Shown: piece by piece, positions 1-64,000 of the stretch
Layout of the letters: each line of letters opens with the position of its first letter
Numbering within the stretch: the stretch's first letter is position 1
NCBI RefSeq assembly: GCF_900142985.1
Contig: NZ_LT670849.1
Coordinates: 4,542,501 to 4,606,500, forward strand
Reading direction: 5' to 3'
Length of the DNA: 64,000 nucleotides
From: Bradyrhizobium erythrophlei
Lineage (GTDB): Bacteria > Pseudomonadota > Alphaproteobacteria > Rhizobiales > Xanthobacteraceae
Program-made: the position numbers and the translations under genes
The notes under the pieces: model-generated
The model's input: the letters and a program-made list of their open reading frames with translations, nothing else
What the model was told of the DNA's origin: nothing
The model's database searches: none

Positions 1-2
1 AC

Positions 3-83
3 GCCACCGTTATGGCGGTCGCCGACAAGGGTGTCGATCTTCTGACTGGGACCTACACAGGGCGCGTTGCCGCCGCGCAGTAA
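3..83 (+). CDS. C-terminal end of an upstream gene (partial)
   Basis: The window opens inside a reading frame that gives about 26 residues ending in GRVAAAQ before a TAA at 81-83. A Shine-Dalgarno-like GGTGAGG and the next ATG follow 27 bases later, so this gene probably lies in an operon with the AhpD-like gene. The fragment is too short to name a family. Confidence 0.5.
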   Translation, partial: ATVMAVADKGVDLLTGTYTGRVAAAQ

Positions 84-109
84 CGACCCCTAATAGGTGA
101 GGCAAGACC

Positions 110-568
110 ATGTCTGATCGCTTGAACTATAACACACTCGCTCCAGCAGCCATGAAGGCACTCGGGGGCGTTCACGTCTACCTTCATAGCCAGGCCGACC
201 TTCCCAAAAATCTGATCGATCTCGCTTACTTGCGCACATCGCAGATCAATGGCTGTGCCTATTGTATCGATATGCATTCCCAAGATCTGATCGCGCAGGG
301 TGTGCCGGTCAACAAGCTCTTGCTGGTCTCAGCATGGCATGAAGCAGGCGACATCTTCGATATGCGTGAACGTGGCGTGCTGGCTTGGACGGAGACTGTC
401 ACGGACGTCGCGAGAACCGGTGTGCCAGACGATGCCTACGCCGCTGCATTGGCAGTCTTCTCGGAGAAGGAACTCGCCGACCTTACCGTCGCTGTCGGGG
501 TAATGGGCGCCTACAATAGGCTTGCGATTTCGTTTCACCAAAGACCTGCGGCTCGCAAAGGCGAGTAG
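110..568 (+). CDS. Carboxymuconolactone decarboxylase / AhpD-like protein
   Basis: A 152-residue protein of the AhpD-like carboxymuconolactone decarboxylase family. The sequence shows the redox signature C-x2-C-x3-H at residues 49-56 (GCAYCIDMH), the motif used by AhpD-type peroxidase reductants. Length and the all-helical pattern fit single-domain family members. It is cytosolic, with no signal peptide. Its substrate cannot be read from the sequence: such proteins are usually thiol-dependent alkylhydroperoxide reductants rather than true decarboxylases. The ATG at 110 follows a GGTGAGG ribosome binding site, 26 bases after the stop of the preceding gene. Confidence 0.88.
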   Translation: MSDRLNYNTLAPAAMKALGGVHVYLHSQADLPKNLIDLAYLRTSQINGCAYCIDMHSQDLIAQGVPVNKLLLVSAWHEAGDIFDMRERGVLAWTETVTDVARTGVPDDAYAAALAVFSEKELADLTVAVGVMGAYNRLAISFHQRPAARKGE

Positions 569-740
569 CGGACACGTCCGCTCCGTCTGGTAACGTCCGC
601 TTTTGAGCGTGAAGCAGACGTCGCCGTTCCATAACATTCGATCCGCGCCCGACAAGATCACCGACTGATGGCTTCTCGGCAGTAAGTTCATGTCATTGAC
701 CCGAAAGAGACATGGGCGCGAGCAACGCCACCACCGTCGT

Positions 741-843
741 TTATTCAATTACCTTGTCCGCACGCGCTATGAGCCCGGTCGGAATTTCGTGACCGATCGC
801 TTTGGCCGTCTCGAGATTGATGACCAGCTCAAACCTTGTCGGT
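741..843 (-). pseudogene. C-terminal remnant of an ABC-type substrate-binding protein
   Basis: Read on the minus strand, the last ~33 codons encode [14 protein letters not shown] followed by a tail ending in IARADKVIE and a stop at 741-743. This is the typical C-terminus of the ABC_sub_bind family (PF04392; putative tryptophan/tyrosine-type transport proteins). Nothing upstream continues the protein: homology stops where the 470-bp repeat begins at 845. It is a truncated relic, presumably cut when the repeat arrived. Confidence 0.7.
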
Positions 844-844
844 T

Positions 845-1314
845 GACCTCGATCCGCGCCGAAGCGATGACCGTTTTATTAAAACTGGCCATTTAAAGGT
901 AAACGCGATGATTGGCTTTTGGGACAATTACGCGGCGATATACTCGGCGCTTAAGTGCCTCCTCAAGTACCGAATCCAGCGCGGCCGACGTACCGACGAT
1001 TGGATTGCCGATGGTCAAAGTTTACATGGATGGCCTACTGTTTTTTGAAGGCGGCCGAGAATTGCGCATCGTGGCTTACGACGTGAGCCGAACCAGCGCC
1101 GTGGTGCATTCAGATGGACTCGGCCTCCTTCCGATACACTTTTACATCACGTTCGACGGCTTTATCACCGTTGGAAAATCCCGACTTGAATGGAGATATC
1201 GGGACGATGTTGGTGTCGTCTTCGAAAGATGGCTTGATATCCCTCAGTGTAAAATGTTCGACAACGGCCAAGGTGCGATCCATGACCGATGAGCAGCTCG
1301 CAGCTATGCACCGA
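845..1314 (+). repeat. 470-bp dispersed repeat, copy 1 (with 21881-22349)
   Basis: This stretch matches 21881-22349 in the same orientation, with roughly nine in ten bases identical by eye. Homology begins at GACCTCGATCCGCGCC and stops abruptly at ATGCACCGA. Copy 1 carries an intact PilZ-like frame; copy 2 has a frameshift in it. The left edge interrupts an ABC-binding-protein remnant here and lies next to a FUSC-like fragment in copy 2, so the unit is mobile or was duplicated. I see no clear terminal inverted repeats. Confidence 0.75.
1011..1292 (+). CDS. PilZ-like small protein
   Basis: From the ATG at 1011 the frame gives 93 residues containing RIVAYDVSRTSAVVHSDG and, further on, VGVVFERWLD. 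This resembles the core of a PilZ domain (the D/N-x-S-x2-G turn and following strands). PilZ domains often bind c-di-GMP, but the N-terminal RxxxR motif is not evident, so binding is uncertain. A TTG start at 912 would add 33 unconvincing residues. The stop overlaps the start of the next gene in ATGACCGATGA, so translation is probably coupled. A second, frameshifted copy lies at 22047. Confidence 0.5.
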   Translation: MVKVYMDGLLFFEGGRELRIVAYDVSRTSAVVHSDGLGLLPIHFYITFDGFITVGKSRLEWRYRDDVGVVFERWLDIPQCKMFDNGQGAIHDR

Positions 1315-1500
1315 TTACTCGCCGAGTACCATCGAAAGCGCGCCCAGGAAGCTGTTCTCAACGTCGTGCAACAATATCACGCTGACCTTGGGCAACGCCT
1401 TGCGGATGAGGCCGTGCTGATACCAAGGCGAAGGGCGATAGCGGAGCGGCTTCATGAGCGCGAACAGAAGATTGCGAAAGATGGCGGTGAGAACGAATGA
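1282..1500 (+). CDS. Small helical hypothetical protein (72 aa)
   Basis: A 72-residue, highly charged, probably all-helical protein starting MTDEQLAAMHRLLAEYH. Its start lies inside the end of the PilZ-like gene, and its stop overlaps the start of the next gene by ATGA, so the three form a tightly coupled operon. I recognise no enzymatic motif. Cytosolic location is likely, as there is no hydrophobic segment. Only the first ~11 codons are kept in the second copy of the repeat. Confidence 0.6.
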   Translation: MTDEQLAAMHRLLAEYHRKRAQEAVLNVVQQYHADLGQRLADEAVLIPRRRAIAERLHEREQKIAKDGGENE

Positions 1501-1682
1501 CATCCGGGCCGGGTCCGTCAATCGAAGAGTGCCGCGCGTTGGCTGCCGAGTACAAAAAGCTGGCATCCGATCCGAACAATTCGGGGCGCACATCTAGCGT
1601 GCTTAAGAACATTTCCAACAGCTGGACAGCACTAGCGCACCAGTTACAGGCCCTTGCGGCCATCACGAAAGCAAAAGAGTAG
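1497..1682 (+). CDS. Small hypothetical protein (61 aa)
   Basis: A 61-residue protein with a motif of the type SIEECRALAAEYKKLASDP followed by a helix ending in WTALAHQLQ. Short proteins of this pattern are frequent in Bradyrhizobium, with no known function. It starts at the ATGA overlap with the preceding gene, the third member of a translationally coupled trio. No membrane segment or catalytic motif is visible. Confidence 0.6.
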   Translation: MTSGPGPSIEECRALAAEYKKLASDPNNSGRTSSVLKNISNSWTALAHQLQALAAITKAKE

Positions 1683-1946
1683 TAGGCCGCTTCACGTTGG
1701 CGCCTACAGCAAGCTGACGCGTCGCTGTTAGGTTCTTAAGCGCGATAGCCGGGCCATCGCAGCCGAAATTGGCGTGAGCCAGCAAATGGACGCCGCTGGT
1801 CGTAAATGGACATCGTTGAACATTCGGTCCCTGCGTCGCGCGCAAAAGGGTGCTGATGCGTTCGAGCCTTGGCCGGTCACCGCCGAGCGATGGCAAGTTC
1901 GACGGCCTGCTGGGATAGGCGTCGGCGATGTCCGCGTTTATGCGGA

Positions 1947-2648
1947 TTACGGACTCAAGCCGGACATCCAGTCATGTCCTCTGTTAATTCTGGCAGGCGA
2001 TGTTGACCGCTGGGCGAGGGACACAAGTTGCGCGAGGGATTGGACCTGCATTTTCTCCATCACCCTCTGACGATGGGCCTTGATGGTACGCATAGTGCAG
2101 CCCAGCGCGTGGGCGGCCTGTTTGTTGGTGTTACCGCGAATGATGAGTTCGAAAACCTGCTGTTCGCGTGGCGTCAAAGCCGCGAGGTGAGCGTGAACTA
2201 TGTCCAGCTCGCTCTTCAAGGCGCGTGCCGCTTCGTGATGCGCAATCGCGCGCTCAACAGAGCGAAGCAGTTCATCCGACGATAAGGGCTTGGTCAGAAA
2301 ATCCACCGCACCCGCCTTGATGGCTCGTACAGTGACCGGAATGTCGGGGTAACCAGAGAGGAATATAATAGGCAGCGTCGATCCGAGTCCGCTCAAGCGC
2401 TCTTGCAGTCCCGGACCGCTGAGTCCCGGCATCCGCACGTCGAGAAGAACGCAGCTTGAGACACTTTCGCTGGGCAGGTTATCCAGCAACTGGTGAGCCG
2501 AATTGTACGCCGCAACCGTGTAGCCGGCGTGACTTAAACGGCGTTCTATGGCTTTCAGGAAGGCGGCATCATCATCGACTATGTGCACAAATCCCAAGCG
2601 CTGGCCGGAACGAGACACGCGATCAAAATTAGGATCGTGTTTGTTCAT
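1947..2648 (-). CDS. FixJ/NarL-type response regulator
   Basis: A two-domain response regulator. The receiver starts at HIVDDD (acidic pocket) with the phosphoacceptor in LLDVRMPG and the conserved lysine in FLTKPL. A LuxR-type helix-turn-helix begins at LTPREQQVF and runs to IKAHRQRVMEKM. I start at ATG 2648 (MNKHDPNF, 233 aa); a longer frame to 2702 adds 18 unconserved residues. Domain order and spacing match FixJ-like transcription factors. It should act as a phosphorylation-dependent DNA-binding protein. No partner kinase is adjacent. A lone receiver lies just upstream on the same strand. Confidence 0.9.
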   Translation of the reverse strand: MNKHDPNFDRVSRSGQRLGFVHIVDDDAAFLKAIERRLSHAGYTVAAYNSAHQLLDNLPSESVSSCVLLDVRMPGLSGPGLQERLSGLGSTLPIIFLSGYPDIPVTVRAIKAGAVDFLTKPLSSDELLRSVERAIAHHEAARALKSELDIVHAHLAALTPREQQVFELIIRGNTNKQAAHALGCTMRTIKAHRQRVMEKMQVQSLAQLVSLAQRSTSPARINRGHDWMSGLSP

Positions 2649-2801
2649 GTCGCACGCCAACTGTACCAGACGGGAGCATGAGCGGGCCGATGATGGAACC
2701 AAGATAGCTTAGGTCAAGTATCGGACACAACTAAAAATAGGCCACGGCGTCGGTTAAAACCAGGCGACTGACGAAATAGGTCAGTACCTCTGGCCGATGT
2801 C

Positions 2802-3176
2802 CTAAACGGACCCTGACACCGCTCTATCCAGCGGCTCAATCAGCGACTCCGCCGACAATGGCTTTGTGAGGTAGGCTAGGCACCCAGATTGCAGCGCAGC
2901 CTCGCGAACGACGGGGTCTTCATTTCCTGTGATGTAGATGACCGGCACAGATACGTTCGCCGCGTTAAGACGGTGCTTCAATTCGATGCCTGACCCATCG
3001 CCTAGGTCGATATCGAGAAGGACGCAAACCACCCCGTCGAACTGCCCGTGATTTGCGAAGGCTTCCGCCGAGCCAAACAACAAGCTCTCGTAACCGAACT
3101 GCCGCAGCAGTCGCGCTATGCTTCGCAGCATTGCGGGGTCGTCATCGACGACAAGGACAAGATTGGCCGTGTGCAT
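2802..3176 (-). CDS. Single-domain response regulator (receiver only)
   Basis: A 124-residue stand-alone receiver from ATG 3176. Visible are the acidic triad in VVDDDP, the phosphoacceptor in LLDIDLGDG, and the switch residues TGN and LTKPL. There is no output domain, so it probably works in a phosphorelay or by protein contact. It is on the same strand as the FixJ-type regulator, 153 bases apart. An extended start at 3209 would add 11 residues that do not belong to the fold. Confidence 0.85.
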   Translation of the reverse strand: MHTANLVLVVDDDPAMLRSIARLLRQFGYESLLFGSAEAFANHGQFDGVVCVLLDIDLGDGSGIELKHRLNAANVSVPVIYITGNEDPVVREAALQSGCLAYLTKPLSAESLIEPLDRAVSGSV

Positions 3177-3317
3177 TGATAGCACTCCACAATGAGCAGG
3201 CGGAGGCAAGTACGGCCACCGATGTGCAAAGGGGTTTAAATCAGGGAAAATCGAGCTTCGGCGCTAAAACGCTCAACAAGCCCTTGTCACCGATGTTCGA
3301 TCAACCCCACACAATCG

Positions 3318-3803
3318 TCAATCCGGCAAAGTGTCCAAAACGGACAGCTCCTCAGCAGATTTGTCAAGCAGCCGGCGTATGTGCTGATAACTGCGCATCC
3401 CAAGCAAAGAATTGAGCGCGCTCTGCTCCATGTAATAGCGATGTCCCTGACGATGGATGAGACCCCAGCTTTGCAACCGACCCAACCTGCGTATCACAGT
3501 CGTGCGTGGCACGCGCATGTAGGCCGCAATCTTTGCGACCGAAAATGGTTTTTCCTCGAATTGCCCAAGAGCTACGCATAACCCTATAAAAAACGTCTCC
3601 AATCGGCTACCGAACGGCTCAGCTGCTGGGGCGTAGGATCCGTGCAAACTCCTCATGATGTCGATCATCAGACGACAAAGTACCAACCGTTGCCGCGCTG
3701 ATTGGATGGTGTGCGAATTATCTTTGCTAATCGATCGTTTCCTTCCCACGGATCGCCTGAAGCCTGCGGGCCAGGTCCGCTTCACCTCAGAAGCGGAGGT
3801 CAT
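3318..3803 (-). CDS. Winged-helix (MarR-like) transcriptional regulator
   Basis: A 161-residue protein. Residues ~75-130 form a winged helix: KPFSVAKIAAYMRVPRTTVI is the helix-turn-helix and the wing follows at HRQGHRYYM. The pattern resembles the MarR-like DNA-binding proteins found beside response regulators in Bradyrhizobium. The first ~45 residues look unstructured, and MIDIMRSLH at 3668 is an alternative start. It lies upstream of the lone receiver on the same strand. Its ligand or target is unknown. Confidence 0.7.
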   Translation of the reverse strand: MTSASEVKRTWPAGFRRSVGRKRSISKDNSHTIQSARQRLVLCRLMIDIMRSLHGSYAPAAEPFGSRLETFFIGLCVALGQFEEKPFSVAKIAAYMRVPRTTVIRRLGRLQSWGLIHRQGHRYYMEQSALNSLLGMRSYQHIRRLLDKSAEELSVLDTLPD

Positions 3804-3946
3804 TGGAATTTATAGTTCAGCCCGACGCGAAAGAGCGGCCGGTGCGATCTGTTAGCAAAGAGGTGAGGGCGGTGAATATTGCGACGCCTGCGTTCGGCCC
3901 ATCCTTCGGTGTGTGGCTCAGAATGAATAATTGGCGCTTGAGTCAA

Positions 3947-3960
3947 TTGACTTAGATCAA
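3947..3960. promoter_or_regulatory. FixK/FNR-type box
   Basis: TTGACTTAGATCAA fits the TTGA-N6-TCAA dyad of FixK/FNR/CRP-type regulators. It lies 66 bases upstream of the ATG of the ClpP-like protease gene, a normal activating position. At least five similar boxes occur in the window. Confidence 0.6.
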
Positions 3961-4026
3961 TGCACCCTACGCGCCGATGTTTGCTATGGGAACAACCAAA
4001 TGCGCCCGTAACATTTGTCTCCCGCC

Positions 4027-4743
4027 ATGCTCCTCAAGTCTACAATGGTACTCAAGCTGGCCGTGCCTCTAGTGCTGGTCGCGCTTGTCAAGCCGGCCAG
4101 CGCCGTTCAGATAAAGCGCGTGGGGACCGACTCAGGGGGCGTTCTCAGACTACGCGGTGACATAAAGGCCGGAGACTACGGCAGATTGAAATCGATCCTG
4201 CAAAACGGAGCAGTTGTGGGCCTGGAGATCAGGTCTGACGGCGGTTCCCTCGAAGAGGGTCTCGACATCGCGCGGGTCGTTCGAGACAAGGGCCTCGTCG
4301 TGTACGCGTCCAAAGAGTGCGACTCGGCGTGCGCCCTCATCTTCCTGGCCGCGAAGGAACGGTACATCGGTCGTCGTTGCAGAATAGGAGTGCATTCCGT
4401 TTCCAACGATCGGGGGAAGGAAGACGGAGACAGCATCCGCACCACCGTCCAGATGTCGCGGCTTCTAGCCGGACTCGGAGTGCCGCATTCTATCATTGGC
4501 AAAATCGTCGCGACGCCTCCGGCCAAGATGACCTATCTGGACAATCGCGATCTGGCCGGGCTGAGCGTGCACCGAACCAATCCCTTCCGGGACATCTATA
4601 ACGCTGCGAACGTGGCCCGCAGCCAGGAGGCCAGCTCAGTTTGCAATACCGGCGTTAACGTTGAGACCGAAGCAATAGCCCGCGCCGGACAAAGGTCCTG
4701 CACGACGTCGGCCGCGCATGTCCCGGAGAGCCGTGAACGCTAG
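4027..4743 (+). CDS. Exported ClpP/SppA-like serine protease family protein
   Basis: A 238-residue protein from ATG 4027, with a signal peptide (LAVPLVLVALVKPASA) followed by a ClpP/crotonase-like fold. SDGGSLEEGLDIARVV is the oxyanion-loop region, and CDSACALIFLAA carries the presumed nucleophilic serine. Related exported ClpP-like proteins are common in Bradyrhizobium, with unknown substrates. The last ~40 residues look unrelated to the fold. No strong ribosome binding site decides between TTG 4015, ATG 4027 and ATG 4045. A FixK-type box upstream suggests induction at low oxygen. Confidence 0.75.
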   Translation: MLLKSTMVLKLAVPLVLVALVKPASAVQIKRVGTDSGGVLRLRGDIKAGDYGRLKSILQNGAVVGLEIRSDGGSLEEGLDIARVVRDKGLVVYASKECDSACALIFLAAKERYIGRRCRIGVHSVSNDRGKEDGDSIRTTVQMSRLLAGLGVPHSIIGKIVATPPAKMTYLDNRDLAGLSVHRTNPFRDIYNAANVARSQEASSVCNTGVNVETEAIARAGQRSCTTSAAHVPESRER

Positions 4744-4885
4744 ATGAAGAGTCGCCAGGTTCTCAGTGCGGCAGGTCAGCAGGCTTCGGCAGCCGGCTGG
4801 CGATACGGCTTCCAGATGCTCCGGCGACCGCCGCCATGCATTCTGATCCCGGCCTACAATAGAGTGGGCGAAGGACGTGAGCGAG

Positions 4886-5398
4886 TTAGAACGTTAGACC
4901 TCCGGCGTCCTGCACTGTCTGCCGGTTGGCAAAGTCCCAGATCGGAGACGAGGCGAGCAGCGCGACGGTCGCCATCAGCAACAACCCGGAATAGAGCCGG
5001 CCGCCGGACCGGTTAAACTCCTGGACGTGGTAGCGCAATCCGCCGATCAGCAGGCATGCGCCGAGCATGAAAAGGGCGTTAGTGACAATTGCGCCCCCGA
5101 TCGACGCCTTCACCAGCATGTACTGGCCGGCGCGCAGCGCTGTGATGGCGATGATCGTTCCGTAAGATTGCCAAGCGTGGCATTGAGCAATCCGCCGACG
5201 GCATCGCCGGTCTTGGCGGCGACCGCTTCGGTCGCGTGGCTCAGCAGGGCGGCCAGCGGCACGATGGCGAGCATCGGCCAGCATAAACAACAAGGTAGGA
5301 GAATGCGGCGCCGCCGCTTCAGCTACCAGTACGGTAGGTACGAAGACCAGCATCCAGAGCAAAGGGGTTTGCCGGATTTCCGTGAGCAGGGCTTGCAT
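4886..5398 (-). pseudogene. Broken Ca2+/H+ antiporter (CAX/ChaA family), N-terminal half
   Basis: The minus strand starts with MQALLTEIRQTPLLWMLVFV and later reads [19 protein letters not shown] and FMLGACLLIGGLRYHVQEF, all typical of CAX-type calcium/proton antiporters. Between these the family signature is in another frame ([15 protein letters not shown], then [13 protein letters not shown]), so there are two compensating frameshifts. The protein stops after GLLLMATVALLA, so the entire second half is missing. It is a decayed gene with a FixK-like box in front of it. Confidence 0.8.
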
Positions 5399-5460
5399 CG
5401 CGGCTGCCGCCTCGATATTGGGTGCGATGGCGGAAAATCCCACTCCGTTGCGGACCGGCG

Positions 5461-5474
5461 TTGATCTGGCTCAA
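5461..5474. promoter_or_regulatory. FixK/FNR-like box upstream of the antiporter remnant
   Basis: TTGATCTGGCTCAA keeps the TTGA-N6-TCAA arms, with one inner mismatch to the canonical ATCAA arm. It lies 63 bases upstream of the CAX pseudogene start on the minus strand, suggesting that gene was once in the same regulon. Confidence 0.4.
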
Positions 5475-5570
5475 CACGCATTTTTCGCCTTCCCCTCAGA
5501 AAATTTCCGCGTTGGGTCAAACTCTGCCCTCGGACCGCAATAGAGCTAGGTCCGTTCATCTCTGGATTGC

Positions 5571-5769
5571 GTTGCAAAAGTCGGAAGTTGCAGCGGTCCA
5601 AATTTTTGGCGAAAACCTGAAACGCAACGAGGTCGACGATTCGCATAGTCTCAGTCGCGCTACCGAAGTCGCCGACGAATTTGGCGCAAGGGGATGAGGC
5701 CCCTCAGATCATTGCCAGCGGCTCTCAGAAATTTTGTATCTACTGCTAAACGACTTTTGCAACACTATC
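5571..5769 (+). mobile_element. MITE-like element, copy 1
   Basis: About 195 bp with inverted ends: GTTGCAAAAGTCG at the left and CGACTTTTGCAAC at 5751-5763. It contains no transposase frame. A second copy at 47748-47959 shares the interior (for example GTCCAAATTTTTGGCGAAAA). From the right end of this copy and the left end of copy 2 the full terminal repeat reads GATAGTGTTGCAAAAGTCG. This fits a non-autonomous derivative of an insertion sequence. Confidence 0.65.
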
Positions 5770-6122
5770 CTCTGCATAGCGGACTTGTGCTGATGGCACC
5801 GGCATAACATTTCGTGCCCGGAACAGACTCATGCAACTACCGCAGCAAGCAACGTCTGTTCGATCACCTCGTCAGCACGGGTCTGCAGGACCGGCCCGCC
5901 GGCACCCGGCTTTTCAGTGCTTCGCGTTGATGCAGATCAATTGGCAGCTGCTCATTTGGCGCAACGTGTTCAGGCGCCGCCTTCATCGGCGCGGTCCCGC
6001 TGATCTGGGTCATCGGGGCGGATACGGCCTGCCCTAGGTCATCGAGGCTACGCCAAGCGAAGCAAGAGGTTGTTTGCAGCAGCCGAAGCGCACCGCGAAA
6101 CAAGACGGTGATGGAGGATATT
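5770..6122. other. Intergenic, no convincing gene
   Basis: About 350 bp between the MITE-like element and the next small gene. A minus-strand string RADEVIEQTLLAAVVA can be read near 5830-5880 but has no plausible start. I see no promoter motif or RNA gene. Confidence 0.4.
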
Positions 6123-6296
6123 GTGACCCATGTTCTAATCGTCATGAGCTGGCTTGGGGCTGTCAATGGTGCCGTGATATCGACACAGGAGTTTACGAGC
6201 GAAGAGCGTTGCGAAGCAGCCCGGCAGGCACTGATCGAGTACGCCAAGGCCCGTGGCCTTGACGAGACGCTTAGGCCGCTCTGCATGCAAAAATGA
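6123..6296 (+). CDS. Small protein with one hydrophobic segment (57 aa)
   Basis: A GTG at 6123 preceded by GGAGG gives a 57-residue protein. The N-terminus is hydrophobic (HVLIVMSWLGAVNGAVI) and the C-terminal half charged and helical (SEERCEAARQALIEYAKARG), with two cysteines. It is probably exported or membrane-anchored. I do not recognise a family. Upstream in-frame starts at 6108 and 6111 are less well placed relative to the ribosome binding site. Confidence 0.55.
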   Translation: MTHVLIVMSWLGAVNGAVISTQEFTSEERCEAARQALIEYAKARGLDETLRPLCMQK

Positions 6297-6420
6297 GGCT
6301 GGATAGATAGGCTGCATACCATCGTTTGACCCCTCATGGCGCGTGCTGGAAACCAAAGATCAATATGGTCCGTGCATCGACATTGATGGATCTTACGTCC
6401 CTCGTAGTATTCCTGTTTGC

Positions 6421-7179
6421 TCATTCAGAACGCAGCACGGCACGGCGGTTCACCTTCTGCGCCGGCCGCGCGTTCATCTCATAGACGTTGGCGAAAGCGG
6501 TGATGTCCGCGTCGGCGACCTGTATGGGGTTAGTAAGCAGCAGCCATTCGACGGTTTCGGAGCAGGGCGGTGTCGTCAGCGAGCCAGGATAGCGATAGTA
6601 GGCGTGCCGCCCCCGAGCCAAGAGGCCGTTCGGGTTGATAGCCGAGTCGGCTTTGACGGTCTCACCTTCATGGGTTGGCATGGTTGAGATGATCCTACTG
6701 AACACCGGGTTGGGCTTTCCTGCGACCATCAGCGCAGCGACCACGGCGAGCGCGCCCGAAGCATGAGCATGAACAAAATGCGCTTCCATGGCAAAGCGCT
6801 TGCCGCCGATGAGGTGCTCGCTCGGATGATGGAAGTGAAACTGCAACAGCCGGTAAGGCCCGCTGCCAAAACTGAGCGTGTTCCCCTGGCCCGCATTGAG
6901 TTGGATTGTGTGACCGTTGTTGACAATGGTGTCAGCGTTCTTGCCCCAGGAAATCCTGAGCGGCGGCAGTTGCGCTCTAATCGACCCGAGAATGTCGATG
7001 GGCGATTGCTGGCTACCAACTGAGCAGACTTTGCTCTCGGCATCGACATCGCCCCACTTATCGGGGCCAGCAGTGCCTCGATAGGTCCAATGCGTCGCCT
7101 CGACGGCGAAGCCGGTGGACGTGCAGAGCGGGCACAGTGCGAGCCCGGTCAAGGCTTTCAATGCGTGGCGACGGTTCAT
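6421..7179 (-). CDS. Alpha-type carbonic anhydrase, periplasmic
   Basis: A 252-residue protein of the eukaryotic-type (alpha) carbonic anhydrase family, which interconverts CO2 and bicarbonate. The zinc ligands are visible as FHFH (His115 and His117) and EAHFVH (His134). The family signature SLTTPPCSETVEWLL follows near residue 208. The N-terminus MNRRHALKALTGLALCPLC is an export signal, with twin-arginine-like RR, so the enzyme is periplasmic. Length matches bacterial alpha-CAs. A FixK-type box lies 127 bases upstream of the start. Confidence 0.93.
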   Translation of the reverse strand: MNRRHALKALTGLALCPLCTSTGFAVEATHWTYRGTAGPDKWGDVDAESKVCSVGSQQSPIDILGSIRAQLPPLRISWGKNADTIVNNGHTIQLNAGQGNTLSFGSGPYRLLQFHFHHPSEHLIGGKRFAMEAHFVHAHASGALAVVAALMVAGKPNPVFSRIISTMPTHEGETVKADSAINPNGLLARGRHAYYRYPGSLTTPPCSETVEWLLLTNPIQVADADITAFANVYEMNARPAQKVNRRAVLRSE

Positions 7180-7223
7180 ACAATCCTCTTCGACGGTTGC
7201 ACAAGCTCAACCATAAAGCCGCG

Positions 7224-7466
7224 CTAGACTTGCGACGCCGGGCGCGAGTCGCTCCTTCCAACAATTTCCTTCGGTAATCCATCGAAGCAATCGTCCGGTT
7301 GTGGTTTGAGATAGATCAAGCTCTGTTCGGTGTTAGGGCCGGATCGTCTAGAGAGACGAACTTCGGGACAACGTCGCTGCTCCTCGGCCGTTTCCGCCTC
7401 CTTGACGGCGGCTTTCTTCTGGATTTCCTTTGCGGTCGGCAGCAGTTCATCGATTTTGTTGGGCAT
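7224..7466 (-). CDS. Small hypothetical protein, possibly C-terminally degenerate
   Basis: An 80-residue frame starting MPNKIDELLPTAKEIQKKAA with an AGGAA ribosome binding site. The first ~35 residues form a charged helix that looks like genuine protein; the rest (from about RRCPEV) looks random and overlaps a FixK-type box. It may be a frameshifted relic. The FixK box at 7539-7552 lies 73 bases upstream of this start as well as upstream of the divergent gene. Confidence 0.4.
   Translation of the reverse strand: MPNKIDELLPTAKEIQKKAAVKEAETAEEQRRCPEVRLSRRSGPNTEQSLIYLKPQPDDCFDGLPKEIVGRSDSRPASQV
7306..7319. promoter_or_regulatory. FixK/FNR-type box
   Basis: TTGAGATAGATCAA has both TTGA/TCAA arms. 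It lies 127 bases upstream of the carbonic anhydrase start on the minus strand. It also overlaps the poorly supported end of the small gene 7224-7466. Confidence 0.5.
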
Positions 7467-7538
7467 GGCAGTTCCTGAACTTCGGGCAATTCACCATTCC
7501 TGCCCTCTAAAGCTACGGCCGCGCGAAGACACCATCCT

Positions 7539-7552
7539 TTGATCCAGATCAA
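7539..7552. promoter_or_regulatory. FixK/FNR-type box (near-consensus)
   Basis: TTGATCCAGATCAA is a near-perfect FixK/FNR dyad, 56 bases upstream of the YiaW-like/HlyD pair and 72 bases upstream of the divergent small gene. Confidence 0.65.
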
Positions 7553-7608
7553 ACCTCGTCTGACGCTAGGCCGCACCGTCCCGCGCAACGGGGCAGTCGA
7601 GAGATGCA

Positions 7609-8082
7609 GTGACCGACCAGCTTCATCCAATGATGCCGCATCATCTGCCGTTCTATGTCGTCAAGCCCGGCGAGACGGATGTCCTGATGATCGTGATGGG
7701 CGTCTTTCTGATCTTGGCGATACTCGGTGTTGGCAACGTCTACTTGCGCCTGCACTCCCTTCCGGAGCGGATGGCCCACAAGGGACAAAAACTACAATTC
7801 GAGATCGTAGCCGTGCTCGGGCTGCTCTCGCTCTTCACCCATATCCACATCTTCCGGATCGCCGGGCTATTGCTCGCCCTGGTCGATCTGCCCGATTTCA
7901 CCACCCCACTTTCGAGCATCGCGGGATCGGTCGAGAGGATAGCAGATAACGAAAGTCCTCCGACCGAGTCGCCTGCAGATGAAACAGCGGAGGTTCAAGC
8001 AACCCGAGCGGTGGAACGCGCCTCGCTCGCTGTCTCAAGGTCCGCGAGTGCGCCAGCGAAGGAGGGCCACGGCCATGTTTGA
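7609..8082 (+). CDS. DUF3302 / YiaW-like inner-membrane protein
   Basis: A 157-residue protein with two membrane helices: VLMIVMGVFLILAILGVGNV and a second around LLSLFTHIHIF. It pairs with an HlyD-type protein exactly as E. coli yiaW (DUF3302) pairs with yiaV. The helix-loop pattern (LHSLPERMAHKGQK before the second helix) fits that family. The C-terminal 60 residues are an acidic, disordered extension. Its stop overlaps the next start, ATGTTTGA, so the two are coupled. A near-consensus FixK box lies upstream. The physiological role of YiaWV-like pairs is unknown. Confidence 0.7.
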   Translation: MTDQLHPMMPHHLPFYVVKPGETDVLMIVMGVFLILAILGVGNVYLRLHSLPERMAHKGQKLQFEIVAVLGLLSLFTHIHIFRIAGLLLALVDLPDFTTPLSSIAGSVERIADNESPPTESPADETAEVQATRAVERASLAVSRSASAPAKEGHGHV

Positions 8083-9304
8083 GCTTATGCTCTGCTCCTT
8101 ATTTACCCTGGTCCCGGATTATCTTTATCGCCGCTATAGGCAAGGCAAGCGGATCGGCAGAGAGATCACGTTGTTCTCGATGTGGTACGAGCTTCGATGG
8201 GGAATTACCGGATGCGTGATGCTCACGGTGCTCCTCATCACCATGATCTTCTACTATCACCCGTCCACCAGTTCGGCTGCGCTGTTCTTCAGGACGGTGC
8301 CGATCGCGCCGGAAACCATAGGGCGTGTTGCCGAGGTGTTTGTCGACTTTAGCGCGCCGGTCAAGAAGGGTACAGTGCTGTTCACGCTCGACAGCTCGAA
8401 GCAGCGCGCCGCGACCGAAACCGCCAAAAAGAAGATTGCGGAAGTCAATGTTCAGCTCGTCGCAGCAAAGGTCGATGTGGCCAAAGCAGAAGCCCAGCTT
8501 CAGCAGGCTCAAAGCGACTACAAGCAGGCCAAGGCTGAGCTCGACGTGAAGAGCGAATTGCAGCGGCGCAGCCCCGGTATCGTACCGCAGCGCGAGATCG
8601 AGAAACTGCAGGTGCTCGCTGATGGCCGGCAGGCTGCGGTCGGTGCAGCGAGTGCGGCAAAGCAATCTACCGAGATCCAGATGTCGACGGTCCTTCCGGC
8701 AGCCAAGGCAAGCGCGCAAGCCGTGCTCGATCAAGCCGAGGTCGAGTTGGACAAGACGATCGTTCGTGCCGGTGTCGACGGACGGGTCGAGCAGTTTTTG
8801 CTGCGGCCCGGCGATGTCGTAAACCCATTAATGAGGCCGGCCGGCATTTTGATTCCTGAGGGTGCAGGCCAGCGTGGGCTGCAGGCCGGTTTCGGACAGA
8901 TTGAAGCGCAGGTGTTGAAGCCCGGAATGATCGCGGAAGCCGCGTGCACGTCGCTGCCCTGGACCATTATCCCGATGGTCATCACGAGCGTGCAGGATTA
9001 CATCGCGGCCGGGCAGTTCCGTGGCGGTGAGCAGCTCATCGATGCCAGCGCCGCCAAGCCCGGAACGATTCTGGTATTCTTGGAGCCCCTTGAGAAGGAC
9101 GGCTTGGCCGATGTTACGGCTGGCAGCAGCTGCATCGTCAACGCCTACACCAGCAACCACGAGGTCATCGCGTCAAAGGAGACCGGCGCGTTCAAAGGCT
9201 TTGCTCTGCACGCGATCGATGCCACCGGCCTCGTGCATGCCTTACTGCTGCGAATCCAGGCACTGCTGCTACCAGTCAAGACATTGGTGCTGAGCGGCCA
9301 TTAA
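8075..9304 (+). CDS. HlyD-family membrane fusion protein (YiaV-like)
   Basis: A 409-residue protein from ATG 8075, behind GGAGG. It has an N-terminal hydrophobic region, with one helix at ~TGCVMLTVLLITMIFYYH. Then comes a biotinyl-lipoyl-like strand region (PIAPETIGRVAEVFVDFSAP), a long coiled-coil hairpin rich in A/K/Q (~residues 115-220), and the returning lipoyl/beta-barrel part (IVRAGVDGRVEQFLLRPGDV). These are hallmarks of periplasmic adaptor proteins of efflux or secretion systems. No transporter or outer-membrane partner is next to it. The preceding YiaW-like gene is its only partner in context. Confidence 0.85.
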   Translation: MFELMLCSLFTLVPDYLYRRYRQGKRIGREITLFSMWYELRWGITGCVMLTVLLITMIFYYHPSTSSAALFFRTVPIAPETIGRVAEVFVDFSAPVKKGTVLFTLDSSKQRAATETAKKKIAEVNVQLVAAKVDVAKAEAQLQQAQSDYKQAKAELDVKSELQRRSPGIVPQREIEKLQVLADGRQAAVGAASAAKQSTEIQMSTVLPAAKASAQAVLDQAEVELDKTIVRAGVDGRVEQFLLRPGDVVNPLMRPAGILIPEGAGQRGLQAGFGQIEAQVLKPGMIAEAACTSLPWTIIPMVITSVQDYIAAGQFRGGEQLIDASAAKPGTILVFLEPLEKDGLADVTAGSSCIVNAYTSNHEVIASKETGAFKGFALHAIDATGLVHALLLRIQALLLPVKTLVLSGH

Positions 9305-9441
9305 TGCGCTCCATCTCGTTTCGAAGAAACGAAGCATGACAGGTTTTGAAAAGGTCAGTCATGCGTTTGGCCAATGGCCCGAACGTAAAGGGACTACTCA
9401 TTATAAAGAGCGATGGAAAGGGGGCCAGTACCCAATGAAAG

Positions 9442-9471
9442 AGGCCGCCTCTGGGGGGAGTGGGGCGGCCT
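9442..9471 (+). terminator. Putative hairpin downstream of the HlyD gene
   Basis: AGGCCGCC (9442-9449) can pair with GGCGGCCT (9464-9471) across a G-rich loop. No clean T-run follows, so factor-independent termination is uncertain. Confidence 0.35.
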
Positions 9472-9488
9472 CCGGTTCACTGAAATAA

Positions 9489-9955
9489 ACCGAGTCACGA
9501 CTGGGTGGGGCAGTAGGGGGACGTCGTCGTGACCGGAACTATCGAAGCTGATCGTCCGAAACCGCTTTTAGCCTCTCAGTACAGCTTTCTGAAGCGGCCT
9601 TCACGAACCATAAAAGAGCTACGAGCGCGATTGCGACCGGTATCGGGCCTAGCACAACTACCAAGATACGATACGCAAGATCGTCTCGCATTGGAGAAGG
9701 TATCTAACCATGGAACCAATGCAATGTGCGGTTTGTGCCATGTGTGGACGTATATGGACCCGCCCGATTGCAACAGATCGGCTGAGTTAGTATCGATGGT
9801 CACAACTGCTGACGTATATCCGGCTTCTTGATGCGGCTGGACAACGTCTTCGCCGCGAGCCTCGATGGGTTTTCGCCCGGGGGGTGACCGTCTCACCATC
9901 TCTTGCCTTTTGCTGCAATTGCCGAGGTGGGACCTCCTTCTCCTTTACCGAACCG
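9489..9955. other. Intergenic, no convincing gene
   Basis: Nothing in this 467-bp stretch has a credible start and codon pattern. Its right part probably includes the non-coding end of the adjacent IS110 element. Confidence 0.4.
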
Positions 9956-10968
9956 TCAAGCCGCCGCTTTCATCGACCGTTCCGGTTCATAAGCGGTATT
10001 GCCCGCGAGCATCGCCCAGACGATTCTCGCGTTCTTGTTAGCAAGTGCCACCGCCGCAACATTTGCATGTCGCCGTTGCCGCAGTTTTCCGAGCCAAAGG
10101 CTTCTTGCATCCTGCTTGCCGCCAGCTCGCGCCAGGGCAGCGCGGGCACCGTGGATCATCAGCGTGCGCAGGTATCGATCGCCGCGCTTGCTGATGCCAA
10201 ATAGATGGGCTCTTCCTCCGCTCGATCGTTGTTTCGGTACCAGGCCAAGCCAAGCCGCGAACTGACGACCGTTCTTGAAGCAGGTTCTGTCACCGACAGC
10301 TGCGGTCAATGCCGTCGCCGTAATCGGACCAATTCCCTCGATCTTGCCGAGGCGCTGGCAGGGCTCGCTGTTGCGGAAGATTTCGCATATTCGGCGATCG
10401 TAGGATGCAATTCGCCGATCCAGTTCAGCCAATTCCTCCCGCAGCTCCCTCATGAGAGAACGGACTAGCTCGCTGAGGTCGTCATTGCAGTGTGCGACGA
10501 GTTCGGCGAGGCCACGCCGTAACTGGGTGATGTCCCGCGGGATGACGATTCCGTGCTCGGCAAGGAGACCGCGCACCTGGTTCACCAGCTTAACCCGATC
10601 CGATATTAGGCGACGGCGAACCCGATGTACGGCCTGAACTGCCAGCTGCTCGGTCGACTTCGGCGGAACAAACCGCATCGACGGCCGACTGATCGCTTCA
10701 CAGATGGCTTCTGCATCATTTCGGTCATTCTTGTTCGACTTGACGTACGGCGTCACGAACTGGGGGCTGATTAGCCGAACCTGATGACCTAGATCGGTGA
10801 GCACTTGGGCCCAGCAATGTGCTCCGTTAGAGGCCTCCATGCCCACCATGCACGGCGGCAAATTGGCGAAGAAGCGCGATACGAAATCCCGCCGCAGAGT
10901 CTTCCGCAGGACGATCTTCCCGCGTGCATCGACGCCATGAACCGCAAACCTATACGAACGACCTGCAT
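9956..10968 (-). pseudogene. IS110-family transposase, N-terminus disrupted
   Basis: Most of a ~340-residue IS110 transposase. The DEDD nuclease part shows GMEAS and SNKNDRNDAEAI, and the C-terminal transposase-20 domain shows IEGIGPITATALTAAVGD and FAAWLGLVPKQ. The natural start (MQVVRIGL after GGAGG, ATG at 10968) is out of frame with the rest: the segment holding the first catalytic Asp (GLD-I-A-K) is deleted. The element should be unable to transpose by itself. The minus-strand frame extends to 11053 only by reading non-coding sequence. Confidence 0.85.
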
Positions 10969-11292
10969 GACACTCCTCCTTGGCTGCAGCTGACGTTCGA
11001 GATTCCACCTCGCCGCGAGGGCGGGGTCCATACCATTGGCTCCGGGTTGGCAAGAGCTTTTTTCACGTTTTGCAGCATTGGTCGGTGCAGCCATGTGTTC
11101 GGCGCCTTTCAATGCGGCTCACATGACCGCTGGCAATAATGCCCTCCGCGGATCAGGTCCCGGTCAAAACCGCGCATTCGACGATGCGATGGCACAAGTG
11201 GGTTGTCCTGATCGCCGGATCGACCGGCTCTGCATTACGTGCTGTTCGCCCTCCCAACCTTCACATCACGCCGGGCATCCGGCGCGATTTGC

Positions 11293-11789
11293 TTATCGCG
11301 CAAGCGCGACGGGTTCCTCGTATCGCTCGCCCCAGGCCATCATGGCCCAGACCATTCGGGCGATCTTGTTGGCAAGCGCGATAGCTGCGACCTTGGTCGG
11401 CCGCCGCGCCAGCAACGCCGTGAGCCAGGGCCGATGTTTGGTGCCATGGATCTTGGCGTAACGGATGACAGAAAGCGCGCCGGCCACAAACAGGCCGCGC
11501 AGATAGCGATCACCTTGCTTGCTTATATTACTGAGCCTGTTCTTGCCTCCACTGGAGTGCTGCTTCGGCACCATACCGATCCAGGCCGAGAAGTTGCGCC
11601 CTGATCTGAAGGACGTCGGATCAGCAACGGCAGCGACCAAAGCAGTGGCCAGCACCGGACCGACGTCAGGGGCTTCTTCGAGCCTCTTGCTCATTTCGTT
11701 GGATCGATGTCCTCTGAATCGCGGGAGCCTTAACAGCGCCCACCTCCATGGCACCGATGTGCCGGCGAAGGAGCCGTCCACAGCATCAA
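11293..11789 (-). mobile_element. Internally deleted IS110 element (C-terminal Tnp plus terminal sequence)
   Basis: Minus-strand codons from ~11706 to 11293 encode the C-terminal domain of an IS110 transposase (DVGPVLATALVAAVADPTSF, SAWIGMVPKQHSSGG, KVAAIALANKIARMVWAMM). Directly beyond it lies sequence ending in CCGTCCACAGCATCAA (to 11789) that also occurs at the 5' outer end of the IS110 fragment at 45596-45982. So the N-terminal two thirds were lost by an internal deletion. Confidence 0.75.
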
Positions 11790-11830
11790 CATCGGAAGGC
11801 GCTCCGCTTCGTATAGCGCGATGGAATCTC

Positions 11831-13810
11831 TTACCGTCGGACCAGTGGAAGTTTAATCTCAAACGAGGCACCGCCGTGATCGCGATTTTTGGCCTGTATC
11901 AACCCACGGTGAGCCGCGATAATGGTGCTCGCGATGGACAGCCCCATCCCCATGCCTTCCGGCTTGCTGGTGAAAAACGGCTCGAAGATCTCCTTTAATT
12001 TGTCTTCGGGAATGCCCGGCCCGAGATCGGACACGGATAGTTCGGCAAAGCCTTCGACGCGCGAAGTCCGGATACTGATGACGCGGTTTTCGGCAGGCGT
12101 GTCCATCATCGCGTCGATCCCGTTCACGACAAGGTTTAGAATGACTTGTTGAAGTTGGATGCGATCACCAAGAATCGGAAGCGCGTCCGGAGCGTTCACA
12201 CCAACCAGTTCGATCTTGCGCCTGACGGCAAGAGAAGAAAGAAATTCGATGGTTTCCCGCGCGAGGTCGTTGAGGTCGAGACTTTTCAGTTCGAAGGGTG
12301 TCTTTCTGAGAAGGCTCCTCACCCTGCGGATGACTTCGGCGGCGCGTCGGTCGTCCCGTACAATATCGCCAACAATCTCGTTCAGTTCCACGATGTCAGG
12401 GCTCGAAGATTTCAGAATTTCCTGTGCGGTTTCGGCGTTGCTCAGAATAGAGCCCAACGGCTGGTTGATTTCATGAGCGATTGAGGCGGTCAGTTCGCCA
12501 GCGGTCGAGAAGCGGTTAACATGGACAAGTTCTGCCATCCGCTGCCCGGACTCCGCTTCGGCCAAACGACGCCGACGATGTGCATTCAGCAGGATCGTGA
12601 TAAACCCAGCTTGCATGAGCATCACGGCCGCGATCAGCGCGATTTGCCATGAATACCGTTCCCATGCCGTTGGCTCCCGAAACCAGATTTCGCTGCCCGG
12701 CGGCAGGCGGCTCTCGCTGATGTTCCAGCGCTTAAGTTGTCGCCAATCGTATTTCGGTGTTGAGAAGCCAACCGGAGAAACCTTGATGTCACTTCCCTTC
12801 TCTCCTGCCAACATTCGGAGGGCAACGGCAGCAATCGGTCGGGCGCCCTCGTCCGCTGAAAACATCGGGCCGCCAACAATCTCACCGTTAAAGTGCGACA
12901 GGTCGAACGTAAAAATGGGAGCGTTGGCGACCTCAGAGATGCGCTTCAACGGCTCCTTGTCTCCATAGACGGCACCTGCGCCGTCCACCGCTAGCACCAG
13001 AAAAAAGATTGCACTGTGGGGCGGCAAACTCGCAACCTGCTGCAAGATTTCCCCGAACGGCCGCTCGTTGTAAAAGCGCAACTCAACCTTGTTCTCCAGC
13101 AGACGACCCAATATCCGTTGCTGCTCGGCAGCCCAAAATCGCTCATTGGGGGAGTTTCCGATGATCATTGCGATGGTCTTCGTCTCCGGCAACAGCCGCA
13201 GAATATTTTGGACAAGAGCGGCTTCGTCGAACCGCACCCCAACCACGGCGTCTTGCTCGGACAACGCGGATTGTTCAACCCGGCGCTCTTCGACTACCGC
13301 GAGCAGCATCGGCGTTGCCGGAAACAGGTCTGGCCTGTGTTGCTGGACGAAGCGAGCCGCGGGCGCAAAGATAGCGACGATCAAATCGGGCGGTCTTTGA
13401 GCGTAGAGCGCCTTGAGATACTCAACAAATTTGGCCTCAGCGGCGTCGTCGCCATTCCGAGCCGTGACGAGCGATTGTTCGTGAATGTCCAGCGGCCAAG
13501 GCGACCGTCGGTTCAATTCATTGCGGATCTCTCCGCTCCATGCGGCTGCCTGCTGGAAATTCGGGCCATACGAGTGAAGGAACAGGATTTGTTTCGGCCG
13601 AGCGGCAGTCTCGCCAGACTTAGGCTGTGCGGCACTCTCGCCAATTGAGACCAACAGGACGGCGGCGGCGGCGACCCACATATAAACAAGCCGCTTCAGC
13701 GGTGAGGTGCGTAGTGCGGCTATGCGGCCCCCATGGGGCGCGATCCGTCGGCTCAGGATTTCCCGACATTCGACTAGAGCATCCAAAGAAGTCGCCTCAC
13801 CGGGCCCCAT
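11831..13810 (-). CDS. Membrane sensor histidine kinase with periplasmic-binding-protein-like sensor
   Basis: A 659-residue sensor kinase. After a signal/anchor helix (MWVAAAAVLLVSIGESAAQ, residues ~44-62) comes a ~300-residue periplasmic domain resembling type-I periplasmic binding proteins (QILFLHSYGPNFQ opening). A second helix near residue 390 (IALIAAVMLMQAGFITILL) follows, then HisKA with the H-box GELTASIAHEINQPLGSI. The ATPase domain shows NLVVNGIDAM, DLGPGIP and GMGLSIA. It should autophosphorylate in response to a periplasmic ligand. No response regulator is adjacent; the nearest orphan regulators are at 1.9-3.2 kb, beyond the IS110 remnants. The OprB porin lies 9 bases upstream on the same strand. 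Confidence 0.9.
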   Translation of the reverse strand: MGPGEATSLDALVECREILSRRIAPHGGRIAALRTSPLKRLVYMWVAAAAVLLVSIGESAAQPKSGETAARPKQILFLHSYGPNFQQAAAWSGEIRNELNRRSPWPLDIHEQSLVTARNGDDAAEAKFVEYLKALYAQRPPDLIVAIFAPAARFVQQHRPDLFPATPMLLAVVEERRVEQSALSEQDAVVGVRFDEAALVQNILRLLPETKTIAMIIGNSPNERFWAAEQQRILGRLLENKVELRFYNERPFGEILQQVASLPPHSAIFFLVLAVDGAGAVYGDKEPLKRISEVANAPIFTFDLSHFNGEIVGGPMFSADEGARPIAAVALRMLAGEKGSDIKVSPVGFSTPKYDWRQLKRWNISESRLPPGSEIWFREPTAWERYSWQIALIAAVMLMQAGFITILLNAHRRRRLAEAESGQRMAELVHVNRFSTAGELTASIAHEINQPLGSILSNAETAQEILKSSSPDIVELNEIVGDIVRDDRRAAEVIRRVRSLLRKTPFELKSLDLNDLARETIEFLSSLAVRRKIELVGVNAPDALPILGDRIQLQQVILNLVVNGIDAMMDTPAENRVISIRTSRVEGFAELSVSDLGPGIPEDKLKEIFEPFFTSKPEGMGMGLSIASTIIAAHRGLIQAKNRDHGGASFEIKLPLVRR

Positions 13811-13819
13811 TACTGCGCC

Positions 13820-15157
13820 CTACCAGTACATGACCACGTTAGCCAGCAAATTGAGGTCACTCCCCGTCTGCGGTGTATAGATCACGGGTGTGGGATTGTT
13901 CGTGTAGCCGAGGCCGATGCCCGCGCGAATGCCAGGCGCAATGGCTGCATTATATGCTGCGGTGATCGAAAAATTGCCGCTATGCGCGAGTTGGCCACTC
14001 TGCAAGACGGCATCGACCACATAGTTGCTGAAGACGTTTCGGGAGACGACCAGGGACACCATATCCGCCGGCCGGGACGGCAGAAGACCTATCCCGTAAA
14101 GGCGTAGCTCGTAATACTGGCTGATGCGATTGAATTCCGGCGGCGCGTACATTGCGCTGACGCCCGCGTACCATCCTCTTGCAGCCTGACCTACCGCCGC
14201 CGCCAGTTGGACAACTTGTTGATCCGCCAGAACGTAACCCGCGTAATTCCCGGTATTCCGCCCGCCAAATTCAAAATCGACGTATCTGCTGGTGTTGATG
14301 ATCGGTGCGGCACGCACCCAGGTCGCAAGCTGGCCGGGCGATGCCTCCTTGCGATAACCAAACTCGTCGATGATGAGAACCCCGCTGTTCAGCGTAGCCC
14401 AGTCCAGCCCAGCCGGATTGGCAGCCTTCTCAGCGAGGGGACCATCCGGATTACTGGCGACCTGCACGCCGAATTTGTTGTAAAGGCCGTCAGGACCATT
14501 GACCTTGATGTTGACCGCCGGTTTCGTAAAAGCATAAGCGCTAAGGCCAGCTTCGAACAGAATCGATCCGCTCGGTCCAAAGATGCTGGACGACAAATTA
14601 CCCGCCGGAAAAGGCCCGGAATACTCAAAGTAATTGCTCAGATATCCAACCTTCAATTCAACCTGCTTGTTCAGGAAGGTCTGATAATAACTAAGTGTCG
14701 CGAGACCCAATGTGTTCGGACCGCCGGGGTCCCACGTATCATAATTGTAGATGCCGCCAACCACGATCTGCCCATCGGGTATTCCGTATCGGCTGAGGTC
14801 ATAAGTGAACTGCATCACGTTATTCGTGAGAAAGGTTGGCTTCTGACCGCTATAGACCTGCTGGCCGAATGTGGTCCGCTCTGCGGGTAACATGTTGTCG
14901 AAAAAGTTGTTGTTGCTATAGCCGATGTATCCGATCCCGAGGGCTGCAAGACTTGATCGAATGCCCGCGAAATCAGGGTCGATGGTATCCTGCGGGCCGG
15001 GTAGCGCTATCGTGAGCCCTTTGATCCGAAGCGCCTCGAAATCCGGCGTTGGCGTGCCTGTCGCGGGGACGAACGCTGTATTCTCTAGTTCTCCTGCATG
15101 ACATTCTGCCCGCAGAAGCAGCGCCGCACAAATCGATAACGTGATCGCCCTTAACAT
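13820..15157 (-). CDS. OprB-family carbohydrate-selective porin
   Basis: A 445-residue outer-membrane protein. The signal peptide is MLRAITLSICAALLLRAECHA. A family-typical region follows (GIGYIGYSNNNFFDNM, VVGGIYNYDTWDP, VEFGG-like strands), ending in the aromatic-terminated strand LLANVVMYW. The pattern matches OprB porins (PF04966) for sugar uptake. The start is taken at ATG 15157; a TTG at 15163 is also in frame. Its stop lies 9 bases before the histidine kinase start, so the two are probably co-transcribed, with the kinase perhaps sensing the transported substrate. Confidence 0.85.
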   Translation of the reverse strand: MLRAITLSICAALLLRAECHAGELENTAFVPATGTPTPDFEALRIKGLTIALPGPQDTIDPDFAGIRSSLAALGIGYIGYSNNNFFDNMLPAERTTFGQQVYSGQKPTFLTNNVMQFTYDLSRYGIPDGQIVVGGIYNYDTWDPGGPNTLGLATLSYYQTFLNKQVELKVGYLSNYFEYSGPFPAGNLSSSIFGPSGSILFEAGLSAYAFTKPAVNIKVNGPDGLYNKFGVQVASNPDGPLAEKAANPAGLDWATLNSGVLIIDEFGYRKEASPGQLATWVRAAPIINTSRYVDFEFGGRNTGNYAGYVLADQQVVQLAAAVGQAARGWYAGVSAMYAPPEFNRISQYYELRLYGIGLLPSRPADMVSLVVSRNVFSNYVVDAVLQSGQLAHSGNFSITAAYNAAIAPGIRAGIGLGYTNNPTPVIYTPQTGSDLNLLANVVMYW

Positions 15158-15321
15158 GGTCAAGGCTCAATCGGAATGCAACCAGAATACAACGCGGTGC
15201 AATCATGTCCAGTCTATCGCGTTTGCTGCCTCCCTAACCGTTGGGTCGCAGTGTAGATTTTTGTGGGGCCGCGGGCCTCGTCGCAACCGCCGCTCTGCTA
15301 ATTTTCACGAGCGTGGTAGGT

Positions 15322-15364
15322 CTGAAAGAGGCGGACTAAAAGTCGCCTCTTTCAGCTTTCTTTT
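15322..15364 (+). terminator. Strong factor-independent terminator
   Basis: A perfect 12-bp stem, CTGAAAGAGGCG / CGCCTCTTTCAG, with a 10-base loop and a following CTTTCTTTT. The T-tract is on the plus strand, yet no plus-strand gene ends here. It sits just past the end of the minus-strand gene 15388-15879, so it may mark the end of a lost gene or an unannotated plus transcript. Confidence 0.7.
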
Positions 15365-15387
15365 AGAGCCGCCCTACCGATGGCGAC

Positions 15388-15879
15388 CTAATGACTCCAA
15401 GCCTCTGAATAAGGGCTGCAGTCATAGATGTGATGGGGCTGACATTCATGAAAACCCCAGGGGCTGGACGCATAGTAGCCGCCGGCCCAACCCGAGCCTG
15501 TATTCGCATAAGCATAAGAATCTGCATAGCCAGAAGGTTGGCCATAGTAAGCCGCCGGAGCATAAGCTCCACTCCGATAGTAACCCGAACGATAGTAGCC
15601 TCCGGGGGTCGTGGCTGCTACCGCTGCAGCACCGATCGCGGCGGTTGCTACGCCGGCGCCCACTACACCGGCGCCATAACCATATGCGGCCCGCCGGTAG
15701 TTTCGACGCGCGACACCCGCAACGCTCACGGGCGTCAATGGACGACCGATACGCGCCTGTGCACTCTCGATCGATAGCGAGACGCCGCGCTGCTCGGACC
15801 AGCCGAACGAGAATAGCGTTGCGCAGGTGAGGGTAGTGGTCGCTATCGCAATTTTCTTAAAACTCATGTCCATTGCCAT
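15388..15879 (-). CDS. Secreted small protein, Gly/Ala/Tyr-rich
   Basis: A protein of up to 163 residues with a signal peptide (start at 15879 or, better spaced from GGAGA, 15873). The mature part begins with ARIGRPLTPVSVAGVARR, a motif shared with the 69-aa protein at 20029-20238. A hydrophobic Ala/Val stretch (VATAAIGAAAVAA) and a Tyr/Ser/Gly-rich tail with GYYRSGYYRSG repeats follow. Function is unknown; it is probably periplasmic or outer-surface. Confidence 0.7.
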   Translation of the reverse strand: MAMDMSFKKIAIATTTLTCATLFSFGWSEQRGVSLSIESAQARIGRPLTPVSVAGVARRNYRRAAYGYGAGVVGAGVATAAIGAAAVAATTPGGYYRSGYYRSGAYAPAAYYGQPSGYADSYAYANTGSGWAGGYYASSPWGFHECQPHHIYDCSPYSEAWSH

Positions 15880-16306
15880 TCTCCAATGCTTTCTGCCCCT
15901 TGCACAAACGGTGCGGCTTCGTGGCGATGAGAGCCTTGCGCTATGTCAAGCCTGAGCACTACGAGCTAAAAAGGGCAGATTTTCTGACCAATTGTCCGGC
16001 TATATCTTGGGCCCTTCGTTCCGGACGACATCGATGGAAGCATCAAGCCGATTCGCTACGCGTGCCCACCATCCGGGGCCGCACTCCACGTTCGCGGCTC
16101 GAAATAGCTGCGCGTCTTGCTGCCGCTCGAGAGGAGCAACATCAACGCGCAGATCCAGACGCGGACATTACCTGCCTTGGTGTGCGTAGCCAAAGGCCCG
16201 CGTGTAAGACGCATGTCCATTGGGACAATGACCATCGGGGCAATAGTTCCGGGGCACGTGCCCGTCGTAGGTTTTCGGGAGCAATTCTCCCAGGCAGGGG
16301 ACTCAA
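15880..16306. other. Intergenic, no convincing gene
   Basis: About 425 bp without a credible gene. TTGCGCTATGTCAA near 15936 is a degraded relative of the FixK-like box at 19520. Short plus-strand frames here lack starts or ribosome binding sites. Confidence 0.4.
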
Positions 16307-16522
16307 ATGACTGATCAGTCGGAGTTTAATTCGCGCGCGGCATTATGTCGGTTGTTGGCACAGCGTGAGCCGGCCAACCGAGCTTTCTGGATGGCGGAAG
16401 CGGAAAATTGGTCACGCCTTTCGAAGGAGAAGCGTGACGGCGAGGACAGCGTGAAGATGGATTCCGGAATTTTGATGCGTCGGCGCGCGCAATCGACCAA
16501 ATTTCTGATGATCCTAATCTAA
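16307..16522 (+). CDS. Small hypothetical protein (71 aa)
   Basis: A 71-residue protein with LCRLLAQREPANRAFWMAEAENWSRL in its first half. This is a pattern seen in short Bradyrhizobium proteins of unknown function (compare the 55-aa protein at 35541). The C-terminal third is less typical and may have been altered by rearrangement. No membrane segment is visible. Confidence 0.6.
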   Translation: MTDQSEFNSRAALCRLLAQREPANRAFWMAEAENWSRLSKEKRDGEDSVKMDSGILMRRRAQSTKFLMILI

Positions 16523-16579
16523 CAGAGGTTATTCGCAAACAGACTTGCCAACGTACACGGCGGATGTCCGATCAGGCGA

Positions 16580-16720
16580 GCGTCGCCTGAGCGGAAGTGG
16601 CCGCGTAGTGAGCGATGGCAGTTTAATCTGAAATACGGCGCCGGGATCCGGGCTCGCTGGCTGCGAATATCTGCCCATCGGGCGCTTCCACAATGGTCCG
16701 CGCAATCGAGAAAGAAAGCT
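16580..16720 (-). pseudogene. C-terminal remnant of a histidine kinase
   Basis: On the minus strand LSIARTIVEAPDGQIFAASEPG is followed, in another frame, by GAVFQIKLPSL. Together these are the end of a HATPase_c domain (G2 box and last strands). Nothing upstream continues the kinase, so only ~45 codons with one frameshift survive. Confidence 0.6.
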
Positions 16721-16740
16721 TTCCTGTTCGGAAATACACT

Positions 16741-16786
16741 TCTTGGCACGAAAAAGGGTCGTCTCTTGGCACGAAAAAGCGTCGTC
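16741..16786 (+). repeat. 23-bp tandem duplication
   Basis: TCTTGGCACGAAAAAG(G/C)GTCGTC occurs twice in direct succession with one mismatch. It lies in the upstream region of the AI-2E transporter gene, next to the kinase remnant. Confidence 0.75.
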
Positions 16787-16877
16787 GAAAGTGATTGCAT
16801 GCTGGTGTGCTCGATCGGCGCGAGCATGCCGGCCCGATCTTCGGGAAGCAGCGCGCGGATTTTGACCGGACGGCCGC

Positions 16878-16891
16878 TTGATCTGGATCAA
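16878..16891. promoter_or_regulatory. Canonical FixK/FNR box
   Basis: TTGATCTGGATCAA, the textbook FixK2/FNR dyad, lies 90 bases upstream of the AI-2E transporter ATG at 16982 with no gene in between. Confidence 0.75.
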
Positions 16892-16981
16892 GCGACCGCT
16901 GCGTAAGCGCCGATAGTCTGGCAGGCACCGGCAATTTCTACCGTGTTGTCCGGTCGCACGTTTGGAACGAGGTATCCAACG

Positions 16982-18103
16982 ATGGCTCTGAGGATGTTTC
17001 GGCAAAGCATCGCCGGCGACGAAATCATCCAACTGGCGGTCCGCCTGGTGCTCATCGCCTTACTGGCCTATTGGTCGTTCGTTCTGATCCGTCCATTCAT
17101 TCCGATTCTCATCTGGAGTATGGTTCTAGCGGTTTCCCTATACCCGCCTTACGACTGGCTATCGCTGCATCTCGGCAATCGGCCGAAGCTGGCAGCCGCC
17201 ACCACCACAGGCGTCACTCTCGCGATCATTGTCGGACCGGTTACATGGCTTGGCTCTGGCCTGGTCGATGGCTTGCAAAGCATTGCGGGCCATCTTAGCG
17301 CCGGCACTCTGACGATCCCGGCACCTCCCGAAGGCGTCAAGGGCTGGCCGATCGTCGGCGGGCAGATTTACACCCTTTGGGACTATGCTTCGACAAATCT
17401 AAGAGCTGCGCTGCGCGAGCTCGCTCCGCATTTGAAGCCATTGGCAAGTCTGGTACTCGCCTTTGCGGGCAGCGCGGGTTTGGGAGCGCTCAAATTTGTT
17501 GCGGCAGTCGCACTCTCCGGCTTCCTGTTCCACTACGGTCCGCGGCTCGTCACGACAACAAAAATGATTCAGACGCGGCTCGTCACACAGCGAAGTCAGG
17601 ATTTCGTCGCGCTGGCCGGGCTGACGATACGCACCGTGGCTAACGGAGTAATCGGCGTAGCCGTCCTTCAAGCGATGCTGGCGGGAATCGGATTAAAGCT
17701 TGCGGGGGTGCCTCACGCGGGCTTGCTGGCTTTCGCGGTATTGATTCTTGCAGTCCTGCAAATCGGGTCGGCGGTCGTTCTTATTCCCGTTATGATATGG
17801 ATTTGGGCGACCAAGGATTTCGCGGCGGCGCTGCCGTTGATAATCTACCTTTTGATCGTGGGGTTCGCCGACAATGTCGTGAAGCCGATACTGATGGGGC
17901 GCGGGCTGAGCACGCCTACGCTTGTAATCTTCATCGGTGTTCTGGGTGGCATGCTGGCACATGGAATCCTTGGCCTGTTTGTCGGGCCCATCGTCCTCGC
18001 GGTGACATGGGAACTGGCGAGGGCATGGATCCGCGAAGAGCGGGCCGAGCTAGCCGGGCCTGACATGGAGCAGGGCACAGAAGCACTGGCAGCGAAGGCC
18101 TAG
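16982..18103 (+). CDS. AI-2E family (PerM-like) transporter
   Basis: A 373-residue multi-pass membrane protein of the AI-2E / PerM family (PF01594). Start ATG 16982 is preceded by ACGAGGT; a GTG at 16943 would add 13 residues. Visible helices include LVLIALLAYWSFVLI, FIPILIWSMVLAVSLYP and ATTTGVTLAIIVGPV. The conserved C-terminal region reads FADNVVKPILMGRG followed by IFIGVLGGMLAHGILGLFVGPIVLAV. Members export autoinducer-2, Na+ or unknown solutes, so the substrate is not deducible. The canonical FixK box upstream points to low-oxygen control. Confidence 0.88.
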   Translation: MALRMFRQSIAGDEIIQLAVRLVLIALLAYWSFVLIRPFIPILIWSMVLAVSLYPPYDWLSLHLGNRPKLAAATTTGVTLAIIVGPVTWLGSGLVDGLQSIAGHLSAGTLTIPAPPEGVKGWPIVGGQIYTLWDYASTNLRAALRELAPHLKPLASLVLAFAGSAGLGALKFVAAVALSGFLFHYGPRLVTTTKMIQTRLVTQRSQDFVALAGLTIRTVANGVIGVAVLQAMLAGIGLKLAGVPHAGLLAFAVLILAVLQIGSAVVLIPVMIWIWATKDFAAALPLIIYLLIVGFADNVVKPILMGRGLSTPTLVIFIGVLGGMLAHGILGLFVGPIVLAVTWELARAWIREERAELAGPDMEQGTEALAAKA

Positions 18104-18152
18104 CGTCTGGCGCGCAACAAGGCCGATGGCCAAGGGTGGCATGGAGTAGCGA

Positions 18153-18590
18153 ATGCCCCTGCGACAATATTTTTTCTGTGTTGGCGGCGTGCTGCTTGCA
18201 GTGTTGTTCATCCTGGATTCGTGGTTTCCAAAACCTCCAGTCGTTGAGAAGGCGCCAGCCAATTTGCCTCTCATTCGCATACATTCCGATCGGAAATGGC
18301 CGGAGCGCGTCGTCTACGATACCAGCCTCCCGACAATCGTTGCGACTTCGACCGCAAGTGCGGAAGTGCCCGCGCCGGAGATGGTTGGCGTCGCGCCGGC
18401 CAATACAAGAGTACGAGAGGCTTTGGCGATGCAAAAGTTGTCTGCCGACCAATCGCAGCGGTCCAACGCGAAAGTGCGAGAACCGAAGCCGGTACACCAG
18501 AGTAAGCTCGCCAGGAAGCGCGCACCAGCGCCTAGATTCGCGATGGTACGCCAGCCGCAATTCGGCTGGTTCGGCGGTAATTTCTGGTAA
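18153..18590 (+). CDS. Small membrane-anchored hypothetical protein
   Basis: A 145-residue protein with one N-terminal hydrophobic segment (VGGVLLAVLFILDSWFP), then a long Pro/Ala-rich soluble part and a basic tail ending in QFGWFGGNFW. It is probably a periplasm-facing anchored protein. No family is recognised. It follows the AI-2E gene by 49 bases on the same strand and could be co-transcribed. The IS110 fragment on the other strand abuts its 3' end. Confidence 0.6.
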   Translation: MPLRQYFFCVGGVLLAVLFILDSWFPKPPVVEKAPANLPLIRIHSDRKWPERVVYDTSLPTIVATSTASAEVPAPEMVGVAPANTRVREALAMQKLSADQSQRSNAKVREPKPVHQSKLARKRAPAPRFAMVRQPQFGWFGGNFW

Positions 18591-18629
18591 GGGCAGCGGA
18601 TCAACGTTAGCCGGGACGGACAAGTCCGC

Positions 18630-19171
18630 CGGGGTGACAAGACGTCGGTACGTGTAGCCAGAATGTCTGGAAGTTGATGTCGCAGGAAGCGAAGTCCTTG
18701 CCGCACAAATATGCCGCGCTCAAGAAAACTGCGAATTTGGTTGATCACAGCCGTACGATCGCTGACGAGGCGAGACCGAACGCGATGGAGCGCCTGGAGA
18801 TCCAATTGATTGTCGGTTTTTACTGGAACACAACGTGTCGAGGGACGCTGTACGGCTTCGGCGACTGCGTAGGCATCCCGAAAGTCGTTCTTGTGGCCTT
18901 GCCGGAACGGTTTGGCATAAACGGGCGGTACCTGCTTTATGTCATGGCCGAGCGCACTTAGCTCGCGAGCCACATAGTGCGTCGCCATGCCGGCTTCGAG
19001 TCCGATCAGGCACCGCGGCACATTGGCGAGCCGGGCTGCGATCCGGCCGCGAGCGATCTTCTCCCGCAAAACGATTGCCCCCTTGTCGTCGAGGCCGATC
19101 AAATGGAGGGTGTTCTTGCCCGTATCGATGCCAATGGTGTGTGCGACTATAACGGCTGTCTTATGGGACAT
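18630..19171 (-). mobile_element. IS110 fragment, N-terminal half of transposase
   Basis: Minus-strand MSHKTAVIVAHTIGIDTGKN starts an IS110 DEDD nuclease domain with the first Asp (IGIDTGK), GLEAG, and HKNDFRDAYAVAEA. Homology continues to about DILATRTDVLSPR, where it stops at ~18630; the C-terminal transposase-20 domain is absent. The downstream frame reads through the antisense of the small membrane protein gene. Non-functional. Confidence 0.8.
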
Positions 19172-19519
19172 AGCGATGTGCTCCTCGTGCTTCTAAGCCT
19201 CCGTCATTCTCTGAGCGGTTCGGGGCGGGAGCACGGCCGGTCCATCCCATTCTGAGACATGCCGGTGTGGTCTGTCGATCTCCGTTTCATCGGAGCAGAT
19301 TGGAAATGATCAACGCTGGGTGAAAGTGACGCGATTGATCCTGAACCGACGAATCGGAATGTCCGCTGTCAGGTCAGGGGGTGAAGAGGGAAGCGTACCA
19401 GCACCTGATCGGTTCTCGCGCAAGCGCGACCTTGGGGCAAACACCGATCGACGGCTGGGCGTGTCATGGTCTGTGTCCCTAGTTTTCGAGAAGGTTTCGG
19501 CTCGGTCCTCGTACGGACC
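19172..19519. other. Intergenic, upstream of secreted-protein genes
   Basis: The left part is probably the non-coding end of the IS110 fragment. The right part leads to the FixK-like box at 19520. No gene seen. Confidence 0.4.
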
Positions 19520-19533
19520 TTGATCTATGTCAA
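19520..19533. promoter_or_regulatory. FixK/FNR-like box
   Basis: TTGATCTATGTCAA keeps both TTGA/TCAA arms. It is 114 bases upstream of the small secreted-protein gene at 19648. Position and the degraded right arm make it a weaker candidate. Confidence 0.45.
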
Positions 19534-19647
19534 GCCTTCGAGCGACCAGCGCCGTAACTCTGTACGGACCGCTTGAACACGAGAGTCGGACCATCCCCGT
19601 GCCGTAAGAGGTCGGAGTGATTAGACGGTTTAGAGAGGAGCAGAATA

Positions 19648-19869
19648 ATGATCAGGCTGATTACTGTTGCTGGCTTCACCTTATCGGTTGCAATATCGGC
19701 ACAAGCTATGACGCCTGCGCCGATTCCTCAGCCGGACGGTATGATCATGCAAATCGCTGCCGCCTGCGGCGTTGGTAGGACACGAGTTAACGGTGTGTGC
19801 GTGGCCAGAACCACCATCCGCCAGACCCGCCGAGCCGTCCGCAGGTGTGCGGTCGGAGTGACTTGCTAG
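19648..19869 (+). CDS. Small secreted cysteine-containing protein (73 aa)
   Basis: AGAGAGGAG precedes ATG 19648. The 73-residue product has a signal peptide (LITVAGFTLSVAISAQA), a short conserved middle part (IAAACGVGRTRVNGVCVARTT) and the tail RRAVRRCAVGVTC. The tail is nearly identical to that of the 69-aa protein at 20029. The four cysteines suggest two disulfides in the periplasm. Function unknown. Confidence 0.7.
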   Translation: MIRLITVAGFTLSVAISAQAMTPAPIPQPDGMIMQIAAACGVGRTRVNGVCVARTTIRQTRRAVRRCAVGVTC

Positions 19870-20028
19870 CGCTGATGTTTCAAACTGTCGGTGCTTGGGA
19901 TGGTCGCGCACCTGTCAAGTGTTCCATGTCGTGTCGTGAGAGCCATTGATCATCGCAACACGCTCGGCCAGCGAAGGCATGTCGTTTTCAAAATGGTAGA
20001 CAAGCAGGTAACGGAGGAGAGGAATCTC

Positions 20029-20238
20029 ATGAAAAGGCTAGCAATCATCGGAGCAACGTTCATTGGCAGCATGATGCTTTGCGCTGTCCCTTTGTCTCTG
20101 CATTTCTCGCAAGCGACTGTCGTTTCAGTCGCGCTGGATACGGCGGATGCGCGAGTCGGGCGGCCCGGGACGCCCGGCAGCGTCGCAGGTGTGGCGCGCC
20201 GATCTGCACGGCGCTGCGCCGCTGGCGTTACTTGCTAA
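20029..20238 (+). CDS. Small secreted protein (69 aa), VGRP-SVAGVARR family
   Basis: ACGGAGGAGAGG precedes ATG 20029. After the signal peptide the mature part reads DARVGRPGTPGSVAGVARR, then ARRCAAGVTC. The first motif is shared with the secreted protein at 15388-15879, the last with the one at 19648-19869. Three members of a modular secreted family thus lie within 5 kb. No function is known to me. Confidence 0.7.
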   Translation: MKRLAIIGATFIGSMMLCAVPLSLHFSQATVVSVALDTADARVGRPGTPGSVAGVARRSARRCAAGVTC

Positions 20239-20532
20239 TAAGCCGCGCGGCTTAAGATAACCCTCGGGGACGCGGACCGGCAGGAAACGTATCGAGAGTA
20301 TCTGTGTCGCCAAGGACCACTATCAGCCATCTGCGCGGAGGGGCAAATCTTAATGGCTGATTACAGTCTAAATCTGATGGCAAAATCCCGTTGCGATAAA
20401 TGTGCATGAATGAGCAATTTTGATCATTAAGCTCGAGTTGTGCTGCGGCATAATGTCTTGACGGCATCCATCGGTGACCGAGAGTCTTCTACTCCCGCCT
20501 CTCTCATTTGATCACCCGAAAGGAGATCAGTC

Positions 20533-20835
20533 ATGTCACGTCGGACCATTACCTCGGTTGTTGCATCCGTCATCATTGGCATTGGATGCATTGCGACGAT
20601 TTCAACTGACGCCTTTGCGTACCGCGGTGGCGGTCGTGCTGGTGTTGGTCGTGCTGGCGTTTATCACGGTGGCGTCCACCGCGCTGGCGTTTACCGTGGT
20701 GGCGTTTACCGTGGTGCAGCCGTACGCCGTGGGGTGGCCGTAGGCGTCGGAGCTGCCGCGGTCGGTGCTGCTGCTTACGGCGCATACGGCGCTGCCCGCT
20801 GCGGATACTACCCCTATCCAGCCTGCAACTACTAG
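20533..20835 (+). CDS. Secreted Gly-rich protein with RAGVYRGGVYRG repeats
   Basis: GAAAGGAGATCA precedes ATG 20533. The 100-residue product has a signal peptide (VVASVIIGIGCIATISTDAFA), then ~45 residues of short G/V/Y/R repeats (GRAGVYHGGVHRAGVYRGG), an Ala-rich hydrophobic stretch and a C-terminal GYYPYPACNY. Such proteins are common in Bradyrhizobium and probably associate with the cell envelope. Function unknown. Confidence 0.75.
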   Translation: MSRRTITSVVASVIIGIGCIATISTDAFAYRGGGRAGVGRAGVYHGGVHRAGVYRGGVYRGAAVRRGVAVGVGAAAVGAAAYGAYGAARCGYYPYPACNY

Positions 20836-21143
20836 AACTGGTGCAGAACTCGTTGCCCCTTGCGCTTTATCCCGGCGACAGAAGAATCAACGTTTGTTTG
20901 AACCAAGGACCCTCACGCGCGTGTACTGCGGGGCTGCCTCGCGCGCGCGTAGGCGCAGCCGCTGCGCGTAAGGAAATCTGACTGAGCCTCAGGTCGGGGC
21001 TTTCTGTCAGATCCCAAGCCCGGCATTCGTCACGCCATTGGCACAGCTCGGTAGCGCTTGATAGGGCTGTCGAAATGAGATGGCCTCGACCCCGCCCAAT
21101 CGAGAAGACCTGCAAGGCCTGCAATGGCGCAAGACTGGGCAGT
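20836..21143. other. Intergenic, no convincing gene
   Basis: About 308 bp. GCGCGCGTAGGCGCAGCC-type GC-rich palindromes near 20940 may form structure, but there is no terminator with a T-run and no credible gene. Confidence 0.35.
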
Positions 21144-21443
21144 TCAAAACAACGTCCGTATCATTGCGGGTATTGAGGTTACGCAGCATGAAGCGATCAC
21201 AACAAATGTATTCGTTTTCTGGTTGGTAATCTTCCTGGCTGTCTCGGAATAGAGACGCGCGGCGTGCTCATATAAAGAAACTTCGTCGCTTTGGAAGGCA
21301 GATATGTTTTCACTAAGGCTGCTCAGCACATCGACTGGCAACAATCTTCTCGTTAGTTGCGCTCTAACGAAGGTAGAACCGCTGTTGCGGTCAACGCCAT
21401 CGATACTTCTTGCCAGAGACCTTGAAGTTACAATCGGGCTCAT
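21144..21443 (-). CDS. Hypothetical protein downstream of the FUSC-like fragment
   Basis: A 99-residue frame starting at the ATGA overlap with the preceding frame (21440-21443). It reads as helical, with VDVLSSLSENISAFQSDEVSL and a C-terminal stretch with two cysteines. It could be a separate coupled gene or a frameshifted continuation of the upstream membrane protein. No family recognised. Confidence 0.35.
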   Translation of the reverse strand: MSPIVTSRSLARSIDGVDRNSGSTFVRAQLTRRLLPVDVLSSLSENISAFQSDEVSLYEHAARLYSETARKITNQKTNTFVVIASCCVTSIPAMIRTLF

Positions 21444-21740
21444 GGTGGCTTCTCATCGTGGGCCACAGCGCGGTCAGTGTTATTCGCAAACCGTCGCAGA
21501 GCTTGATCTGGATCAATCCAGCGTCGAGCGAGCAAGATGGCCAGTCCGACTCCGCAGCCAGTCATCGTGTCGAGGCCGCGTGCTAGAAGCAACTGGCTGA
21601 CGTCCGAAATGGCTGTACTAACGCCGGTCACCATCAGTATGGCCATCGAGGTGAAAAAGAGCACGGCGAACGCATAGTGTGCGGCGAGTTTCGTGCTGCC
21701 GATCTCCAACCCGGCCAACCATTCCAAGGCTTTAGCGGGC
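21440..21740 (-). pseudogene. FUSC-like membrane protein fragment
   Basis: The minus strand encodes LAAHYAFAVLFFTSMAILM, then LLLARGLDTMTGCGVGLAIL. This resembles the last two helices of FUSC / aromatic-acid exporter proteins (the RLxDTxxG helix). The N-terminal part is missing: sequence above ~21740 no longer resembles the family. A TTGATCTGGATCAA within it is simply the codons for IDPDQ. Confidence 0.45.
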
Positions 21741-21880
21741 GGCCGGGTCGGCCAACTTGCGCGCCGCCTTGTCGATGCCGACAAGGCGCCGCTAGCAGCG
21801 CCAATCCTCGCCGCGCTCTTTAACGCACACACTGATCACTCGTTTGACCAAAACTATTGCACTCGCGGACGCGGCGCTCC

Positions 21881-22349
21881 GACCTTGATCCGCGCCGAAG
21901 CGATGACCGTTTTATTAAAACTGGCCATTTAAAGGTAAACGCGATGATTGGCTTTTGGGACAATTACGCGGCGATATACTCGGCGCTTAGGTGCCTCCTC
22001 AAAGCACAGAATCCAGCGCGGCCGACGTACCGAGGATTGGATTGCCATGATCAAGCATTACATGCAAGGTGTGCTGTTCTTTGAAGGCGGCCCAGAATTG
22101 CGCATCGTGGCTTACGACGTGAGCCGAACCAGCGCCGCGGTGCATTCAGATGGAATCGGCCTCATTCCGATACACTTTTAATCACTTTCGACGGCTTTCT
22201 CACCGTTGGAAAATGCCGACTTGCATGGAGATATCGGGACGATGTTGGTGTCGTCTTTGAATGATGGCTTGATATCCCTCAGTGTAAGATGTTCGACAAC
22301 GGCCAAGGTGCGATCCATGACCGATGAGCAGCTCGAAGCTATGCACCGA
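21881..22349 (+). repeat. 470-bp dispersed repeat, copy 2
   Basis: Direct copy of 845-1314. Here the PilZ-like frame (ATG 22047) has lost a base (CACTTTTAATCAC instead of CACTTTTACATCAC), giving a stop at 22179. The second gene is cut after its 11th codon and joined to unrelated sequence. This copy is therefore the decayed one. Confidence 0.75.
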
Positions 22350-22446
22350 GTGTCACAAATTCCGTGGAAATACGGTGCCGTGATCGGAATGGCAGCAGTC
22401 CAAATGATCAAGCCAGAAGTTGAACGGCCGTCGGTATCATGCGCGC

Positions 22447-22536
22447 ATGGAGCAGGATCGTTGGTTTCAGATGATGATCATTTCCTTCGGGGCACTGACG
22501 ATTGTGCTGTTCGCGCTCGTCCTCTTCTGGCGTTGA
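22447..22536 (+). CDS. Tiny single-helix membrane protein (29 aa)
   Basis: ATG 22447 to TGA 22534-22536 encodes 29 residues: a polar start (MEQDRWFQMM) and one clean membrane helix (IISFGALTIVLFALVLFW), ending in R. It has the build of small accessory subunits of membrane complexes. It lies between the repeat and a cytochrome c remnant, so it may be a relic of an oxidase or dehydrogenase locus. No clear ribosome binding site. Confidence 0.4.
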   Translation: MEQDRWFQMMIISFGALTIVLFALVLFWR

Positions 22537-22768
22537 GATCGAGCGATGGCACGTTCCAGAAAGCTGTCGCGCAGCGAAGCAAAATAAGAGTGTGCGAAAC
22601 ACTGTTTGAGCGCTTGGCCCTGCATCGCGCAAATGGCCTTGGCCGCTCTCTGTGTCCACGTCGCCCAAAATCTCGAACGCACGCCGCCTGTGCGCCACGG
22701 CGCGGCTGTGTTGGAGCGGCGGCGGGGGATACCGGAACTGCCGGTTTCCTACATTTCCGAACGCGGCG

Positions 22769-22913
22769 GTTGCCCGCTTTCGATTGGCGGCTTGAGGACG
22801 CGCAGGTGGCGGCTGTTCTGACCTGCATCCGGAACAATTGGGGGAATGCAGCTGCACCCGTAGCGGCAAGCGCGGTAGCGAGCCAGCGCGCTTCGCTGGC
22901 CAGATCGCCCTGA
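22769..22913 (+). pseudogene. C-terminal remnant of a c-type cytochrome
   Basis: The plus strand reads LPAFDWRLEDAQVAAVLTC, then IRNNWGNAAAPVAASAV. This is the standard C-terminus of cytochrome c subunits of alcohol dehydrogenases and related enzymes (the distal MPAF methionine replaced by L here). No CxxCH precedes it in frame. The upstream sequence has degenerated. Confidence 0.6.
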
Positions 22914-23047
22914 CCAATACGGTTATTGTGGTGCGTTGGGCAACTCCGAAGCTGAACACCGCCGAGTTGCGATTTCGTCGCTGCAAACTTCATCTAAAGT
23001 AGGTAAGCTCTGGTCTAGACAACGGCACCTCGGGGTGAAGCAGTTGC

Positions 23048-23700
23048 TCAAAAACCGTCGCGATTGCCAAGCGAAACCGCGATCCCATAGCAAAATGTAT
23101 CCAAGAGGTCGTCGTCCCGCCTGCTATCTTTATCCCCCATCCGAAAGCTCTCAATCTGGTCGACCAAGTGGTTTTTCGTCCTTCGCTTATAGGGACTGAC
23201 CTTGGCATAGGCATAGTCAGTGTACTTTACCTCGCCCCGGAAAACATATCCGGACACGCTAAGTGCTCGCTCATCTTTCCCCATCGCCGTCAGCTTAGAG
23301 TCTATAGCGGTCGCCGGCATTCCCCGACGGAGGGCTTGTTGCAACAGGATTGTACCAGAGTTTTTTTCCTCGATCATCGCTCCCAGCGAACCCCCACGCG
23401 CCTGGCATTGCTGCGCGAGTTCCTCCAGCCGCCTGAACACGACCAGTAGCCATGCTTCCAGCAACGCTGCCTCGATCTGCACAATGTCCCAATCAAGAAT
23501 CATAAGCGGGTAGGCTGAGCCGTGGCGTCCGAGCGCAAAGAAGGTGACAGCAATCGTGTTGTGTTCGGTCCCTGTCTTTGAGGCCGTATCAATAACTGCA
23601 AACACGCAGTGCGCAGGGATGGGCACGGACTGATTTCGGAAGGACGGGATAATCCATCGTCGTCGCCTGAAACTCTCCGATGATCATGACCGCTTTTGCG
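23048..23700 (-). pseudogene. Phage terminase large-subunit fragment (nuclease half)
   Basis: Minus strand: FAVIDTASKTGTEHNTIAVT starts the RNase-H-like nuclease domain with the first catalytic Asp. YPLMILDWDIVQIEAALLEA and a conserved C-terminal DDDLLDTFCYGIA follow. This is the pattern of phage/prophage terminase large subunits. The preceding strand (IGEFQATTMDYPVLP) is in another frame, and the ATPase half is missing. It is a prophage relic next to the quorum-sensing cassette. Confidence 0.7.
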
Positions 23701-23772
23701 GTAAGAGCCGCAGAGCCGACATTCAGGCTGAACCACTTTGCTTTTCCGGCTCTAAGCACCGCAGACTCTCTA

Positions 23773-24402
23773 TCAACCTTCGAAATCGCCGGCACTTCTC
23801 CTCGGCGCTGTGACGGTCGAGCGCTGCAGGATTGGAGGAGAGTGGTGACGCGGCTCGCGCGGCGTGGGACGTTCCGAAGGGTCGCGTCCGAGCTTGGATT
23901 GCAGCTCGACGAGGTCGGTGAACACGTCAGCCTGGCGGCGTAATTCGTCGGCGATCATCGGCGGCTGGCTCGAAATCGTCGAAATCACGGTCACCCGCAC
24001 GCCCCGCCGCTGCACGGCCTCGACCAGCGAACGGAAGTCGCCGTCACCGGAGAAAATCACGATCTGGTCGACATGCTCGGCAAGCTCCATCGCGTCGACG
24101 GCAAGCTCGATATCCATGTTGCCCTTCACCTTGCGGCGGCCGCTGGCATCGATGAATTCCTTCGTCGCCTTGGTGACGACGGTGTAGCCGTTGTAGTCGA
24201 GCCAATCGACCAACGGCCGAATCGATGAGTATTCCTGGTCCTCGATGATGGCCGTGTAATAGAATGCCCGGACCAGCGTGCCCCGACTTTGGAATTCTTT
24301 GAGAAGGCGCTTGTAGTCGATGTCGAAGCCGAGCGTCTTGGCAGTCGCGTAGAGATTGGCGCCATCGATGAACAGTGCAATTCTGTCGGAAAAAGATTTC
24401 AT
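23773..24402 (-). CDS. NYN domain (LabA/DUF88-like) protein, copy A
   Basis: A 209-residue protein starting MKSFSDRIALFIDGANLYAT (ATG 24402; a frame to 24501 adds nothing conserved). It is a NYN/PIN-like nuclease-fold protein of the LabA/DUF88 family. Acidic residues sit in FIDGAN, GNMDIELAVDAM and FSGDGDF, the usual metal site, and the C-terminal tail is basic and Pro-rich. Family members are predicted RNases; in cyanobacteria LabA is a clock-output factor. A close paralogue lies at 27874-28476 in the same orientation, and the two bracket the LuxI-P450-LuxR genes. Confidence 0.88.
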   Translation of the reverse strand: MKSFSDRIALFIDGANLYATAKTLGFDIDYKRLLKEFQSRGTLVRAFYYTAIIEDQEYSSIRPLVDWLDYNGYTVVTKATKEFIDASGRRKVKGNMDIELAVDAMELAEHVDQIVIFSGDGDFRSLVEAVQRRGVRVTVISTISSQPPMIADELRRQADVFTDLVELQSKLGRDPSERPTPREPRHHSPPILQRSTVTAPRRSAGDFEG

Positions 24403-24555
24403 GCAAGTACTGACCTTTGGAGGTGATTTAGCGACCACATCGATGGTTTCATCGCGAGTCGAGATTAGGTCTCGCAATAACTGGCGCGAAGCCATGATCA
24501 ATTTCGGTCCGCAATCTCTGGGGAAATAGCGCCCGTCTTACGGTACCTGAGGTAT

Positions 24556-24744
24556 TTAGGGCGGCTTGCCGAAAGGCCGAGTAGTTGGCATACTGTCTCC
24601 GTTGTAATCCGTTGATTGCTCAACTTCGAGGCGTGCTATATCCAGAATAAGGACGACGAACGTTAGGCCCGCCTCGTCTGCGTAGGAGACAGCTTCGTCA
24701 ATGGCGTCGCGGAGCTGCCTAATTTTTGTCTGTCGTTCCATCAT
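24556..24744 (-). CDS. Small hypothetical protein (62 aa)
   Basis: Starts MMERQTKIRQLRDAIDEAVS and continues as helix-strand-helix (AGLTFVVLILDIARLEVEQS), ending with a polar tail. It is divergent from the 53-aa gene at 24769, with 24 bases between starts. No family recognised; the pattern is compatible with a small cytosolic regulatory protein. Confidence 0.5.
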   Translation of the reverse strand: MMERQTKIRQLRDAIDEAVSYADEAGLTFVVLILDIARLEVEQSTDYNGDSMPTTRPFGKPP

Positions 24745-24768
24745 GAGTGCCGCGTCAAAGAGCGTGCG

Positions 24769-24930
24769 ATGACAGAATCTCGTCTTGCTGAATTACTTCG
24801 GATCAAGGAAGGACGGACGATCTCCCGCGAGGCTATCGAGAACTGGCGGTTACTGAAGATGTTCAACAAGCTGTCACCCGCGCAGCGCCTCGAAATACTC
24901 GAGCTACTCGAAGAATATTTGCGGCGCTGA
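24769..24930 (+). CDS. Small helical hypothetical protein (53 aa)
   Basis: ATG 24769 to TGA 24928-24930 encodes 53 residues: MTESRLAELLRIKEGRTISR, later LSPAQRLEILELLEEYLRR. It is rich in Leu/Glu/Arg and clearly protein-like, with a possible helix-turn-helix or Myb-like helical bundle. It converges on the P450 gene. Function unknown. Confidence 0.5.
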   Translation: MTESRLAELLRIKEGRTISREAIENWRLLKMFNKLSPAQRLEILELLEEYLRR

Positions 24931-24957
24931 TCACGCGATCGCGTAGCGACTTCGATA

Positions 24958-26247
24958 TTACGCAACACGCTGCCATTTCCTTCTCTGAGTCAGGGGTCGC
25001 AATCGCAGCTTGATGCGAGGTGGCAACAACGTGACCTGAGGCGTTGGCTTGCCCGCAGGAACACCGGATAAGATCTCGAGCTCACAGGAAGAGGAGAGCT
25101 CCAGCGCCAGCAATTGGAGTTCGAGCAAACCGAGGCCAATACCGACGCACGCGCGCGGACCAAGGCCAAAAGGCATGAAAGCTGGCGTGTTGTATGAGCG
25201 GTCCAGTCGGAAGCTGTCGGGATCAGTCCAGTAGCGTTCGTTACGCTGCATTTGCCATGAACTGATGATAAGTGAAGTTCCGCGATTGAGTTGAATTCCA
25301 CCAAGCTCCTGCGGCGCACGAACTTCTCGCGATAGCCAATAGAACGGCGGATAGAGCCTAAGAACCTCGCGCGCCACGCGAAGGCTGAGATCAGCCTTCG
25401 GCAGTTTCAACGGATCGATCTCTCCGGAATCGCCCATGACGGCTTCCGATTCTTCGGCGAGTCGGGTAGCAAGCCCTGGCACGGTCGCGAGATAATAAAG
25501 CAACCAAGCAGCGGCGTTTCCGGTCGTGTGATGACCGGCTAGCAATAGCAACAAGATTTCGTCTCGCATGTCGCCGGCTGATAAATTGAGACTTTCCAGC
25601 GCTTGCAACAACGTCGCTGAACTCGCGCGATTGCGAAGTCGGTCGACGACCGCCCCCATGATCGCACGGCTTTGGCCTAATTCGCGCCGCTTGATGAAGC
25701 TGCGCCACGGTGTTCGCGGCAACACGCGAAAAAGGCTATCCGCCATTTCTTCTTCCGCTATATGCACGGCTTCCATCAATGCGGATTCATCGGCCGCTGT
25801 TAGCGCGCCATTGCCGAATAGGAGCGCGACTATGATCCGAAGAGCGAGTGGCGCTGTGACGTCATGAGCGTCGAATGACGGCTCACGGACCAACAGCGAA
25901 GCGTGCCTGCGTATTAGGCCAGCGATTTGCGGCACGAAGTCGTTCATGATGCCGCGCGCCAGATGCTGATGAATAACTCCCCGCCGTCGCTGGTGCTCTG
26001 GGCCGCTCAATGTGAGTGAGCTCGCGCCGATTACTGTCCGAAGCTTATGGACCAAACGCCCTTTATCGATCGCCGATTCGTCAGCCTTGAGAATACTCTT
26101 GGCGAGCGCTGCGTCGGTTACCAGATAAACCGGTGAGAGACCCAGGTTGAGCTGCACCAAAGGAGGCGCGTCCGGAGAGCTGTGCGTCTTAAATAGCTCG
26201 AGTGGATTATGCAGAAAGGCGCTCACGTCCGAAAACGGATGCTTCAT
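24958..26247 (-). CDS. Cytochrome P450, coupled to the LuxI-type synthase
   Basis: A 429-residue class-I bacterial P450. All landmarks are present: the I-helix AGHHTTGNAAAW (acid/alcohol pair region AGxxTT), the K-helix ExxR in REVLRLYP, and the heme-binding loop FMPFGLGPRACVGIGLGLLE with the cysteine ligand. No signal or anchor, so it is soluble and needs a ferredoxin partner, which is not nearby. Its ATG lies 41 bases inside the 3' end of the LuxI gene, so the two are translated from one mRNA. That context suggests it oxidises the acyl-homoserine lactone, its acyl precursor, or a metabolite made under its control. Confidence 0.92.
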   Translation of the reverse strand: MKHPFSDVSAFLHNPLELFKTHSSPDAPPLVQLNLGLSPVYLVTDAALAKSILKADESAIDKGRLVHKLRTVIGASSLTLSGPEHQRRRGVIHQHLARGIMNDFVPQIAGLIRRHASLLVREPSFDAHDVTAPLALRIIVALLFGNGALTAADESALMEAVHIAEEEMADSLFRVLPRTPWRSFIKRRELGQSRAIMGAVVDRLRNRASSATLLQALESLNLSAGDMRDEILLLLLAGHHTTGNAAAWLLYYLATVPGLATRLAEESEAVMGDSGEIDPLKLPKADLSLRVAREVLRLYPPFYWLSREVRAPQELGGIQLNRGTSLIISSWQMQRNERYWTDPDSFRLDRSYNTPAFMPFGLGPRACVGIGLGLLELQLLALELSSSCELEILSGVPAGKPTPQVTLLPPRIKLRLRPLTQRRKWQRVA

Positions 26248-26854
26248 CGATGATCTCCATGGATTGTGTCAGTTCGAGCAGTGCCTTCACGGCAGGCGTG
26301 GGCTTTCGCGAAATCGGTATTTCGCCGGCAACCGCAAGGATCCATCGCCCGTCGTCGTGAAACCCGACAATCTGAACGTCGCCATATCGGGACGTCGAAA
26401 GGCCAATCCGATTAAGCAGCCGTTCGTGAGATAGCTCAGCCAGAGCTACCAAAGCTGCGGCGTTGCGCGCCAACGCGAAGCGGACCATGAGGCTGTAGAG
26501 CACAGTGCTGGCCTGCCGGTGTGCGGCAAGCACCCCGAACCGACTAATCTCGACGTAATCGGCCGACTTCGGAAACGACCGATTGGAAGCCATGTGCGAA
26601 AATATCGTGTGAGCCAGATAGGGCCGGTCGCAGCTTATGGCTCGAAAGCAGCCGATGATTTGACCTTCGGCCGATAGGGCGCAGTAGATCGCGTCTTCGG
26701 TGTCGAACTCGTCGCGTTCGCAGCCGTTCTCGACCGCCAGCATCCAGCCCAGTTCGCGGACGAACAGCGCGTGACGTAACCGAAGTAGCGACAGTGCTAG
26801 GTCGGGGTTCGTCGCGGCCGAGAAAAACACCGCTTTGTATTTAGGTTGCTGCAA
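26207..26854 (-). CDS. LuxI-family acyl-homoserine-lactone synthase
   Basis: A 215-residue autoinducer synthase that joins S-adenosylmethionine to an acyl carrier (acyl-ACP or acyl-CoA). The invariant residues of the family are all visible: R27, F31 and W37 in RLRHALFVRELGW, D48 and D51 in RDEFD, R71 in GCFRAI, E102 and R105 in VEISRF. The start is TTG 26854 behind GGGGCGGCAAG. The acyl substrate cannot be read from sequence. It overlaps the P450 gene by 41 bases, and the LuxR gene diverges from it, with starts 92 bases apart. Confidence 0.9.
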   Translation of the reverse strand: MQQPKYKAVFFSAATNPDLALSLLRLRHALFVRELGWMLAVENGCERDEFDTEDAIYCALSAEGQIIGCFRAISCDRPYLAHTIFSHMASNRSFPKSADYVEISRFGVLAAHRQASTVLYSLMVRFALARNAAALVALAELSHERLLNRIGLSTSRYGDVQIVGFHDDGRWILAVAGEIPISRKPTPAVKALLELTQSMEIIDEASVFGRERLSA

Positions 26855-26922
26855 CTTGCCGCCCCAAAGCCGTATTGCGCCAGCCGTAGGAAGATGATGG
26901 GATCGGCATTAAATTTATATTG

Positions 26923-26932
26923 GGAATTTTCC
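26923..26932. promoter_or_regulatory. Candidate operator between luxI and luxR genes
   Basis: GGAATTTTCC, with GGAA/TTCC arms, is the only obvious dyad in the 92-bp divergent intergenic space. It could be a short lux-box-like site, but its arms are shorter than usual and it lies 15 bases upstream of the LuxR ATG. Confidence 0.25.
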
Positions 26933-26946
26933 TAAGGTTTGAGCGG

Positions 26947-27714
26947 ATGAGCGTTCTTGAAGACGATTTAAGCGCGTTAGAGGCCTGCGGCTCGCTCGCG
27001 GAAATTCGTAGGGTTTTCCAACGCATTATCGAGGATTATGGATTTAGCTCGTTCGGCTTCATGGACGCCTCCCATCCATGGGAAGACAACCCCCTCCTTG
27101 TCTCCACGCATAGCACGGCATGGATCGATACCTATCGTGCTGAAAACTTCATCGCTACCGATCCTTGCTTGGCTTTGGCTCGTCGCACAAATTTGCCTTT
27201 TCACTGGGGGAGCGTGCCGCTTCCGACAGTGACAGGCAAACGCAAGCCCGGAGCGATCAAAACCATGGAGGCGGCTCGCGACTTTGGTGTCAACGAGGGT
27301 CTCACTATCCCGGTCCACTATAACGATGCGCTAGGTCGACGTTATAGCAGCGTCTGCGCGCTATTCTGGAAGGATCCTGCCAACCGCTTCTATGCTAGCC
27401 TCAAGCTTAACAGCGTACAACTGCATCTCATTTTACTCTATCTCGCACAGAAGATCGTGGATCTATATGCCGTCGAAATAAGAGCCCAAACCCGAAACTT
27501 TGGCGAACTTCATGCATCACCGTTGACGGATCGTGAGAAGGAAGTCCTCAAATGGGCTGGCATGGGCAAGACCTCTGAGGAAACAGCGGTCATTCTCAAT
27601 GTGAGCCACAAGACCGTTGAGGCTCATATTAAAAGCGCGACTATTAAACTTGGCGCCACTAATAAGACGCAGGCGACGGTCCAAGCGGTTTACCGTGGCT
27701 TGATAGATATCTGA
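26947..27714 (+). CDS. LuxR-family quorum-sensing regulator
   Basis: A 255-residue protein from ATG 26947 (a TTG at 26920 is in frame but lies in the putative promoter). The N-terminal autoinducer-binding domain keeps the TraR-type pocket residues: W and Y in TAWIDTY, DP in ATDPCLA, W in PFHWG and a late G in NEGLTIP. The C-terminal helix-turn-helix starts at LTDREKEVLKWAGMGKTSEE and ends near NKTQATVQAV. It is the cognate receptor by position: divergent and adjacent to the LuxI gene. Confidence 0.9.
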   Translation: MSVLEDDLSALEACGSLAEIRRVFQRIIEDYGFSSFGFMDASHPWEDNPLLVSTHSTAWIDTYRAENFIATDPCLALARRTNLPFHWGSVPLPTVTGKRKPGAIKTMEAARDFGVNEGLTIPVHYNDALGRRYSSVCALFWKDPANRFYASLKLNSVQLHLILLYLAQKIVDLYAVEIRAQTRNFGELHASPLTDREKEVLKWAGMGKTSEETAVILNVSHKTVEAHIKSATIKLGATNKTQATVQAVYRGLIDI

Positions 27715-27873
27715 AGAGTTGCCTGCCCCGAGACACTTTTTAACGCGGCAAGCCGACCGTAAAAGTAACAATAATATGCACGAACCGCTGCGGACATGGG
27801 CGCTCGCCCCGTTGACGGAACAAAGGTTACGCCAGGGCTGCTCTTTCAACCTTCGAAATCGGGCGTCCTCTCG

Positions 27874-28476
27874 TCACGGCGTCGTGGTGGTCGCCGGATG
27901 CAGGGATTGCGGAGCGTGATGACGCGGCTCGCGCGGGGCAGGACGCTCGGATGGGTCGCGGCCGAGCTTGGATTGCAGCTCGATCAGATCAGTGAATACA
28001 TCGGTCTGACGCCGCAATTCGTCGGCGATCATCGATGGCTGGCTTGAAATTGTTGAGATTACGGTGACGCGCACGCCGCGGCGCTGCACGGCTTCAACCA
28101 GGGGACGGAAGTCGCCGTCACCGGAGAATAACACGATCTGGTCGACATGCTCAGCGAGTTCCATCGCGTCAACGGCAAGCTCGATGTCCATGTTGCCCTT
28201 CACCTTGCGGCGGCCGCTGGCGTCGATGAATTCCTTGGTCGCCTTCGTGACTACGGTGAAGCCGTTGTAATCGAGCCAATCGATAAGCGGACGAATGGAC
28301 GAATATTCCTGATCTTCAATAATAGCGGTGTAGTAGAAGGCACGGACTAACGTCCCCCGACTTTGGAACTCCTTCAGAAGGCGCCTGTAGTCGATGTCGA
28401 AGCCGAGTGTCTTGGCGGTTGCGTAGAGATTGGCGCCGTCAATGAACAGCGCAATCCTGTTAGAAGAAGATGTCAT
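27874..28476 (-). CDS. NYN domain (LabA/DUF88-like) protein, copy B
   Basis: A 200-residue paralogue of the gene at 23773-24402, starting MTSSSNRIALFIDGANLYAT. The same acidic residues (FIDGAN, GNMDIELAVDAM, FSGDGDF) are kept and the two proteins differ at only a few positions across the domain, mostly in the C-terminal tail. The two genes are direct repeats ~4.1 kb apart, with similarity beginning at CAACCTTCGAAATCG beyond the stop codons. Probable RNase; the role is unknown. Confidence 0.88.
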   Translation of the reverse strand: MTSSSNRIALFIDGANLYATAKTLGFDIDYRRLLKEFQSRGTLVRAFYYTAIIEDQEYSSIRPLIDWLDYNGFTVVTKATKEFIDASGRRKVKGNMDIELAVDAMELAEHVDQIVLFSGDGDFRPLVEAVQRRGVRVTVISTISSQPSMIADELRRQTDVFTDLIELQSKLGRDPSERPAPREPRHHAPQSLHPATTTTP

Positions 28477-28972
28477 GCTGACCTTTTAGAAATTGATGCG
28501 GAAGCGATGAGCCCGCTGGTTCAATGTCCACTTGATTGTATTGTGCGTGGAAGTGGAGGCTCGTAATGCCTCAAGCGGCAACTGAAACCAACCCACGATC
28601 ACACTCATCTAATCCAATTAGTTTAAGTTTAAAATACTTTTTTGTAGAGGGAATTGGCGAAAATTAGGCAGGAAAAGCTTTCCCCGTTTTTGAAGTCGTC
28701 TTGAGTAAACGTGGCCGAGCGTGGAAATGGCAGGTGTGCACTACCACCGGCCGGCTGATCATGTGCGGGGCCGGGCCTAGCCGTCCCGCAGCCACATACA
28801 ATGCTTACAGGGCACTCTTTCTGCTTCTGCAGTCAGCCCCAAATCAACCGATTCGGCTGAGCAGTCCTGCTGGCGCGGGTCCCGATCCCTCGGGCCGCGG
28901 TCCTTCTCAGGCGCACCGTCGACGGATCTAGATACGACATGCCAGCGGAGTGATAAGTGCTGACGCGAGACG
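28477..28972. other. Intergenic, no convincing gene
   Basis: About 496 bp, AT-richer near 28600-28690 (TTTAAGTTTAAAATACTTTTTTG). It could hold the promoter for copy B of the NYN gene. No RNA gene or conserved frame seen. Confidence 0.35.
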
Positions 28973-29390
28973 TTAGATAGCCGCACCGGATGGACGGACC
29001 AGAACAGCGCTTGTCGCGGCTAAAGCGCTAATAGCGGCGCCAATCGTTGCAGCAATTTCGAATGCAGAAATCAGTGCGACGCCCGAAGATGCGATCACCG
29101 GCCCATGAGCGTGGTGGCGACCAGGCCGCTCGTACGCGCGATCGCGGTGTTGAGCCCGGACGCCGCGCCCGAGTGACAGCTATTGACCGACATGAGTACC
29201 GCTGTGGTAAGCGGAGCGACCGCGCCTGCCATTCCGACCGCAATTACGGTCATGGCGGGAAAGGCGCAAAGCCAGTAGCTCGTGCTCGATCCGGCACGCA
29301 GCATAAGTAGAAAGCCAACCGCGACAATGATTGGTCCCGTGACCAGTAGCGGGCGGAAGCGATAGCAATCGCGGAGCGATATGGAGTTGG
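28973..29390 (-). pseudogene. MFS drug-exporter fragment (DHA2-type), C-terminal
   Basis: Minus strand: VTGPIIVAVGFLLMLRAGSS, then FPAMTVIAVGMAGAVAPLTT and SGAASGLNTAIARTSGLVA, the C-terminal helices of a 14-TM (EmrB/QacA-like) exporter. After a frameshift near 29095 the last helix continues as FEIAATIGAAISALAATSAV and stops at 28973-28975. The N-terminal ten helices are gone. Confidence 0.7.
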
Positions 29391-29713
29391 GAGCGCAGTC
29401 AGCGCCGGATTGGAGGATCGAAATGGCAAACTGATATTTGTCGTGGCTGTCGCTACCGATGATGCTTGGGCGGCTTGCCGTAGCCGACTTCATCCTCACT
29501 CATTTAAATTCCGTGATAAACGGGAAATTCATGGCGGAGACCGGTTTCGCGGGACTGCATCCGCCACCAAGGATCATCTTTGGTTTCCAATGGCTTCGCC
29601 AGATGTCTGTTGAGACCAAAAAACGAGTCTCGTGCGACGTTCTTTGTGACTGGAGGTCGCACAGAGTGGATTGGCGCGCGACTTTTCGTATTTTCTCCTT
29701 CGCTCTCGTATCT
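29391..29713. other. Intergenic, no convincing gene
   Basis: About 320 bp between the MFS remnant and a doubtful small frame; nothing recognised. Confidence 0.3.
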
Positions 29714-29911
29714 TCACCCCGTTCGATACAGCGCGAAAATCCGATGATACAGGGCGCTTATTTGCTCGTCGTAGAACAGGATATTAGGGCGAGCAAAACG
29801 GACAATCTGTTCTGCCTGTCGCCGCAGAGTGTGCCGCTTGCTGCGGGACCACCAGCGAGCTAGCGCGGACACCTTGACATGCTCGACCTGGTAGAGGCGG
29901 GAAAAATGCAA
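29714..29911 (-). CDS. Doubtful small hypothetical protein (65 aa)
   Basis: A basic, aromatic-rich 65-residue frame starting MHFSRLYQVEHVKVSALARW. No ribosome binding site or recognised motif. It may be chance coding. Confidence 0.2.
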   Translation of the reverse strand: MHFSRLYQVEHVKVSALARWWSRSKRHTLRRQAEQIVRFARPNILFYDEQISALYHRIFALYRTG

Positions 29912-30048
29912 GAACCATCAAGGCTCATGGCGCGGCATCTCGACCGCGACCGTAAAGTCAAACTGTGAATCCTTAATGTTGCGGGTGCTCGCTCTGAAAA
30001 AAGGACACGTTTCAAGCTGAGCATCCATTTCTGAACTCGTTTATTTGC

Positions 30049-30306
30049 TCAAAACAATTTTGCCCGCGCGAATAGCACGCGCACCGCTTGAGTTGCCTGG
30101 ACATTTAGCATCCCGTTCTCAGCTGCTGCCTCTAGTGCGACCTTGGCTTCAGCGTGCAACGACCGATACTCCATCCATTCCACGGGGCTGAGGCTGGTAA
30201 TGAATCGGTAGGCCTGTCCGACGGTAGCAATGATAACAGGTTGGCCGTCGACTTTTAATTTGAACGTCGCTCTTAACAGGGTGTGAGAATCATATGCGCG
30301 TTTCAT
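30049..30306 (-). CDS. DUF982-like small protein (85 aa)
   Basis: An 85-residue protein: a two-strand start with VDGQPVIIATVGQAYRFITS, a helix around HAEAKVALEAAAENGML, and a final helix ending in VRVLFARAKLF. Order and length match the DUF982 family of short rhizobial proteins, often plasmid- or symbiosis-island-borne, function unknown. It stands alone between remnants. Confidence 0.6.
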   Translation of the reverse strand: MKRAYDSHTLLRATFKLKVDGQPVIIATVGQAYRFITSLSPVEWMEYRSLHAEAKVALEAAAENGMLNVQATQAVRVLFARAKLF

Positions 30307-30525
30307 TCGGCGTTACTCAATGGTTATGTGCCCTGAAGCAATCGACGTTTAGTGAGGCTGAGGCTTTCTTCGGCTGATGAGCCACGCAAATGTTGCCAGG
30401 GTAGTATAACGAGCGCGCCGGTGCCCAAGCCAATTCGCGCGGCCAATAAAAGGTTTGAGTGCGGACCACCTTCGCCGGTTTCCAGCGATATGGCCAAGCG
30501 ATACGCGGAGTTATCGCCGTGGACG

Positions 30526-31086
30526 TTAGCCGCCTCGCAGTTGACTGGTAATAGCATTGGCCGCCTTGAAGGTGAGCGCCGTCATGGTGATTGTACTGTT
30601 GCCGCAGGCGGTAGATGGCATGGCGCCGCCGCCTGGAAGGAATAGATTTTCGTGATCGTGAGAACGGCAGTTAACATCAACCACTGAGCTGGCTGGATCC
30701 GCGCCCATGATGGTGCCACCCATGATGTGTTTGCTCTGAACGAACTTTGGTGTGGCTTTGACGTCGATTGCGCCCATCGCCTCGGCAATGCGCCTGCCAA
30801 TTGGCACCGAATAGGTATCGGAGCATTTCCTGACATAATCACCGACGTCATAGTGGATGGCTGGTTTGGGGAGACCAAGCCAATCCTTCTTGTCCGAGAG
30901 TGTCATGCGATTATTCGGATCAGGCAGCATTTCGTGCGCCACCACGATGTCGGCTGTACAGGCGGTCATGCGGCGGATATCTTCATCGAGCGCCTTGCCG
31001 ACGAAACCTTTTTTCAATGCGGCGAAAGTAATGAAGCGATTGCGTCCGAAACCGAAATTGTAGTTAGTCGTGAAGAAACTATGACG
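30526..31086 (-). pseudogene. GMC-type dehydrogenase fragment (C-terminal)
   Basis: Minus strand from about 30954 downward reads NNRMTLSDKKDWLGLPKPAI, then SKHIMGGTIMGADPASSVVD and LFLPGGGAMPSTACGNSTIT. This is the C-terminal substrate domain of GMC oxidoreductases such as the gluconate dehydrogenase large subunit, with the conserved GN-x-T. The FAD-binding N-terminal two thirds are missing, so it cannot fold as an enzyme. The ~45 codons before 30954 look foreign. Confidence 0.75.
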
Positions 31087-31309
31087 CATTCGCTCGAAGC
31101 AGCCGCTGACCGGATTGAAAAGCACGCTGGTGCTCAATTGCGCAATGGGAGAGTGTCTGTGCCGGGGGTTGGAAGCCGGCATGCGTCCGCGGTTGCCAGG
31201 GATTGGACCACGGTTCGCTCAGACAGATATGACTTCTCGCCAAAAGAGCAAATAACGATGAAGGTGACGCTCTGGCTCCGATATTGGGCTGCTTGAGGGA
31301 GGGGACATA

Positions 31310-32218
31310 TTGCGTCACATTGCGTTGGTTGCGATTCTGTTGTTCGGCACCAGCCATGCAGCTTTGGCGGCGGACCCAGGGCGATGCCGGGATCTAAACC
31401 GCCGTTATACCACCAGCAAGTCCGAAATGAGCGCGATCGAAATGTCGTCGACACTGTTCGCCGCCGCCGAACGCAATTGTATCAACCTTGCGTCTGCATT
31501 GCTCGACCAAGGCGTCTCGGTGGATGCACGGGACCGGTTAGGCGCCCGACCTCTTAGCCGAGCGGCACGATCCGGCCATCTCGAGATGGTCGATCTCCTC
31601 TTGCAAAGGGGCGCGCCAATCAACGCGCGCGATCTAGCAGGCGCGACCGCGCTTTACGTTGCCGCCGAGCGCGGTCAGGTCTCCGTCGTGCAGCGTCTCA
31701 TCGACAAGGGGGCCGACATTGGTCTTAAAGGACGAAGTGGCACCTCACCGCTTGCGGTGGCCTCCTTCGCCGGCAGGAATCAGGTCGTCGGAATACTGCT
31801 CGCGCACGGAGCCGATGGCCGAGCGGCGGATGACACCGGCAAGCCACCGATCGTCTATGCCGCCGCGAGCGGCAGCCTTGATATTGTTCGGCAGTTGTTG
31901 GCCCAGGATATCGATATCAATGCGCGCTACGCCAACGATCTTACGTTACTAATGTGGGCAGCGGGCCCTGATCAAGCTGTCGCAGAGGCACAGGCTTTGG
32001 AGGTCGTTTCATATCTCGTCGATGCCGGAGCTCACGTCGATGATAGGGACGATCGCGGCCGCACGGCATTGATGACTGCCGCCGAAGGCAATCACACCGA
32101 TATCACCAGGTTCTTGCTCAGCCACGGTGCCGATCCGTCTCTTCGAGACAAGGCTGGCAAGAGCGCAGCTGATCTCACTACGCTATCGGCCTTGCGTGAA
32201 GAGTTGACGCGGCGCTGA
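31310..32218 (+). CDS. Exported ankyrin-repeat protein
   Basis: A 302-residue protein with a TTG start at 31310 behind a strong GGGAGGGG site. A signal peptide (IALVAILLFGTSHAALA) is followed by about seven ankyrin repeats (LGARPLSRAARSGHLEMVDL, GATALYVAAERGQVSVVQRL, GRTALMTAAEGNHTDITRFL and others). It is probably periplasmic and protein-binding. It converges on the cytochrome c / PQQ dehydrogenase genes with a 20-bp gap. Periplasmic ankyrin proteins near redox enzymes have been proposed to protect them, but that is inference here. Confidence 0.88.
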   Translation: MRHIALVAILLFGTSHAALAADPGRCRDLNRRYTTSKSEMSAIEMSSTLFAAAERNCINLASALLDQGVSVDARDRLGARPLSRAARSGHLEMVDLLLQRGAPINARDLAGATALYVAAERGQVSVVQRLIDKGADIGLKGRSGTSPLAVASFAGRNQVVGILLAHGADGRAADDTGKPPIVYAAASGSLDIVRQLLAQDIDINARYANDLTLLMWAAGPDQAVAEAQALEVVSYLVDAGAHVDDRDDRGRTALMTAAEGNHTDITRFLLSHGADPSLRDKAGKSAADLTTLSALREELTRR

Positions 32219-32238
32219 ATTGCCATCTCGGCACACGC

Positions 32239-32817
32239 TCACAGCCCCGCGAGATACTCTGCCAGCGCGGTCAGATCCTCGGGTGCAGTCGCGATCATCA
32301 GGTCGCTCATGCCGGGGTTGTTGCCGCGAGCGCGGGTTCGGAAGTCCGCCATGGTCTTCGCCAGATAGTCGCGGCCCTGGCCGGCCAAACGAGGCACCGT
32401 GCTATCGCCCTGGAAATGGTCGAGATGACAACCCGTACAGCCGATCGAACTGTTGGCGGTCAAAGCGCGCTGTGAAACATCTTTCGACGCGCGTGGTTGG
32501 CCGAGATCCGGCCACGGCTTCTTCGAGAAGTATTCGGCAACCGCAAGCATGTCGTCTCGTTCAAAGGTGGAGGCGATCGGCTGCATGATTTCGCTCCTGC
32601 GATCGCCACGCTTGAAATCGCGGAGCTGGATATAGAGATAGCCGGTCTGCTGTCCCCAGATAATTGGAATCGTCTTGTCGACCGGTTTGCCATTCTCGCC
32701 ATGGCACCCGGAACAGACCTGGACTTTCTCGTCCAGCGTCTGCGCGCACAGCGGCGTGATTGCGAACACCATCGCTGCCACGCTACCCGCGATAATGGAA
32801 TAAAACCTGATGCTCAT
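32239..32817 (-). CDS. Diheme c-type cytochrome (c4/c553-like)
   Basis: A 192-residue periplasmic cytochrome from ATG 32817 with signal peptide (IIAGSVAAMVFAITPLCA). There are two heme sites, CSGCH near residue 35 and CTGCH near residue 126, each followed by a possible axial methionine (EIMQPIAS, NPGMSDLM). It lies 75 bases downstream of the PQQ dehydrogenase, from which it should take electrons. A strong hairpin separates the two. The ATG at 32856 would add 13 residues before the signal peptide. Confidence 0.88.
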   Translation of the reverse strand: MSIRFYSIIAGSVAAMVFAITPLCAQTLDEKVQVCSGCHGENGKPVDKTIPIIWGQQTGYLYIQLRDFKRGDRRSEIMQPIASTFERDDMLAVAEYFSKKPWPDLGQPRASKDVSQRALTANSSIGCTGCHLDHFQGDSTVPRLAGQGRDYLAKTMADFRTRARGNNPGMSDLMIATAPEDLTALAEYLAGL

Positions 32818-32844
32818 CTTCGCTTTCGCCAGTTTCCAAAAGAA

Positions 32845-32866
32845 GCGGGACCGCAAGCGGTCCCGC
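32845..32866. promoter_or_regulatory. Perfect hairpin between PQQ dehydrogenase and cytochrome c
   Basis: GCGGGACCGC-AA-GCGGTCCCGC forms a perfect 10-bp stem. It lies between the dehydrogenase stop and the cytochrome start, with no T-run after it on the minus strand. It is more likely an mRNA stabiliser or attenuator that sets enzyme-to-cytochrome ratio than a full terminator. Confidence 0.6.
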
Positions 32867-32892
32867 CCGTCACTAGCTGATGCGCCTCGTTT

Positions 32893-34608
32893 TTAGTCGA
32901 GCGAGAACGCGATGATGTTGTTCCCGCGCTTGGAGTCGACCTGAACGTTACCGCCGGCGCCAACTACGACATATTGCTTGTTTCCGACAACATAGCTGGA
33001 CGGCGGAGCGTTGACACCCGCGCCGGCGCGGAAGCTCCACAACTCCTTGCCGTTCGATGAATCATATGCCGCGAACTTGCCGTTGCTTTCGCCGGTGAAC
33101 ACCAGACCGCCCGCCGTGGCGAGAATGCCGCCGATCATCGGTTCCGGTGTCTTGACTTGCCACTTGATCTTGCCGGAGTCGTAGTTGACAGCTGTGATGT
33201 TGCCGGACTGCGTCTCGGTCGGGATGACCTTGAACGCGCCGCCGAGCCACAGCTTGCCGTTCGGATAGGGCGAGTTCTCGACATGGTAGGTCATGGGCTG
33301 GTGAAGATTGATCGCATAGGCCAGGCTCTGGCCCGGATCGGTGGCGATCGGTGACCATTCGACGCCGCCATTTGCGCCGGGCAGCATGCGCGCGCCATCC
33401 TTGGTCGGAAGCACCCACATGTTTTCCTGCGGCACCATCGCCTCCGAAAAGCGGATCAGGCTGCAGTCCTTGCGATCATGCACATAGACATGCCCAGTCT
33501 TGCCGGCGTGAAGGACGCCGGGGATGGTCTTGCCATTCTTGTCCTTGACGTCGACTAGCACCGTCGGGCTGACCGCATCGAGGTCCCATACGTCGTGGGC
33601 GATATACTGGAAGTGACAGACGTATTTTCCCGTGTCGAGATCGAGCGAAACCAGCGAGTTCGTGTAGAGATTGTCACCCGGGCGGTTGGAACCGTCGAGA
33701 TCGGGCGACGGATTGCCAACCACGAAGTAGATCCTGTTGGTAGCAAGATCGACCGAGGGGTTTTGCCACACGCCGCCGCCGAGCTTGGCAGAGGGGTCGC
33801 CGGTCTTGGCCAACTGATCCTTTTCGGCCTGGATGTCGCGGTGCATATCGCGCCCGGTCGCGTCCTTGGTGGCCCAGACGCCCACGGTGCTGTCAGGAAT
33901 GGTGTTGAAATTCCAGATTTGCTTGCCCGTGTTGGCGTCATAGGCGCGCACGAAGCCGCGGATGCCGTATTCGCCACCGTTGGTGCCGATCAGCACCTTG
34001 TCCTTGATCACCGTCGGAGCCATCGTCTCGCTGTAGCCCAACTCGGGGTCGGCAATGTCGGTCCTCCAGACCACCTCGCCGTTCTTGGCGTTCAGAGCGA
34101 CCAGCTTGGAGTCGAGCGTGGCGAGATAGACTTTGTCGCCCAGAACCTGGACGCCGCGATTGTTCGGTCCGCAGCAGAAGGTCGTGATCGGCCCCATCTT
34201 GTGATTGTAGTGCCAGAGCTGCTGGCCGGTCTTGGCATCAAGCGCGTAGACATGGCTGAACGAGGTCGTGACGAACATCACGCCATCGACGACGATCGGT
34301 GAAGTCTCGAGCGATTCCTTGACATCGGTCTGAAAGATCCAGGCGACATGCAAGTGCTTGACGTTGTCGCGACTGATCTGCTTGGCGGGATAAAAACGCG
34401 TCTGGGCGTAGTTGCCGTTGGTCAGCAGAAAATCTTTTGCGTTCTTGTCGGCCGAATTGAGCTGTTGCTGGGTGACGGGTGCAACCTTTGCGTTGCCGAG
34501 CGCCGCTTTTCCTTCCTGCTTGACTTCTTGCGCGTCTGCGGTCGCCGATAAGAGTGCGAAGCTGCCGATTATAGCAAAACCGGCCGTAAGACCTCTCACG
34601 TATTTCAT
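32893..34608 (-). CDS. PQQ-dependent alcohol dehydrogenase (methanol/ethanol type), possibly lanthanide-dependent
   Basis: A 571-residue exported quinoprotein with signal peptide ([16 protein letters not shown]) and the eight-bladed propeller W-motifs (for example [20 protein letters not shown]). The vicinal disulfide pair is Cys145-Cys146 in [10 protein letters not shown]. Likely metal/PQQ ligands are E213 (GGEYG) and N299 (GNPSPD). The catalytic aspartate is D342 in HDVWDLDA. The second Asp two residues on (D344) is the hallmark of lanthanide-binding XoxF/ExaF/PedH-type enzymes; calcium enzymes have Ala or Ser there. No heme domain, so the diheme cytochrome downstream is the likely electron acceptor. 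Confidence 0.92.
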
Positions 34609-35177
34609 GATTTCCCCCTGTGGTCTTTTTGTCGCTGAATGAAACCAGCAATATCAGGAACACCTCAATAGTGCTGATTGTGAGGTGCACCGTCAATGAT
34701 CTGTTCTTCGACGCTTGCTGCATCAGCGAAGGACTTCGGCTTTGCCGATCGCGACCGGTTTGGAAGGTATCCTCGGACCGGCCCCCTTCGTCTGTTTCTA
34801 GCCCGTCGCTGACGTTGGACAACACCTCCCAGTGTCGGCTTAAAAGACCCTGGGCTTCGAAACGCCAGCCGATAGACTACAAGCGGTGTTGCGCTGACCG
34901 ATTGAGTGCACCCCCTTGGTGGCAATCATTTCAAACAAGCTTTCAGACCCGCATGCTTGGTTGGCAGCCGTTTTCTTTGCGGCGATCGGCGTCGCTTCAT
35001 GGATAGCTGATAACGCGGCAAGGATCTGAAGCGTTCGCAAGCCAGACTGCACCACGGGCTCCCGGACTGCCTAATTTGCTTAAAAATCTATCCCCTTCCT
35101 GGGGAAGCTTGTCGCGGGCGCGCAACCCGAGATAGCGTATAGGCGCTGCGATTCTCGGCAACCAGCGGAGACACACG
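34609..35177. other. 569-bp upstream region of the PQQ dehydrogenase
   Basis: No convincing gene. It presumably holds the dehydrogenase promoter on the minus strand. I found no FixK dyad or EcfG motif here. A 29-codon minus frame near 34850-34935 (MIATKGVHSIGQRN start) has no support. Confidence 0.4.
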
Positions 35178-35336
35178 ATGGGCGATATTAAGAAGCGGTC
35201 GGGTGTAGATAGGCGAACCACAAAGGAACGGCGGTCTGGAATAGACACGCGCTCTGAAGAAGAAAAGCGAGTAATAGGTGAACGCCGATCCGGAGCAGAT
35301 AGGCGATCAGCTAAGGATAAAGGAGCCAAGACTTAG
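35178..35336 (+). CDS. Small basic protein with RRSGxDRR repeats (52 aa)
   Basis: ATG 35178 to TAG 35334-35336. The 52-residue product contains three similar units: KKRSGVDRRTTKERRSGIDT and, later, GERRSGADRRS. It is extremely rich in Arg, Lys and acidic residues, probably cytosolic and possibly nucleic-acid binding. Proteins with these units are frequent in Bradyrhizobium; function unknown. Confidence 0.6.
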   Translation: MGDIKKRSGVDRRTTKERRSGIDTRSEEEKRVIGERRSGADRRSAKDKGAKT

Positions 35337-35540
35337 CAACGCTTTGGCCGCCGTTGTGTGAATTGGGGTGCATCCTCCAGCGAGCGAATTGGCCTAGCGT
35401 TGCGATGCCGTCGCTAACGGCGGTTCCTCCCTTAACTTGGCGCCCGTCGCGAATGGCGGGTCTCTTTTGCAAGGGCCTCCCGGCTGGCCTTCGCGCGTGC
35501 AGTATTGCCTTCAGCGCCAGCGCGTGTTGTTTGAAGCCAG

Positions 35541-35708
35541 ATGGACGACGCCGCCAGTTGCCGTAAGCGAGCCAAAGAAGCCGCAGACATAGCTGACAAG
35601 ATGGCAAACCCGCAAGATCGTGCGGCATGGCTGAGGGTTGCCTCGGACTGGTTGAGGCTTGCAGAAGCTGCCGAGGCGGAACAGAAAAATAAGCGTCGCC
35701 CGGAATAG
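35541..35708 (+). CDS. Small hypothetical protein (55 aa), CRxxAxE-type
   Basis: ATG 35541 to TAG 35706-35708. MDDAASCRKRAKEAADIADK, then QDRAAWLRVASDWLRLAEAA, a helical hairpin pattern found in many short Bradyrhizobium proteins. The proteins at 1497 and 16307 belong to the same broad type. No known function. Confidence 0.6.
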   Translation: MDDAASCRKRAKEAADIADKMANPQDRAAWLRVASDWLRLAEAAEAEQKNKRRPE

Positions 35709-36047
35709 GCATCAACATTTGCTGCACTGACTCGGTTGTCGGATGTGAAGGCCATGTTTGAGCAGATGCGGAAACTATTAAGCGACGATTGCTGACCTTG
35801 GCTTCAAAATATGAAGCGGATCTTCTGAAGCAGTCATCGCAAATCACGATCCATTTGACGGCACAGGTCGTACCAACAGAGACATCTCGCAACCAATAAA
35901 GCGGGTGCTCACACGCGGTCTAGCTCCTATGGCAGAGCAACCAATTGACCGGCGGCAGCGATACGTCGATTGCGCCAACTGGTCGTTTTGGGCAACAAAT
36001 CTCGCGCTATGCTCACAGAGATGGCCTCGGAATCGCTGAAGTTTGCT
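35709..36047. other. Intergenic, no convincing gene
   Basis: About 340 bp with no supported gene on either strand and no terminator with a T-run. Confidence 0.35.
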
Positions 36048-36302
36048 CTATCCGCCATTGGAACTGCCGCCGCGCTGCGGCTCGCCTGGTTGTCCCCCGA
36101 GCTGTCCGTTGGTTGGCCCCCGGTCGCGCCTGGCAAGTCCCGGTGAGCGCTTGAGTTGCTCAGCCGTTGGCTCTTTGATCATCGGATCTCCGACCCATTG
36201 TTTCGCATCAGGTCCGCCTGGCAATCTGTTAGTTTGTGCATACACCGACGTAAGTCCGGTCAGCAAGAAAGCCGCTGCGATAGCAATCATAATGCGCTTC
36301 AT
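36048..36302 (-). CDS. Small exported hypothetical protein (84 aa)
   Basis: From ATG 36302: signal peptide MKRIMIAIAAAFLLTGLTSVYA, then a Pro/Gly/Gln-rich, probably unstructured mature part ending in GQPGEPQRGGSSNGG. It lies 74 bases downstream of the SDR gene, with the same orientation. Function unknown. Confidence 0.6.
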   Translation of the reverse strand: MKRIMIAIAAAFLLTGLTSVYAQTNRLPGGPDAKQWVGDPMIKEPTAEQLKRSPGLARRDRGPTNGQLGGQPGEPQRGGSSNGG

Positions 36303-36376
36303 CGTCGATCTCCGTTTAGCTCCCAAGCTAAGTTCACCTCGGGCCCTGCGGTTCCTGAAGCATCAAGTAGCGGAGT

Positions 36377-37333
36377 TCAGGGCTGCCCGGTGCCGCCGGC
36401 CGCACCATAAACGGCGCCAGTCGTATAGCTCGCATCGCTTGATGCAAGCTGGACATAAATGGACGCGAGCTCTGCGGGCTGACCAGGACGACCGAAGGAT
36501 GACATGCTCCCGAACTTCTCAAGCTTTTCCATGCTGGCACCGCCCGATACTTGCAGTGGCGTCCAGATCGGTCCAGGAGCGACACCGCACACGCGAATGC
36601 CTTTGGGAGCTAACTGCTTCGCCAGCGACTTTACAAAGTTCATCGTTGCGGCCTTGGTCTGAGCGTAGTCGTAAAGATCTGGCGATGGGTCGTAGGCCTG
36701 CTCGGAGGTGGTGCCAATGATGACGGCACCTGGCTTCATATACGGCAATGCCGCCCTGATGATGTAGAACGGCGCGTAGATGTTAGTCTTCATCGTCCAG
36801 TCGAACTGCTCATCCGTTATGTCCAGAATTGAATCATGCGCCTGCTGGCGGCCCGCATTGCTTACAAGGATATCTACCCCGCCGAGTTTCTGAACCGCGT
36901 CTTCTACAAGTTTCTTACAAAATGCGGCATCGCGGAGATCGCCCGGCAATGCCACGCCATTGCGTCCCGCTTCCTTGATCAGTCGGATTACTTCCTGCGC
37001 ATCAGGCTCTTCATCAGGATGATAGTTGACGGCGACGTCCGCGCCTTCTCGTGCGTAGGCAATAGCAGCAGCTCGGCCCATGCCGCTATCTCCGCCTGTG
37101 ATCAGCGCCCGGCGGCCAGTTAGGCGTCCGCTACCTTTGTAGCTTGTCTCGCCGTGGTCGGGCTTTGGATCCATCTTGGCGGCCAGCCCGGGCCAAGGCT
37201 GAGACTGGCGCTTAAAGGGAGGTCTCGGGTACCGGTCTGTGGGATTTTGCATCGGCTGACCTGCGTGTTGGGCCTGCTGCCCCGACGTCTGAGCTAGAAT
37301 TGGCTGGGCGCCGAACGTTGCAATATCGGCCAC
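36377..37333 (-). CDS. SDR-family oxidoreductase (general-stress type)
   Basis: A 318-residue short-chain dehydrogenase. An extended N-terminus (~70 residues, Pro/Gln-rich) precedes the Rossmann motif TGGDSGMG at residues 79-86. NAG appears in LVSNAGRQQ, and the catalytic Tyr/Lys pair in YAQTK. The layout matches the B. subtilis YdaD/YhdF general-stress SDR group, with NADP(H) as probable cofactor and unknown substrate. It is near CsbD and DUF4142 stress genes, but no EcfG motif was found directly in front of it. Confidence 0.85.
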   Translation of the reverse strand: MADIATFGAQPILAQTSGQQAQHAGQPMQNPTDRYPRPPFKRQSQPWPGLAAKMDPKPDHGETSYKGSGRLTGRRALITGGDSGMGRAAAIAYAREGADVAVNYHPDEEPDAQEVIRLIKEAGRNGVALPGDLRDAAFCKKLVEDAVQKLGGVDILVSNAGRQQAHDSILDITDEQFDWTMKTNIYAPFYIIRAALPYMKPGAVIIGTTSEQAYDPSPDLYDYAQTKAATMNFVKSLAKQLAPKGIRVCGVAPGPIWTPLQVSGGASMEKLEKFGSMSSFGRPGQPAELASIYVQLASSDASYTTGAVYGAAGGTGQP

Positions 37334-37527
37334 ACTCCCCCGACAAGTCGGCGGCGCGTAATTCGGTCCTCATCTCCAGGGTTGAGCCAGGATTTCTTGA
37401 AGAACCGATTCTCGTCCATATGCGATGACTCCAAAGATGAACTTTGTTTGGCTCCATCGAGCCGGCTCTTTTTTGGGGCCCTGCGGCATCTTCTTGAAAC
37501 GGCATCCGTCGGCCGTCCATCTAGCCC

Positions 37528-38064
37528 CTATTTGCGGGCTTTATTCATATCTTCTGCCATCTGAAGGTGATGCTGCAATGCAGGGAGAGTGCTGCCAGCC
37601 CAGTCCTTCAGTTTCGCGTTGTCGCCGCCTTTGGCGTAGCGTTCGAACAGTGAGACGGCATCCTTGTGCGCACTCACCTGCATTGGGTCATACTCGCTCG
37701 CAAAGTCCTTAGCCTTTGCATCCTTCAGCTTGTCGAGCTTCTTCTGGGAAGAATTATCTATGTCCGACGGGATAGCCGACTTGAGATCACCAAATGCCAA
37801 GTCCTTCAGTTCGCCGCTGGTCTTGGTATGATCCGTGATCATCTGCTCGGCGAACTTTTTTTCCTCCGCGTTTCCTTTGTCTTGCGCAATTCTGGCGGCA
37901 GCGATCTCTAGCATGTCGCTTGTTGCGGCTTCTTTGATGAAGTCCTCCGTTTTAGGTGTGATGCCGAGGGCTGAGTTGACGCCCGTCTGTTCACCAAGCG
38001 ACTGCGAAAAAGCTGGCGCGGCTAAAGCTGCGGTCAAGGTGACCGCGACAAAAATAGTCTTCAT
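37528..38064 (-). CDS. DUF4142 exported protein
   Basis: A 178-residue protein from ATG 38064, preceded by GGGAGGAC. Signal peptide (FVAVTLTAALAAPAFS), then a ferritin-like four-helix domain: TEDFIKEAATSDMLEIAAAR, AEQMITDHTKTSGEL, MQVSAHKDAVSLFERYA, and LPALQHHLQMAEDM. These are the DUF4142 landmarks, with the conserved His in DHTK and QHH. Function unknown; members are often stress-induced. An EcfG-like promoter lies 33 bases upstream. Confidence 0.9.
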   Translation of the reverse strand: MKTIFVAVTLTAALAAPAFSQSLGEQTGVNSALGITPKTEDFIKEAATSDMLEIAAARIAQDKGNAEEKKFAEQMITDHTKTSGELKDLAFGDLKSAIPSDIDNSSQKKLDKLKDAKAKDFASEYDPMQVSAHKDAVSLFERYAKGGDNAKLKDWAGSTLPALQHHLQMAEDMNKARK

Positions 38065-38096
38065 GTATGTCCTCCCAAATAATGCTCCGCGGCTGA

Positions 38097-38121
38097 AACC
38101 CGGTGGCGCGATCGAGGTTCC
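38097..38121 (-). promoter_or_regulatory. EcfG-type promoter for the DUF4142 gene
   Basis: On the minus strand GGAAC (38121-38117), 16 bases, GGTT (38100-38097), against the EcfG consensus GGAAC-N16/17-cGTT: one mismatch. The start codon lies 33 bases beyond. Confidence 0.5.
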
Positions 38122-38151
38122 TATCGTCGTTGCGAGAAGTTGTAGCGATGA

Positions 38152-38176
38152 GGAACTGGCGTCGTTTGAGACTGTT
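38152..38176 (+). promoter_or_regulatory. EcfG-type promoter for csbD
   Basis: GGAAC (38152-38156), 16 bases, TGTT (38173-38176), one mismatch to the consensus. The CsbD start is 33 bases downstream. It is divergent from the DUF4142 promoter. Confidence 0.5.
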
Positions 38177-38208
38177 GAGCGAGCGTCTAACTGAATCGAG
38201 GTAACGCC

Positions 38209-38412
38209 ATGGATTGGAATCGAGTCGAGGGAAATTGGAAGCAAGTAAAGGGCAAGGTCAAGGAGCAATGGGGCAAGCTCACTGACGATGATCTTGATGT
38301 CATCAATGGCAAGCAAGACCAGCTCGAGGGACGCCTACAGCAGCGCTATGGTTACGCCAAGGATCGCGCCGCCAAGGAAATTAACGATTGGTACGCTAGC
38401 CAGAAATGGTGA
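38209..38412 (+). CDS. CsbD-family stress protein
   Basis: A 67-residue CsbD family protein: MDWNRVEGNWKQVKGKVKEQ is the N-terminal signature, followed by WGKLTDDDLDVINGKQDQLE and YGYAKDRAAKEINDW. These small, highly expressed cytosolic proteins are under the general stress sigma factor in many bacteria. Biochemical role unknown. The EcfG-like promoter in front fits this. Confidence 0.95.
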   Translation: MDWNRVEGNWKQVKGKVKEQWGKLTDDDLDVINGKQDQLEGRLQQRYGYAKDRAAKEINDWYASQKW

Positions 38413-38498
38413 TTGGACAAAAGCCAGGAACAGGAGGGCCTCTTCTCAGTTGAGCCGGACGCTGCATTCCAACGTAGCGTCCATCGAAGGACAGACTC

Positions 38499-38531
38499 AG
38501 CCCTCGCCCAATGTGGCGGGGGCTTTTTCCT
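38499..38531 (+). terminator. Factor-independent terminator
   Basis: AGCCCTCGCC (38499-38508) pairs with GGCGGGGGCT (38515-38524, G-T pairs allowed), followed by TTTTTCCTTTT. Probably ends the CsbD transcript. Confidence 0.7.
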
Positions 38532-38688
38532 TTTGTGTACGAAAGTGGACCCTCATCGGACAACGTCCGGATCTCTGACCTAGAGCCTCGCTTCGTCTGC
38601 AAAGCATGTGGCACCCGACGCGCCGATTTTCGTCCGGCGCACCCCCGCGGATCGGAGCTGGTCCTTGGTCGACGGCCCGCTTTAAATA

Positions 38689-38713
38689 GGAACTGATCGC
38701 CGCAATGTGAGTT
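38689..38713 (+). promoter_or_regulatory. EcfG-type promoter for small membrane / Zn-ribbon pair
   Basis: GGAAC (38689-38693), 16 bases, AGTT (38710-38713): one mismatch. Start codon of the 55-aa gene is 36 bases downstream. Confidence 0.5.
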
Positions 38714-38749
38714 CGCTCTGCCGGATAAAATATCCGAACGAGGAAAATC

Positions 38750-38917
38750 ATGCGGGCAAATCTCAAAATTAGATCTACCGTATCCAGCCAATATTCTGAC
38801 AGGCTTGCTTCCATGATCCCGGCAGCTTTCCTGGCGATTGGAGGGCTGCTCACTGTGGCATGGACCTGCATCCTCGGCTTGTGCACCTACGACGTCATTT
38901 CCTGGCTTTTCAAATGA
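38750..38917 (+). CDS. Small membrane protein (55 aa)
   Basis: AGGAAAATC precedes ATG 38750. Product: ~20 polar residues, then one or two hydrophobic segments (MIPAAFLAIGGLLTVAWTCI, LCTYDVISWLF). The stop overlaps the next start (ATGA at 38914), so it is translationally coupled to the cysteine-rich protein. Function unknown. Confidence 0.6.
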   Translation: MRANLKIRSTVSSQYSDRLASMIPAAFLAIGGLLTVAWTCILGLCTYDVISWLFK

Positions 38918-39198
38918 CCTGCCTCCAATGCAGGGACTGTGGCTGGGTCTGCGAGGAGCATCCGGGTCGACCGTGGCAAGGCAATCAGGCCTGCAACTGC
39001 GGCGCTCCCGGAATGCCGTGCCCAGCTTGCAACTCGCCTGCTGAAGGCGAGATGCCCAGGATGCCGGCCGGCTTTGAAACCGAGTTTGATCGGAGCTTCC
39101 TGGTGGAATTAGCAGACGGCTCCGCCAGTCCTGGACGTGCATTGGCGGAGCCGCCAACGGCGGGATGCTTAGAGGAGGCACAGATCCGCCGTCCATAA
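38914..39198 (+). CDS. Cysteine-rich zinc-ribbon-like protein, copy 1 of a repeated family
   Basis: A 94-residue protein whose first 55 residues hold eight cysteines: TCLQCRDCGWVCEEHP, ACNCGAPGMPCPACN. The WVCE...CGAPGMPCP signature recurs at 41591 and 63859, with a tail remnant at 39413. Probably zinc-binding, with unknown partner. The C-terminal 35 residues differ from the other copies. Coupled to the preceding membrane-protein gene by ATGA. Confidence 0.7.
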   Translation: MTCLQCRDCGWVCEEHPGRPWQGNQACNCGAPGMPCPACNSPAEGEMPRMPAGFETEFDRSFLVELADGSASPGRALAEPPTAGCLEEAQIRRP

Positions 39199-39340
39199 GG
39201 TTACGGGCGCAATCGCCTTAGGTTGCTAAGCTCGGATCACGATTGCGATTGTTCAAATCTGAACCGAGCCCTCTGAACGATTTTAGGAACACCCGTTACC
39301 CCAGCGAATTATCTCGGCGTGGAGAGAGGGTAGTAACTCA

Positions 39341-39368
39341 GGCCCCGCAAACGCGAGGCCTTTTCTTT
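39341..39368 (+). terminator. Probable terminator
   Basis: GGCCCCGC (39341-39348) and GCGAGGCC (39353-39360) can pair with one bulge, followed by TTTTCTTT. Fits the end of the 38750-39198 transcript. Confidence 0.5.
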
Positions 39369-39412
39369 GACTGCGTGTGCCGACTTATCAATTACCGCCG
39401 CTCTGGCAGCGG

Positions 39413-39445
39413 CCGCCCGGCTTTGTTGAAGATGAGAGCACATGA
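39413..39445 (+). pseudogene. C-terminal tail remnant of the WVCE/CGAPGMPCP family
   Basis: PPGFVEDEST and a stop, matching the end of the protein at 41591-41776 (PPGFVEDESA) almost base for base. The cysteine-rich body is absent. Confidence 0.6.
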
Positions 39446-39447
39446 AA

Positions 39448-39470
39448 AAGCCCCGGCAATGCCGGGGCTT
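39448..39470. terminator. Perfect bidirectional hairpin
   Basis: AAGCCCCGGC-AAT-GCCGGGGCTT: 10-bp perfect stem. On the minus strand it lies directly after the outer-membrane-protein remnant and ends in TTTT-like sequence (CTTTTTCATG). Confidence 0.7.
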
Positions 39471-39492
39471 TCGTGGTCAGTTCTGGATCAAC

Positions 39493-39545
39493 TCAATATC
39501 GGGCGACGACCGGACCGCCGAACTTGTAGTTCACGCGGGCGCGTT
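39493..39545 (-). pseudogene. C-terminal remnant of an outer-membrane beta-barrel protein
   Basis: The minus strand reads NYKFGGPVVARY then stop, the typical last strand of rhizobial Omp25/Omp31-like porins (V-N-Y-x-F ... aromatic end), followed by the perfect hairpin at 39448-39470. Nothing upstream continues the barrel. Confidence 0.55.
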
Positions 39546-39689
39546 GAAGGCTTCCGTATGACGGCTATGGTGGGTTGGGTCTAAAGGGCCCTTCACTATT
39601 CCCATCGAGGGTGACGACGACCGTTGCGAGTTCTGGGCTCTCCAGAAGCTCTGCCGCCTTCACGGCAAGGTGCCGGTGGCACCGGCGGG

Positions 39690-39878
39690 CTAGGGGCGAA
39701 CCCAACGCCTGGTTTCGGCGTCGCATTGTGGGCAGCGATACGCCGCCTCGCGCAATTCAGCCTCGCCCTTGACCAGCTTCATAGCGAGAAGCCGCATTGT
39801 GAGTCGGCAGTTTGGGCACGTCACACGCCCAATGGAATTGTCGGCGGCACCGGAGCGTTCGATCAACTCGAGCGGCAT
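39690..39878 (-). CDS. Small zinc-ribbon protein (62 aa)
   Basis: From ATG 39878, behind GGGAGG: MPLELIERSGAADNSIG, then two CxxC knuckles (VTCPNCRLTM and YRCPQCDAETRRW) about 30 residues apart, a classic zinc ribbon. Longer in-frame starts (39893, 40043) lack ribosome binding sites. Function unknown. Confidence 0.65.
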   Translation of the reverse strand: MPLELIERSGAADNSIGRVTCPNCRLTMRLLAMKLVKGEAELREAAYRCPQCDAETRRWVRP

Positions 39879-40056
39879 TCTTCTGCCTCCCATCTCCGCG
39901 GAGACAAGGCCTCGGACTGGGGGTTGGTTCCCACCAAAGTTCCACAGTAACGATAGGGCTTCACGAGGCAGCGTTAAGAGCCTGTACAGCCTCGCAGAAA
40001 TGGAACGAAGCGGGGCCTCAAGAGGTAGTGAAGTGGCGATCACCGGAGTGCAGAAA

Positions 40057-40278
40057 ATGAACGAAATACCCAGTCAGTCCGCTGAAGGACCGCCGATCAT
40101 CACCGTCGGCGAACTGAAGGCCGAATTGAGTCGGTGGCCGGACGCTGCTGCCGTCACCTTCCGGTGTCCGCTGCAAGGTCAGGAGCTCCGGTTTTACCGA
40201 GTTCAAAGTCCTTCGAGCGATATCGTGCAGGTCGAGCTTAATCAGTATCCGGAGACGCCACCCGTCGTACCCGCATGA
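40057..40278 (+). CDS. Small hypothetical protein (73 aa), QYPETP family copy 1
   Basis: From ATG 40057. Two-part sequence: PIITVGELKAELSRWPDAAA and VTFRCPLQGQELRFYRVQS, ending VELNQYPETPPVVPA. A truncated paralogue lies at 52541-52696. It is followed 22 bases later by the zinc-ribbon gene, and the same pair recurs at 52.5-52.9 kb. Function unknown; short beta-rich cytosolic protein. Confidence 0.65.
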   Translation: MNEIPSQSAEGPPIITVGELKAELSRWPDAAAVTFRCPLQGQELRFYRVQSPSSDIVQVELNQYPETPPVVPA

Positions 40279-40300
40279 CGGGCAATTGAAGAGCGATGCC

Positions 40301-40477
40301 ATGTCCAAGGATGAGGAGTTTTTGCTCTACCCTATCGATACCGGCGACGATCCAAGTTGCCCGGCGTGTGGTAAGACAATGCTTGTCGCCGCGATAGAGG
40401 AGCGAGGAGACCAGCCGAACTTTATCACCTTCAGATGCGAGCAATGTGGCCGCACCGAAAAGTTCATTTATGATTAG
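40301..40477 (+). CDS. Small zinc-ribbon protein (58 aa), MSKDEExLLYP family copy 1
   Basis: From ATG 40301: MSKDEEFLLYPIDTGDDPSC, with CPACGK and, ~30 residues on, RCEQCGRTEKFIYD, a two-knuckle zinc ribbon. The frame allows a start at 40286, but MSKDEE is conserved in the second, broken copy at 52743. Probably cotranscribed with the preceding gene. Confidence 0.7.
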   Translation: MSKDEEFLLYPIDTGDDPSCPACGKTMLVAAIEERGDQPNFITFRCEQCGRTEKFIYD

Positions 40478-40695
40478 GCCCCATCTTAGGGTGGGGTAGC
40501 GTTGGCCTGCACGAAGCTAGCTTTTGTGGCTTACTTTCGCGGTTACCTCGAAACTCTCTCAGGAATTTAGCTTCCAGAGGGATTCAGCGTTGGGTCTTCG
40601 CCGCCGGCCTCGACGGGTCGAAACGATCAAGCATTCGTGGCGTGACAATGATCCGCCCGTTCACATGATTGTAGGCTCCGCGAAGATCCGATAGG

Positions 40696-40860
40696 TCACG
40701 GCCGAAATAAGCCTTGCTCCGGGTGAAGCGCGATCTTCTCGGCCTCAAGCTTCTCTATCAGGTCGTCAGCAGCTTGGTGCGTCGAGGGATCGATTACCCG
40801 CTCCTTGATCCATCGGTAGTGAGCAATGGTCTTGTCGATCTCGACGCACTTCTCGCACAT
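40696..40860 (-). CDS. Small CxxC protein (54 aa)
   Basis: Minus-strand ATG at 40860 to TGA at 40696-40698: MCEKCVEIDKTIAHYRWIKE, then helices HQAADDLIEKLEAEKIALHP. One N-terminal CxxC and a helical body. The pattern is that of a common short Bradyrhizobium protein of unknown function. It is third in a minus-strand cluster after 41203-41400 and 41006-41185. Confidence 0.6.
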   Translation of the reverse strand: MCEKCVEIDKTIAHYRWIKERVIDPSTHQAADDLIEKLEAEKIALHPEQGLFRP

Positions 40861-41005
40861 TCCCAGTTCCGCATTCGCGCGTTGTCACTCTCCGTATATT
40901 GACGTCCGAGAATGGTATTTGTTCATCTACGTGAATTAGGACGCTTCCGCCCTGCTCGACGGGCATCATCTCCCTGTGGCCTGTGCTGTGAAAACTAAGG
41001 CGGCC

Positions 41006-41185
41006 TCACTTTGGCTTGCGCCTAAACGTCTCGATTTTGCGGCTGAGTTGCCAAAGTTCTACGTCGTGACCATCGATCAGTTGTTTGGCGCATTCTTTCG
41101 CCGTGTCGTCGTCAGGACAGAACAAATCAAGCGCCCGAATAAAATGGCCATCCTCACCAATGATGTAGGCCCGATACTCAGCCAT
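41006..41185 (-). CDS. Small hypothetical protein (59 aa), MAEYRAYxxGxDGHF family
   Basis: From ATG 41185: MAEYRAYIIGEDGHFIRALD, then AKECAKQLIDGHDVELWQLS and a basic end. A compact alpha/beta pattern with conserved GHD-VELW. A frameshifted paralogue lies at 62284-62449. Function unknown, although the family is common in Bradyrhizobium. Confidence 0.7.
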   Translation of the reverse strand: MAEYRAYIIGEDGHFIRALDLFCPDDDTAKECAKQLIDGHDVELWQLSRKIETFRRKPK

Positions 41186-41202
41186 TGGTCCGCAAGCGGC
41201 CC

Positions 41203-41400
41203 TCACTTCGGCGGCTGCAATCCAGGGGAGTTGGCCCATTCGTCAATGTGAGAGGCGGTGTCCGCCCGCCGTGCCCTTCTAAGTAGAGCTTCTCGCTCCG
41301 GGCCAGGTCGAAGCTTGGCAGCCTTGGCTTTCAGATCTTCGGCGAAGTTTTTCAATCGATAGGGAAAGGTAAGGGTCTGTTTGAATCGGCGACGCTGCAT
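41203..41400 (-). CDS. Small hypothetical protein (65 aa), MQRRRFKQ family copy 1
   Basis: MQRRRFKQTLTFPYRLKNFA start, a helical stretch with LRPGPEREALLRRARRADTA, and the conserved end SPGLQPPK. A full paralogue lies at 52149-52346 and a likely degenerate relative at 63434. Strongly basic and helical; role unknown. Confidence 0.7.
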   Translation of the reverse strand: MQRRRFKQTLTFPYRLKNFAEDLKAKAAKLRPGPEREALLRRARRADTASHIDEWANSPGLQPPK

Positions 41401-41590
41401 GACACGACCTCGTGCTTACGGGTCCTAACCGCAGGGTTTGCACTTACGATCATAATATATGCGGTCCGCCGCCGTTCAGTTCCTTAGTGCACACAATGAG
41501 AATTAGGGCAGCGCTGTTGACGGTGTTGGCCCGGCCATTGGGATCGCCGCAAGGTGGGCCCCTTTTTGATTTTCGAGAGTTACTTTCCGC

Positions 41591-41776
41591 ATGACTACTT
41601 GCATGCGCTGTCTCGGATGCCGCTGGGTCTGCGAGGCCCATCCCCACATGGCGTGGGAAGGCGATTATGCCTGCGGCTGCGGCGCGCCCGGCATGCCTTG
41701 CCCGCTCTGCAATGCGAGCGATGGAGTTGATCCGCCGAAGATGCCGCCGGGCTTTGTCGAAGATGAGAGCGCATGA
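41591..41776 (+). CDS. Cysteine-rich zinc-ribbon-like protein, copy 2
   Basis: A 61-residue protein: MTTCMRCLGCRWVCEAHPHM, ACGCGAPGMPCPLCN, and tail PPKMPPGFVEDESA. Eight cysteines in the order seen at 38914. The ~110 bp in front of the start (with GAGAGTTACTTTCCGC) recurs in front of the copy at 63859, so promoter and gene were duplicated together. Confidence 0.75.
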   Translation: MTTCMRCLGCRWVCEAHPHMAWEGDYACGCGAPGMPCPLCNASDGVDPPKMPPGFVEDESA

Positions 41777-41814
41777 TCGGCAAGCGCTTCGGCCTTCCAG
41801 TGTGAATAGGCGAT

Positions 41815-42045
41815 ATGAACACCTGTCCCATCTGCGGCGTTGAGACGGAGGAACTCGATAGGACGGGCGATGCCGTAGGCTTCGATTGTCCTCGGCACGG
41901 CAAGTTCAAAGTCGCCGGCAGTGTGCTGGGCAGCGACGCCTTCCTGAACGCCCCTCGCCCGCAGTGGGAGGCCGCGCTCGAGAAGGCCAGATACAGGACC
42001 GTACAGGATGCGTGGCCCTGTATCACCAGGTCTGATTTTCTCTAG
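41815..42045 (+). CDS. Small zinc-ribbon protein (76 aa)
   Basis: ATG 41815: MNTCPICGVETEELDRTGDA, then FDCPRHGKFKVAGSVL, with cysteine knuckles at the start and C-H in the middle. The family is a short cytosolic zinc-finger protein common in rhizobia. It lies 38 bases after copy 2 of the WVCE family and is probably cotranscribed. Confidence 0.7.
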   Translation: MNTCPICGVETEELDRTGDAVGFDCPRHGKFKVAGSVLGSDAFLNAPRPQWEAALEKARYRTVQDAWPCITRSDFL

Positions 42046-42060
42046 GTTCCAGGCACCAGC

Positions 42061-42192
42061 CTATGACTGCGGCCAGCGTGTCTCTCCAACGTTAATCAGT
42101 GCAGCGATCAAGATCAGCACGAAAGTGACCATCATCCAGTTCTGGAACGGGATGCCGATAAGCGTGACCTGATCTATGAGCCAGTCGTCCAT
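42061..42192 (-). CDS. Tiny membrane protein (43 aa)
   Basis: Minus strand, ATG 42192: MDDWLIDQVTLIGIPFQNWM, then the helix MVTFVLILIAALINV and a short polar tail. Good single-helix architecture, no clear ribosome binding site. Confidence 0.45.
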   Translation of the reverse strand: MDDWLIDQVTLIGIPFQNWMMVTFVLILIAALINVGETRWPQS

Positions 42193-42359
42193 GAAGCCGA
42201 TTGTAGAGGGCCGACCTGACACGGTCCTTACAGAATTTGGCCATGAGGGTCGGAAATCTGCCAGTACCCGCCACGGTGCTGTCCCAATTGATGACGGCCT
42301 CAGCCAGCCCCCGCCGCTGAGGCCGTTTCCGTTGTGAGCCCCCCAACCGAGGCGACCTC

Positions 42360-42461
42360 TCAATCATTGAAATATCGTCTACCCGCGCGCTCGAACACTA
42401 TTACCATAATCGCCACGATCAGAAGCGTAGCTGTAGTCAAAGCGAGGATTTCTTTCAGCAT
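42360..42461 (-). CDS. Tiny membrane protein (33 aa)
   Basis: Minus strand, ATG 42461 behind GAGGCGAG: MLKEILALTTATLLIVAIMV, continuing IVFERAGRRYFND. One membrane helix and a basic C-terminus. A coiled-coil-like frame (NLVVQQITDLQAKLELL-type) interrupted by a stop lies just upstream at 42470-42594. Confidence 0.45.
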   Translation of the reverse strand: MLKEILALTTATLLIVAIMVIVFERAGRRYFND

Positions 42462-42739
42462 CGCGCTCGCCTCGATTTTTACCCTCGCGATGATTAAGAA
42501 GTTCCAGCTTCGCTTGCAGATCGGTGATTTGCTGCACCAGGTTGGCTTACTCGGCGGCGATATTCTCAACGGACGGGCCAAGCTTCGTCATCACGCTCCT
42601 CCTAACTAAACGGGTCGGCAAATGCTGATTTTGAAATTTTCTCGCCCGCCGGCATCCTATAGTTTTCCAGTACGAGGATTCCGGAGAAGCCCGGTGTTCC
42701 GTGCCTGGAACTGGCAGCGCCCAACTTGGTTGGCTTCGA

Positions 42740-42859
42740 ATGGAAAAGCCGCGCAAATACTCTCTTGGTGACCTCTTCGATACCTTCTGGTTAGTCTTTG
42801 CCCTGACAGCAATCTGGGGGCACCCTTATCACTGTGTCGGCTCAGCGCTGCTCGGATGA
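42740..42859 (+). CDS. Tiny membrane protein (39 aa)
   Basis: ATG 42740 to TGA 42857-42859: MEKPRKYSLGDLFDTFWLVF, then ALTAIWGHPYHCVGSALLG. Basic start and one hydrophobic helix. No strong ribosome binding site. Confidence 0.4.
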   Translation: MEKPRKYSLGDLFDTFWLVFALTAIWGHPYHCVGSALLG

Positions 42860-43312
42860 TCCTTATCTGCCGTCACGTTTTCAGTGGAGGTCACCGAATG
42901 CGACGCCCAGCCAATTTCCCTTGCGCCAGGCGACCTACAGCGGCGCCGCAGACCGTCGCTCGGTATGGCAAGGCTAAACTTGTGTGGAATGAATAGCGGA
43001 ACCCGTGGCGGAAAGATCGCGCACCGCGCATTCGATCAATCCCGTTTTCAGGATGCGCCTGCGGGGTGCCTTTCGATAATCGACCATGTGGAAGAGGACT
43101 CGCCCTTTCCGAAAAGTACACAAGTGAACTCTCAGCCTGTCTCACCAGCCTGTTCGGCCATCGCCTGCCGACCAGGCTCGGAAGCGAAAGTATGGGGGCC
43201 CTCACTTTCGCTTTGGTCGCACTCGACGAAACACGATTTGCCGTCTGACGACATGTTCCTGAAACCTACCGAGAGCATGCTGAGCCCATTGATCAAACAA
43301 TGGGGTTCGATC
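42860..43312. other. Intergenic, no convincing gene
   Basis: About 450 bp without a supportable gene; the long frames on both strands lack starts and have no family features. Confidence 0.35.
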
Positions 43313-43471
43313 ATGCGCATCAAGGCCATTGCTTTCGCGACGATTGCCGTCCTTACTGCCAGCGCCGCCGTTGCGGCCGCGCACCCATATAACGTTTGTG
43401 AGATTCGACTTGGCGCGGACTGGCACTGCAGCCGCACCATGGTGGTAGTGACGACCTGCCACCGCTCCTAA
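43313..43471 (+). CDS. Small secreted protein (52 aa)
   Basis: ATG 43313: signal peptide MRIKAIAFATIAVLTASAAV then a mature part with three cysteines (NVCEIRLGADWHCSRTM, TTCHRS). A periplasmic mini-protein of unknown function, followed by a hairpin at 43495-43522. Confidence 0.6.
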   Translation: MRIKAIAFATIAVLTASAAVAAAHPYNVCEIRLGADWHCSRTMVVVTTCHRS

Positions 43472-43494
43472 AGAAGTGGGCCGGAGAAGCAAAA

Positions 43495-43522
43495 CCCCCG
43501 CCGGCTTTTCGTCCGACGGGGG
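43495..43522. terminator. Probable terminator
   Basis: CCCCCGCCGG (43495-43504) and CCGACGGGGG (43513-43522) form a stem with one mismatch; AAAA precedes it, giving a T-run on the minus strand. Confidence 0.5.
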
Positions 43523-43785
43523 CGTTCAGGTGGATGGCGCGAGGCGACGGACGAGCGGGAGCAGATCCGCCGGTGTCGCTCCAAGGACCCGCACATTCAT
43601 AACAATGTCATCAACCGGTTCCTGCAAGTCCAAGAGTTGGGCACGTCAACCCCGTTGCAAGCTTGCGAAGGCGCGCAAGCAAGAATCCTGTGGAAAACTT
43701 ACCCCTATCTAGTGTTCCACCAACCGATGTGAATTGCGGGGACGATTCGTGTTGACATGATGGGCAGAGCAATGGGGGTGCAGCC

Positions 43786-44010
43786 ATGGATCGACAGACA
43801 GAAACCGCCGCGCCGCGCTATAGGCATCGCCTCAGCGACCTGCCGAGATGTATTTCCTGCTCCGAGGAACTGATCGCGCCGGAAGCGTCTGCGTTCAGGC
43901 CCAACGGAGAGATATCGTACCTGTGGTGTTGTGACTATTGCGGTCAGAGCGTGGTCACGAGGGCTGCGAAGGTACGCGTGACGTTGGGCCAGCGCGTCAG
44001 TCGACAATGA
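43786..44010 (+). CDS. Small zinc-ribbon protein (74 aa)
   Basis: ATG 43786 after GGGGGTG: 18 basic residues, then CISCSEELIAPEASAF and WCCDYCGQSVVTRA, two CxxC knuckles ~27 residues apart. Convergent with and overlapping the end of the next minus-strand gene by 14 bases. Function unknown. Confidence 0.65.
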   Translation: MDRQTETAAPRYRHRLSDLPRCISCSEELIAPEASAFRPNGEISYLWCCDYCGQSVVTRAAKVRVTLGQRVSRQ

Positions 44011-44149
44011 TCCGTCCCTTGCCGCCGCATTCCTTGCACTGAGCAAAGATCCGGACACCCGGGCGCACCGGTGGCTTAGCCGGCGCCATTCCAGTGCCGT
44101 TACATGCAGGACACGGTCGCTCGATTGGGCGTTCAACGGGCTTTTTCAT
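43997..44149 (-). CDS. Small DnaJ-type zinc-finger protein (50 aa)
   Basis: From ATG 44149: PCPACNGTGMAPAKPP and, 20 residues later, QCKECGGKGRIIVD, two CxxCxGxG knuckles as in the DnaJ cysteine-rich domain. No J domain. The start overlaps the stop of the lipoprotein gene (ATGA), so the two are coupled. Confidence 0.7.
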   Translation of the reverse strand: MKKPVERPIERPCPACNGTGMAPAKPPVRPGVRIFAQCKECGGKGRIIVD

Positions 44150-44361
44150 CGCGCCCCTTTCAGGCTGCACGAAGTGTTGCACGTCGTCGTAGTGCCATGG
44201 TCAAATCTCTTACAGACTGCCACGCACTGGTCCAACGACTTCGGATTATAAGTCGGATATAGATCTGTTGCGCAGCTTCGTGCGGGCCCGGTGGCACCGC
44301 TGTCGGGGGAGCACGCCCCTAGCACCGACGCCAAGACTGCGAACGCCGCAAATCGCTTCAT
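44146..44361 (-). CDS. Small lipoprotein (71 aa)
   Basis: From ATG 44361: MKRFAAFAVLASVLGAC, a lipobox (VLGAC) with the lipidated cysteine at residue 17, then six further cysteines in the mature part (RSCATDLYP, QCVAVCKRF, TCNTSCSLKG), likely disulfide-bonded. Outer or inner membrane-anchored, periplasm-facing. Function unknown. Confidence 0.7.
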   Translation of the reverse strand: MKRFAAFAVLASVLGACSPDSGATGPARSCATDLYPTYNPKSLDQCVAVCKRFDHGTTTTCNTSCSLKGAR

Positions 44362-44475
44362 GAAACCTCGGGGCCAATCCTGACACGACGCGCATGACTC
44401 CACCGTCTAGCGCGAGGGAATGGCCGGACGCTTACGCCAACCTTACAGGCCATCGTTGGCGCCAAGTCGACCGCA

Positions 44476-44662
44476 TCATTCTTCGATAGAGCGCAACTGG
44501 ATGAGTCCGACGCGGCGCCCTGCGTCCCAAACCTCGATCGCGTAGCTCTCCCGAATTGTATGGCCGGCGCGATGGCGTCGATATCCGTTTGACCTCGAAC
44601 TCGTGCGGCTCGGCAAAGATGTGCCCACCCTGGTCGACGGGGAACGATCGATAGATCGGCAT
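44476..44662 (-). pseudogene. Frameshifted small protein (MPIYRSF family)
   Basis: Frame 1 begins MPIYRSFPVDQGGHIFAEPH and degenerates after ~25 codons. A second frame ends with ESYAIEVWDAGRRVGLIQL and stop, the expected C-terminus of this short Bradyrhizobium family. A single indel in between explains both. It could also be a sequencing error. Confidence 0.6.
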
Positions 44663-44668
44663 GGCTGC

Positions 44669-44803
44669 TTACTGCGCGGTATGAGCTGGTGGCTGCTGAT
44701 GCGGCCTGTGGTGGACGACATATTGCGCGCCCAGAGCAACGAGAATGCCAGCCAGCACCACGACCGTCACGGCGATTATCAGCTGCTTGGTTGAGCCAAA
44801 CAT
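44669..44803 (-). CDS. Tiny membrane protein (44 aa)
   Basis: Minus strand ATG 44803 to TAA 44669-44671: MFGSTKQLIIAVTVVVLAGI, then LVALGAQYVV and a His/Pro/Gln-rich tail. One clean helix. Six bases ahead of the next gene on the strand. Confidence 0.55.
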   Translation of the reverse strand: MFGSTKQLIIAVTVVVLAGILVALGAQYVVHHRPHQQPPAHTAQ

Positions 44804-44814
44804 ACAGAGCCTGT

Positions 44815-44940
44815 CTAAAGCCGGGAGATCATGCTGATGTCCACGGCGTAGGACTTCGCGATTTCAGCCAAGGTCTCCTTACGGGAGGCGCGCTGCTTGA
44901 GCGCCTCCTGCCGTTGATACGACTTCCCGCGCGTGAGGGA
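44815..44940 (-). pseudogene. C-terminal HTH remnant of a serine recombinase (resolvase/invertase)
   Basis: Minus strand ends QRQEALKQRASRKETLAEIA, then KSYAVDISMISRL, the Hin/Tn3-resolvase HTH_7 tail (ETLAEIARSYNVSxSTISRL type). The catalytic domain is absent. Confidence 0.6.
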
Positions 44941-45042
44941 CGGCCGATTTCCCTGGGGTCGGTTCGGTGGGTCGACCGTGCCAGGCCGCGACGAGGCGCC
45001 GCGACCCAGCAAAAGGAATCCACGCGCACGCCGACCGTTCCA

Positions 45043-45085
45043 GAAAAGAAAATGGCCTCAGCCTTGGCAGGGGAAGCTGAGGCCA
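45043..45085 (-). terminator. Minus-strand terminator
   Basis: TGGCCTCAGC / GCTGAGGCCA perfect 10-bp stem (45053-45085), followed on the minus strand by TTTTCTTTTCTGG. No intact minus-strand gene precedes it, so its gene was probably lost. Confidence 0.6.
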
Positions 45086-45263
45086 ACTTCTGAGTGTTGC
45101 GTATGCCGCGGGGCGGCAAGCCGGAATAACTGAGCGGGCTGCCAACGGTTCCAAAGCCGGTGGCTCTTCCCGGCATGAAGGGCGAGTTTCCGGCGGTTTT
45201 TATTCGAGAGCGCGCCCTTCAATTCGAAATTATTGGGCCTGTTTAAGATACAGCGCCCCACTC

Positions 45264-45557
45264 TCCCGCAAATTCGAGGACCCGATCACGCTTCCGAACG
45301 GCCAGACGCTGGTCACGCTCAAGGACGCCGCCGACTACATCATGAAGCTGCCGAAAGCCGAGCAGAATCACGAGAAGTGGCAGACCGCCGTCGAGGTCTT
45401 GATCATGGCGGCCGAAGGTCGCGGCCCGACAATGCATGCGCGGATCGGCGTAATGCAGGCGTTGAACCGGGACAAGCCGCGCGTCTTCGCCGACCGCAAA
45501 GACAATCGTTGGGGAAAGCGGAAGCTGGCACGGGATCGCGTGGCGTCGAGGCCCTGA
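45264..45557 (+). pseudogene. Hypothetical protein missing its start, abutting IS110
   Basis: The plus strand encodes RKFEDPITLPNGQTLVTLKD, then KLPKAEQNHEKWQTAVEVLI and RIGVMQALNRDKPRVF..WGKRKL, a short conserved rhizobial protein of unknown function. No start codon lies in frame ahead of RKFED; ATG 45342 is internal. The N-terminus seems lost. The 3' end lies directly beside the IS110 fragment. Confidence 0.6.
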
Positions 45558-45595
45558 CAAATTCTCCAGCGTCGACCGATGGGGCCTCTGATCCC

Positions 45596-45982
45596 CGCCT
45601 CGCAGATCGCTGCCGCATCATTCGCATCATTCTTGCTGCGTTTGAGGTAGGCCTTCACATAGCTCGGCGGCATCAGCTTCACCGTATGACCAAAGGCCTG
45701 CAACTCGCGACCCCAATGATGAGCTGCCGGGCAAGCTTCGATACCAACAAGGCACGGCGGTAATTCTCTGAAAAACTCCAGCATCTTCGAACGGCTGACG
45801 CGCTTGCGTATCAATACCGTTCCGACGTCATCGACACCGTGAACTTGGAATACCGACTTCGCAATATCGAGACCAATCGTGATAACTTCGCCCATGGACG
45901 GCTCCCCTCATAGTGGTTCGCTTCAGCGCAACCACCCTATGGCACTTCGATGCCGCAGAGTGGGCGCCGTCCACAGCATCAA
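45596..45982 (-). mobile_element. IS110 fragment: N-terminal third of transposase plus terminal sequence
   Basis: Minus strand ATG 45895: MGEVITIGLDIAKSVFQVHG with the first catalytic Asp, then GIEACPAAHHWG and RSKNDANDAAAICEA, after which homology ends at ~45596. Outside the start, sequence up to CCGTCCACAGCATCAA (45982) matches the outer end of the deleted element at 11293-11789. It is complementary to that fragment, which keeps only the C-terminal domain. Confidence 0.8.
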
Positions 45983-46121
45983 AAACAGAAGTGGCTCAAC
46001 CTGAAAGGCTTGTCGGTTCTACCCTCAGAAGCGGATATCTTCAGCGAGGTCGGCATGTCGGTTTCGTGCCAATAGGCGACATTGCACGCTGATGTCAAAG
46101 AGGCCGCCAACTAAGGCGGCT

Positions 46122-46241
46122 TTATGCAAACAAGATAATTAGCCCAATACCGATCATTAGGTTTATGCCAGCAATCATCATGACAAGAAAAAAATCTGCC
46201 GGAAGTTGGTCTGCTCGCCGCGCGCTGAGGCGTTCGGGCAT
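46122..46241 (-). CDS. Tiny membrane protein (39 aa)
   Basis: Minus strand ATG 46241 to TAA 46122-46124: MPERLSARRADQLPADFFLV, then MMIAGINLMIGIGLIILFA. A basic N-terminus and one long helix. A short GCCGCC/GGCGGC hairpin (46103-46120) follows the stop. Confidence 0.55.
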   Translation of the reverse strand: MPERLSARRADQLPADFFLVMMIAGINLMIGIGLIILFA

Positions 46242-46281
46242 GGAGCGGTCCTTGTTAAGGACATCCTACGGCATGGACCTA

Positions 46282-46295
46282 TTGAGTCTGATCAA
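46282..46295. promoter_or_regulatory. FixK/FNR-like box
   Basis: TTGAGTCTGATCAA has both TTGA/TCAA arms. It lies 86 bases upstream of the EcfG-like motif of the receiver pair and 40 bases upstream of the divergent 39-aa gene. Confidence 0.4.
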
Positions 46296-46367
46296 AACAG
46301 CTCGCGGAGCTTACTTCGGCGGCTGTAGCTCGCCTTAGCACCGATGTCCAATTCTGCACTTTCATGC

Positions 46368-46392
46368 GGAACAAACGACCCTCCACTGAGTT
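46368..46392 (+). promoter_or_regulatory. EcfG-type promoter for the receiver pair
   Basis: GGAAC (46368-46372), 16 bases, AGTT (46389-46392): one mismatch. It lies inside the longest possible reading frame, which argues for the GTG start at 46424. Confidence 0.45.
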
Positions 46393-46423
46393 TGTGCATG
46401 GAACTTTGTGCAGGCGGGAAGAA

Positions 46424-46822
46424 GTGGCAAATAGCGAAAGCCTTCCAGTTATCCTCATCGTCGAGGACGAAACCCTAATCCAAACCCTTGTAGAGGAAGC
46501 ACTGGCGGATGGCGGGTTTGAAACCGCTATCGCGCCATCGGCTGAAGAAGCCGTAACTTTGTTGCGGAGCGGGGTTACTGACTACCGGGCGCTCGTCACG
46601 GACATCAATCTTAAGGGGAACATGAACGGGTGGGAGGTTGCAAGACGCGCGAGGGAGATCGACCCCGCATTTCCAATCGTATACATGACGGGTGCCGCTG
46701 CCGACGAGTGGGCTTCGCAGGGCGTTCCCAATAGCGTTCTACTGGTGAAGCCGTTTGCCCCGGCGCAGATTTTAACTGCGGTCTCTCAACTTCTCAACGC
46801 TGCTGCTCAGGGTCAAAGTTAA
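46424..46822 (+). CDS. Single-domain response regulator (receiver 1)
   Basis: From GTG 46424 (ATG 46364 is possible, but an EcfG-like promoter sits between them). Receiver landmarks: VILIVEDE acidic pocket, VTDINLKG phosphoacceptor Asp, YMTGAA switch Thr, and LVKPF lysine. No output domain. One base separates it from receiver 2. Pairs of lone receivers like this often feed phosphorelays such as general-stress signalling; the partner kinase is not adjacent. Confidence 0.85.
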   Translation: MANSESLPVILIVEDETLIQTLVEEALADGGFETAIAPSAEEAVTLLRSGVTDYRALVTDINLKGNMNGWEVARRAREIDPAFPIVYMTGAAADEWASQGVPNSVLLVKPFAPAQILTAVSQLLNAAAQGQS

Positions 46823-46823
46823 C

Positions 46824-47192
46824 ATGGAGGGCATATCCGTATTTTTGGTTGAGGACGAAGCCCTGATCCGAATGATGATTGTCGACATGCTTGAGGAGCT
46901 TGGGCATCGAGTAGTTGCCGAAGCCGGTAGCATTCAATCGGCCGAACCGTTGGCCCGTACCTCTGCATTCGACTTGGGGGTTTTCGATATTAATATCGGT
47001 GGCCTCGCCATCAGTCCCATCGCAGAGATCGTCACCGCACGAGGTCTGCCGTTCGTATTCGTCAGCGGTTATGGCCCAGCCGGGCGGCCAGAGTTGTTCA
47101 ACGACAAGCCGGTGCTGCGCAAGCCATTTTTGATTTCAGAGTTTGCGACCTTGATCAATGCGGCCGTGGGCGACAAGTCAAACGGGCAATAA
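46824..47192 (+). CDS. Single-domain response regulator (receiver 2)
   Basis: 122 residues: VFLVEDEALIRMMI acidic pocket, FDINIGG phosphoacceptor, FVSGYG switch serine, and LRKPF lysine. The helix after the phosphoacceptor is divergent. Directly follows receiver 1 (one-base gap), so the two are an operon. Confidence 0.85.
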   Translation: MEGISVFLVEDEALIRMMIVDMLEELGHRVVAEAGSIQSAEPLARTSAFDLGVFDINIGGLAISPIAEIVTARGLPFVFVSGYGPAGRPELFNDKPVLRKPFLISEFATLINAAVGDKSNGQ

Positions 47193-47355
47193 TCAGCTCC
47201 TTTGTGACCACGTTCGATGTCCGTTGAAAAACCGCCTAAGCTAATCAGTCGGAGCGAGTACGCAGGAAAAGGTCAATTAATCAGACCCTAACCAAACTTC
47301 ACAACCACGATTCAACATCCAATCTGTATCTCTCTTTCTCAATTAGGATTGAGCG

Positions 47356-47670
47356 ATGGCTTATGGAGACCGCAAGAGTGATCGTGTTCAGTTCGAACGG
47401 GGTATTCCAGTCTATCTGATGGGGATTGACGGAACCTGGCGTCGGGAATGCAAGATGATCGACGTGTCACAGACCGGTGCGCGTTTGCATATTGAGGGTT
47501 CTCTCGAAGGACTCGATCTCAAGGAGTTTTTCCTTCTTCTGTCATCAACCGGTCTCGCGTATCGGCGTTGTCAGCTAGTGCGTGTTGATGGTGATCAACT
47601 CGGCGTCGAATTTCTGGCTCGCGACACGCTCAAAAGGAAAGCGAGGAAGCGGTCCGACCAAGTCGATTGA
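47356..47670 (+). CDS. PilZ-domain protein
   Basis: A 104-residue single PilZ domain: R/K-rich start (DRKSDRVQFERGIPVYLM), core CKMIDVSQTGARLHIEG (D/N-x-S-x2-G motif) and the closing strand GDQLGVEFLARD. The N-terminal arginine motif is DRKSDR, so c-di-GMP binding is possible but not certain. Probably cytosolic. It is ~160 bases after the receivers and may belong to the same response. Confidence 0.85.
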   Translation: MAYGDRKSDRVQFERGIPVYLMGIDGTWRRECKMIDVSQTGARLHIEGSLEGLDLKEFFLLLSSTGLAYRRCQLVRVDGDQLGVEFLARDTLKRKARKRSDQVD

Positions 47671-47747
47671 GCTTGGCGAGCATAATGTCCGAAACGGGTT
47701 AAAAGTCGACCCGACGGCCCTGAAATTCGACTTCCGCTTTACCGCTG

Positions 47748-47959
47748 ATAGTGTTGCAAAAGTCGAAAGTTGCAGCGGTCCAAATTTTTGGCGAAAACCT
47801 GATGCGCAAAGAGGTCGATGATTCGCATAGTCTCAATCGCGCTACCGAAGCCGCCCACGAATTTGGCGCAAGGCGATGAGGTCCCTCAGATCACTACACG
47901 AATAACGCGCCGGCGGCCCTCAGAAATTCTGCATCTCCTGCAAAACGACTCTTGCACTA
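47748..47959 (+). mobile_element. MITE-like element, copy 2
   Basis: Begins GATAGTGTTGCAAAAGTCG and ends ACGACTCTTGCACTATC, a slightly degraded inverted repeat. The interior matches copy 1 (5571-5769) in the same orientation, with an insertion near 47900 (ACTACACGAATAACGCG). No coding capacity. Confidence 0.65.
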
Positions 47960-48035
47960 TCCCACTGGAAGCGGAACTGACGCGGCTTTGTCTCATCGTT
48001 CACAAACGTCTCGATAGACAGATTGTTTGGATCCA

Positions 48036-48179
48036 CTAGATCCGAAGCAAAACGGCCCTCTCGGACTCGAAGCTTTCGATTGCCATCACCAGTAGAGCGA
48101 CGGTCAATTCGTCATCCGTCGTCGCGAGTGCGTGACGAAGCTCAACGATCTTTTTGTCGATTGCTTCACGCCTGAACAT
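48036..48179 (-). CDS. Small helical protein (47 aa)
   Basis: Minus strand ATG 48179 to TAG 48036-48038: MFRREAIDKKIVELRHALAT, then ELTVALLVMAIESFESERAV. Two amphipathic helices; cytosolic. Function unknown. Confidence 0.5.
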   Translation of the reverse strand: MFRREAIDKKIVELRHALATTDDELTVALLVMAIESFESERAVLLRI

Positions 48180-48455
48180 AGTCGAGTGTCCGCATCACAT
48201 CGAGAAAGCGAGATGCGCTGATTCGCCATGACCCGCCAGATCGCGCAAAACACAAGCCGGCGGTTGGGGCCGGTTTCGAAAAATGATGCGCTGCCGGTGT
48301 CGCCGACGACGGCGAATAAGGCTGCCCGCAACTTCTCAATTTCGAGCTGGTCGCGCGCCCTGAGATATCAAGAATTTGGATCGGGTCGGCCACGATTACT
48401 TCGATACGAGGGCGACCTTACAGGCGGCTTACCGCGTAAGGACGGTCGATACGAA

Positions 48456-48479
48456 GAGGCCCCGCCGGAGCGGGGCCTC
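48456..48479. terminator. Bidirectional terminator hairpin
   Basis: GAGGCCCCGC-CGGA-GCGGGGCCTC, a perfect 10-bp stem, located 22 bases beyond the end of the minus-strand gene 48502-48783. Confidence 0.6.
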
Positions 48480-48501
48480 TCTGCTTTGCTCTGGTCTGCG
48501 C

Positions 48502-48783
48502 TCAGTTTCCCGGGGGACGATCGCTTACGCCTTCGCCACCGACCCGGGACTTATCACGCGCGCCGGGTACCACGCCAGGCGTTGCCGGTCGGACGACTGG
48601 CGCGAGACCCGTCGTTTGCTCGTTTTGGATTGTTCCAGCGGGATCAACGACCTTGGGGCCCGCGCCGTCAGGTACGACAACCGGCCGTTCGGTTGGGGGC
48701 ACGGTATCGACGATGGTTTGCGCGAACGCCAGTGAGCCGGTCAGCGATAGAGCAGCCGCGATGGAGATAGTTCGAATTTTCAT
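48502..48783 (-). CDS. Small exported Pro-rich protein (93 aa)
   Basis: From ATG 48783, behind GGAGGAA: signal peptide (ISIAAALSLTGSLAFA) then a Pro/Val-rich, probably unstructured mature part (VPPTERPVVVPDGAGPKVVD). No family recognised; periplasmic by prediction. Ends at a strong hairpin. Confidence 0.6.
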   Translation of the reverse strand: MKIRTISIAAALSLTGSLAFAQTIVDTVPPTERPVVVPDGAGPKVVDPAGTIQNEQTTGLAPVVRPATPGVVPGARDKSRVGGEGVSDRPPGN

Positions 48784-48977
48784 GGGAATTCCTCCATTAG
48801 AAAGAGGTGAAACACATGGCTCGCGAGTTCGTTTCAACGCGAGCAGGCCCTCATGGCGTCCATGGCAAAAGGCTTGAGCAGCACGAGTTCCTCGCTACCT
48901 CGGCGGGCGAGGTCCTTTTTCCCGCTATTGATGATTGTCCGGCCGCGCATTCCAAAATCGGCGGAACATCGAGGCAA

Positions 48978-49002
48978 GGAACGAACCTTGGCAACTCGTG
49001 TT
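48978..49002 (+). promoter_or_regulatory. EcfG-type promoter for the 85-aa secreted protein
   Basis: GGAAC (48978-48982), 16 bases, TGTT (48999-49002): one mismatch. Start codon 37 bases downstream. Confidence 0.5.
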
Positions 49003-49039
49003 TTGGTGTTGGGCAGATCGAGCATTGGAGGAGTTGAAA

Positions 49040-49297
49040 ATGAAACTGTTAACTAAAGCAGTTGCCGGCGCTGCGATCGGTGTCGGCATTCTTGCTGCAT
49101 CCGCGGTTTCTGCATCGGCGGCTATCGTGTGCAGCGGCAATGTTTGCTGGCATACTCATGAGGGATATGAATATCCGGCATCGGCCGGTGTCGTTATTCA
49201 TGAGGACGACTGGAAATGGGGTCCGAGTGAAAAATTTACGTTCCGCGAACACGAAGGCCGAGGATATTGGCGCGGAGATACCTGGACGACCTGGTAA
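49040..49297 (+). CDS. Secreted protein, GYEYPASAGVVIHEDDW family (85 aa), copy 1
   Basis: From ATG 49040, behind GGAGGAG: signal peptide (VAGAAIGVGILAASAVSASA), then a compact domain with two cysteines (IVCSGNVCWHTHEGYEYP), a conserved middle (HEDDWKWGPSEKFTFREHEG) and the end RGDTWTTW. Tryptophan-rich and periplasmic; function unknown. A truncated copy lies at 63586-63735. An EcfG-like promoter precedes it and a strong terminator follows. Confidence 0.8.
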   Translation: MKLLTKAVAGAAIGVGILAASAVSASAAIVCSGNVCWHTHEGYEYPASAGVVIHEDDWKWGPSEKFTFREHEGRGYWRGDTWTTW

Positions 49298-49300
49298 GTT

Positions 49301-49333
49301 AAGGAGGCCGCCAACAAGGCGGCCTCCTTTTTT
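49301..49333 (+). terminator. Strong factor-independent terminator
   Basis: AAGGAGGCCGCC-AACAA-GGCGGCCTCCTT followed by TTTT: a perfect 12-bp stem directly after the secreted-protein gene. Confidence 0.9.
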
Positions 49334-49443
49334 GAACTAAGCGAAGTATTCGAATTCAATCAGGTTGACGAGGCTTCGAATTCGCGCAGAACGCAATCCA
49401 TCGATGTCCGAGCTGAATGTGCGGCGCACCCTGAGGGAAGACC

Positions 49444-49782
49444 TCAGTCACACACCTCAACCTGGCGAATGCGCCAGCCCCACGGGGTCCAAGCCCGCCT
49501 TGGGACAAAATAGCAGCCGCCACCGTAGTAGGCGTAACTAGCATAACCGTAGGGGTACCCATAACCGTAAGGGTAGCCCCAGGCGTATGGTGCGGCCGCC
49601 AATCCAAGGCCCAAGCCGACGGCGCCGAGAGCCAATCCTGCGCCACCGAAGCCTCCGTGGAATCCTCCGCCATGGAAACCGCCGTGGAAGCCGCCACCAA
49701 AGCCCCGGGCAGACGCTGCGGTTGGTGCAACGGTGCTGAGTGCTGCAGCCGCAAGCGCTCCGATCATCATCTTCCTGAACAT
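49444..49782 (-). CDS. Secreted Gly/His/Tyr-rich protein (112 aa)
   Basis: MFRKMMIGALAAAALSTVAP signal peptide, then Gly/His/Phe repeats (GGGFHGGFHGGGFHGGFGGA), a hydrophobic Gly/Leu/Ala stretch, Tyr/Gly repeats (WGYPYGYGYPYGYASYAYYG) and a more ordered C-terminus (CYFVPRRAWTPWGWRIRQVE). Common in Bradyrhizobium; probably envelope-associated; function unknown. Confidence 0.75.
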   Translation of the reverse strand: MFRKMMIGALAAAALSTVAPTAASARGFGGGFHGGFHGGGFHGGFGGAGLALGAVGLGLGLAAAPYAWGYPYGYGYPYGYASYAYYGGGCYFVPRRAWTPWGWRIRQVEVCD

Positions 49783-49892
49783 AATCCCATCCTCCTTGAT
49801 GAAAACCAGGACTATGTTTCAACATCGTCTGCAGGGGCGAAGTTCGGAAATAGGAATGACGAGTTGATAATTTAATTCATATGAACAATCGT

Positions 49893-50204
49893 TCAGCGGT
49901 CCGGTGTCGAATGACGATCGTCAGGTAAACCGCTAGCAGCGTCGCCATCCCTGCCGCCGGCTTCCTTGTAGAACAGATCTAAATTGGTTGCGAGATATTC
50001 GGCCCAGAGTTGCATCATCATCGTTTTTACTACCTCAGAATCGTAGGTATCGCCGCTTGGGGCCTCGCATTCAAGGCGGCCAAGCCGCATGGACCCGGAA
50101 CGAGGATCGCTGCAGTGCGGCACGAAGGAGGCATCTGTTGGCTTATGTGTAACGCCCTGTGGCGTGATGTTGAATTGGTCGCGGGTAACTAGAATGCTTG
50201 CCAT
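49893..50204 (-). CDS. Hypothetical protein (103 aa)
   Basis: From ATG 50204: MASILVTRDQFNITPQGVTH, a charged middle with DSEVVKTMMMQLWAEYLATN, and a polar tail. The opening and the MMxxLWAEY helix match a short protein found repeatedly in Bradyrhizobium. A longer frame to 50231 adds nine residues. No motif indicates function. Confidence 0.65.
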   Translation of the reverse strand: MASILVTRDQFNITPQGVTHKPTDASFVPHCSDPRSGSMRLGRLECEAPSGDTYDSEVVKTMMMQLWAEYLATNLDLFYKEAGGRDGDAASGLPDDRHSTPDR

Positions 50205-50409
50205 GGTCTCTTGCTTCGGAATTGAGGCCATCGCCTTTGGCTATCTGCGCGAGCGCTAGTTGAACAGGGGCAAAGTGCCTTCGGCTATCCGCGACTGCGC
50301 CGTATTCGAACGGCGATGGCCTCCCAAATTTAATCGCTCGCCAGAGCGCTTGTTCCTCGAAGCCGGGAAAAACTGGAAACTTCCTCTGTCGAGAAGAGTT
50401 GGCACTCGA

Positions 50410-50643
50410 ATGAGTTTGTCTCGGAGCTTGAGCATGGTCGACGACGGCACGCTACGAATGGCAATCGATACGGCCTGGTCCGTCTACCGCACGAGGCATC
50501 GCGAGGTCGATGCGGCGGATAGCCGTCGATGTTTGCTCGAACGCCACCTGCATGGGAGACGGGAAGCACGCGGAGATGATGCCGCCGAACTCACGGCCTT
50601 CGGCATCGCTTACCTCGAGTGGCTTCCTGAGGACGAATGCTGA
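50410..50643 (+). CDS. Small hypothetical protein (77 aa)
   Basis: From ATG 50410 (or ATG 50434): [20 protein letters not shown], then [20 protein letters not shown] and an ending [18 protein letters not shown] helical family of unknown function frequent in Bradyrhizobium. The 150 bases of open frame before 50410 do not look coding. Confidence 0.6.
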
Positions 50644-50770
50644 GGCGGGTGGAAGCAATCATCCGGCGAGTGGCGGCCGAGAACGCCAGGCCGGATTGGA
50701 CCATTTCCTTCCTCGTTTCCGCAGTTGTCGTGATGGCACTGCGCTCGAACTTCGACTAGCGGGCAGCCCG

Positions 50771-51844
50771 ATGCGTATCGCTCAGCTCGCTCCCTTGGCC
50801 GAAAGCGTCCCGCCGAAACTCTATGGCGGCACCGAGCGGGTAGTCGCGTGGCTGGTTGACGAGTTGGTCGCGCTCGGCCATCAAGTCACGCTTTTTGCGA
50901 GTGGCGATTCCCAGACACGCGGCGAGCTTCATGCGGTGTGGCCCCGCGCGCTCCGTCTGGGCAAAAAGGGGACGGATCCGAACGCCGCCTGTGCCGTGCT
51001 GCTCGAGGCTGTCGCGAAGCGGACGAAAGATTTTGACATGATTCATGCTCACATCGATTGGCTGCCGCTTCCGCTCCTCAGTCGCCTGGGTGTGCCGTTT
51101 CTCACGACCATGCACGGGCGGCTCGACCTGCCAGGATTGGGTAACGTCATTCGGGCATTTCCGCGAGCCCCCTTCGTGTCGATTTCGGACGATCAGCGGC
51201 GGCCGCTCCCGGAAGCGAACTGGACCGCAACGATCCATCACGGACTGCCGCTGGATTTGTTTCGCTCTTCCGTCGCTCCAGGATCATATCTGGCGTTTCT
51301 CGGACGTCTCACCGCCGAGAAGGGACCGGAAGATGCTATCCGCATCGCGCACGCCGTCCGGCGACCTCTTCGCATCGCAGCCAAGATCCCTCGCGGCGAG
51401 ACCGTTTACTTCAAGAAGCGTCTTGAGCCTCTCATCGATGGCAAGAAGGTCCATCTGGTCGGAGAGGTCGACGATGCCAAAAAGCAGCCGTTCCTGGCCG
51501 AGGCCGCCGCCTTATTGTTTCCAATCGATTGGCCAGAGCCTTTCGGACTGGTCATGATCGAGGCGATGGCCTGCGGAACGCCCGTGATCGCATATCGCTC
51601 CGGCTCCGTTCCCGAGGTGATCGAGGACGGTGTGACGGGCTTCATTGTCGAGGACGAAAAGCAGGCGATCGCTGCGGTGCATCGGGTGGAGGAATTGGAC
51701 AGGCGAAAGATACGTTCGCGCTTCGAGGAACGCTTTGCGGCGAGACGAATGGCGAAAGAGTACGAAGCTCTGTACCGAAAACTGGCCGCCGCTGAGGCTC
51801 CGCAGGCACGCGCTCGTTTGGATATTCAACCGCCGGGAACGTGA
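50771..51844 (+). CDS. Family 4 glycosyltransferase
   Basis: A 357-residue GT-B fold glycosyltransferase. The N-terminal domain starts [20 protein letters not shown] (glycine-rich acceptor loop GGTERVV). The C-terminal Glycos_transf_1 domain shows [18 protein letters not shown] and the EX7E motif [20 protein letters not shown]. It transfers a sugar from an NDP-sugar; the acceptor is unknown. ATG 50771 is chosen because the fold begins there, although the frame is open from 50510. It is coupled to the next gene by GTGA. Confidence 0.9.
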
Positions 51845-52077
51845 AATACCCTAGGGAAGACGGCTCTCGGAAAGCCTGGCGGTTTCTCATGCTTGTGCTG
51901 ATCGCCTTGGCGGCGGCAGGTCCGGCGGTGGGCGCGGAAATGAATGCGGTGGCCATCAATGGGCGGCATTTGCTGGTGGTAAAGAAGGAACTCAAGGCCG
52001 CACGCGTCAAGCCCTGGATCCGGAGAAGGTCGGGGCGACGGTTCTATCGGAAGCCTAGTTTGTTTTGTGTGCACTAG
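51841..52077 (+). CDS. Small exported hypothetical protein (78 aa)
   Basis: GTG 51841 overlaps the glycosyltransferase stop (GTGA). The product has a signal peptide-like segment ([20 protein letters not shown]) and a basic mature part ([20 protein letters not shown]). It may be the truncated start of a longer protein once encoded downstream. No family recognised. Confidence 0.45.
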
Positions 52078-52148
52078 TGAACTGAGCGCCCATCTGCAGC
52101 ATACTAGTATCAGAAGTGAAGTTAGCACCGTAAGACTAAGGTTGTGTC

Positions 52149-52346
52149 ATGCAGCGTCGCCGGTTCAAACAGATCACTTCTCTAGAACAAAGACTATCAG
52201 AAGAAGCCAAACGATTACGAGAACAGGCCAAAAAGCTACCACCCAGTTCGGATCGGGAACGCCTGTTACGCAAGGCGCGGGAAGACGAAATGGCGGCTCA
52301 AATGACCGGCTGGATCGCGTCACCGGGTTTGCAGCCACCGAACTAA
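52149..52346 (+). CDS. Small hypothetical protein (65 aa), MQRRRFKQ family copy 2
   Basis: MQRRRFKQITSLEQRLSEEA, then LREQAKKLPPSSDRERLLRK and the end IASPGLQPPN; paralogue of 41203-41400, same length. Helical, basic, cytosolic. Followed by broken copies of genes that accompany copy 1. Confidence 0.7.
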   Translation: MQRRRFKQITSLEQRLSEEAKRLREQAKKLPPSSDRERLLRKAREDEMAAQMTGWIASPGLQPPN

Positions 52347-52406
52347 GTTTTCGGGTGCGGGATCAGTTAGTGGGTTGGGCTCCCATGAAGGATTACCAAG
52401 CCTAGA

Positions 52407-52535
52407 TTGAAACTTCGAAGGGATGCGGCCGAGGCCGCCCTGATGCGAGACCTGGCCACTGATCCGATCAAGCGCGACATGTTCGGCCGACTGGGCGAAC
52501 ACCTCAGCCGACTCGCCGACGAATCGGTGAGCTGA
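52407..52535 (+). pseudogene. Truncated helical hypothetical protein (42 codons)
   Basis: LKLRRDAAEAALMRDLATDP, then IKRDMFGRLGEHLSRLADES and stop at 52533-52535. Reads like the C-terminal two thirds of a short Bradyrhizobium family. Only a TTG (52407) could start it. Confidence 0.45.
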
Positions 52536-52540
52536 GGGCC

Positions 52541-52696
52541 GTGCTCAGCCGTTTGGAGGATAACGCTGCGGTCATCTTTCGATGCCCGCTGAAAGACCAG
52601 GAGCTCAGATTTTATCGAGTCCAAAGCTTATCGAAGCATGTCGTCCAAATTGAGCTCAACCAATATCCGGAGACGCCGCTCGTCTTGCCCTCATGA
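52541..52696 (+). pseudogene. QYPETP family copy 2, N-terminally truncated
   Basis: AAVIFRCPLKDQELRFYRVQ, then VVQIELNQYPETPLVLPS: clear paralogue of 40057-40278 lacking the first ~20 residues (the ITVGELKAEL part). A GTG at 52541 is in frame. Confidence 0.65.
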
Positions 52697-52742
52697 GGAT
52701 CGAACACGGGGGCGGAGCAACGCAAGTGTAAGGATATTGCAA

Positions 52743-52920
52743 ATGTCGAAAGATGAGGAGTATCTGCTCTATCCCTCAACACCGGCGAGGATCCGCTTTG
52801 CCTTGGCTGCGCGCTATCATGACCGTCGCGGTGCACGAATCCCGCGAGACCAAGCCTGACTTCATAACGTCCAGACGCGCAAGTTGTGGGAGATCCGAGA
52901 GGCTTGTCGGCGACGAATAG
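52743..52920 (+). pseudogene. MSKDEExLLYP zinc ribbon copy 2, frameshifted
   Basis: MSKDEEYLLYPSTP, then continuation in other frames: TGEDPLCLGC and MTVAVHESRETKPDFIT. The last cysteine knuckle has also decayed (RRASCGRSE). Paralogue of 40301-40477. Together with 52541 it repeats the two-gene cassette of 40.0-40.5 kb. Confidence 0.7.
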
Positions 52921-53161
52921 CGATCCGGCTTCGTTTTCGCAGTTGAACGCCGTCTAGCTTCGACCGAACACGGCCTCAGGAAGGCCAAGGTAACCTGATC
53001 GTCAATCATACCGATCAGTTTTCACCGCAGCTTGTTCCTATAAGTGGCCAGATTCGAAGGCCTATCGAAAGGTTGGGCGCCGCCAATTCTTCACTTTTCG
53101 TCTGGGCGATCGCCGGGACCGGCTTCAAAACGTATCCGTCGTACTCAACGATGCAGCGGCC

Positions 53162-53233
53162 TCAATGATGCAGCAGCATGATGAGAATGATCAGCGGGAT
53201 CGGAATTCCGAGAAGCCAAAGTAGAATTGGCAT
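53162..53233 (-). CDS. 23-aa hydrophobic peptide (MPILLWLLGIPIPLII type)
   Basis: Minus strand ATG 53233, behind GAAAGGAAAG, to TGA 53162-53164: 23 residues, MPILLWLLGIPIPLIILIM then LLHH. Almost entirely hydrophobic with two prolines. It lies 25 bases downstream of the membrane protein gene 53259-54122 on the same strand and should be cotranscribed. I recognise such short peptides in related genomes, but not a function. Confidence 0.6.
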   Translation of the reverse strand: MPILLWLLGIPIPLIILIMLLHH

Positions 53234-53258
53234 GATGTCTTTCCTTTCGTTTTGTGGG

Positions 53259-54122
53259 TTAGGGATTAGTCACGGGGTTGCTATGGGCCTTTTTGCCCCA
53301 CGTCCCATCGCGGAGGCCGCCGCCTTCGGTTGCCGCAAGTGCTGCACAGAAGGCGCCGATGAACAGTGATAGCGTCAGCCAAATCGCGGTCTGCATTGCC
53401 GCTTTGCGGGCCTTATCAAGGTCCGTCTTGACCTGATTCACGACGTCGTTGACCCGCTTCTCCGCATCTGCCTGGCTCAAGCCGGTGCGGGCTGAGACAA
53501 CCTTGGCTGCGTAGGCGCGGTCGGCGGGATTGAGATCAGTGCCATCGTGAAAGCTTTTGGTGAATAGGCGGACCAATTCGAACCGGATGTCAGATGGATT
53601 TTGTTGGCCTTGAGCAGACGGATTGTCGGGGCGCAGTAAGCTGTCGACGTAGATGCTCATCGGTGAGGACTGTGAGGCGCTCGCCGCCGCTCCTTGTGTC
53701 GCACCGGCGATCGTTCCTCCTAATATCGAGCTTGCAGGCGACGCGAGAAGCACGGCACCGAGAACGGAGGCGGCAGCCCAAGCTAGAAAGCCGTGGGCTG
53801 TATCTCGGAAATGCACTTCTGTCGTTTGTACGCCAACCCATTTTGTTCGCAGTCGACCGGCAAGGTAACCTCCCAGGGCGGACGAGATCATCGCCATGAC
53901 GATGAAATACAGCCCGGTACCAATCTGGAAGGTGGTAGCGGAAACCCCGGAATTTCCCCACGGCGAAACGACCGTGAAACCCATGCCCGCGCCGAAAGAA
54001 AGGAGTAAAAGCGTGAGGGCCAGCGAGGCCACGGCGCCCGCGAGTACGGCAGGCCAAGAAACTCCCGAGACCGTCGGCTCAACCTCGTTAACTTGAGGGT
54101 TTTGACGCAAAGCATTTTCCAT
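53259..54122 (-). CDS. Membrane protein of unknown function (287 aa)
   Basis: From ATG 54122 (MENALRQNPQVNEVEPTVSG). Helices: VLAGAVASLALTLLLLSFGA, GLYFIVMAMISSALGGYLAG, FLAWAAASVLGAVLLAS, and a C-terminal TAIWLTLSLFIGAFCAALAA. The loop between holds an acidic coiled segment (DAEKRVNDVVNQVKTDLDKA). The PSNG-type start and AGAVAS helix match a family common in rhizobia, function unknown. The frame is open to 54233, without conserved residues. Confidence 0.75.
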   Translation of the reverse strand: MENALRQNPQVNEVEPTVSGVSWPAVLAGAVASLALTLLLLSFGAGMGFTVVSPWGNSGVSATTFQIGTGLYFIVMAMISSALGGYLAGRLRTKWVGVQTTEVHFRDTAHGFLAWAAASVLGAVLLASPASSILGGTIAGATQGAAASASQSSPMSIYVDSLLRPDNPSAQGQQNPSDIRFELVRLFTKSFHDGTDLNPADRAYAAKVVSARTGLSQADAEKRVNDVVNQVKTDLDKARKAAMQTAIWLTLSLFIGAFCAALAATEGGGLRDGTWGKKAHSNPVTNP

Positions 54123-54573
54123 GTGGTTCTCCAGGCGGCCAAGGATCGGACTGCCCAGCAAATGCTCAGATGGAACGAAGGTTCCTGTTGGGGCATCGAA
54201 TGATTGAACGGCCGAACGACCGCAACGCAACAAGCTCTTTTAACCTCCGCCGGTAGAGTGCGCTTCTCGGGCACCTGTCGTGGGGCTTTCCGGCTAATTT
54301 CTTTCCCACCGTATCGTTCTCCAAACCGAACACCGATCTGGCGTCCAACACAGGCCACGCCGCCCGCTCAACTGCCATTAACGACTCCAGCGATGGGCCA
54401 TCGGCGAGGTCTCAAGCAGGCGCGCCCAGGGGCCGGAGGAGTTTAAGTGCTCTAAGTCAGGTAGCGTTCCTAAACCACATAAAGAGCCTCTAACCGCTTT
54501 AGGCTGAGCAAGATGAGCTTGGCCGGGCGCAGTTTCGATGACTGAAAGTCGCCCGATCGGAGGAGCGTCCGCA
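54123..54573. other. Divergent intergenic region
   Basis: About 450 bp between the membrane protein and the holin-like operon. On the minus strand a weak EcfG-like motif (GGAAC at 54185-54181, 16 bases, CATT) lies near the start of the former. No gene seen. Confidence 0.4.
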
Positions 54574-54598
54574 GGAACGTCGGCCGAATTGTCCCGTT
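54574..54598 (+). promoter_or_regulatory. Perfect EcfG-type promoter
   Basis: GGAAC (54574-54578), 16 bases, CGTT (54595-54598): exact consensus. ATG of the holin-like gene is 29 bases downstream. Confidence 0.75.
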
Positions 54599-54627
54599 AA
54601 GCATCAGCCATCTAGGAGTAGGGTCTA

Positions 54628-55125
54628 ATGTCCGAACTTGCAAAATCGCGCGCATCAGCGGGGGGATTGGTCCGCTCTTATGGGAATGACTTGCGCGGCT
54701 GGGCAGGTAGCATTGCAAACCGATACAGGAGCGCGGCAGTCGTTGTGGTGGGTAGTAGTCTAGCGCTGCTAATTGCGATAGGCTTCGGCATCGCCGCGGC
54801 TTTTCATTTTTTTGCATTGCGCTTCGGAGAAAACACAGCTTACGCCAGCGTAGGTGGGTTTTTTGCTGTCCTCGGAGTGATCGGCTTCATATCAGTTTTG
54901 ATAATATTGAGGCGAACAAATCCACCGCTGCCGCGCCCGCAACGGCAATTCGAAGAGTTCAAGCGATCGATTGCTATACCCGTGACCCTGCGGACACTTG
55001 GCCGCGACGATCGCTTAGGTGCAATTGCAAAAGATCCGGTGGCCCAAATCATCATGACCGCATCGGCGGCTTTGGCACTCGGATGGATTGCCGCCGCGAG
55101 CCGAAGCGCAAAACGTCCAATGTGA
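54628..55125 (+). CDS. Holin-X-like (phage holin family) membrane protein
   Basis: A 165-residue protein with a soluble N-terminal helix (residues 1-32) and two hydrophobic helices (AVVVVGSSLALLIAIGFGIA, VGGFFAVLGVIGFISVLIIL). A basic linker and a weak third hydrophobic segment near the end (IIMTASAALALGWIAAAS) follow. The layout fits the actinobacterial Holin-X / YqjE-like family (PF07332), not true lysis holins. Transcribed with the YihY-like gene (6-bp gap) from a perfect EcfG promoter, so probably an envelope stress protein. Confidence 0.7.
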   Translation: MSELAKSRASAGGLVRSYGNDLRGWAGSIANRYRSAAVVVVGSSLALLIAIGFGIAAAFHFFALRFGENTAYASVGGFFAVLGVIGFISVLIILRRTNPPLPRPQRQFEEFKRSIAIPVTLRTLGRDDRLGAIAKDPVAQIIMTASAALALGWIAAASRSAKRPM

Positions 55126-55131
55126 GAGTCT

Positions 55132-56229
55132 ATGCAGCCGGTGCACCGAAGAGAGCAAGTTTCCGGCGAGCATCCGAGGCTGTGGGCAGTCGGGCTTAGT
55201 TTGGCTCTGTTTGCGCTGGCCTATCGCGCTGAGACACGATTTACGGCTCCTGCTGAAAGTCGCGAATGCCGGCTGTTGGATCCGAGCCGTGGACGTCTTG
55301 TCGCATCTCCATCAGATATTCCCACACAGGGCTGGAAAGATATTCTCGTGCGCGTCTATGCGAACATCTCCAAACACCGGATCTTCGCGCTCGCAGCAGG
55401 CATCACATATTACAGCATCCTGGCGATTTTTCCGGCGATTGCGGCGTTGGTTGCGATGTATGGTGTGTTCGCTGATCCTTCGATGATTTCGCGCCATCTC
55501 GATCAACTCGGTGGATTTCTCCCGGGCGGAGCTATCGACGTGGCTCGCGAACAGCTCATGCGCGTAGCTTCGAAAGGACCTCAGGCGCTTGGCCTGACGT
55601 TTCTAGTCGGGTTGGCTGTCTCAATTTGGAGCTCGAATGCGGCAATGAAATCCCTCTTTGATACCCTAAACATCGTTCACGGCGAGGGCGAGAAACGTGG
55701 CCTAGTCAAGCTGAATGCGATCTCTCTTGGGTTCACCGTGGCAAGTATCATTTTCATTTTAGCCGCGCTCGGTGCGATTGTTGCAGTGCCTGTCATCCTA
55801 ACTTACATCGGTCTCTCCGATACGAGCGAAGTGTTGCTACGTGTAGGGCGGTGGCCGGCGATGTATCTCACTCTCACTTTCGCACTGGCCGTTATCTATC
55901 GCTATGGACCCAGCCAAAAAACTCCTCGATGGAGGTGGATAACCGCGGGGAGCGCCATCGCTGCCCTGGTTTGGCTTGCCACCTCAGGACTTTTCTCTTG
56001 GTACGCCGCTAACTTCGGCAAATTCAATGAGACTTATGGCTCTCTCGGCGCCGCCGTGGGCTTCATGACTTGGCTCTGGATTTCCGCGATCGCTATTCTG
56101 CTCGGCGCCGAGATCGATGCCGAAATGGAGCGTCAGAGCACACGCGACGCCACGACCGGATTTTCAAAGCCGATGGGGGCGAGAGGAGCGCGGATGGCAG
56201 ATAATGTAAGAGCGACACAAGGTGGATGA
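55132..56229 (+). CDS. YihY/BrkB-family inner-membrane protein
   Basis: A 365-residue protein. After ~80 variable residues the family core begins: FALAAGITYYSILAIFPAIA, then a loop with FLPGGAIDVAREQLM, helices LGLTFLVGLAVSIWSSNAAM and LGFTVASIIFILAALGAIVA, the YGPSQKTPRWRW motif, and YGSLGAAVGFMTWLWISAIA. These are hallmarks of YihY/BrkB (formerly RNase BN). Six membrane helices; function unresolved in the family. Second gene of the EcfG-type operon. Confidence 0.9.
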   Translation: MQPVHRREQVSGEHPRLWAVGLSLALFALAYRAETRFTAPAESRECRLLDPSRGRLVASPSDIPTQGWKDILVRVYANISKHRIFALAAGITYYSILAIFPAIAALVAMYGVFADPSMISRHLDQLGGFLPGGAIDVAREQLMRVASKGPQALGLTFLVGLAVSIWSSNAAMKSLFDTLNIVHGEGEKRGLVKLNAISLGFTVASIIFILAALGAIVAVPVILTYIGLSDTSEVLLRVGRWPAMYLTLTFALAVIYRYGPSQKTPRWRWITAGSAIAALVWLATSGLFSWYAANFGKFNETYGSLGAAVGFMTWLWISAIAILLGAEIDAEMERQSTRDATTGFSKPMGARGARMADNVRATQGG

Positions 56230-56232
56230 GAG

Positions 56233-56439
56233 ATGGCTAACCTTCTGAAGCTGCCGACATGGGCAGATGACGACTAAGTCTTCGCGGTGGGCGAGTCGCC
56301 AAGCGGAAGTACTTGCAAACTGGACTTCGATCCCGATCTGCGCCTCTTCACCCTCGCCAAGCCTTTGATGGCCGGCCTTAGCTATCCGTTCGATTGGGGG
56401 ATTTCGATCACGCTTGCTATCGAAGAGGTAGCAGAGTGA
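56233..56439 (+). pseudogene. ppa: Inorganic pyrophosphatase remnant with in-frame stop
   Basis: ATG 56233 opens MANLLKLPTWADDD, then a TAA, then in the same frame VFAVGESPSGSTCKLDFDPD and FTLAKPLMAGLSYPFDWG. This matches the N-terminal third of family-I inorganic pyrophosphatases (E-x-P-x-G-x-x-K-x-E/D, YPFDWGFIP). The catalytic aspartates further on are absent. A decayed gene. Confidence 0.65.
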
Positions 56440-56515
56440 GTACTGCTGACCAATTGAGAACCAAACCTCGGGGCCGATGCGGATCCGTAAGCAGTTTACG
56501 AATCGCAAATTTTGC

Positions 56516-58531
56516 TTAGTGCGATCCAAGTACCAATCGCAGCTTTTCAGCCAATTCATCCCTACGGTAAGGCTTACTCAATACCGGCAGATTTTTTTCG
56601 TAGAATTCGCCATCCCCACCTTCGCCGACATAACCCGATGTCAACAAAACCTTCAGGTCCGGACGAAGGGCTCTTGCCTCAACCGCTAACTGAGCTCCGT
56701 TCATGCCTCCGGGCATTACAACGTCCGAAAACATGATGTCGATACGTTCGGTCCCGTGCAAATGATCCAGTGCCTGGCGCGCGTCTCTCGCCACTACCAC
56801 TCTGTACTGCAACTCTTCCAGACTCTCGACCGCCATGTTAAGAACCTGCTCATCATCTTCGACGAGCAGTACTGTTTCCCCCGTTGCTGCCCGTCTCAAC
56901 GGCAATTGGCCAGATGAATGCAAGTGCGATTCTGAGAGCCGCTCGTCGGAGCGAGGAAGGAACAGCTGGACGGTAGTACCCCGTCCTTTTTTTGATTTAA
57001 TCGCAACGTAGCCACCCGCACTACGAATGAATCCGTAAACTTGAGCCAATCCCAATCCCGAGCCCTTTCCGACTTCCTTGGTCGTAAAAAAGGGCTCAAA
57101 CACATGATCCAACGTGTTCTGATCAATTCCCGTGCCTTCGTCAGTAACGCTAATTTGCACATACGCGCCCGGACTCACCCCCTTTTCGGCTACTGCCTCG
57201 GACCCGCAATGAACATTCTTACTTGTGATCGAAATGGTGCCGCCTTGCGGCATTGCATCGCGTGAGTTGACGACAAGATTGAGAATTGCAGACTCAAGTT
57301 GCGCCGCATCGACTCGAATCGGATGAATGCCGGCGTCAAGGTCGAACCTGAGGGTAATTGAATCGCCGACCGCGCGTTCAGCCAGACCTTTGAAATCCAG
57401 CAACAGTCGGTTGGGATTCAATGTTTCGGGATGCAGCATCTGGCGGCGGGAATAGGCGAGTAATTGCTGGGTGAGCTGTTCGCCCCGACGGGCTGCGGTC
57501 ATCGCCGCCTGCGCAAGACGAGCTACGCGCTCCGGCTGGTCAGGCCGACGGATAACCATATCAAGGCCACCGACGATTACCGTCAGGAGGTTGTTGAAGT
57601 CGTGAGCGACACCGCCAGTGAGTTGACCGATAGCCTCCATCCTTTGCGCCTTGTGAAGCGCAGCCTCGGTTTGCTTGCGATCCGTAATATCCATTAAGAT
57701 TCCGGCCATACGGATCGGCCGTCGGCTGGCGTCGTAACCGACGCGGCCCTTGGCGGCGATCCATCGTGCCTTTCCATCCCGGCGGTTGACACGACACTCA
57801 ATCTCGAAGCTACCGCTCTGAGCAGCTTTCTCGAGCGCTGTTTCGGCTGCCTGTCGATCTTCGTCGGCGATATGGGCTAAGAACTGGCGAGTACTCCAGG
57901 AAGGTAGGAGGTCCTTGTATCCGAATATCTGATCGTGCCTTAAGGTCCGACGGGCGGAGTCGTGAACCAAATCGAAATCCCACGATCCCATCTCCGCAGA
58001 ATCCAATGCAAACGCCAGGGTGTCGCGGGCTTCATTCAACTCGCTAGTGCGCTGTTCGACACGCTGTTCAAGTGTGTCATTGAGCGCTCGCAGCTCAACC
58101 GCGGTACGCTTTTGCTCTTCCAACAAGGATTCGACCTGATACTGACGCTTGCGAGCTCGCAATACTGATCTTGCCGCGCTTGCGAGCGTTTCCGCATTGA
58201 TAGGCCGCTCCAACAGAACCACGTTTCCGAGTCGTCGAAGCAAATCCGAGGAACCAGCAGAGCGATGGCCTACCTGTTTTGTCGCAAGAGCAATGATCGG
58301 CAAATCGGACCACGGCGGTTGACGAGCAAACCAGTCAAGTAGGGCATCGAGTCCAGTCCCGGTGAGCGACTCTTCGGTTACAATTAGTCCCCCGGACGCC
58401 TTCTGAATGTTGTCGTGAAGACTCACTAAGCTGTCGCATATCACCGATGAAATGGCGCTTCGTTCGAGGGCTTGGCGGATCACTTCCGCATCCCTTCCTC
58501 GCGGTGCAAGAATCAGGAGAGCTTCACGCAC
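56516..58531 (-). CDS. Hybrid histidine kinase with PAS domain, downstream of KaiC-like gene
   Basis: From GTG 58531, four bases after the KaiC-like stop (671 aa). N-terminal ~120 residues form a receiver-like domain without a clear phosphoacceptor (LLILAPRGRDAEVIRQALER). A coiled coil follows, then a PAS domain (FALDSAEMGSWDFDLVHDSA). HisKA has the H-box GQLTGGVAHDFNNLLTVI. The ATPase shows NLVVNSRDAM, DEGTGID, FEPFFTTK and GSGLGLAQVYG. The C-terminal receiver shows VLLVEDDE and FSDVVMPGGMNG. No membrane helix, so a cytosolic sensor. The frame is open to 58654 but overlaps the KaiC gene. Confidence 0.9.
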   Translation of the reverse strand: MREALLILAPRGRDAEVIRQALERSAISSVICDSLVSLHDNIQKASGGLIVTEESLTGTGLDALLDWFARQPPWSDLPIIALATKQVGHRSAGSSDLLRRLGNVVLLERPINAETLASAARSVLRARKRQYQVESLLEEQKRTAVELRALNDTLEQRVEQRTSELNEARDTLAFALDSAEMGSWDFDLVHDSARRTLRHDQIFGYKDLLPSWSTRQFLAHIADEDRQAAETALEKAAQSGSFEIECRVNRRDGKARWIAAKGRVGYDASRRPIRMAGILMDITDRKQTEAALHKAQRMEAIGQLTGGVAHDFNNLLTVIVGGLDMVIRRPDQPERVARLAQAAMTAARRGEQLTQQLLAYSRRQMLHPETLNPNRLLLDFKGLAERAVGDSITLRFDLDAGIHPIRVDAAQLESAILNLVVNSRDAMPQGGTISITSKNVHCGSEAVAEKGVSPGAYVQISVTDEGTGIDQNTLDHVFEPFFTTKEVGKGSGLGLAQVYGFIRSAGGYVAIKSKKGRGTTVQLFLPRSDERLSESHLHSSGQLPLRRAATGETVLLVEDDEQVLNMAVESLEELQYRVVVARDARQALDHLHGTERIDIMFSDVVMPGGMNGAQLAVEARALRPDLKVLLTSGYVGEGGDGEFYEKNLPVLSKPYRRDELAEKLRLVLGSH

Positions 58532-58535
58532 GATG

Positions 58536-60041
58536 TTATTCCGCCGGCCGTGCGTTCGGTGATGGCACCAGCAGATTCGCATCGCCCTTGTAAGATGGCA
58601 GACCTGACAAAACACCATCGAAGTCGCGTAGTGGCTCTCCGACTTCAAGCCCATTGTCGCCGAGGTTGAATTCCCGAATCGAACGCTCGTGGTAGCTCGT
58701 TCGGCTTTTGACCACGGAGATGGCGGCCCGAACTGTGGCTTTTGCTTCGAAAAAACGAAAAAGCAAAATAGTGTCGCTCAGGTAGCTTAGGTCGATATCC
58801 GTTCGCATGTCGCCGACCAACCCGTGCTGGCCGAGTATCAACATGGTAGTGATGCCCGACTGATTGAGGTAGTTGAGCAGTTCGTGCATTTGCAACAGTA
58901 GATAATGCTCACCTGGCATGGCTTGCAGATAGGCATTGAGACTATCGATACAGACGTACGATGAGCCGCCTTGTTCTACTGCGACTCTTGCTCGACTGGT
59001 AAACTCACCCGGCGAAAGCTCAGCTGGGTCGATTTGCTGAATATCAAGGTCACCGTGCTCAATATAGGGAGTCAGGTCCATCCCCAGAGCCTTGCTTCGC
59101 AGCAAGAGAGTTGAAATTCCTTCGTCGAACCAAAAGTAGGTTGCCTTGGCGCCACGATCCAAGGCTGTCCGAATACAGAAGATTGCCGTCGTGGTCTTGC
59201 CTACACCGGACGGGCCGATCAAGAGTGTGTTGGTCCCTGGCGTCAAACCTCCGCCAAGTAGCTGATCGAGCCCCTTGTTGCCCGTGGTCATTGCCTGCGG
59301 TGAGAACTCGGCGCCGTGTTCGGACGCTACCAGCCGTGGAAATACCGAGAGACCGCCGCGGTCGAGAATAAAGTCGTGATAGCCCCCGCGGAACTTGATG
59401 CCTCTCATTTTAACGACGCGGAGCCGTCGACGCTCTGCGCCGAAATCTCGGGCGGCCTGTTCAAGCGAGATCACACCATGAGCAATACTGTGGAGTTGAA
59501 GATCGTTGGGATCCGATGTTCGGTCGTCCAACATCAGAACAGTGCAATCGCGGCTTGCGAAGAATTGCTTTAAAGCTAAAATCTGGCGCCGGTAACGCAG
59601 GGGGTTTTGTGCCAGAAGCCTCATCTCCGACAGGCTATCAAACACAATACGGGAGGGGCGGAGCTCCTCAACGCGCTTCATCACTTCGCGGGTCGTTTCG
59701 CCCAATTCGACCTCCGATGGGTGCAAAATGGTTTGCTCCCGCTCCGGATCGAGGTCGCCCTGGTTGACAAGTTCAAAGAGCGACAGGGGCTCAAGCGACC
59801 AGCCGTGGGTTGCTGCGACCGCGGTAAGTTCCTCCGCGGTTTCCGAGAGTGTAATGTAGAGCCCGGTTTCGCCCCGTCGAATACCTTCCAGCAGAAACTG
59901 CAGGGAGAGCGTGGTCTTGCCGGTGCCGGGAGTTCCTTCGACCAAGTAGACACGATGCTTAGTAAGGCCGCCGCCAAGAATGTCGTCCAACCCGCTAATT
60001 CCAGTTGAAGCGCGCGTGGTTTCCTCAGTTGAAGTTTTCAC
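58536..60041 (-). CDS. KaiC-like double-domain ATPase
   Basis: A 501-residue protein with two RecA/KaiC domains. Walker A motifs are GTPGTGKT (residues 36-43) and GPSGVGKT (276-283); Walker B-like strands are RIVFDSLSEM and YVCIDSLNAYL. The C-terminal domain keeps DLSYLSDTILLFRFFE, but the cyanobacterial Ser-Thr autophosphorylation pair is not evident. There is no kaiA or kaiB nearby. Alphaproteobacterial KaiC homologues have been linked to stress rather than clocks. It leads an operon with a hybrid kinase, behind an EcfG-like promoter. Confidence 0.92.
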   Translation of the reverse strand: MKTSTEETTRASTGISGLDDILGGGLTKHRVYLVEGTPGTGKTTLSLQFLLEGIRRGETGLYITLSETAEELTAVAATHGWSLEPLSLFELVNQGDLDPEREQTILHPSEVELGETTREVMKRVEELRPSRIVFDSLSEMRLLAQNPLRYRRQILALKQFFASRDCTVLMLDDRTSDPNDLQLHSIAHGVISLEQAARDFGAERRRLRVVKMRGIKFRGGYHDFILDRGGLSVFPRLVASEHGAEFSPQAMTTGNKGLDQLLGGGLTPGTNTLLIGPSGVGKTTTAIFCIRTALDRGAKATYFWFDEGISTLLLRSKALGMDLTPYIEHGDLDIQQIDPAELSPGEFTSRARVAVEQGGSSYVCIDSLNAYLQAMPGEHYLLLQMHELLNYLNQSGITTMLILGQHGLVGDMRTDIDLSYLSDTILLFRFFEAKATVRAAISVVKSRTSYHERSIREFNLGDNGLEVGEPLRDFDGVLSGLPSYKGDANLLVPSPNARPAE

Positions 60042-60073
60042 TGCCAGCCGTCCACCTTTCCTCGGTCGTTCTT

Positions 60074-60099
60074 AACTTTCGACCTTCAGAGTGGGTTCC
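60074..60099 (-). promoter_or_regulatory. EcfG-type promoter for the KaiC/kinase operon
   Basis: Minus strand GGAAC (60099-60095), 17 bases, AGTT (60077-60074): one mismatch. The KaiC start codon is 32 bases beyond. Confidence 0.5.
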
Positions 60100-60229
60100 A
60101 ATGACCGCGTCGCTGCCAGGCGTCCGTTTGGCTTAGGGCAGACGGTCGCTGATAAGCCCGAAGGTGCAACCAGTAAGTCATTGATTGTTCTTAACCGTCG
60201 CTATCTCTTAATTGCTGGTTTCTTAATTT

Positions 60230-60255
60230 GGAACCGTTTGCGCGTGCTATCCGTT
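60230..60255 (+). promoter_or_regulatory. Perfect EcfG-type promoter
   Basis: GGAAC (60230-60234), 17 bases, CGTT (60252-60255): exact consensus. It lies 26 bases before ATG 60282 and so rules out the longer start at 60228. Confidence 0.7.
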
Positions 60256-60281
60256 TCGGTGTCGGATCTCGGCCAAAGGGG

Positions 60282-61010
60282 ATGAGCTTGCACAAGGTCA
60301 AATACCGCCTGAACGACCCGCGGTTGGCACCACGCCGGACGAAGTTGGAAATTCCTGGGTGGTCGGGAAGCCGTGATCCTCGGACGGACGGATCGCATGA
60401 GCAGGTGTGGCACTGCGTGCCGTTTTCCGAAGGCGCGCAATATGGCATCGAGCTTTTCTATCCCTACGGCAGCGAGCTTCACGTGACAACCAAGGATGGC
60501 CGATTGCTGCTCGAGGGAGATTGGGGCGAACGGCCCGAGAGTGGCATACAGTGGCCGCCCTTTCGGAATTTCGGGGCGGGCTTCTATACCTATCAACTTC
60601 TTCTCGACCTCAAGGTCGAGAACGGCCTCGCCATACGCACCGAGCCGCATCCCCGGTTCTATACGGATCGCAGCGACACCGTCCCAATCGCGGTGCCCGC
60701 TCTGGTTCGCAACTGGTGGCCGATGCTGTTTTTTTGCGTCTTCAAGGCACCGGGGGAGGGGCGTACGCACATTTTTCGTTCCGGTGAGCCATTCGCGCAG
60801 ATCATCGTGATTCCCGAGGAAGCTTCGTTCGAGCTAGAGCCAATGAGCGAAAACGAGGCGGCGGAACGCGAACTACAGTCGCGCCGCATCCATGCGAACC
60901 GTCCGAAGCTCGCGGCGGGGACCGAATGGACGTCTTCGACTGATACAGTGTTCGACGGTACCTATCGGCATCTGCATCGCGCAGCCAAAGAGAAGATGCG
61001 GCCGGGCTAA
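60282..61010 (+). CDS. DUF6065-like protein (242 aa)
   Basis: From ATG 60282 (AAAGGGG just upstream). A beta-rich cytosolic protein: VWHCVPFSEGAQYGIELFYP, later FGAGFYTYQLLLDLKVENGL, PALVRNWWPMLFFCVFKAP, and GEPFAQIIVIPEE. This matches the DUF6065 pattern, a cupin-like protein of unknown function. The C-terminal ~60 residues are charged and helical. It is divergent from the KaiC operon, under a perfect EcfG promoter, and ends at a good terminator. Confidence 0.75.
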   Translation: MSLHKVKYRLNDPRLAPRRTKLEIPGWSGSRDPRTDGSHEQVWHCVPFSEGAQYGIELFYPYGSELHVTTKDGRLLLEGDWGERPESGIQWPPFRNFGAGFYTYQLLLDLKVENGLAIRTEPHPRFYTDRSDTVPIAVPALVRNWWPMLFFCVFKAPGEGRTHIFRSGEPFAQIIVIPEEASFELEPMSENEAAERELQSRRIHANRPKLAAGTEWTSSTDTVFDGTYRHLHRAAKEKMRPG

Positions 61011-61035
61011 AATCTTCCCAGGTGCCGACGGCAAG

Positions 61036-61065
61036 GGTCCCGACGCGAAAGCATCGGGACCTTTT
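61036..61065 (+). terminator. Factor-independent terminator
   Basis: GGTCCCGA (61036-61043) / TCGGGACC (61054-61061) with TTTT following; 26 bases past the DUF6065-like stop. Confidence 0.8.
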
Positions 61066-61077
61066 CTCAATCACACG

Positions 61078-61410
61078 TCAGTAACGGTTGTGATGATGGT
61101 GATGGTGGTGGTGATGGTGCCGATGTCGTCCGATCACGACCACGGGCCCGCGGCGCCAATGACTGTGATGATGGTGATGGTGATGATGATGATATTGAGC
61201 GAGCTGGACGTTGGCTTCCTCAGAAGTGGGCGCACGCTCATCGACGACCTTGAGGACTTCTGCGGCATTCGGAATCGGTTGCAGCAGGTCGGCGTAGGAG
61301 TTGGCTTGCAGGGGGTCTATAGGCAATGGGGATGCCGGCGCGGCCTGTGCGGTGGTCAGCGTACTGAGCGCCGCCACCGCTCCCAAAAGCCCGGCTATCT
61401 TCTTTTCCAT
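61078..61410 (-). CDS. Secreted histidine-rich protein (110 aa)
   Basis: From ATG 61410: signal peptide (IAGLLGAVAALSTLTTAQAA), a short acidic middle (LLQPIPNAAEVLKVVDERAP), then two histidine tracts of nine and ten residues separated by a basic linker (SHWRRGPVVVIGRHR), ending NRY. It should bind divalent metals (Ni, Zn, Cu) in the periplasm. A perfect EcfG promoter lies upstream, so it may be a metal buffer in the general stress response. Confidence 0.8.
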   Translation of the reverse strand: MEKKIAGLLGAVAALSTLTTAQAAPASPLPIDPLQANSYADLLQPIPNAAEVLKVVDERAPTSEEANVQLAQYHHHHHHHHHSHWRRGPVVVIGRHRHHHHHHHHHHNRY

Positions 61411-61445
61411 GTATTTCGCTCCAAAATGTCTCTGCCCGCGAGCGC

Positions 61446-61470
61446 AACGCATCCACCCGACGAATGTTCC
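61446..61470 (-). promoter_or_regulatory. Perfect EcfG-type promoter for the His-rich protein
   Basis: Minus strand GGAAC (61470-61466), 16 bases, CGTT (61449-61446): exact consensus. Start codon 35 bases beyond. Confidence 0.75.
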
Positions 61471-61713
61471 GATTTGAGGGAGCCAGTCACCTTCTTACGG
61501 GGAAAACCTTATCTGCAGCTCGGCTTCCGATAATCAGTTTTGCATCATCACCCAACGCGGAATCGACCTCAGCATTGTTGGACGGTACGCCCGGCCCGAC
61601 GGGGATAAACCGCCGCTTAGTTCTGCTTCGACGGAGACGAGGATCTTGCGGGGGATTCACGCTTGCGGCTGGATTTTTCAACCCGAGCCACGGCGAGCAG
61701 GGTTGATGCATCG

Positions 61714-61739
61714 GGAACAAACGGCAATAGCCTCACGTT
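61714..61739 (+). promoter_or_regulatory. Perfect EcfG-type promoter for the PRC-barrel protein
   Basis: GGAAC (61714-61718), 17 bases, CGTT (61736-61739): exact consensus, 30 bases before ATG 61770. Confidence 0.75.
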
Positions 61740-61769
61740 GAAGGGCGGGGCTTGCGTGAGGAGGAATAC

Positions 61770-62162
61770 ATGAAGAGGCTTCTTGTCGGCTGCGCCTTAG
61801 CCGGCGTGCTTGTTACCAGCGCTTACGCCGCGACAACGGTCATGACGGCGGCCCCCAGCGAAAGCTGGACCGTGACCAACTACTATAAGCAGGCCGTCTA
61901 CGATCCCAAGGAAAACAAGATTGGCGATGTCGATGATGTTTTGGTCGACAAGTCCGGCAAGGTTACTGGCCTCGTCATCGGGGTCGGAGGCTTTCTTGGC
62001 GCCGGGGAGAAGGACGTCATCGTCCCGTTCGGGTCTGTAAAAACCGCGAAGCGAAACGACAAATGGTGGTTGACCTTGGACGAGACCAAGGATGGATTGA
62101 AAAACGCGCCGGGCTTTAAATACGATAAGGCGAGCACGACCTGGGTCCCCGAAAAGAAGTGA
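61770..62162 (+). CDS. Exported PRC-barrel domain protein (130 aa)
   Basis: From ATG 61770, behind GAGGAGGAA: signal peptide (LLVGCALAGVLVTSAYAATT), then WTVTNYYKQAVYDPKENKIG and VDDVLVDKSGKVTGLVIGVG, the PRC-barrel core, with FLGAGEKDVIVPFGSVK and a Lys-rich end. Periplasmic; these proteins are typically induced by desiccation or osmotic stress in rhizobia, mechanism unknown. A perfect EcfG promoter precedes it. Confidence 0.9.
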   Translation: MKRLLVGCALAGVLVTSAYAATTVMTAAPSESWTVTNYYKQAVYDPKENKIGDVDDVLVDKSGKVTGLVIGVGGFLGAGEKDVIVPFGSVKTAKRNDKWWLTLDETKDGLKNAPGFKYDKASTTWVPEKK

Positions 62163-62172
62163 TTGATCTAGC

Positions 62173-62200
62173 CCGAAGCCCCGATTCGTCGGGGCTTCGG
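62173..62200 (+). terminator. Strong hairpin after the PRC-barrel gene
   Basis: CCGAAGCCCCGA-TTCG-TCGGGGCTTCGG: a perfect 12-bp stem with a 4-base loop, 10 bases past the stop; only CATTT follows. Confidence 0.75.
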
Positions 62201-62283
62201 CATTTCGAGCGCCAAGCGACTACGACACGTTTCGTACGGCATTTTGTCGTGGCGTAAAGTGTTATTACTCCGGGCGCAGCCCT

Positions 62284-62449
62284 ATGGCTGAACATCGGGC
62301 GACCACGACGGGCATTTCATTCGGGTCGTTGACATCTTCTGCGATAAGGACGAAGCGCCAAAGAACGCGCCAAACAACTGGTTGACGGTCACGACGTTGA
62401 GCTTTGGCAGTTCGAGCGCAAAGTCGCGAGGTTCAAGCACAAGCCGTAA
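62284..62449 (+). pseudogene. MAEYRAY family copy 2, frameshifted
   Basis: MAE, then a small deletion, then GDHDGHFIRVVDIFCDKDEA and, in another frame, KERAKQLVDGHDVELWQFER ending KHKP and stop. Paralogue of 41006-41185 with at least two frame changes. Confidence 0.6.
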
Positions 62450-62909
62450 CGACAGGGCGGAAGGTCGAACAGCTTGCTCATGCGAACAAGTCCGCTCTCG
62501 CCTGCGTGAACCCGGTGAACGTGCCTGACTCGTGGTGCAGGATTCAGCCGTCGCAACGTTCTGAATGATCCGCGGTATGGTCACCGACGGTCACGGATTT
62601 GAGCCGCTGCGTTTCAGTGTCTTCCTGTCCGCGCCGGTCGAGGTCGTCACAATTTTTCGCCAAGAAGAGAGAGCGGATGCTGCCGCGTTATTTTCTCGGC
62701 TTCAGAATTGGCGGGAGAAGGTGTCGAGTTCGATGGGTGTGTCGCGACTTCGCACATCTTGCGATTACGTTGTGCCGATGTCTGAACATCCGGCAAGATA
62801 TTGCACGGGTTACCTCGGCGATATCGGAGTTCCGCGCGATCCCGCCCCAATGGATTTAAAGGACGACTAGAATACCCTGCAAGGACCCCACCGGAGTTGC
62901 TGCCTTACA
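62450..62909. other. Degenerate region, no supported gene
   Basis: A short frame starting MLPRYFLGFRIGGRR at 62677 faintly recalls DUF6894-type proteins (MPRYFF opening), but the rest does not follow. Treat as decayed sequence. Confidence 0.3.
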
Positions 62910-63152
62910 ACGAAGGGCAAAGACCTCGTCTATATGGGCAAGGTCGGAACCGGCTGGTCCCGGACTATCTCAAGCCAAATAAGGAAACAGATCGACACGG
63001 TGGTGAGCCCTAAGTCACAGCTCACCAAGCCGATCAAAAAACCCAAAGCAACGTGGGTCGAGCCGAAGTTCTTTGCTGAACTTGAGTATCGCGACATCAC
63101 CTCGGAAGGCCTATTGCGCGCGAGTGCATTCAAGGGGCTGATTAGGACTTAA
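62910..63152 (+). pseudogene. ligD: C-terminal remnant of an ATP-dependent DNA ligase (LigD-like)
   Basis: Frame from 62934: MGKVGTGWSRTISSQIRKQI, then KKPKATWVEPKFFAELEYRD and ITSEGLLRASAFKGL. This is the OB-fold end of LigD-type DNA ligases (YVGKVGTG, WVEPxxxAEVEYRxxTxxGxLRxxxFKGL). Just upstream GKDLVY is in a different frame. The catalytic lysine domain is missing. Confidence 0.8.
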
Positions 63153-63220
63153 CATTTGTTGTAACTCGCCCGTTTTGGAACTGTGGTAGCGCGATAACGT
63201 TCTCCGCAGACGGAGGACAC

Positions 63221-63394
63221 GTGCACAACCTACATAACAAGAGCCAACCCGATCGCTCGAAGATCAATATGCAAGAGGACTTCGAGGTCAAATACTGGAC
63301 CCGTCAGCTCGGCGTCTCAAAGGCGCAGCTGCAGGCAGCGGTCGACAAGGTCGGCAACGCCGCGGCTGCGGTTCGCAAAGAGTTGGCGACATGA
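63221..63394 (+). CDS. DUF3606 family protein (57 aa)
   Basis: GTG 63221 follows CGGAGGACAC. The product includes QPDRSKINMQEDFEVKYWTR, then QLGVSKAQLQAAVDKVGNAA and VRKEL. This matches DUF3606 (PxDRxxINxxExYEVxYWTxxFGVT...LxxAVxxVG). Short cytosolic protein, function unknown. The stop overlaps another ATG (ATGA). Confidence 0.8.
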   Translation: MHNLHNKSQPDRSKINMQEDFEVKYWTRQLGVSKAQLQAAVDKVGNAAAAVRKELAT

Positions 63395-63433
63395 CGCATT
63401 TTCGTAAGAGAGTCCATCACGAACTGATTTTCA

Positions 63434-63583
63434 ATGAGCGTCTTGCAGACCATGCACCCAAAGCGAAGGCAAGCAGAGCTCTTGCCGGAAGGGAAAGCGC
63501 GCGACGCTCTGCTGGAAAAGGCGCGGCAATTCGAATCGCAGATTTCTTTTAACGACGAGCTATTCGAAGAAAGTCGGGGCTGA
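63434..63583 (+). CDS. Small hypothetical protein (49 aa), possibly degenerate MQRRRFKQ relative
   Basis: MSVLQTMHPKRRQAELLPEG, then KARDALLEKARQFESQISFN. The LPEGKARDALLEKARQ stretch recalls LPPSSDRERLLRKARE of the MQRRRFKQ family. The N-terminus and the SPGLQPP end are missing. May be a relic. Confidence 0.35.
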   Translation: MSVLQTMHPKRRQAELLPEGKARDALLEKARQFESQISFNDELFEESRG

Positions 63584-63585
63584 CT

Positions 63586-63735
63586 CACTTGTATGAGAAT
63601 CACTTCGTGTATCCGGCAGCAGCCGGTGTCGTCGTTCATGAAGATGGCTGGAGATGGGGCCCGCGTGACAAATATACGTTCCGCGAACACGAAGGCCGGG
63701 GAGATTGGCGCGGAAATACCTGGACAACCTGGTAA
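63586..63735 (+). pseudogene. GYEYPASAGVV family copy 2, lacking signal peptide
   Basis: VYPAAAGVVVHEDGWRWGPR, then DKYTFREHEGRGDWRGNTWT and stop, closely matching the C-terminal 45 residues of 49040-49297. The signal peptide and first cysteine pair are missing. The downstream AAGTTAAGGAGGCCGCCAA is also shared, but the terminator's second arm is lost. Confidence 0.75.
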
Positions 63736-63858
63736 GTTAAGGAGGCCGCCAATGAGGCGAGCTCTTGCTGGGGCTGAGATTTCATCCCGAACAAATTTAA
63801 TCGGCCATTGGGGTCGCGCTAATGCGGCCCCTTTCGATTTTTGAGAGTTACTTTCCGC

Positions 63859-64000
63859 ATGACGACTTGCATGCGTTGCTTCGGATGCCGCTGGGTTTGC
63901 GAGGCCCTTCCTCATATGGCGTGGGAGGGCGACTACGCTTGTGGCTGCGGCGCGCCAGGCATGCCTTGCCCAACGAGAGCGACGACCTCGAGCCACCGAA
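63859..64000 (+). pseudogene. Cysteine-rich WVCE/CGAPGMPCP protein, copy 3 (frameshifted, runs off window)
   Basis: MTTCMRCFGCRWVCEALPHM, then ACGCGAPGMPCP, almost identical to 41591-41776. After PCP a deletion shifts the frame: the expected acidic tail (NESDDLEPPK) is in another frame, and the last cysteine knuckle is lost. The window ends before the stop. Confidence 0.65.

What the first reader, a model, noticed from the sequence alone, without database searches (positions are those of the whole stretch)
24958..27714. LuxI-type synthase overlapping a cytochrome P450, with divergent LuxR: a possible P450-tailored quorum-sensing signal
Seen: a complete LuxI-family synthase with all invariant residues, a complete P450 whose start lies 41 bases inside the synthase gene, and a LuxR regulator diverging with 92 bp between starts. 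Known: LuxI/LuxR pairs make and sense acyl-homoserine lactones, and rhizobial ones may use CoA-linked branched or aryl acids. Inference: the P450 is obligately co-expressed and could hydroxylate the acyl chain, modify an aryl-CoA precursor, or inactivate the signal. I do not recall a described LuxI-P450 gene-overlap pair, but cannot exclude one.
Basis: partly seen in the sequence, partly recalled or inferred. Interest (0 to 1): 0.82.

Follow-up and report, generated by a model that had tools for sequence, protein, structure and literature searches.

The report
Quorum-signal synthase paired with cytochrome P450
A gene that makes a bacterial "census" signal overlaps a gene for an oxygen-inserting P450 enzyme; the same pairing recurs in many related bacteria, and in some the two enzymes are one protein, which suggests signals that are chemically finished by a dedicated P450.

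Summary
In detail: LuxI (26207-26854, -), a P450 (24958-26247, -) overlapping it by 41 nt, and a divergent LuxR (26947-27714, +) 92 bp away. It is not a one-strain oddity. All 25 distinct fetched loci with this LuxI family have the P450 directly downstream; 21 of 25 keep exactly the 41-nt overlap. In a survey of 337 alphaproteobacterial genomes, 11 of 66 LuxI genes have a P450 within 4 kb, each time directly downstream (10) or fused (1). P450-LuxI fusion proteins (665-676 aa; six clusters, one from Limimonas halophila) exist in another lineage. Besides LuxR, no neighbour is conserved across the family. The family's P450s have His in place of the I-helix acid (116 of 116). Best explanation (inferred, no chemistry done): the P450 oxidises the acyl group of the LuxI product or its precursor, and LuxR senses the modified signal. 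One 2026 paper describes such a locus in Bradyrhizobium prioriisuperbiae, its downstream gene under a terpene-enzyme label; my searches of the held library showed no report of the family, overlap or fusions. Whether the coupling arose once or several times is unresolved. New variant of a known kind.

The parts
24958..26247 (-). cytochrome P450, 429 aa, I-helix AGHHTT, haem motif FGLGPRACVG; last gene of the presumed luxI operon
26207..26854 (-). LuxI-family acyl-homoserine-lactone synthase, 215 aa (TTG start)
26207..26247 (-). 41-nt overlap of luxI 3' end and P450 5' end, exact in 21 of 25 distinct family loci
26255..26258 (-). GGAG Shine-Dalgarno-like site for the P450, inside luxI codons; GGA in 21 of 21 and GGAG in 17 of 21 exact-overlap loci
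26947..27714 (+). LuxR-type receptor/regulator, divergent (255 aa from ATG)
26855..26946 (.). 92-bp divergent intergenic region
26920..26935 (.). TTGGGAATTTTCCTAA, imperfect palindrome (6 of 8 pairs); similar palindromes at a like place in many family loci; candidate LuxR operator (inferred, no shuffle control)

Best explanation
The three genes form a self-contained signalling cassette. LuxI makes an N-acyl-homoserine lactone; the translationally coupled P450 oxidises its acyl part (hydroxylation, epoxidation, desaturation or further oxidation), most likely on the finished AHL, otherwise on the acyl thioester or acid that LuxI uses; the divergent LuxR senses the oxidised signal and controls the divergent promoter through the palindrome. 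Shown: the genes, the constant pairing, the conserved overlap, the natural P450-LuxI fusions, LuxR linkage. Inferred: the substrate, the reaction, its order relative to LuxI, LuxR's preference and the operator. Electrons must come from ferredoxins encoded elsewhere in the genome.
For: Pairing: 25 of 25 distinct family loci fetched. Survey of 337 genomes: 11 of 66 LuxI places have a P450 within 4 kb, directly downstream on the same strand (10) or fused (1); rough chance expectation 0.04-0.5 of 63. P450-LuxI fusions of 665-676 aa in six protein clusters, both domains over Pfam cut-off in the 3 tested, LuxI key residues invariant in the 8-row alignment. Fixed 41-nt overlap 21 of 25 and GAG over GAA bias at the internal SD (19:1 against 105:97). 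LuxI and P450 co-diverge (Mantel r 0.93, 0 of 5000 permutations as high, 26 pairs). No neighbour but LuxR is conserved across the family. One coupled locus adds an acyl-CoA-ligase-type gene after the P450. The fold resembles CYP175A1, CYP184A1 (also solved with oleate) and P450 BM3, of which a mutant has been solved with C10-HSL (9iss).
Against: No chemistry exists. Fold similarity does not give the substrate: CYP51, CYP97, CYP46A1 and CYP3A4 structures score comparably. The own genome's second LuxI, and most alphaproteobacterial LuxIs (55 of 66 places, 3 of them too near a contig end to assess), have no P450 within 4 kb. One family P450 has no luxI annotated nearby: a shortened copy beside an IS66 element on Methylosinus plasmid pMSC49b. 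The His-for-acid I-helix could mean altered or impaired monooxygenation.
Confidence: 0.7

Rival explanations
1. Sub-case of the best explanation, with the order fixed: the P450 acts before LuxI, making an unusual acid or acyl thioester that LuxI then joins to homoserine lactone.
For: One coupled locus has an AMP-binding acyl-CoA-synthetase-type gene directly after the P450 (L218). In the fusions the P450 domain precedes LuxI.
Against: No ligase is conserved in the window family. Gene and domain order say little about reaction order.
Confidence: 0.3
2. The P450 inactivates the signal or tunes its lifetime (built-in quorum quenching).
For: Recalled: CYP102A1 oxidises AHLs (Chowdhary 2007; cited in a passage of PMC5479921 that I saw) and the products are less active.
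Against: A synthase fused to its own signal's destroyer is hard to rationalise; the pairing is near-obligate in the family.
Confidence: 0.1
3. The P450 belongs to a quorum-regulated metabolite pathway and only shares luxI's promoter.
For: P450s are common in quorum-controlled clusters (general knowledge). PMC13136126 describes its Bradyrhizobium locus as lying among enzymes linked to secondary metabolism and redox activity (passages).
Against: No biosynthetic gene is conserved across the family loci; fixed overlap; P450-LuxI fusions.
Confidence: 0.12

Closest known systems
Canonical LuxI/LuxR quorum sensing (LasI/LasR, TraI/TraR, BjaI, RpaI; names recalled)
   Same: LuxI and LuxR domains over Pfam cut-offs, LuxI catalytic residues, adjacent luxR
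   Different: Constant overlapping or fused P450; the window family forms its own LuxI clade (99*, quick tree); the LasR-Tyr56-equivalent (numbering recalled) is not Tyr in 23 of 24 family LuxRs (Tyr in L116)
luxI/R locus 1 of Bradyrhizobium prioriisuperbiae BL16A (PMC13136126, passages seen)
   Same: [quoted passage not shown] the strain also shows five unidentified AHLs with an m/z 102 fragment
   Different: Described as a single locus; 'P450' occurs 0 times in the main text; in the passages I saw nothing on conservation across species, overlap or fusion; the unidentified AHLs are not tied to this locus. Identity with any locus fetched here was not established
Hydroxylated AHLs of Rhodobacteraceae strain MOLA 401 (PMC5479921, passages)
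   Same: Authors hypothesise that a P450 modifies AHL acyl chains
   Different: The passages name a P450 homolog in the genome and no link to luxI; not tested
P450 BM3 (CYP102A1), including a mutant complex with C10-HSL (9iss)
   Same: P450 fold; an AHL can sit in a P450 pocket (entry title)
   Different: About 18-21% identity to the BM3 entries listed; an engineered mutant, not a dedicated AHL enzyme

Membership tests
LuxI-type AHL synthase (PF00765) | Pfam model over cut-off | tested here: met
   66.2 bits against cut-off 24
LuxI-type AHL synthase (PF00765) | conserved catalytic residues (R, F, W, D, D, R, E, R; set recalled) | tested here: met
   (F31 is Leu in 7 of 58 relatives); fusion LuxI domains
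LuxI-type AHL synthase (PF00765) | makes an acyl-homoserine lactone | not testable with these tools
   needs chemistry
TraI equivalog (NF010408, NF052393) | curated cut-off | tested here: not met
   68.1 and 67.6 bits against 292 and 250
Cytochrome P450 (PF00067) | Pfam over cut-off, haem Cys, ExxR, fold | tested here: met
   [not shown]
Cytochrome P450 (PF00067) | I-helix acid-alcohol pair of most mono-oxygenase P450s (Asp251/Thr252 in P450cam; PMC5377825, passage) | tested here: not met
   His240 instead of the acid in 116 of 116 family rows, Thr241 kept in 116; the 7 fusion rows have AGHETT
Albaflavenone monooxygenase/terpene synthase (NF051859) | curated cut-off | tested here: not met
   94.8 bits against 700
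LuxR quorum regulator | autoinducer-binding domain plus GerE HTH | tested here: met
   PF03472 and PF00196 over cut-off
LuxR quorum regulator | AHL-pocket Tyr, Trp, Asp (LasR Tyr56, Trp60, Asp73; recalled) | tested here: inconclusive
   window LuxR: His, Trp, Asp. In 24 family LuxRs Tyr 1, Trp 22 (Phe in L043, L122), Asp 24

The most novel reading that the evidence does not exclude
P450-finished homoserine lactones are a widespread, so far unrecognised branch of acyl-homoserine-lactone signalling in Alphaproteobacteria (about one in six LuxI genes in the survey). It ranges from overlapping gene pairs to a bifunctional P450-LuxI enzyme, with a P450 subfamily whose catalytic I-helix acid is replaced by histidine and which may do unusual chemistry on the acyl chain, giving chemically private signals read by co-evolved LuxRs.
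Probability: 0.5. Interest if true: 0.88.

Novelty: new variant of a known kind. Interest (0 to 1): 0.8.

Why it matters
Known AHL diversity is attributed mostly to which acyl donor LuxI selects (general knowledge). A dedicated, co-translated or fused oxygenase would add a post- or pre-assembly tailoring step, could explain AHL-like masses that match no standard, and would provide private channels in soil and root communities. It makes a direct prediction: delete the P450 and the signal changes mass and loses its receptor. The fusion proteins give a single-polypeptide system to test it in vitro.

Tried and rejected
Independent origins: I first read the P450 tree and an AU test (unfinished, finished, p 0.005) as showing that the window-family and fusion P450s were recruited separately. 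That test counted L172 as uncoupled, although L172 has a LuxI directly upstream. With L172 moved, the window-family and fusion P450s already lie together on one side of a branch (99/96); all coupled P450s do so with support of only 58/20, and the tree then needs one change (L140 and L165, cut by contig ends, left out of that count). The LuxI tree needs at least 4 changes but is poorly resolved. So neither one nor several origins is claimed.

Control: of 56 loci fetched with the family alignment that carry other LuxIs (L044-L099, flanks up to 6 kb), 54 have no P450 hit and 2 are the fusions L063 and L067; 19 further LuxI loci (L012-L030, about 1.5 kb flanks) have none. The P450 model used there was built from hits (E 1e-5), so very distant P450s could be missed. 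The survey used a broader model.

Survey rows: 66 LuxI places. For L213, L227 and L244 the contig ends within about 0.6 kb downstream of luxI, so 11 of 63 is the assessable count. Contig-end cases elsewhere: L140 (family P450, nothing upstream held) and L120 (LuxR side missing).

LuxR pocket: my first wording said that the family lacks the pocket Tyr; a recount shows Tyr in 1 of 24 (L116).

Neighbours: clustering of 29 loci (positions) shows, besides frames of the luxR-luxI-P450 stretch, an ABC-ATPase-like cluster in 9 loci (6-8 kb off, on either side) and a transporter-like cluster in 8 (3.5-7 kb off; L114-L119, L125, L127); names of both recalled from sequence. I read them as background.

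Fusion structure: pLDDT 56.7 from 8 sequences; not interpreted. Fold search gives no substrate. Literature: the held open library only; subscription journals and preprints were not searched. One search (Limimonas) listed only general papers. The one 'P450' in PMC4886583 was a primer name. PMC3751510 (R. rubrum, passages) reports 3-hydroxy AHLs: a caution that +16 alone is no proof of a P450; I did not establish whether that locus has one. The codon of luxI D203 being GAT in 21 of 21 is circular, since loci were chosen for the ATG it forms; not used. Chance figures are rough and ignore kinship.

Full report
Check of the observation. The overlap is 26207-26247, 41 nt. The regulator most likely starts at the ATG at 26947, because the TTG at 26920 lies in a palindrome; the gap between luxR and luxI is then 92 bp. 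The genome is one 7.5-Mb contig. Its genus is that of Bradyrhizobium sp. Ghvi (inference: G018, 'same genus', and the named locus L037 share a 329,998-base contig and equal scores).

The window family. With LuxI as query the held proteins give 109 relatives, with the P450 439, of which 120 are listed; many share contig lengths. Loci came from relatives, the order, one plasmid and one scan of the 84,980-species collection. After removing duplicates, 25 distinct loci carry a LuxI of this family, and all 25 carry the homologous P450 directly downstream. They include Bradyrhizobium, Xanthobacteraceae, Microvirga, Aquabacter, Amorphus and a B. japonicum conjugative plasmid, whose annotation itself records the 41-nt overlap. 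In the order, 11 of 397 genomes have the LuxI and 12 have the P450 at 446 bits or more; the twelfth (L140) is cut by a contig end. The next P450s are near 230 bits. One family P450 has no luxI annotated nearby: a shortened copy beside an IS66 element on a Methylosinus plasmid.

The overlap. In 21 of the 25 loci the P450 ATG lies exactly 41 nt before the end of luxI; L114, L116, L120 and L128 differ. A GGA core sits upstream of the ATG in 21 of 21 (GGAG in 17), and glutamate codons there are GAG over GAA 19:1 against 105:97 in the rest of luxI (p 9e-5, optimistic because the sequences are related). This fits translational coupling. LuxI and P450 divergence track each other (r 0.93, 26 pairs).

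A wider pattern. A search of 337 alphaproteobacterial genomes with PF00765 gave 66 LuxI places in 52 genomes; I fetched the neighbourhoods (G000, G601 and G723 were already held). Eleven have a P450 within 4 kb, and in all eleven it follows luxI directly on the same strand (10) or is part of the same protein (1). The other 55 have none, 3 of them unassessable. The second LuxI of the window's own genome is among those without (L266). Arrangements: overlapping pairs with AGHHTT P450s (window family); luxI then P450 with AGHETT P450s and luxR upstream on the same strand (L214, L216, L218, L231, L243, L246), with gaps of 271, 238 and 227 nt in L218, L231 and L246 by a crude gene call; and fusions. 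L152, L258 and L263 are further adjacent pairs.

Fusions. L063 and L067 encode one 686-aa frame matching both families. A search with its LuxI part alone found six protein clusters of 665-676 aa, one from Limimonas halophila and one from a Rhodospirillaceae MAG. In three tested, P450 and LuxI domains are both over cut-off, and the LuxI key residues are invariant in the 8-row alignment. In L063 a LuxR is divergent.

Origins. P450 trees do not settle whether coupling arose once: the best tree allows one origin for all coupled P450s (support 58/20). The LuxI tree needs at least four changes, with weak support. My early reading of separate origins is withdrawn.

The receptor and promoter. Of 36 coupled loci examined (L042 and L113 are one locus), LuxR lies next to luxI in 35; the exception, L120, is cut by its contig end. 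It is divergent in the window family, L063, L152, L258 and L263, same-strand in the six others. The residue four before the pocket Trp is Tyr in L063 and 5 of the 6 same-strand loci, but in only 1 of 24 window-family LuxRs (L116; role recalled from LasR/TraR). A palindrome recurs about 70-90 nt upstream of luxI in many family loci with changing sequence; no shuffle control was run.

The enzyme. The P450 model is good (pLDDT 89.5). Its best-ranked structures are CYP175A1, CYP184A1 (also solved with oleate), CYP51, CYP97, CYP46A1 and BM3; this supports a fatty or isoprenoid-type pocket no more than a sterol one. The I-helix acid is His in 116 of 116 family rows, with Thr kept. In most mono-oxygenase P450s the acid-alcohol pair serves protonation of the iron-oxygen intermediates (PMC5377825, passage), so the substitution is a real oddity. 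Of the genome's 34 Fer2 hits none lies in the window, so electrons come in trans.

Neighbours. Apart from LuxR, no gene is conserved across the family: the largest other clusters cover 9 and 8 of 29 loci, several kb away. Ten frames after the P450 were annotated, one each from ten coupled loci: Na/H exchanger (2), adenylosuccinate synthetase, glycosyltransferase, RTX-type, histidine kinase, a weak HTH match below cut-off, no family (2), and in L218 an acyl-CoA-ligase-type gene on the P450's strand. Beside L231 and L246, HTH and Sel1 genes follow on the other strand, and in L231's genome an aminotransferase further on. An isolated luxR-luxI-P450 unit argues that the P450's substrate is the signal or its precursor.

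In print. Passages of PMC13136126 describe one such locus in B. prioriisuperbiae without using the word P450, and report unidentified AHLs in that strain. PMC5479921 (passages) proposes P450 modification of AHLs without a linked gene. My searches of the held library showed no report of the conserved pair or the fusion.

Verdict. Gene facts: high confidence. Function in making or tailoring the LuxI signal: about 0.7. Exact reaction and order: open.

Noticed in passing
window 23773-24501 (-) and 27874-28476 (-): Two NYN-domain genes flank the cassette as an 82% direct repeat (23803-24102 and 27877-28176, spacing 4074); the own genome holds further copies elsewhere. Possible repeat-mediated gain of the cassette; no empty site was examined.
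   Followed up: partly
L281 (Methylosinus sp. C49 plasmid pMSC49b) 7868-8917: Family P450 shortened at its start beside an IS66 tnpB gene, with no luxI annotated nearby.
   Followed up: no
L067: Contig labelled Anaerolineae carries a fusion locus very close to the alphaproteobacterial L063 (fusion proteins 96% identical); likely a mis-binned contig.
   Followed up: no
L218 / L282 9856-11385 (+): AMP-binding acyl-CoA-synthetase-type gene 147 bp after the P450 in one luxI-P450 locus.
   Followed up: partly
P0232 and P0234: The LuxI part of these two fusions (of three tested) also matches FeeM (N-acyl amino acid synthase) over its cut-off; P0230 does not.
   Followed up: no
L116 LuxR, and L152, L258, L263 LuxRs: Pocket positions vary among coupled LuxRs: Tyr only in L116 within the window family; Cys, Val, Val in L152, L258, L263, the last two also with Phe for Trp.
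   Followed up: no
window 30526-31182 (-): Open frame with only the C-terminal GMC-oxidoreductase domain; looks like a remnant.
   Followed up: no
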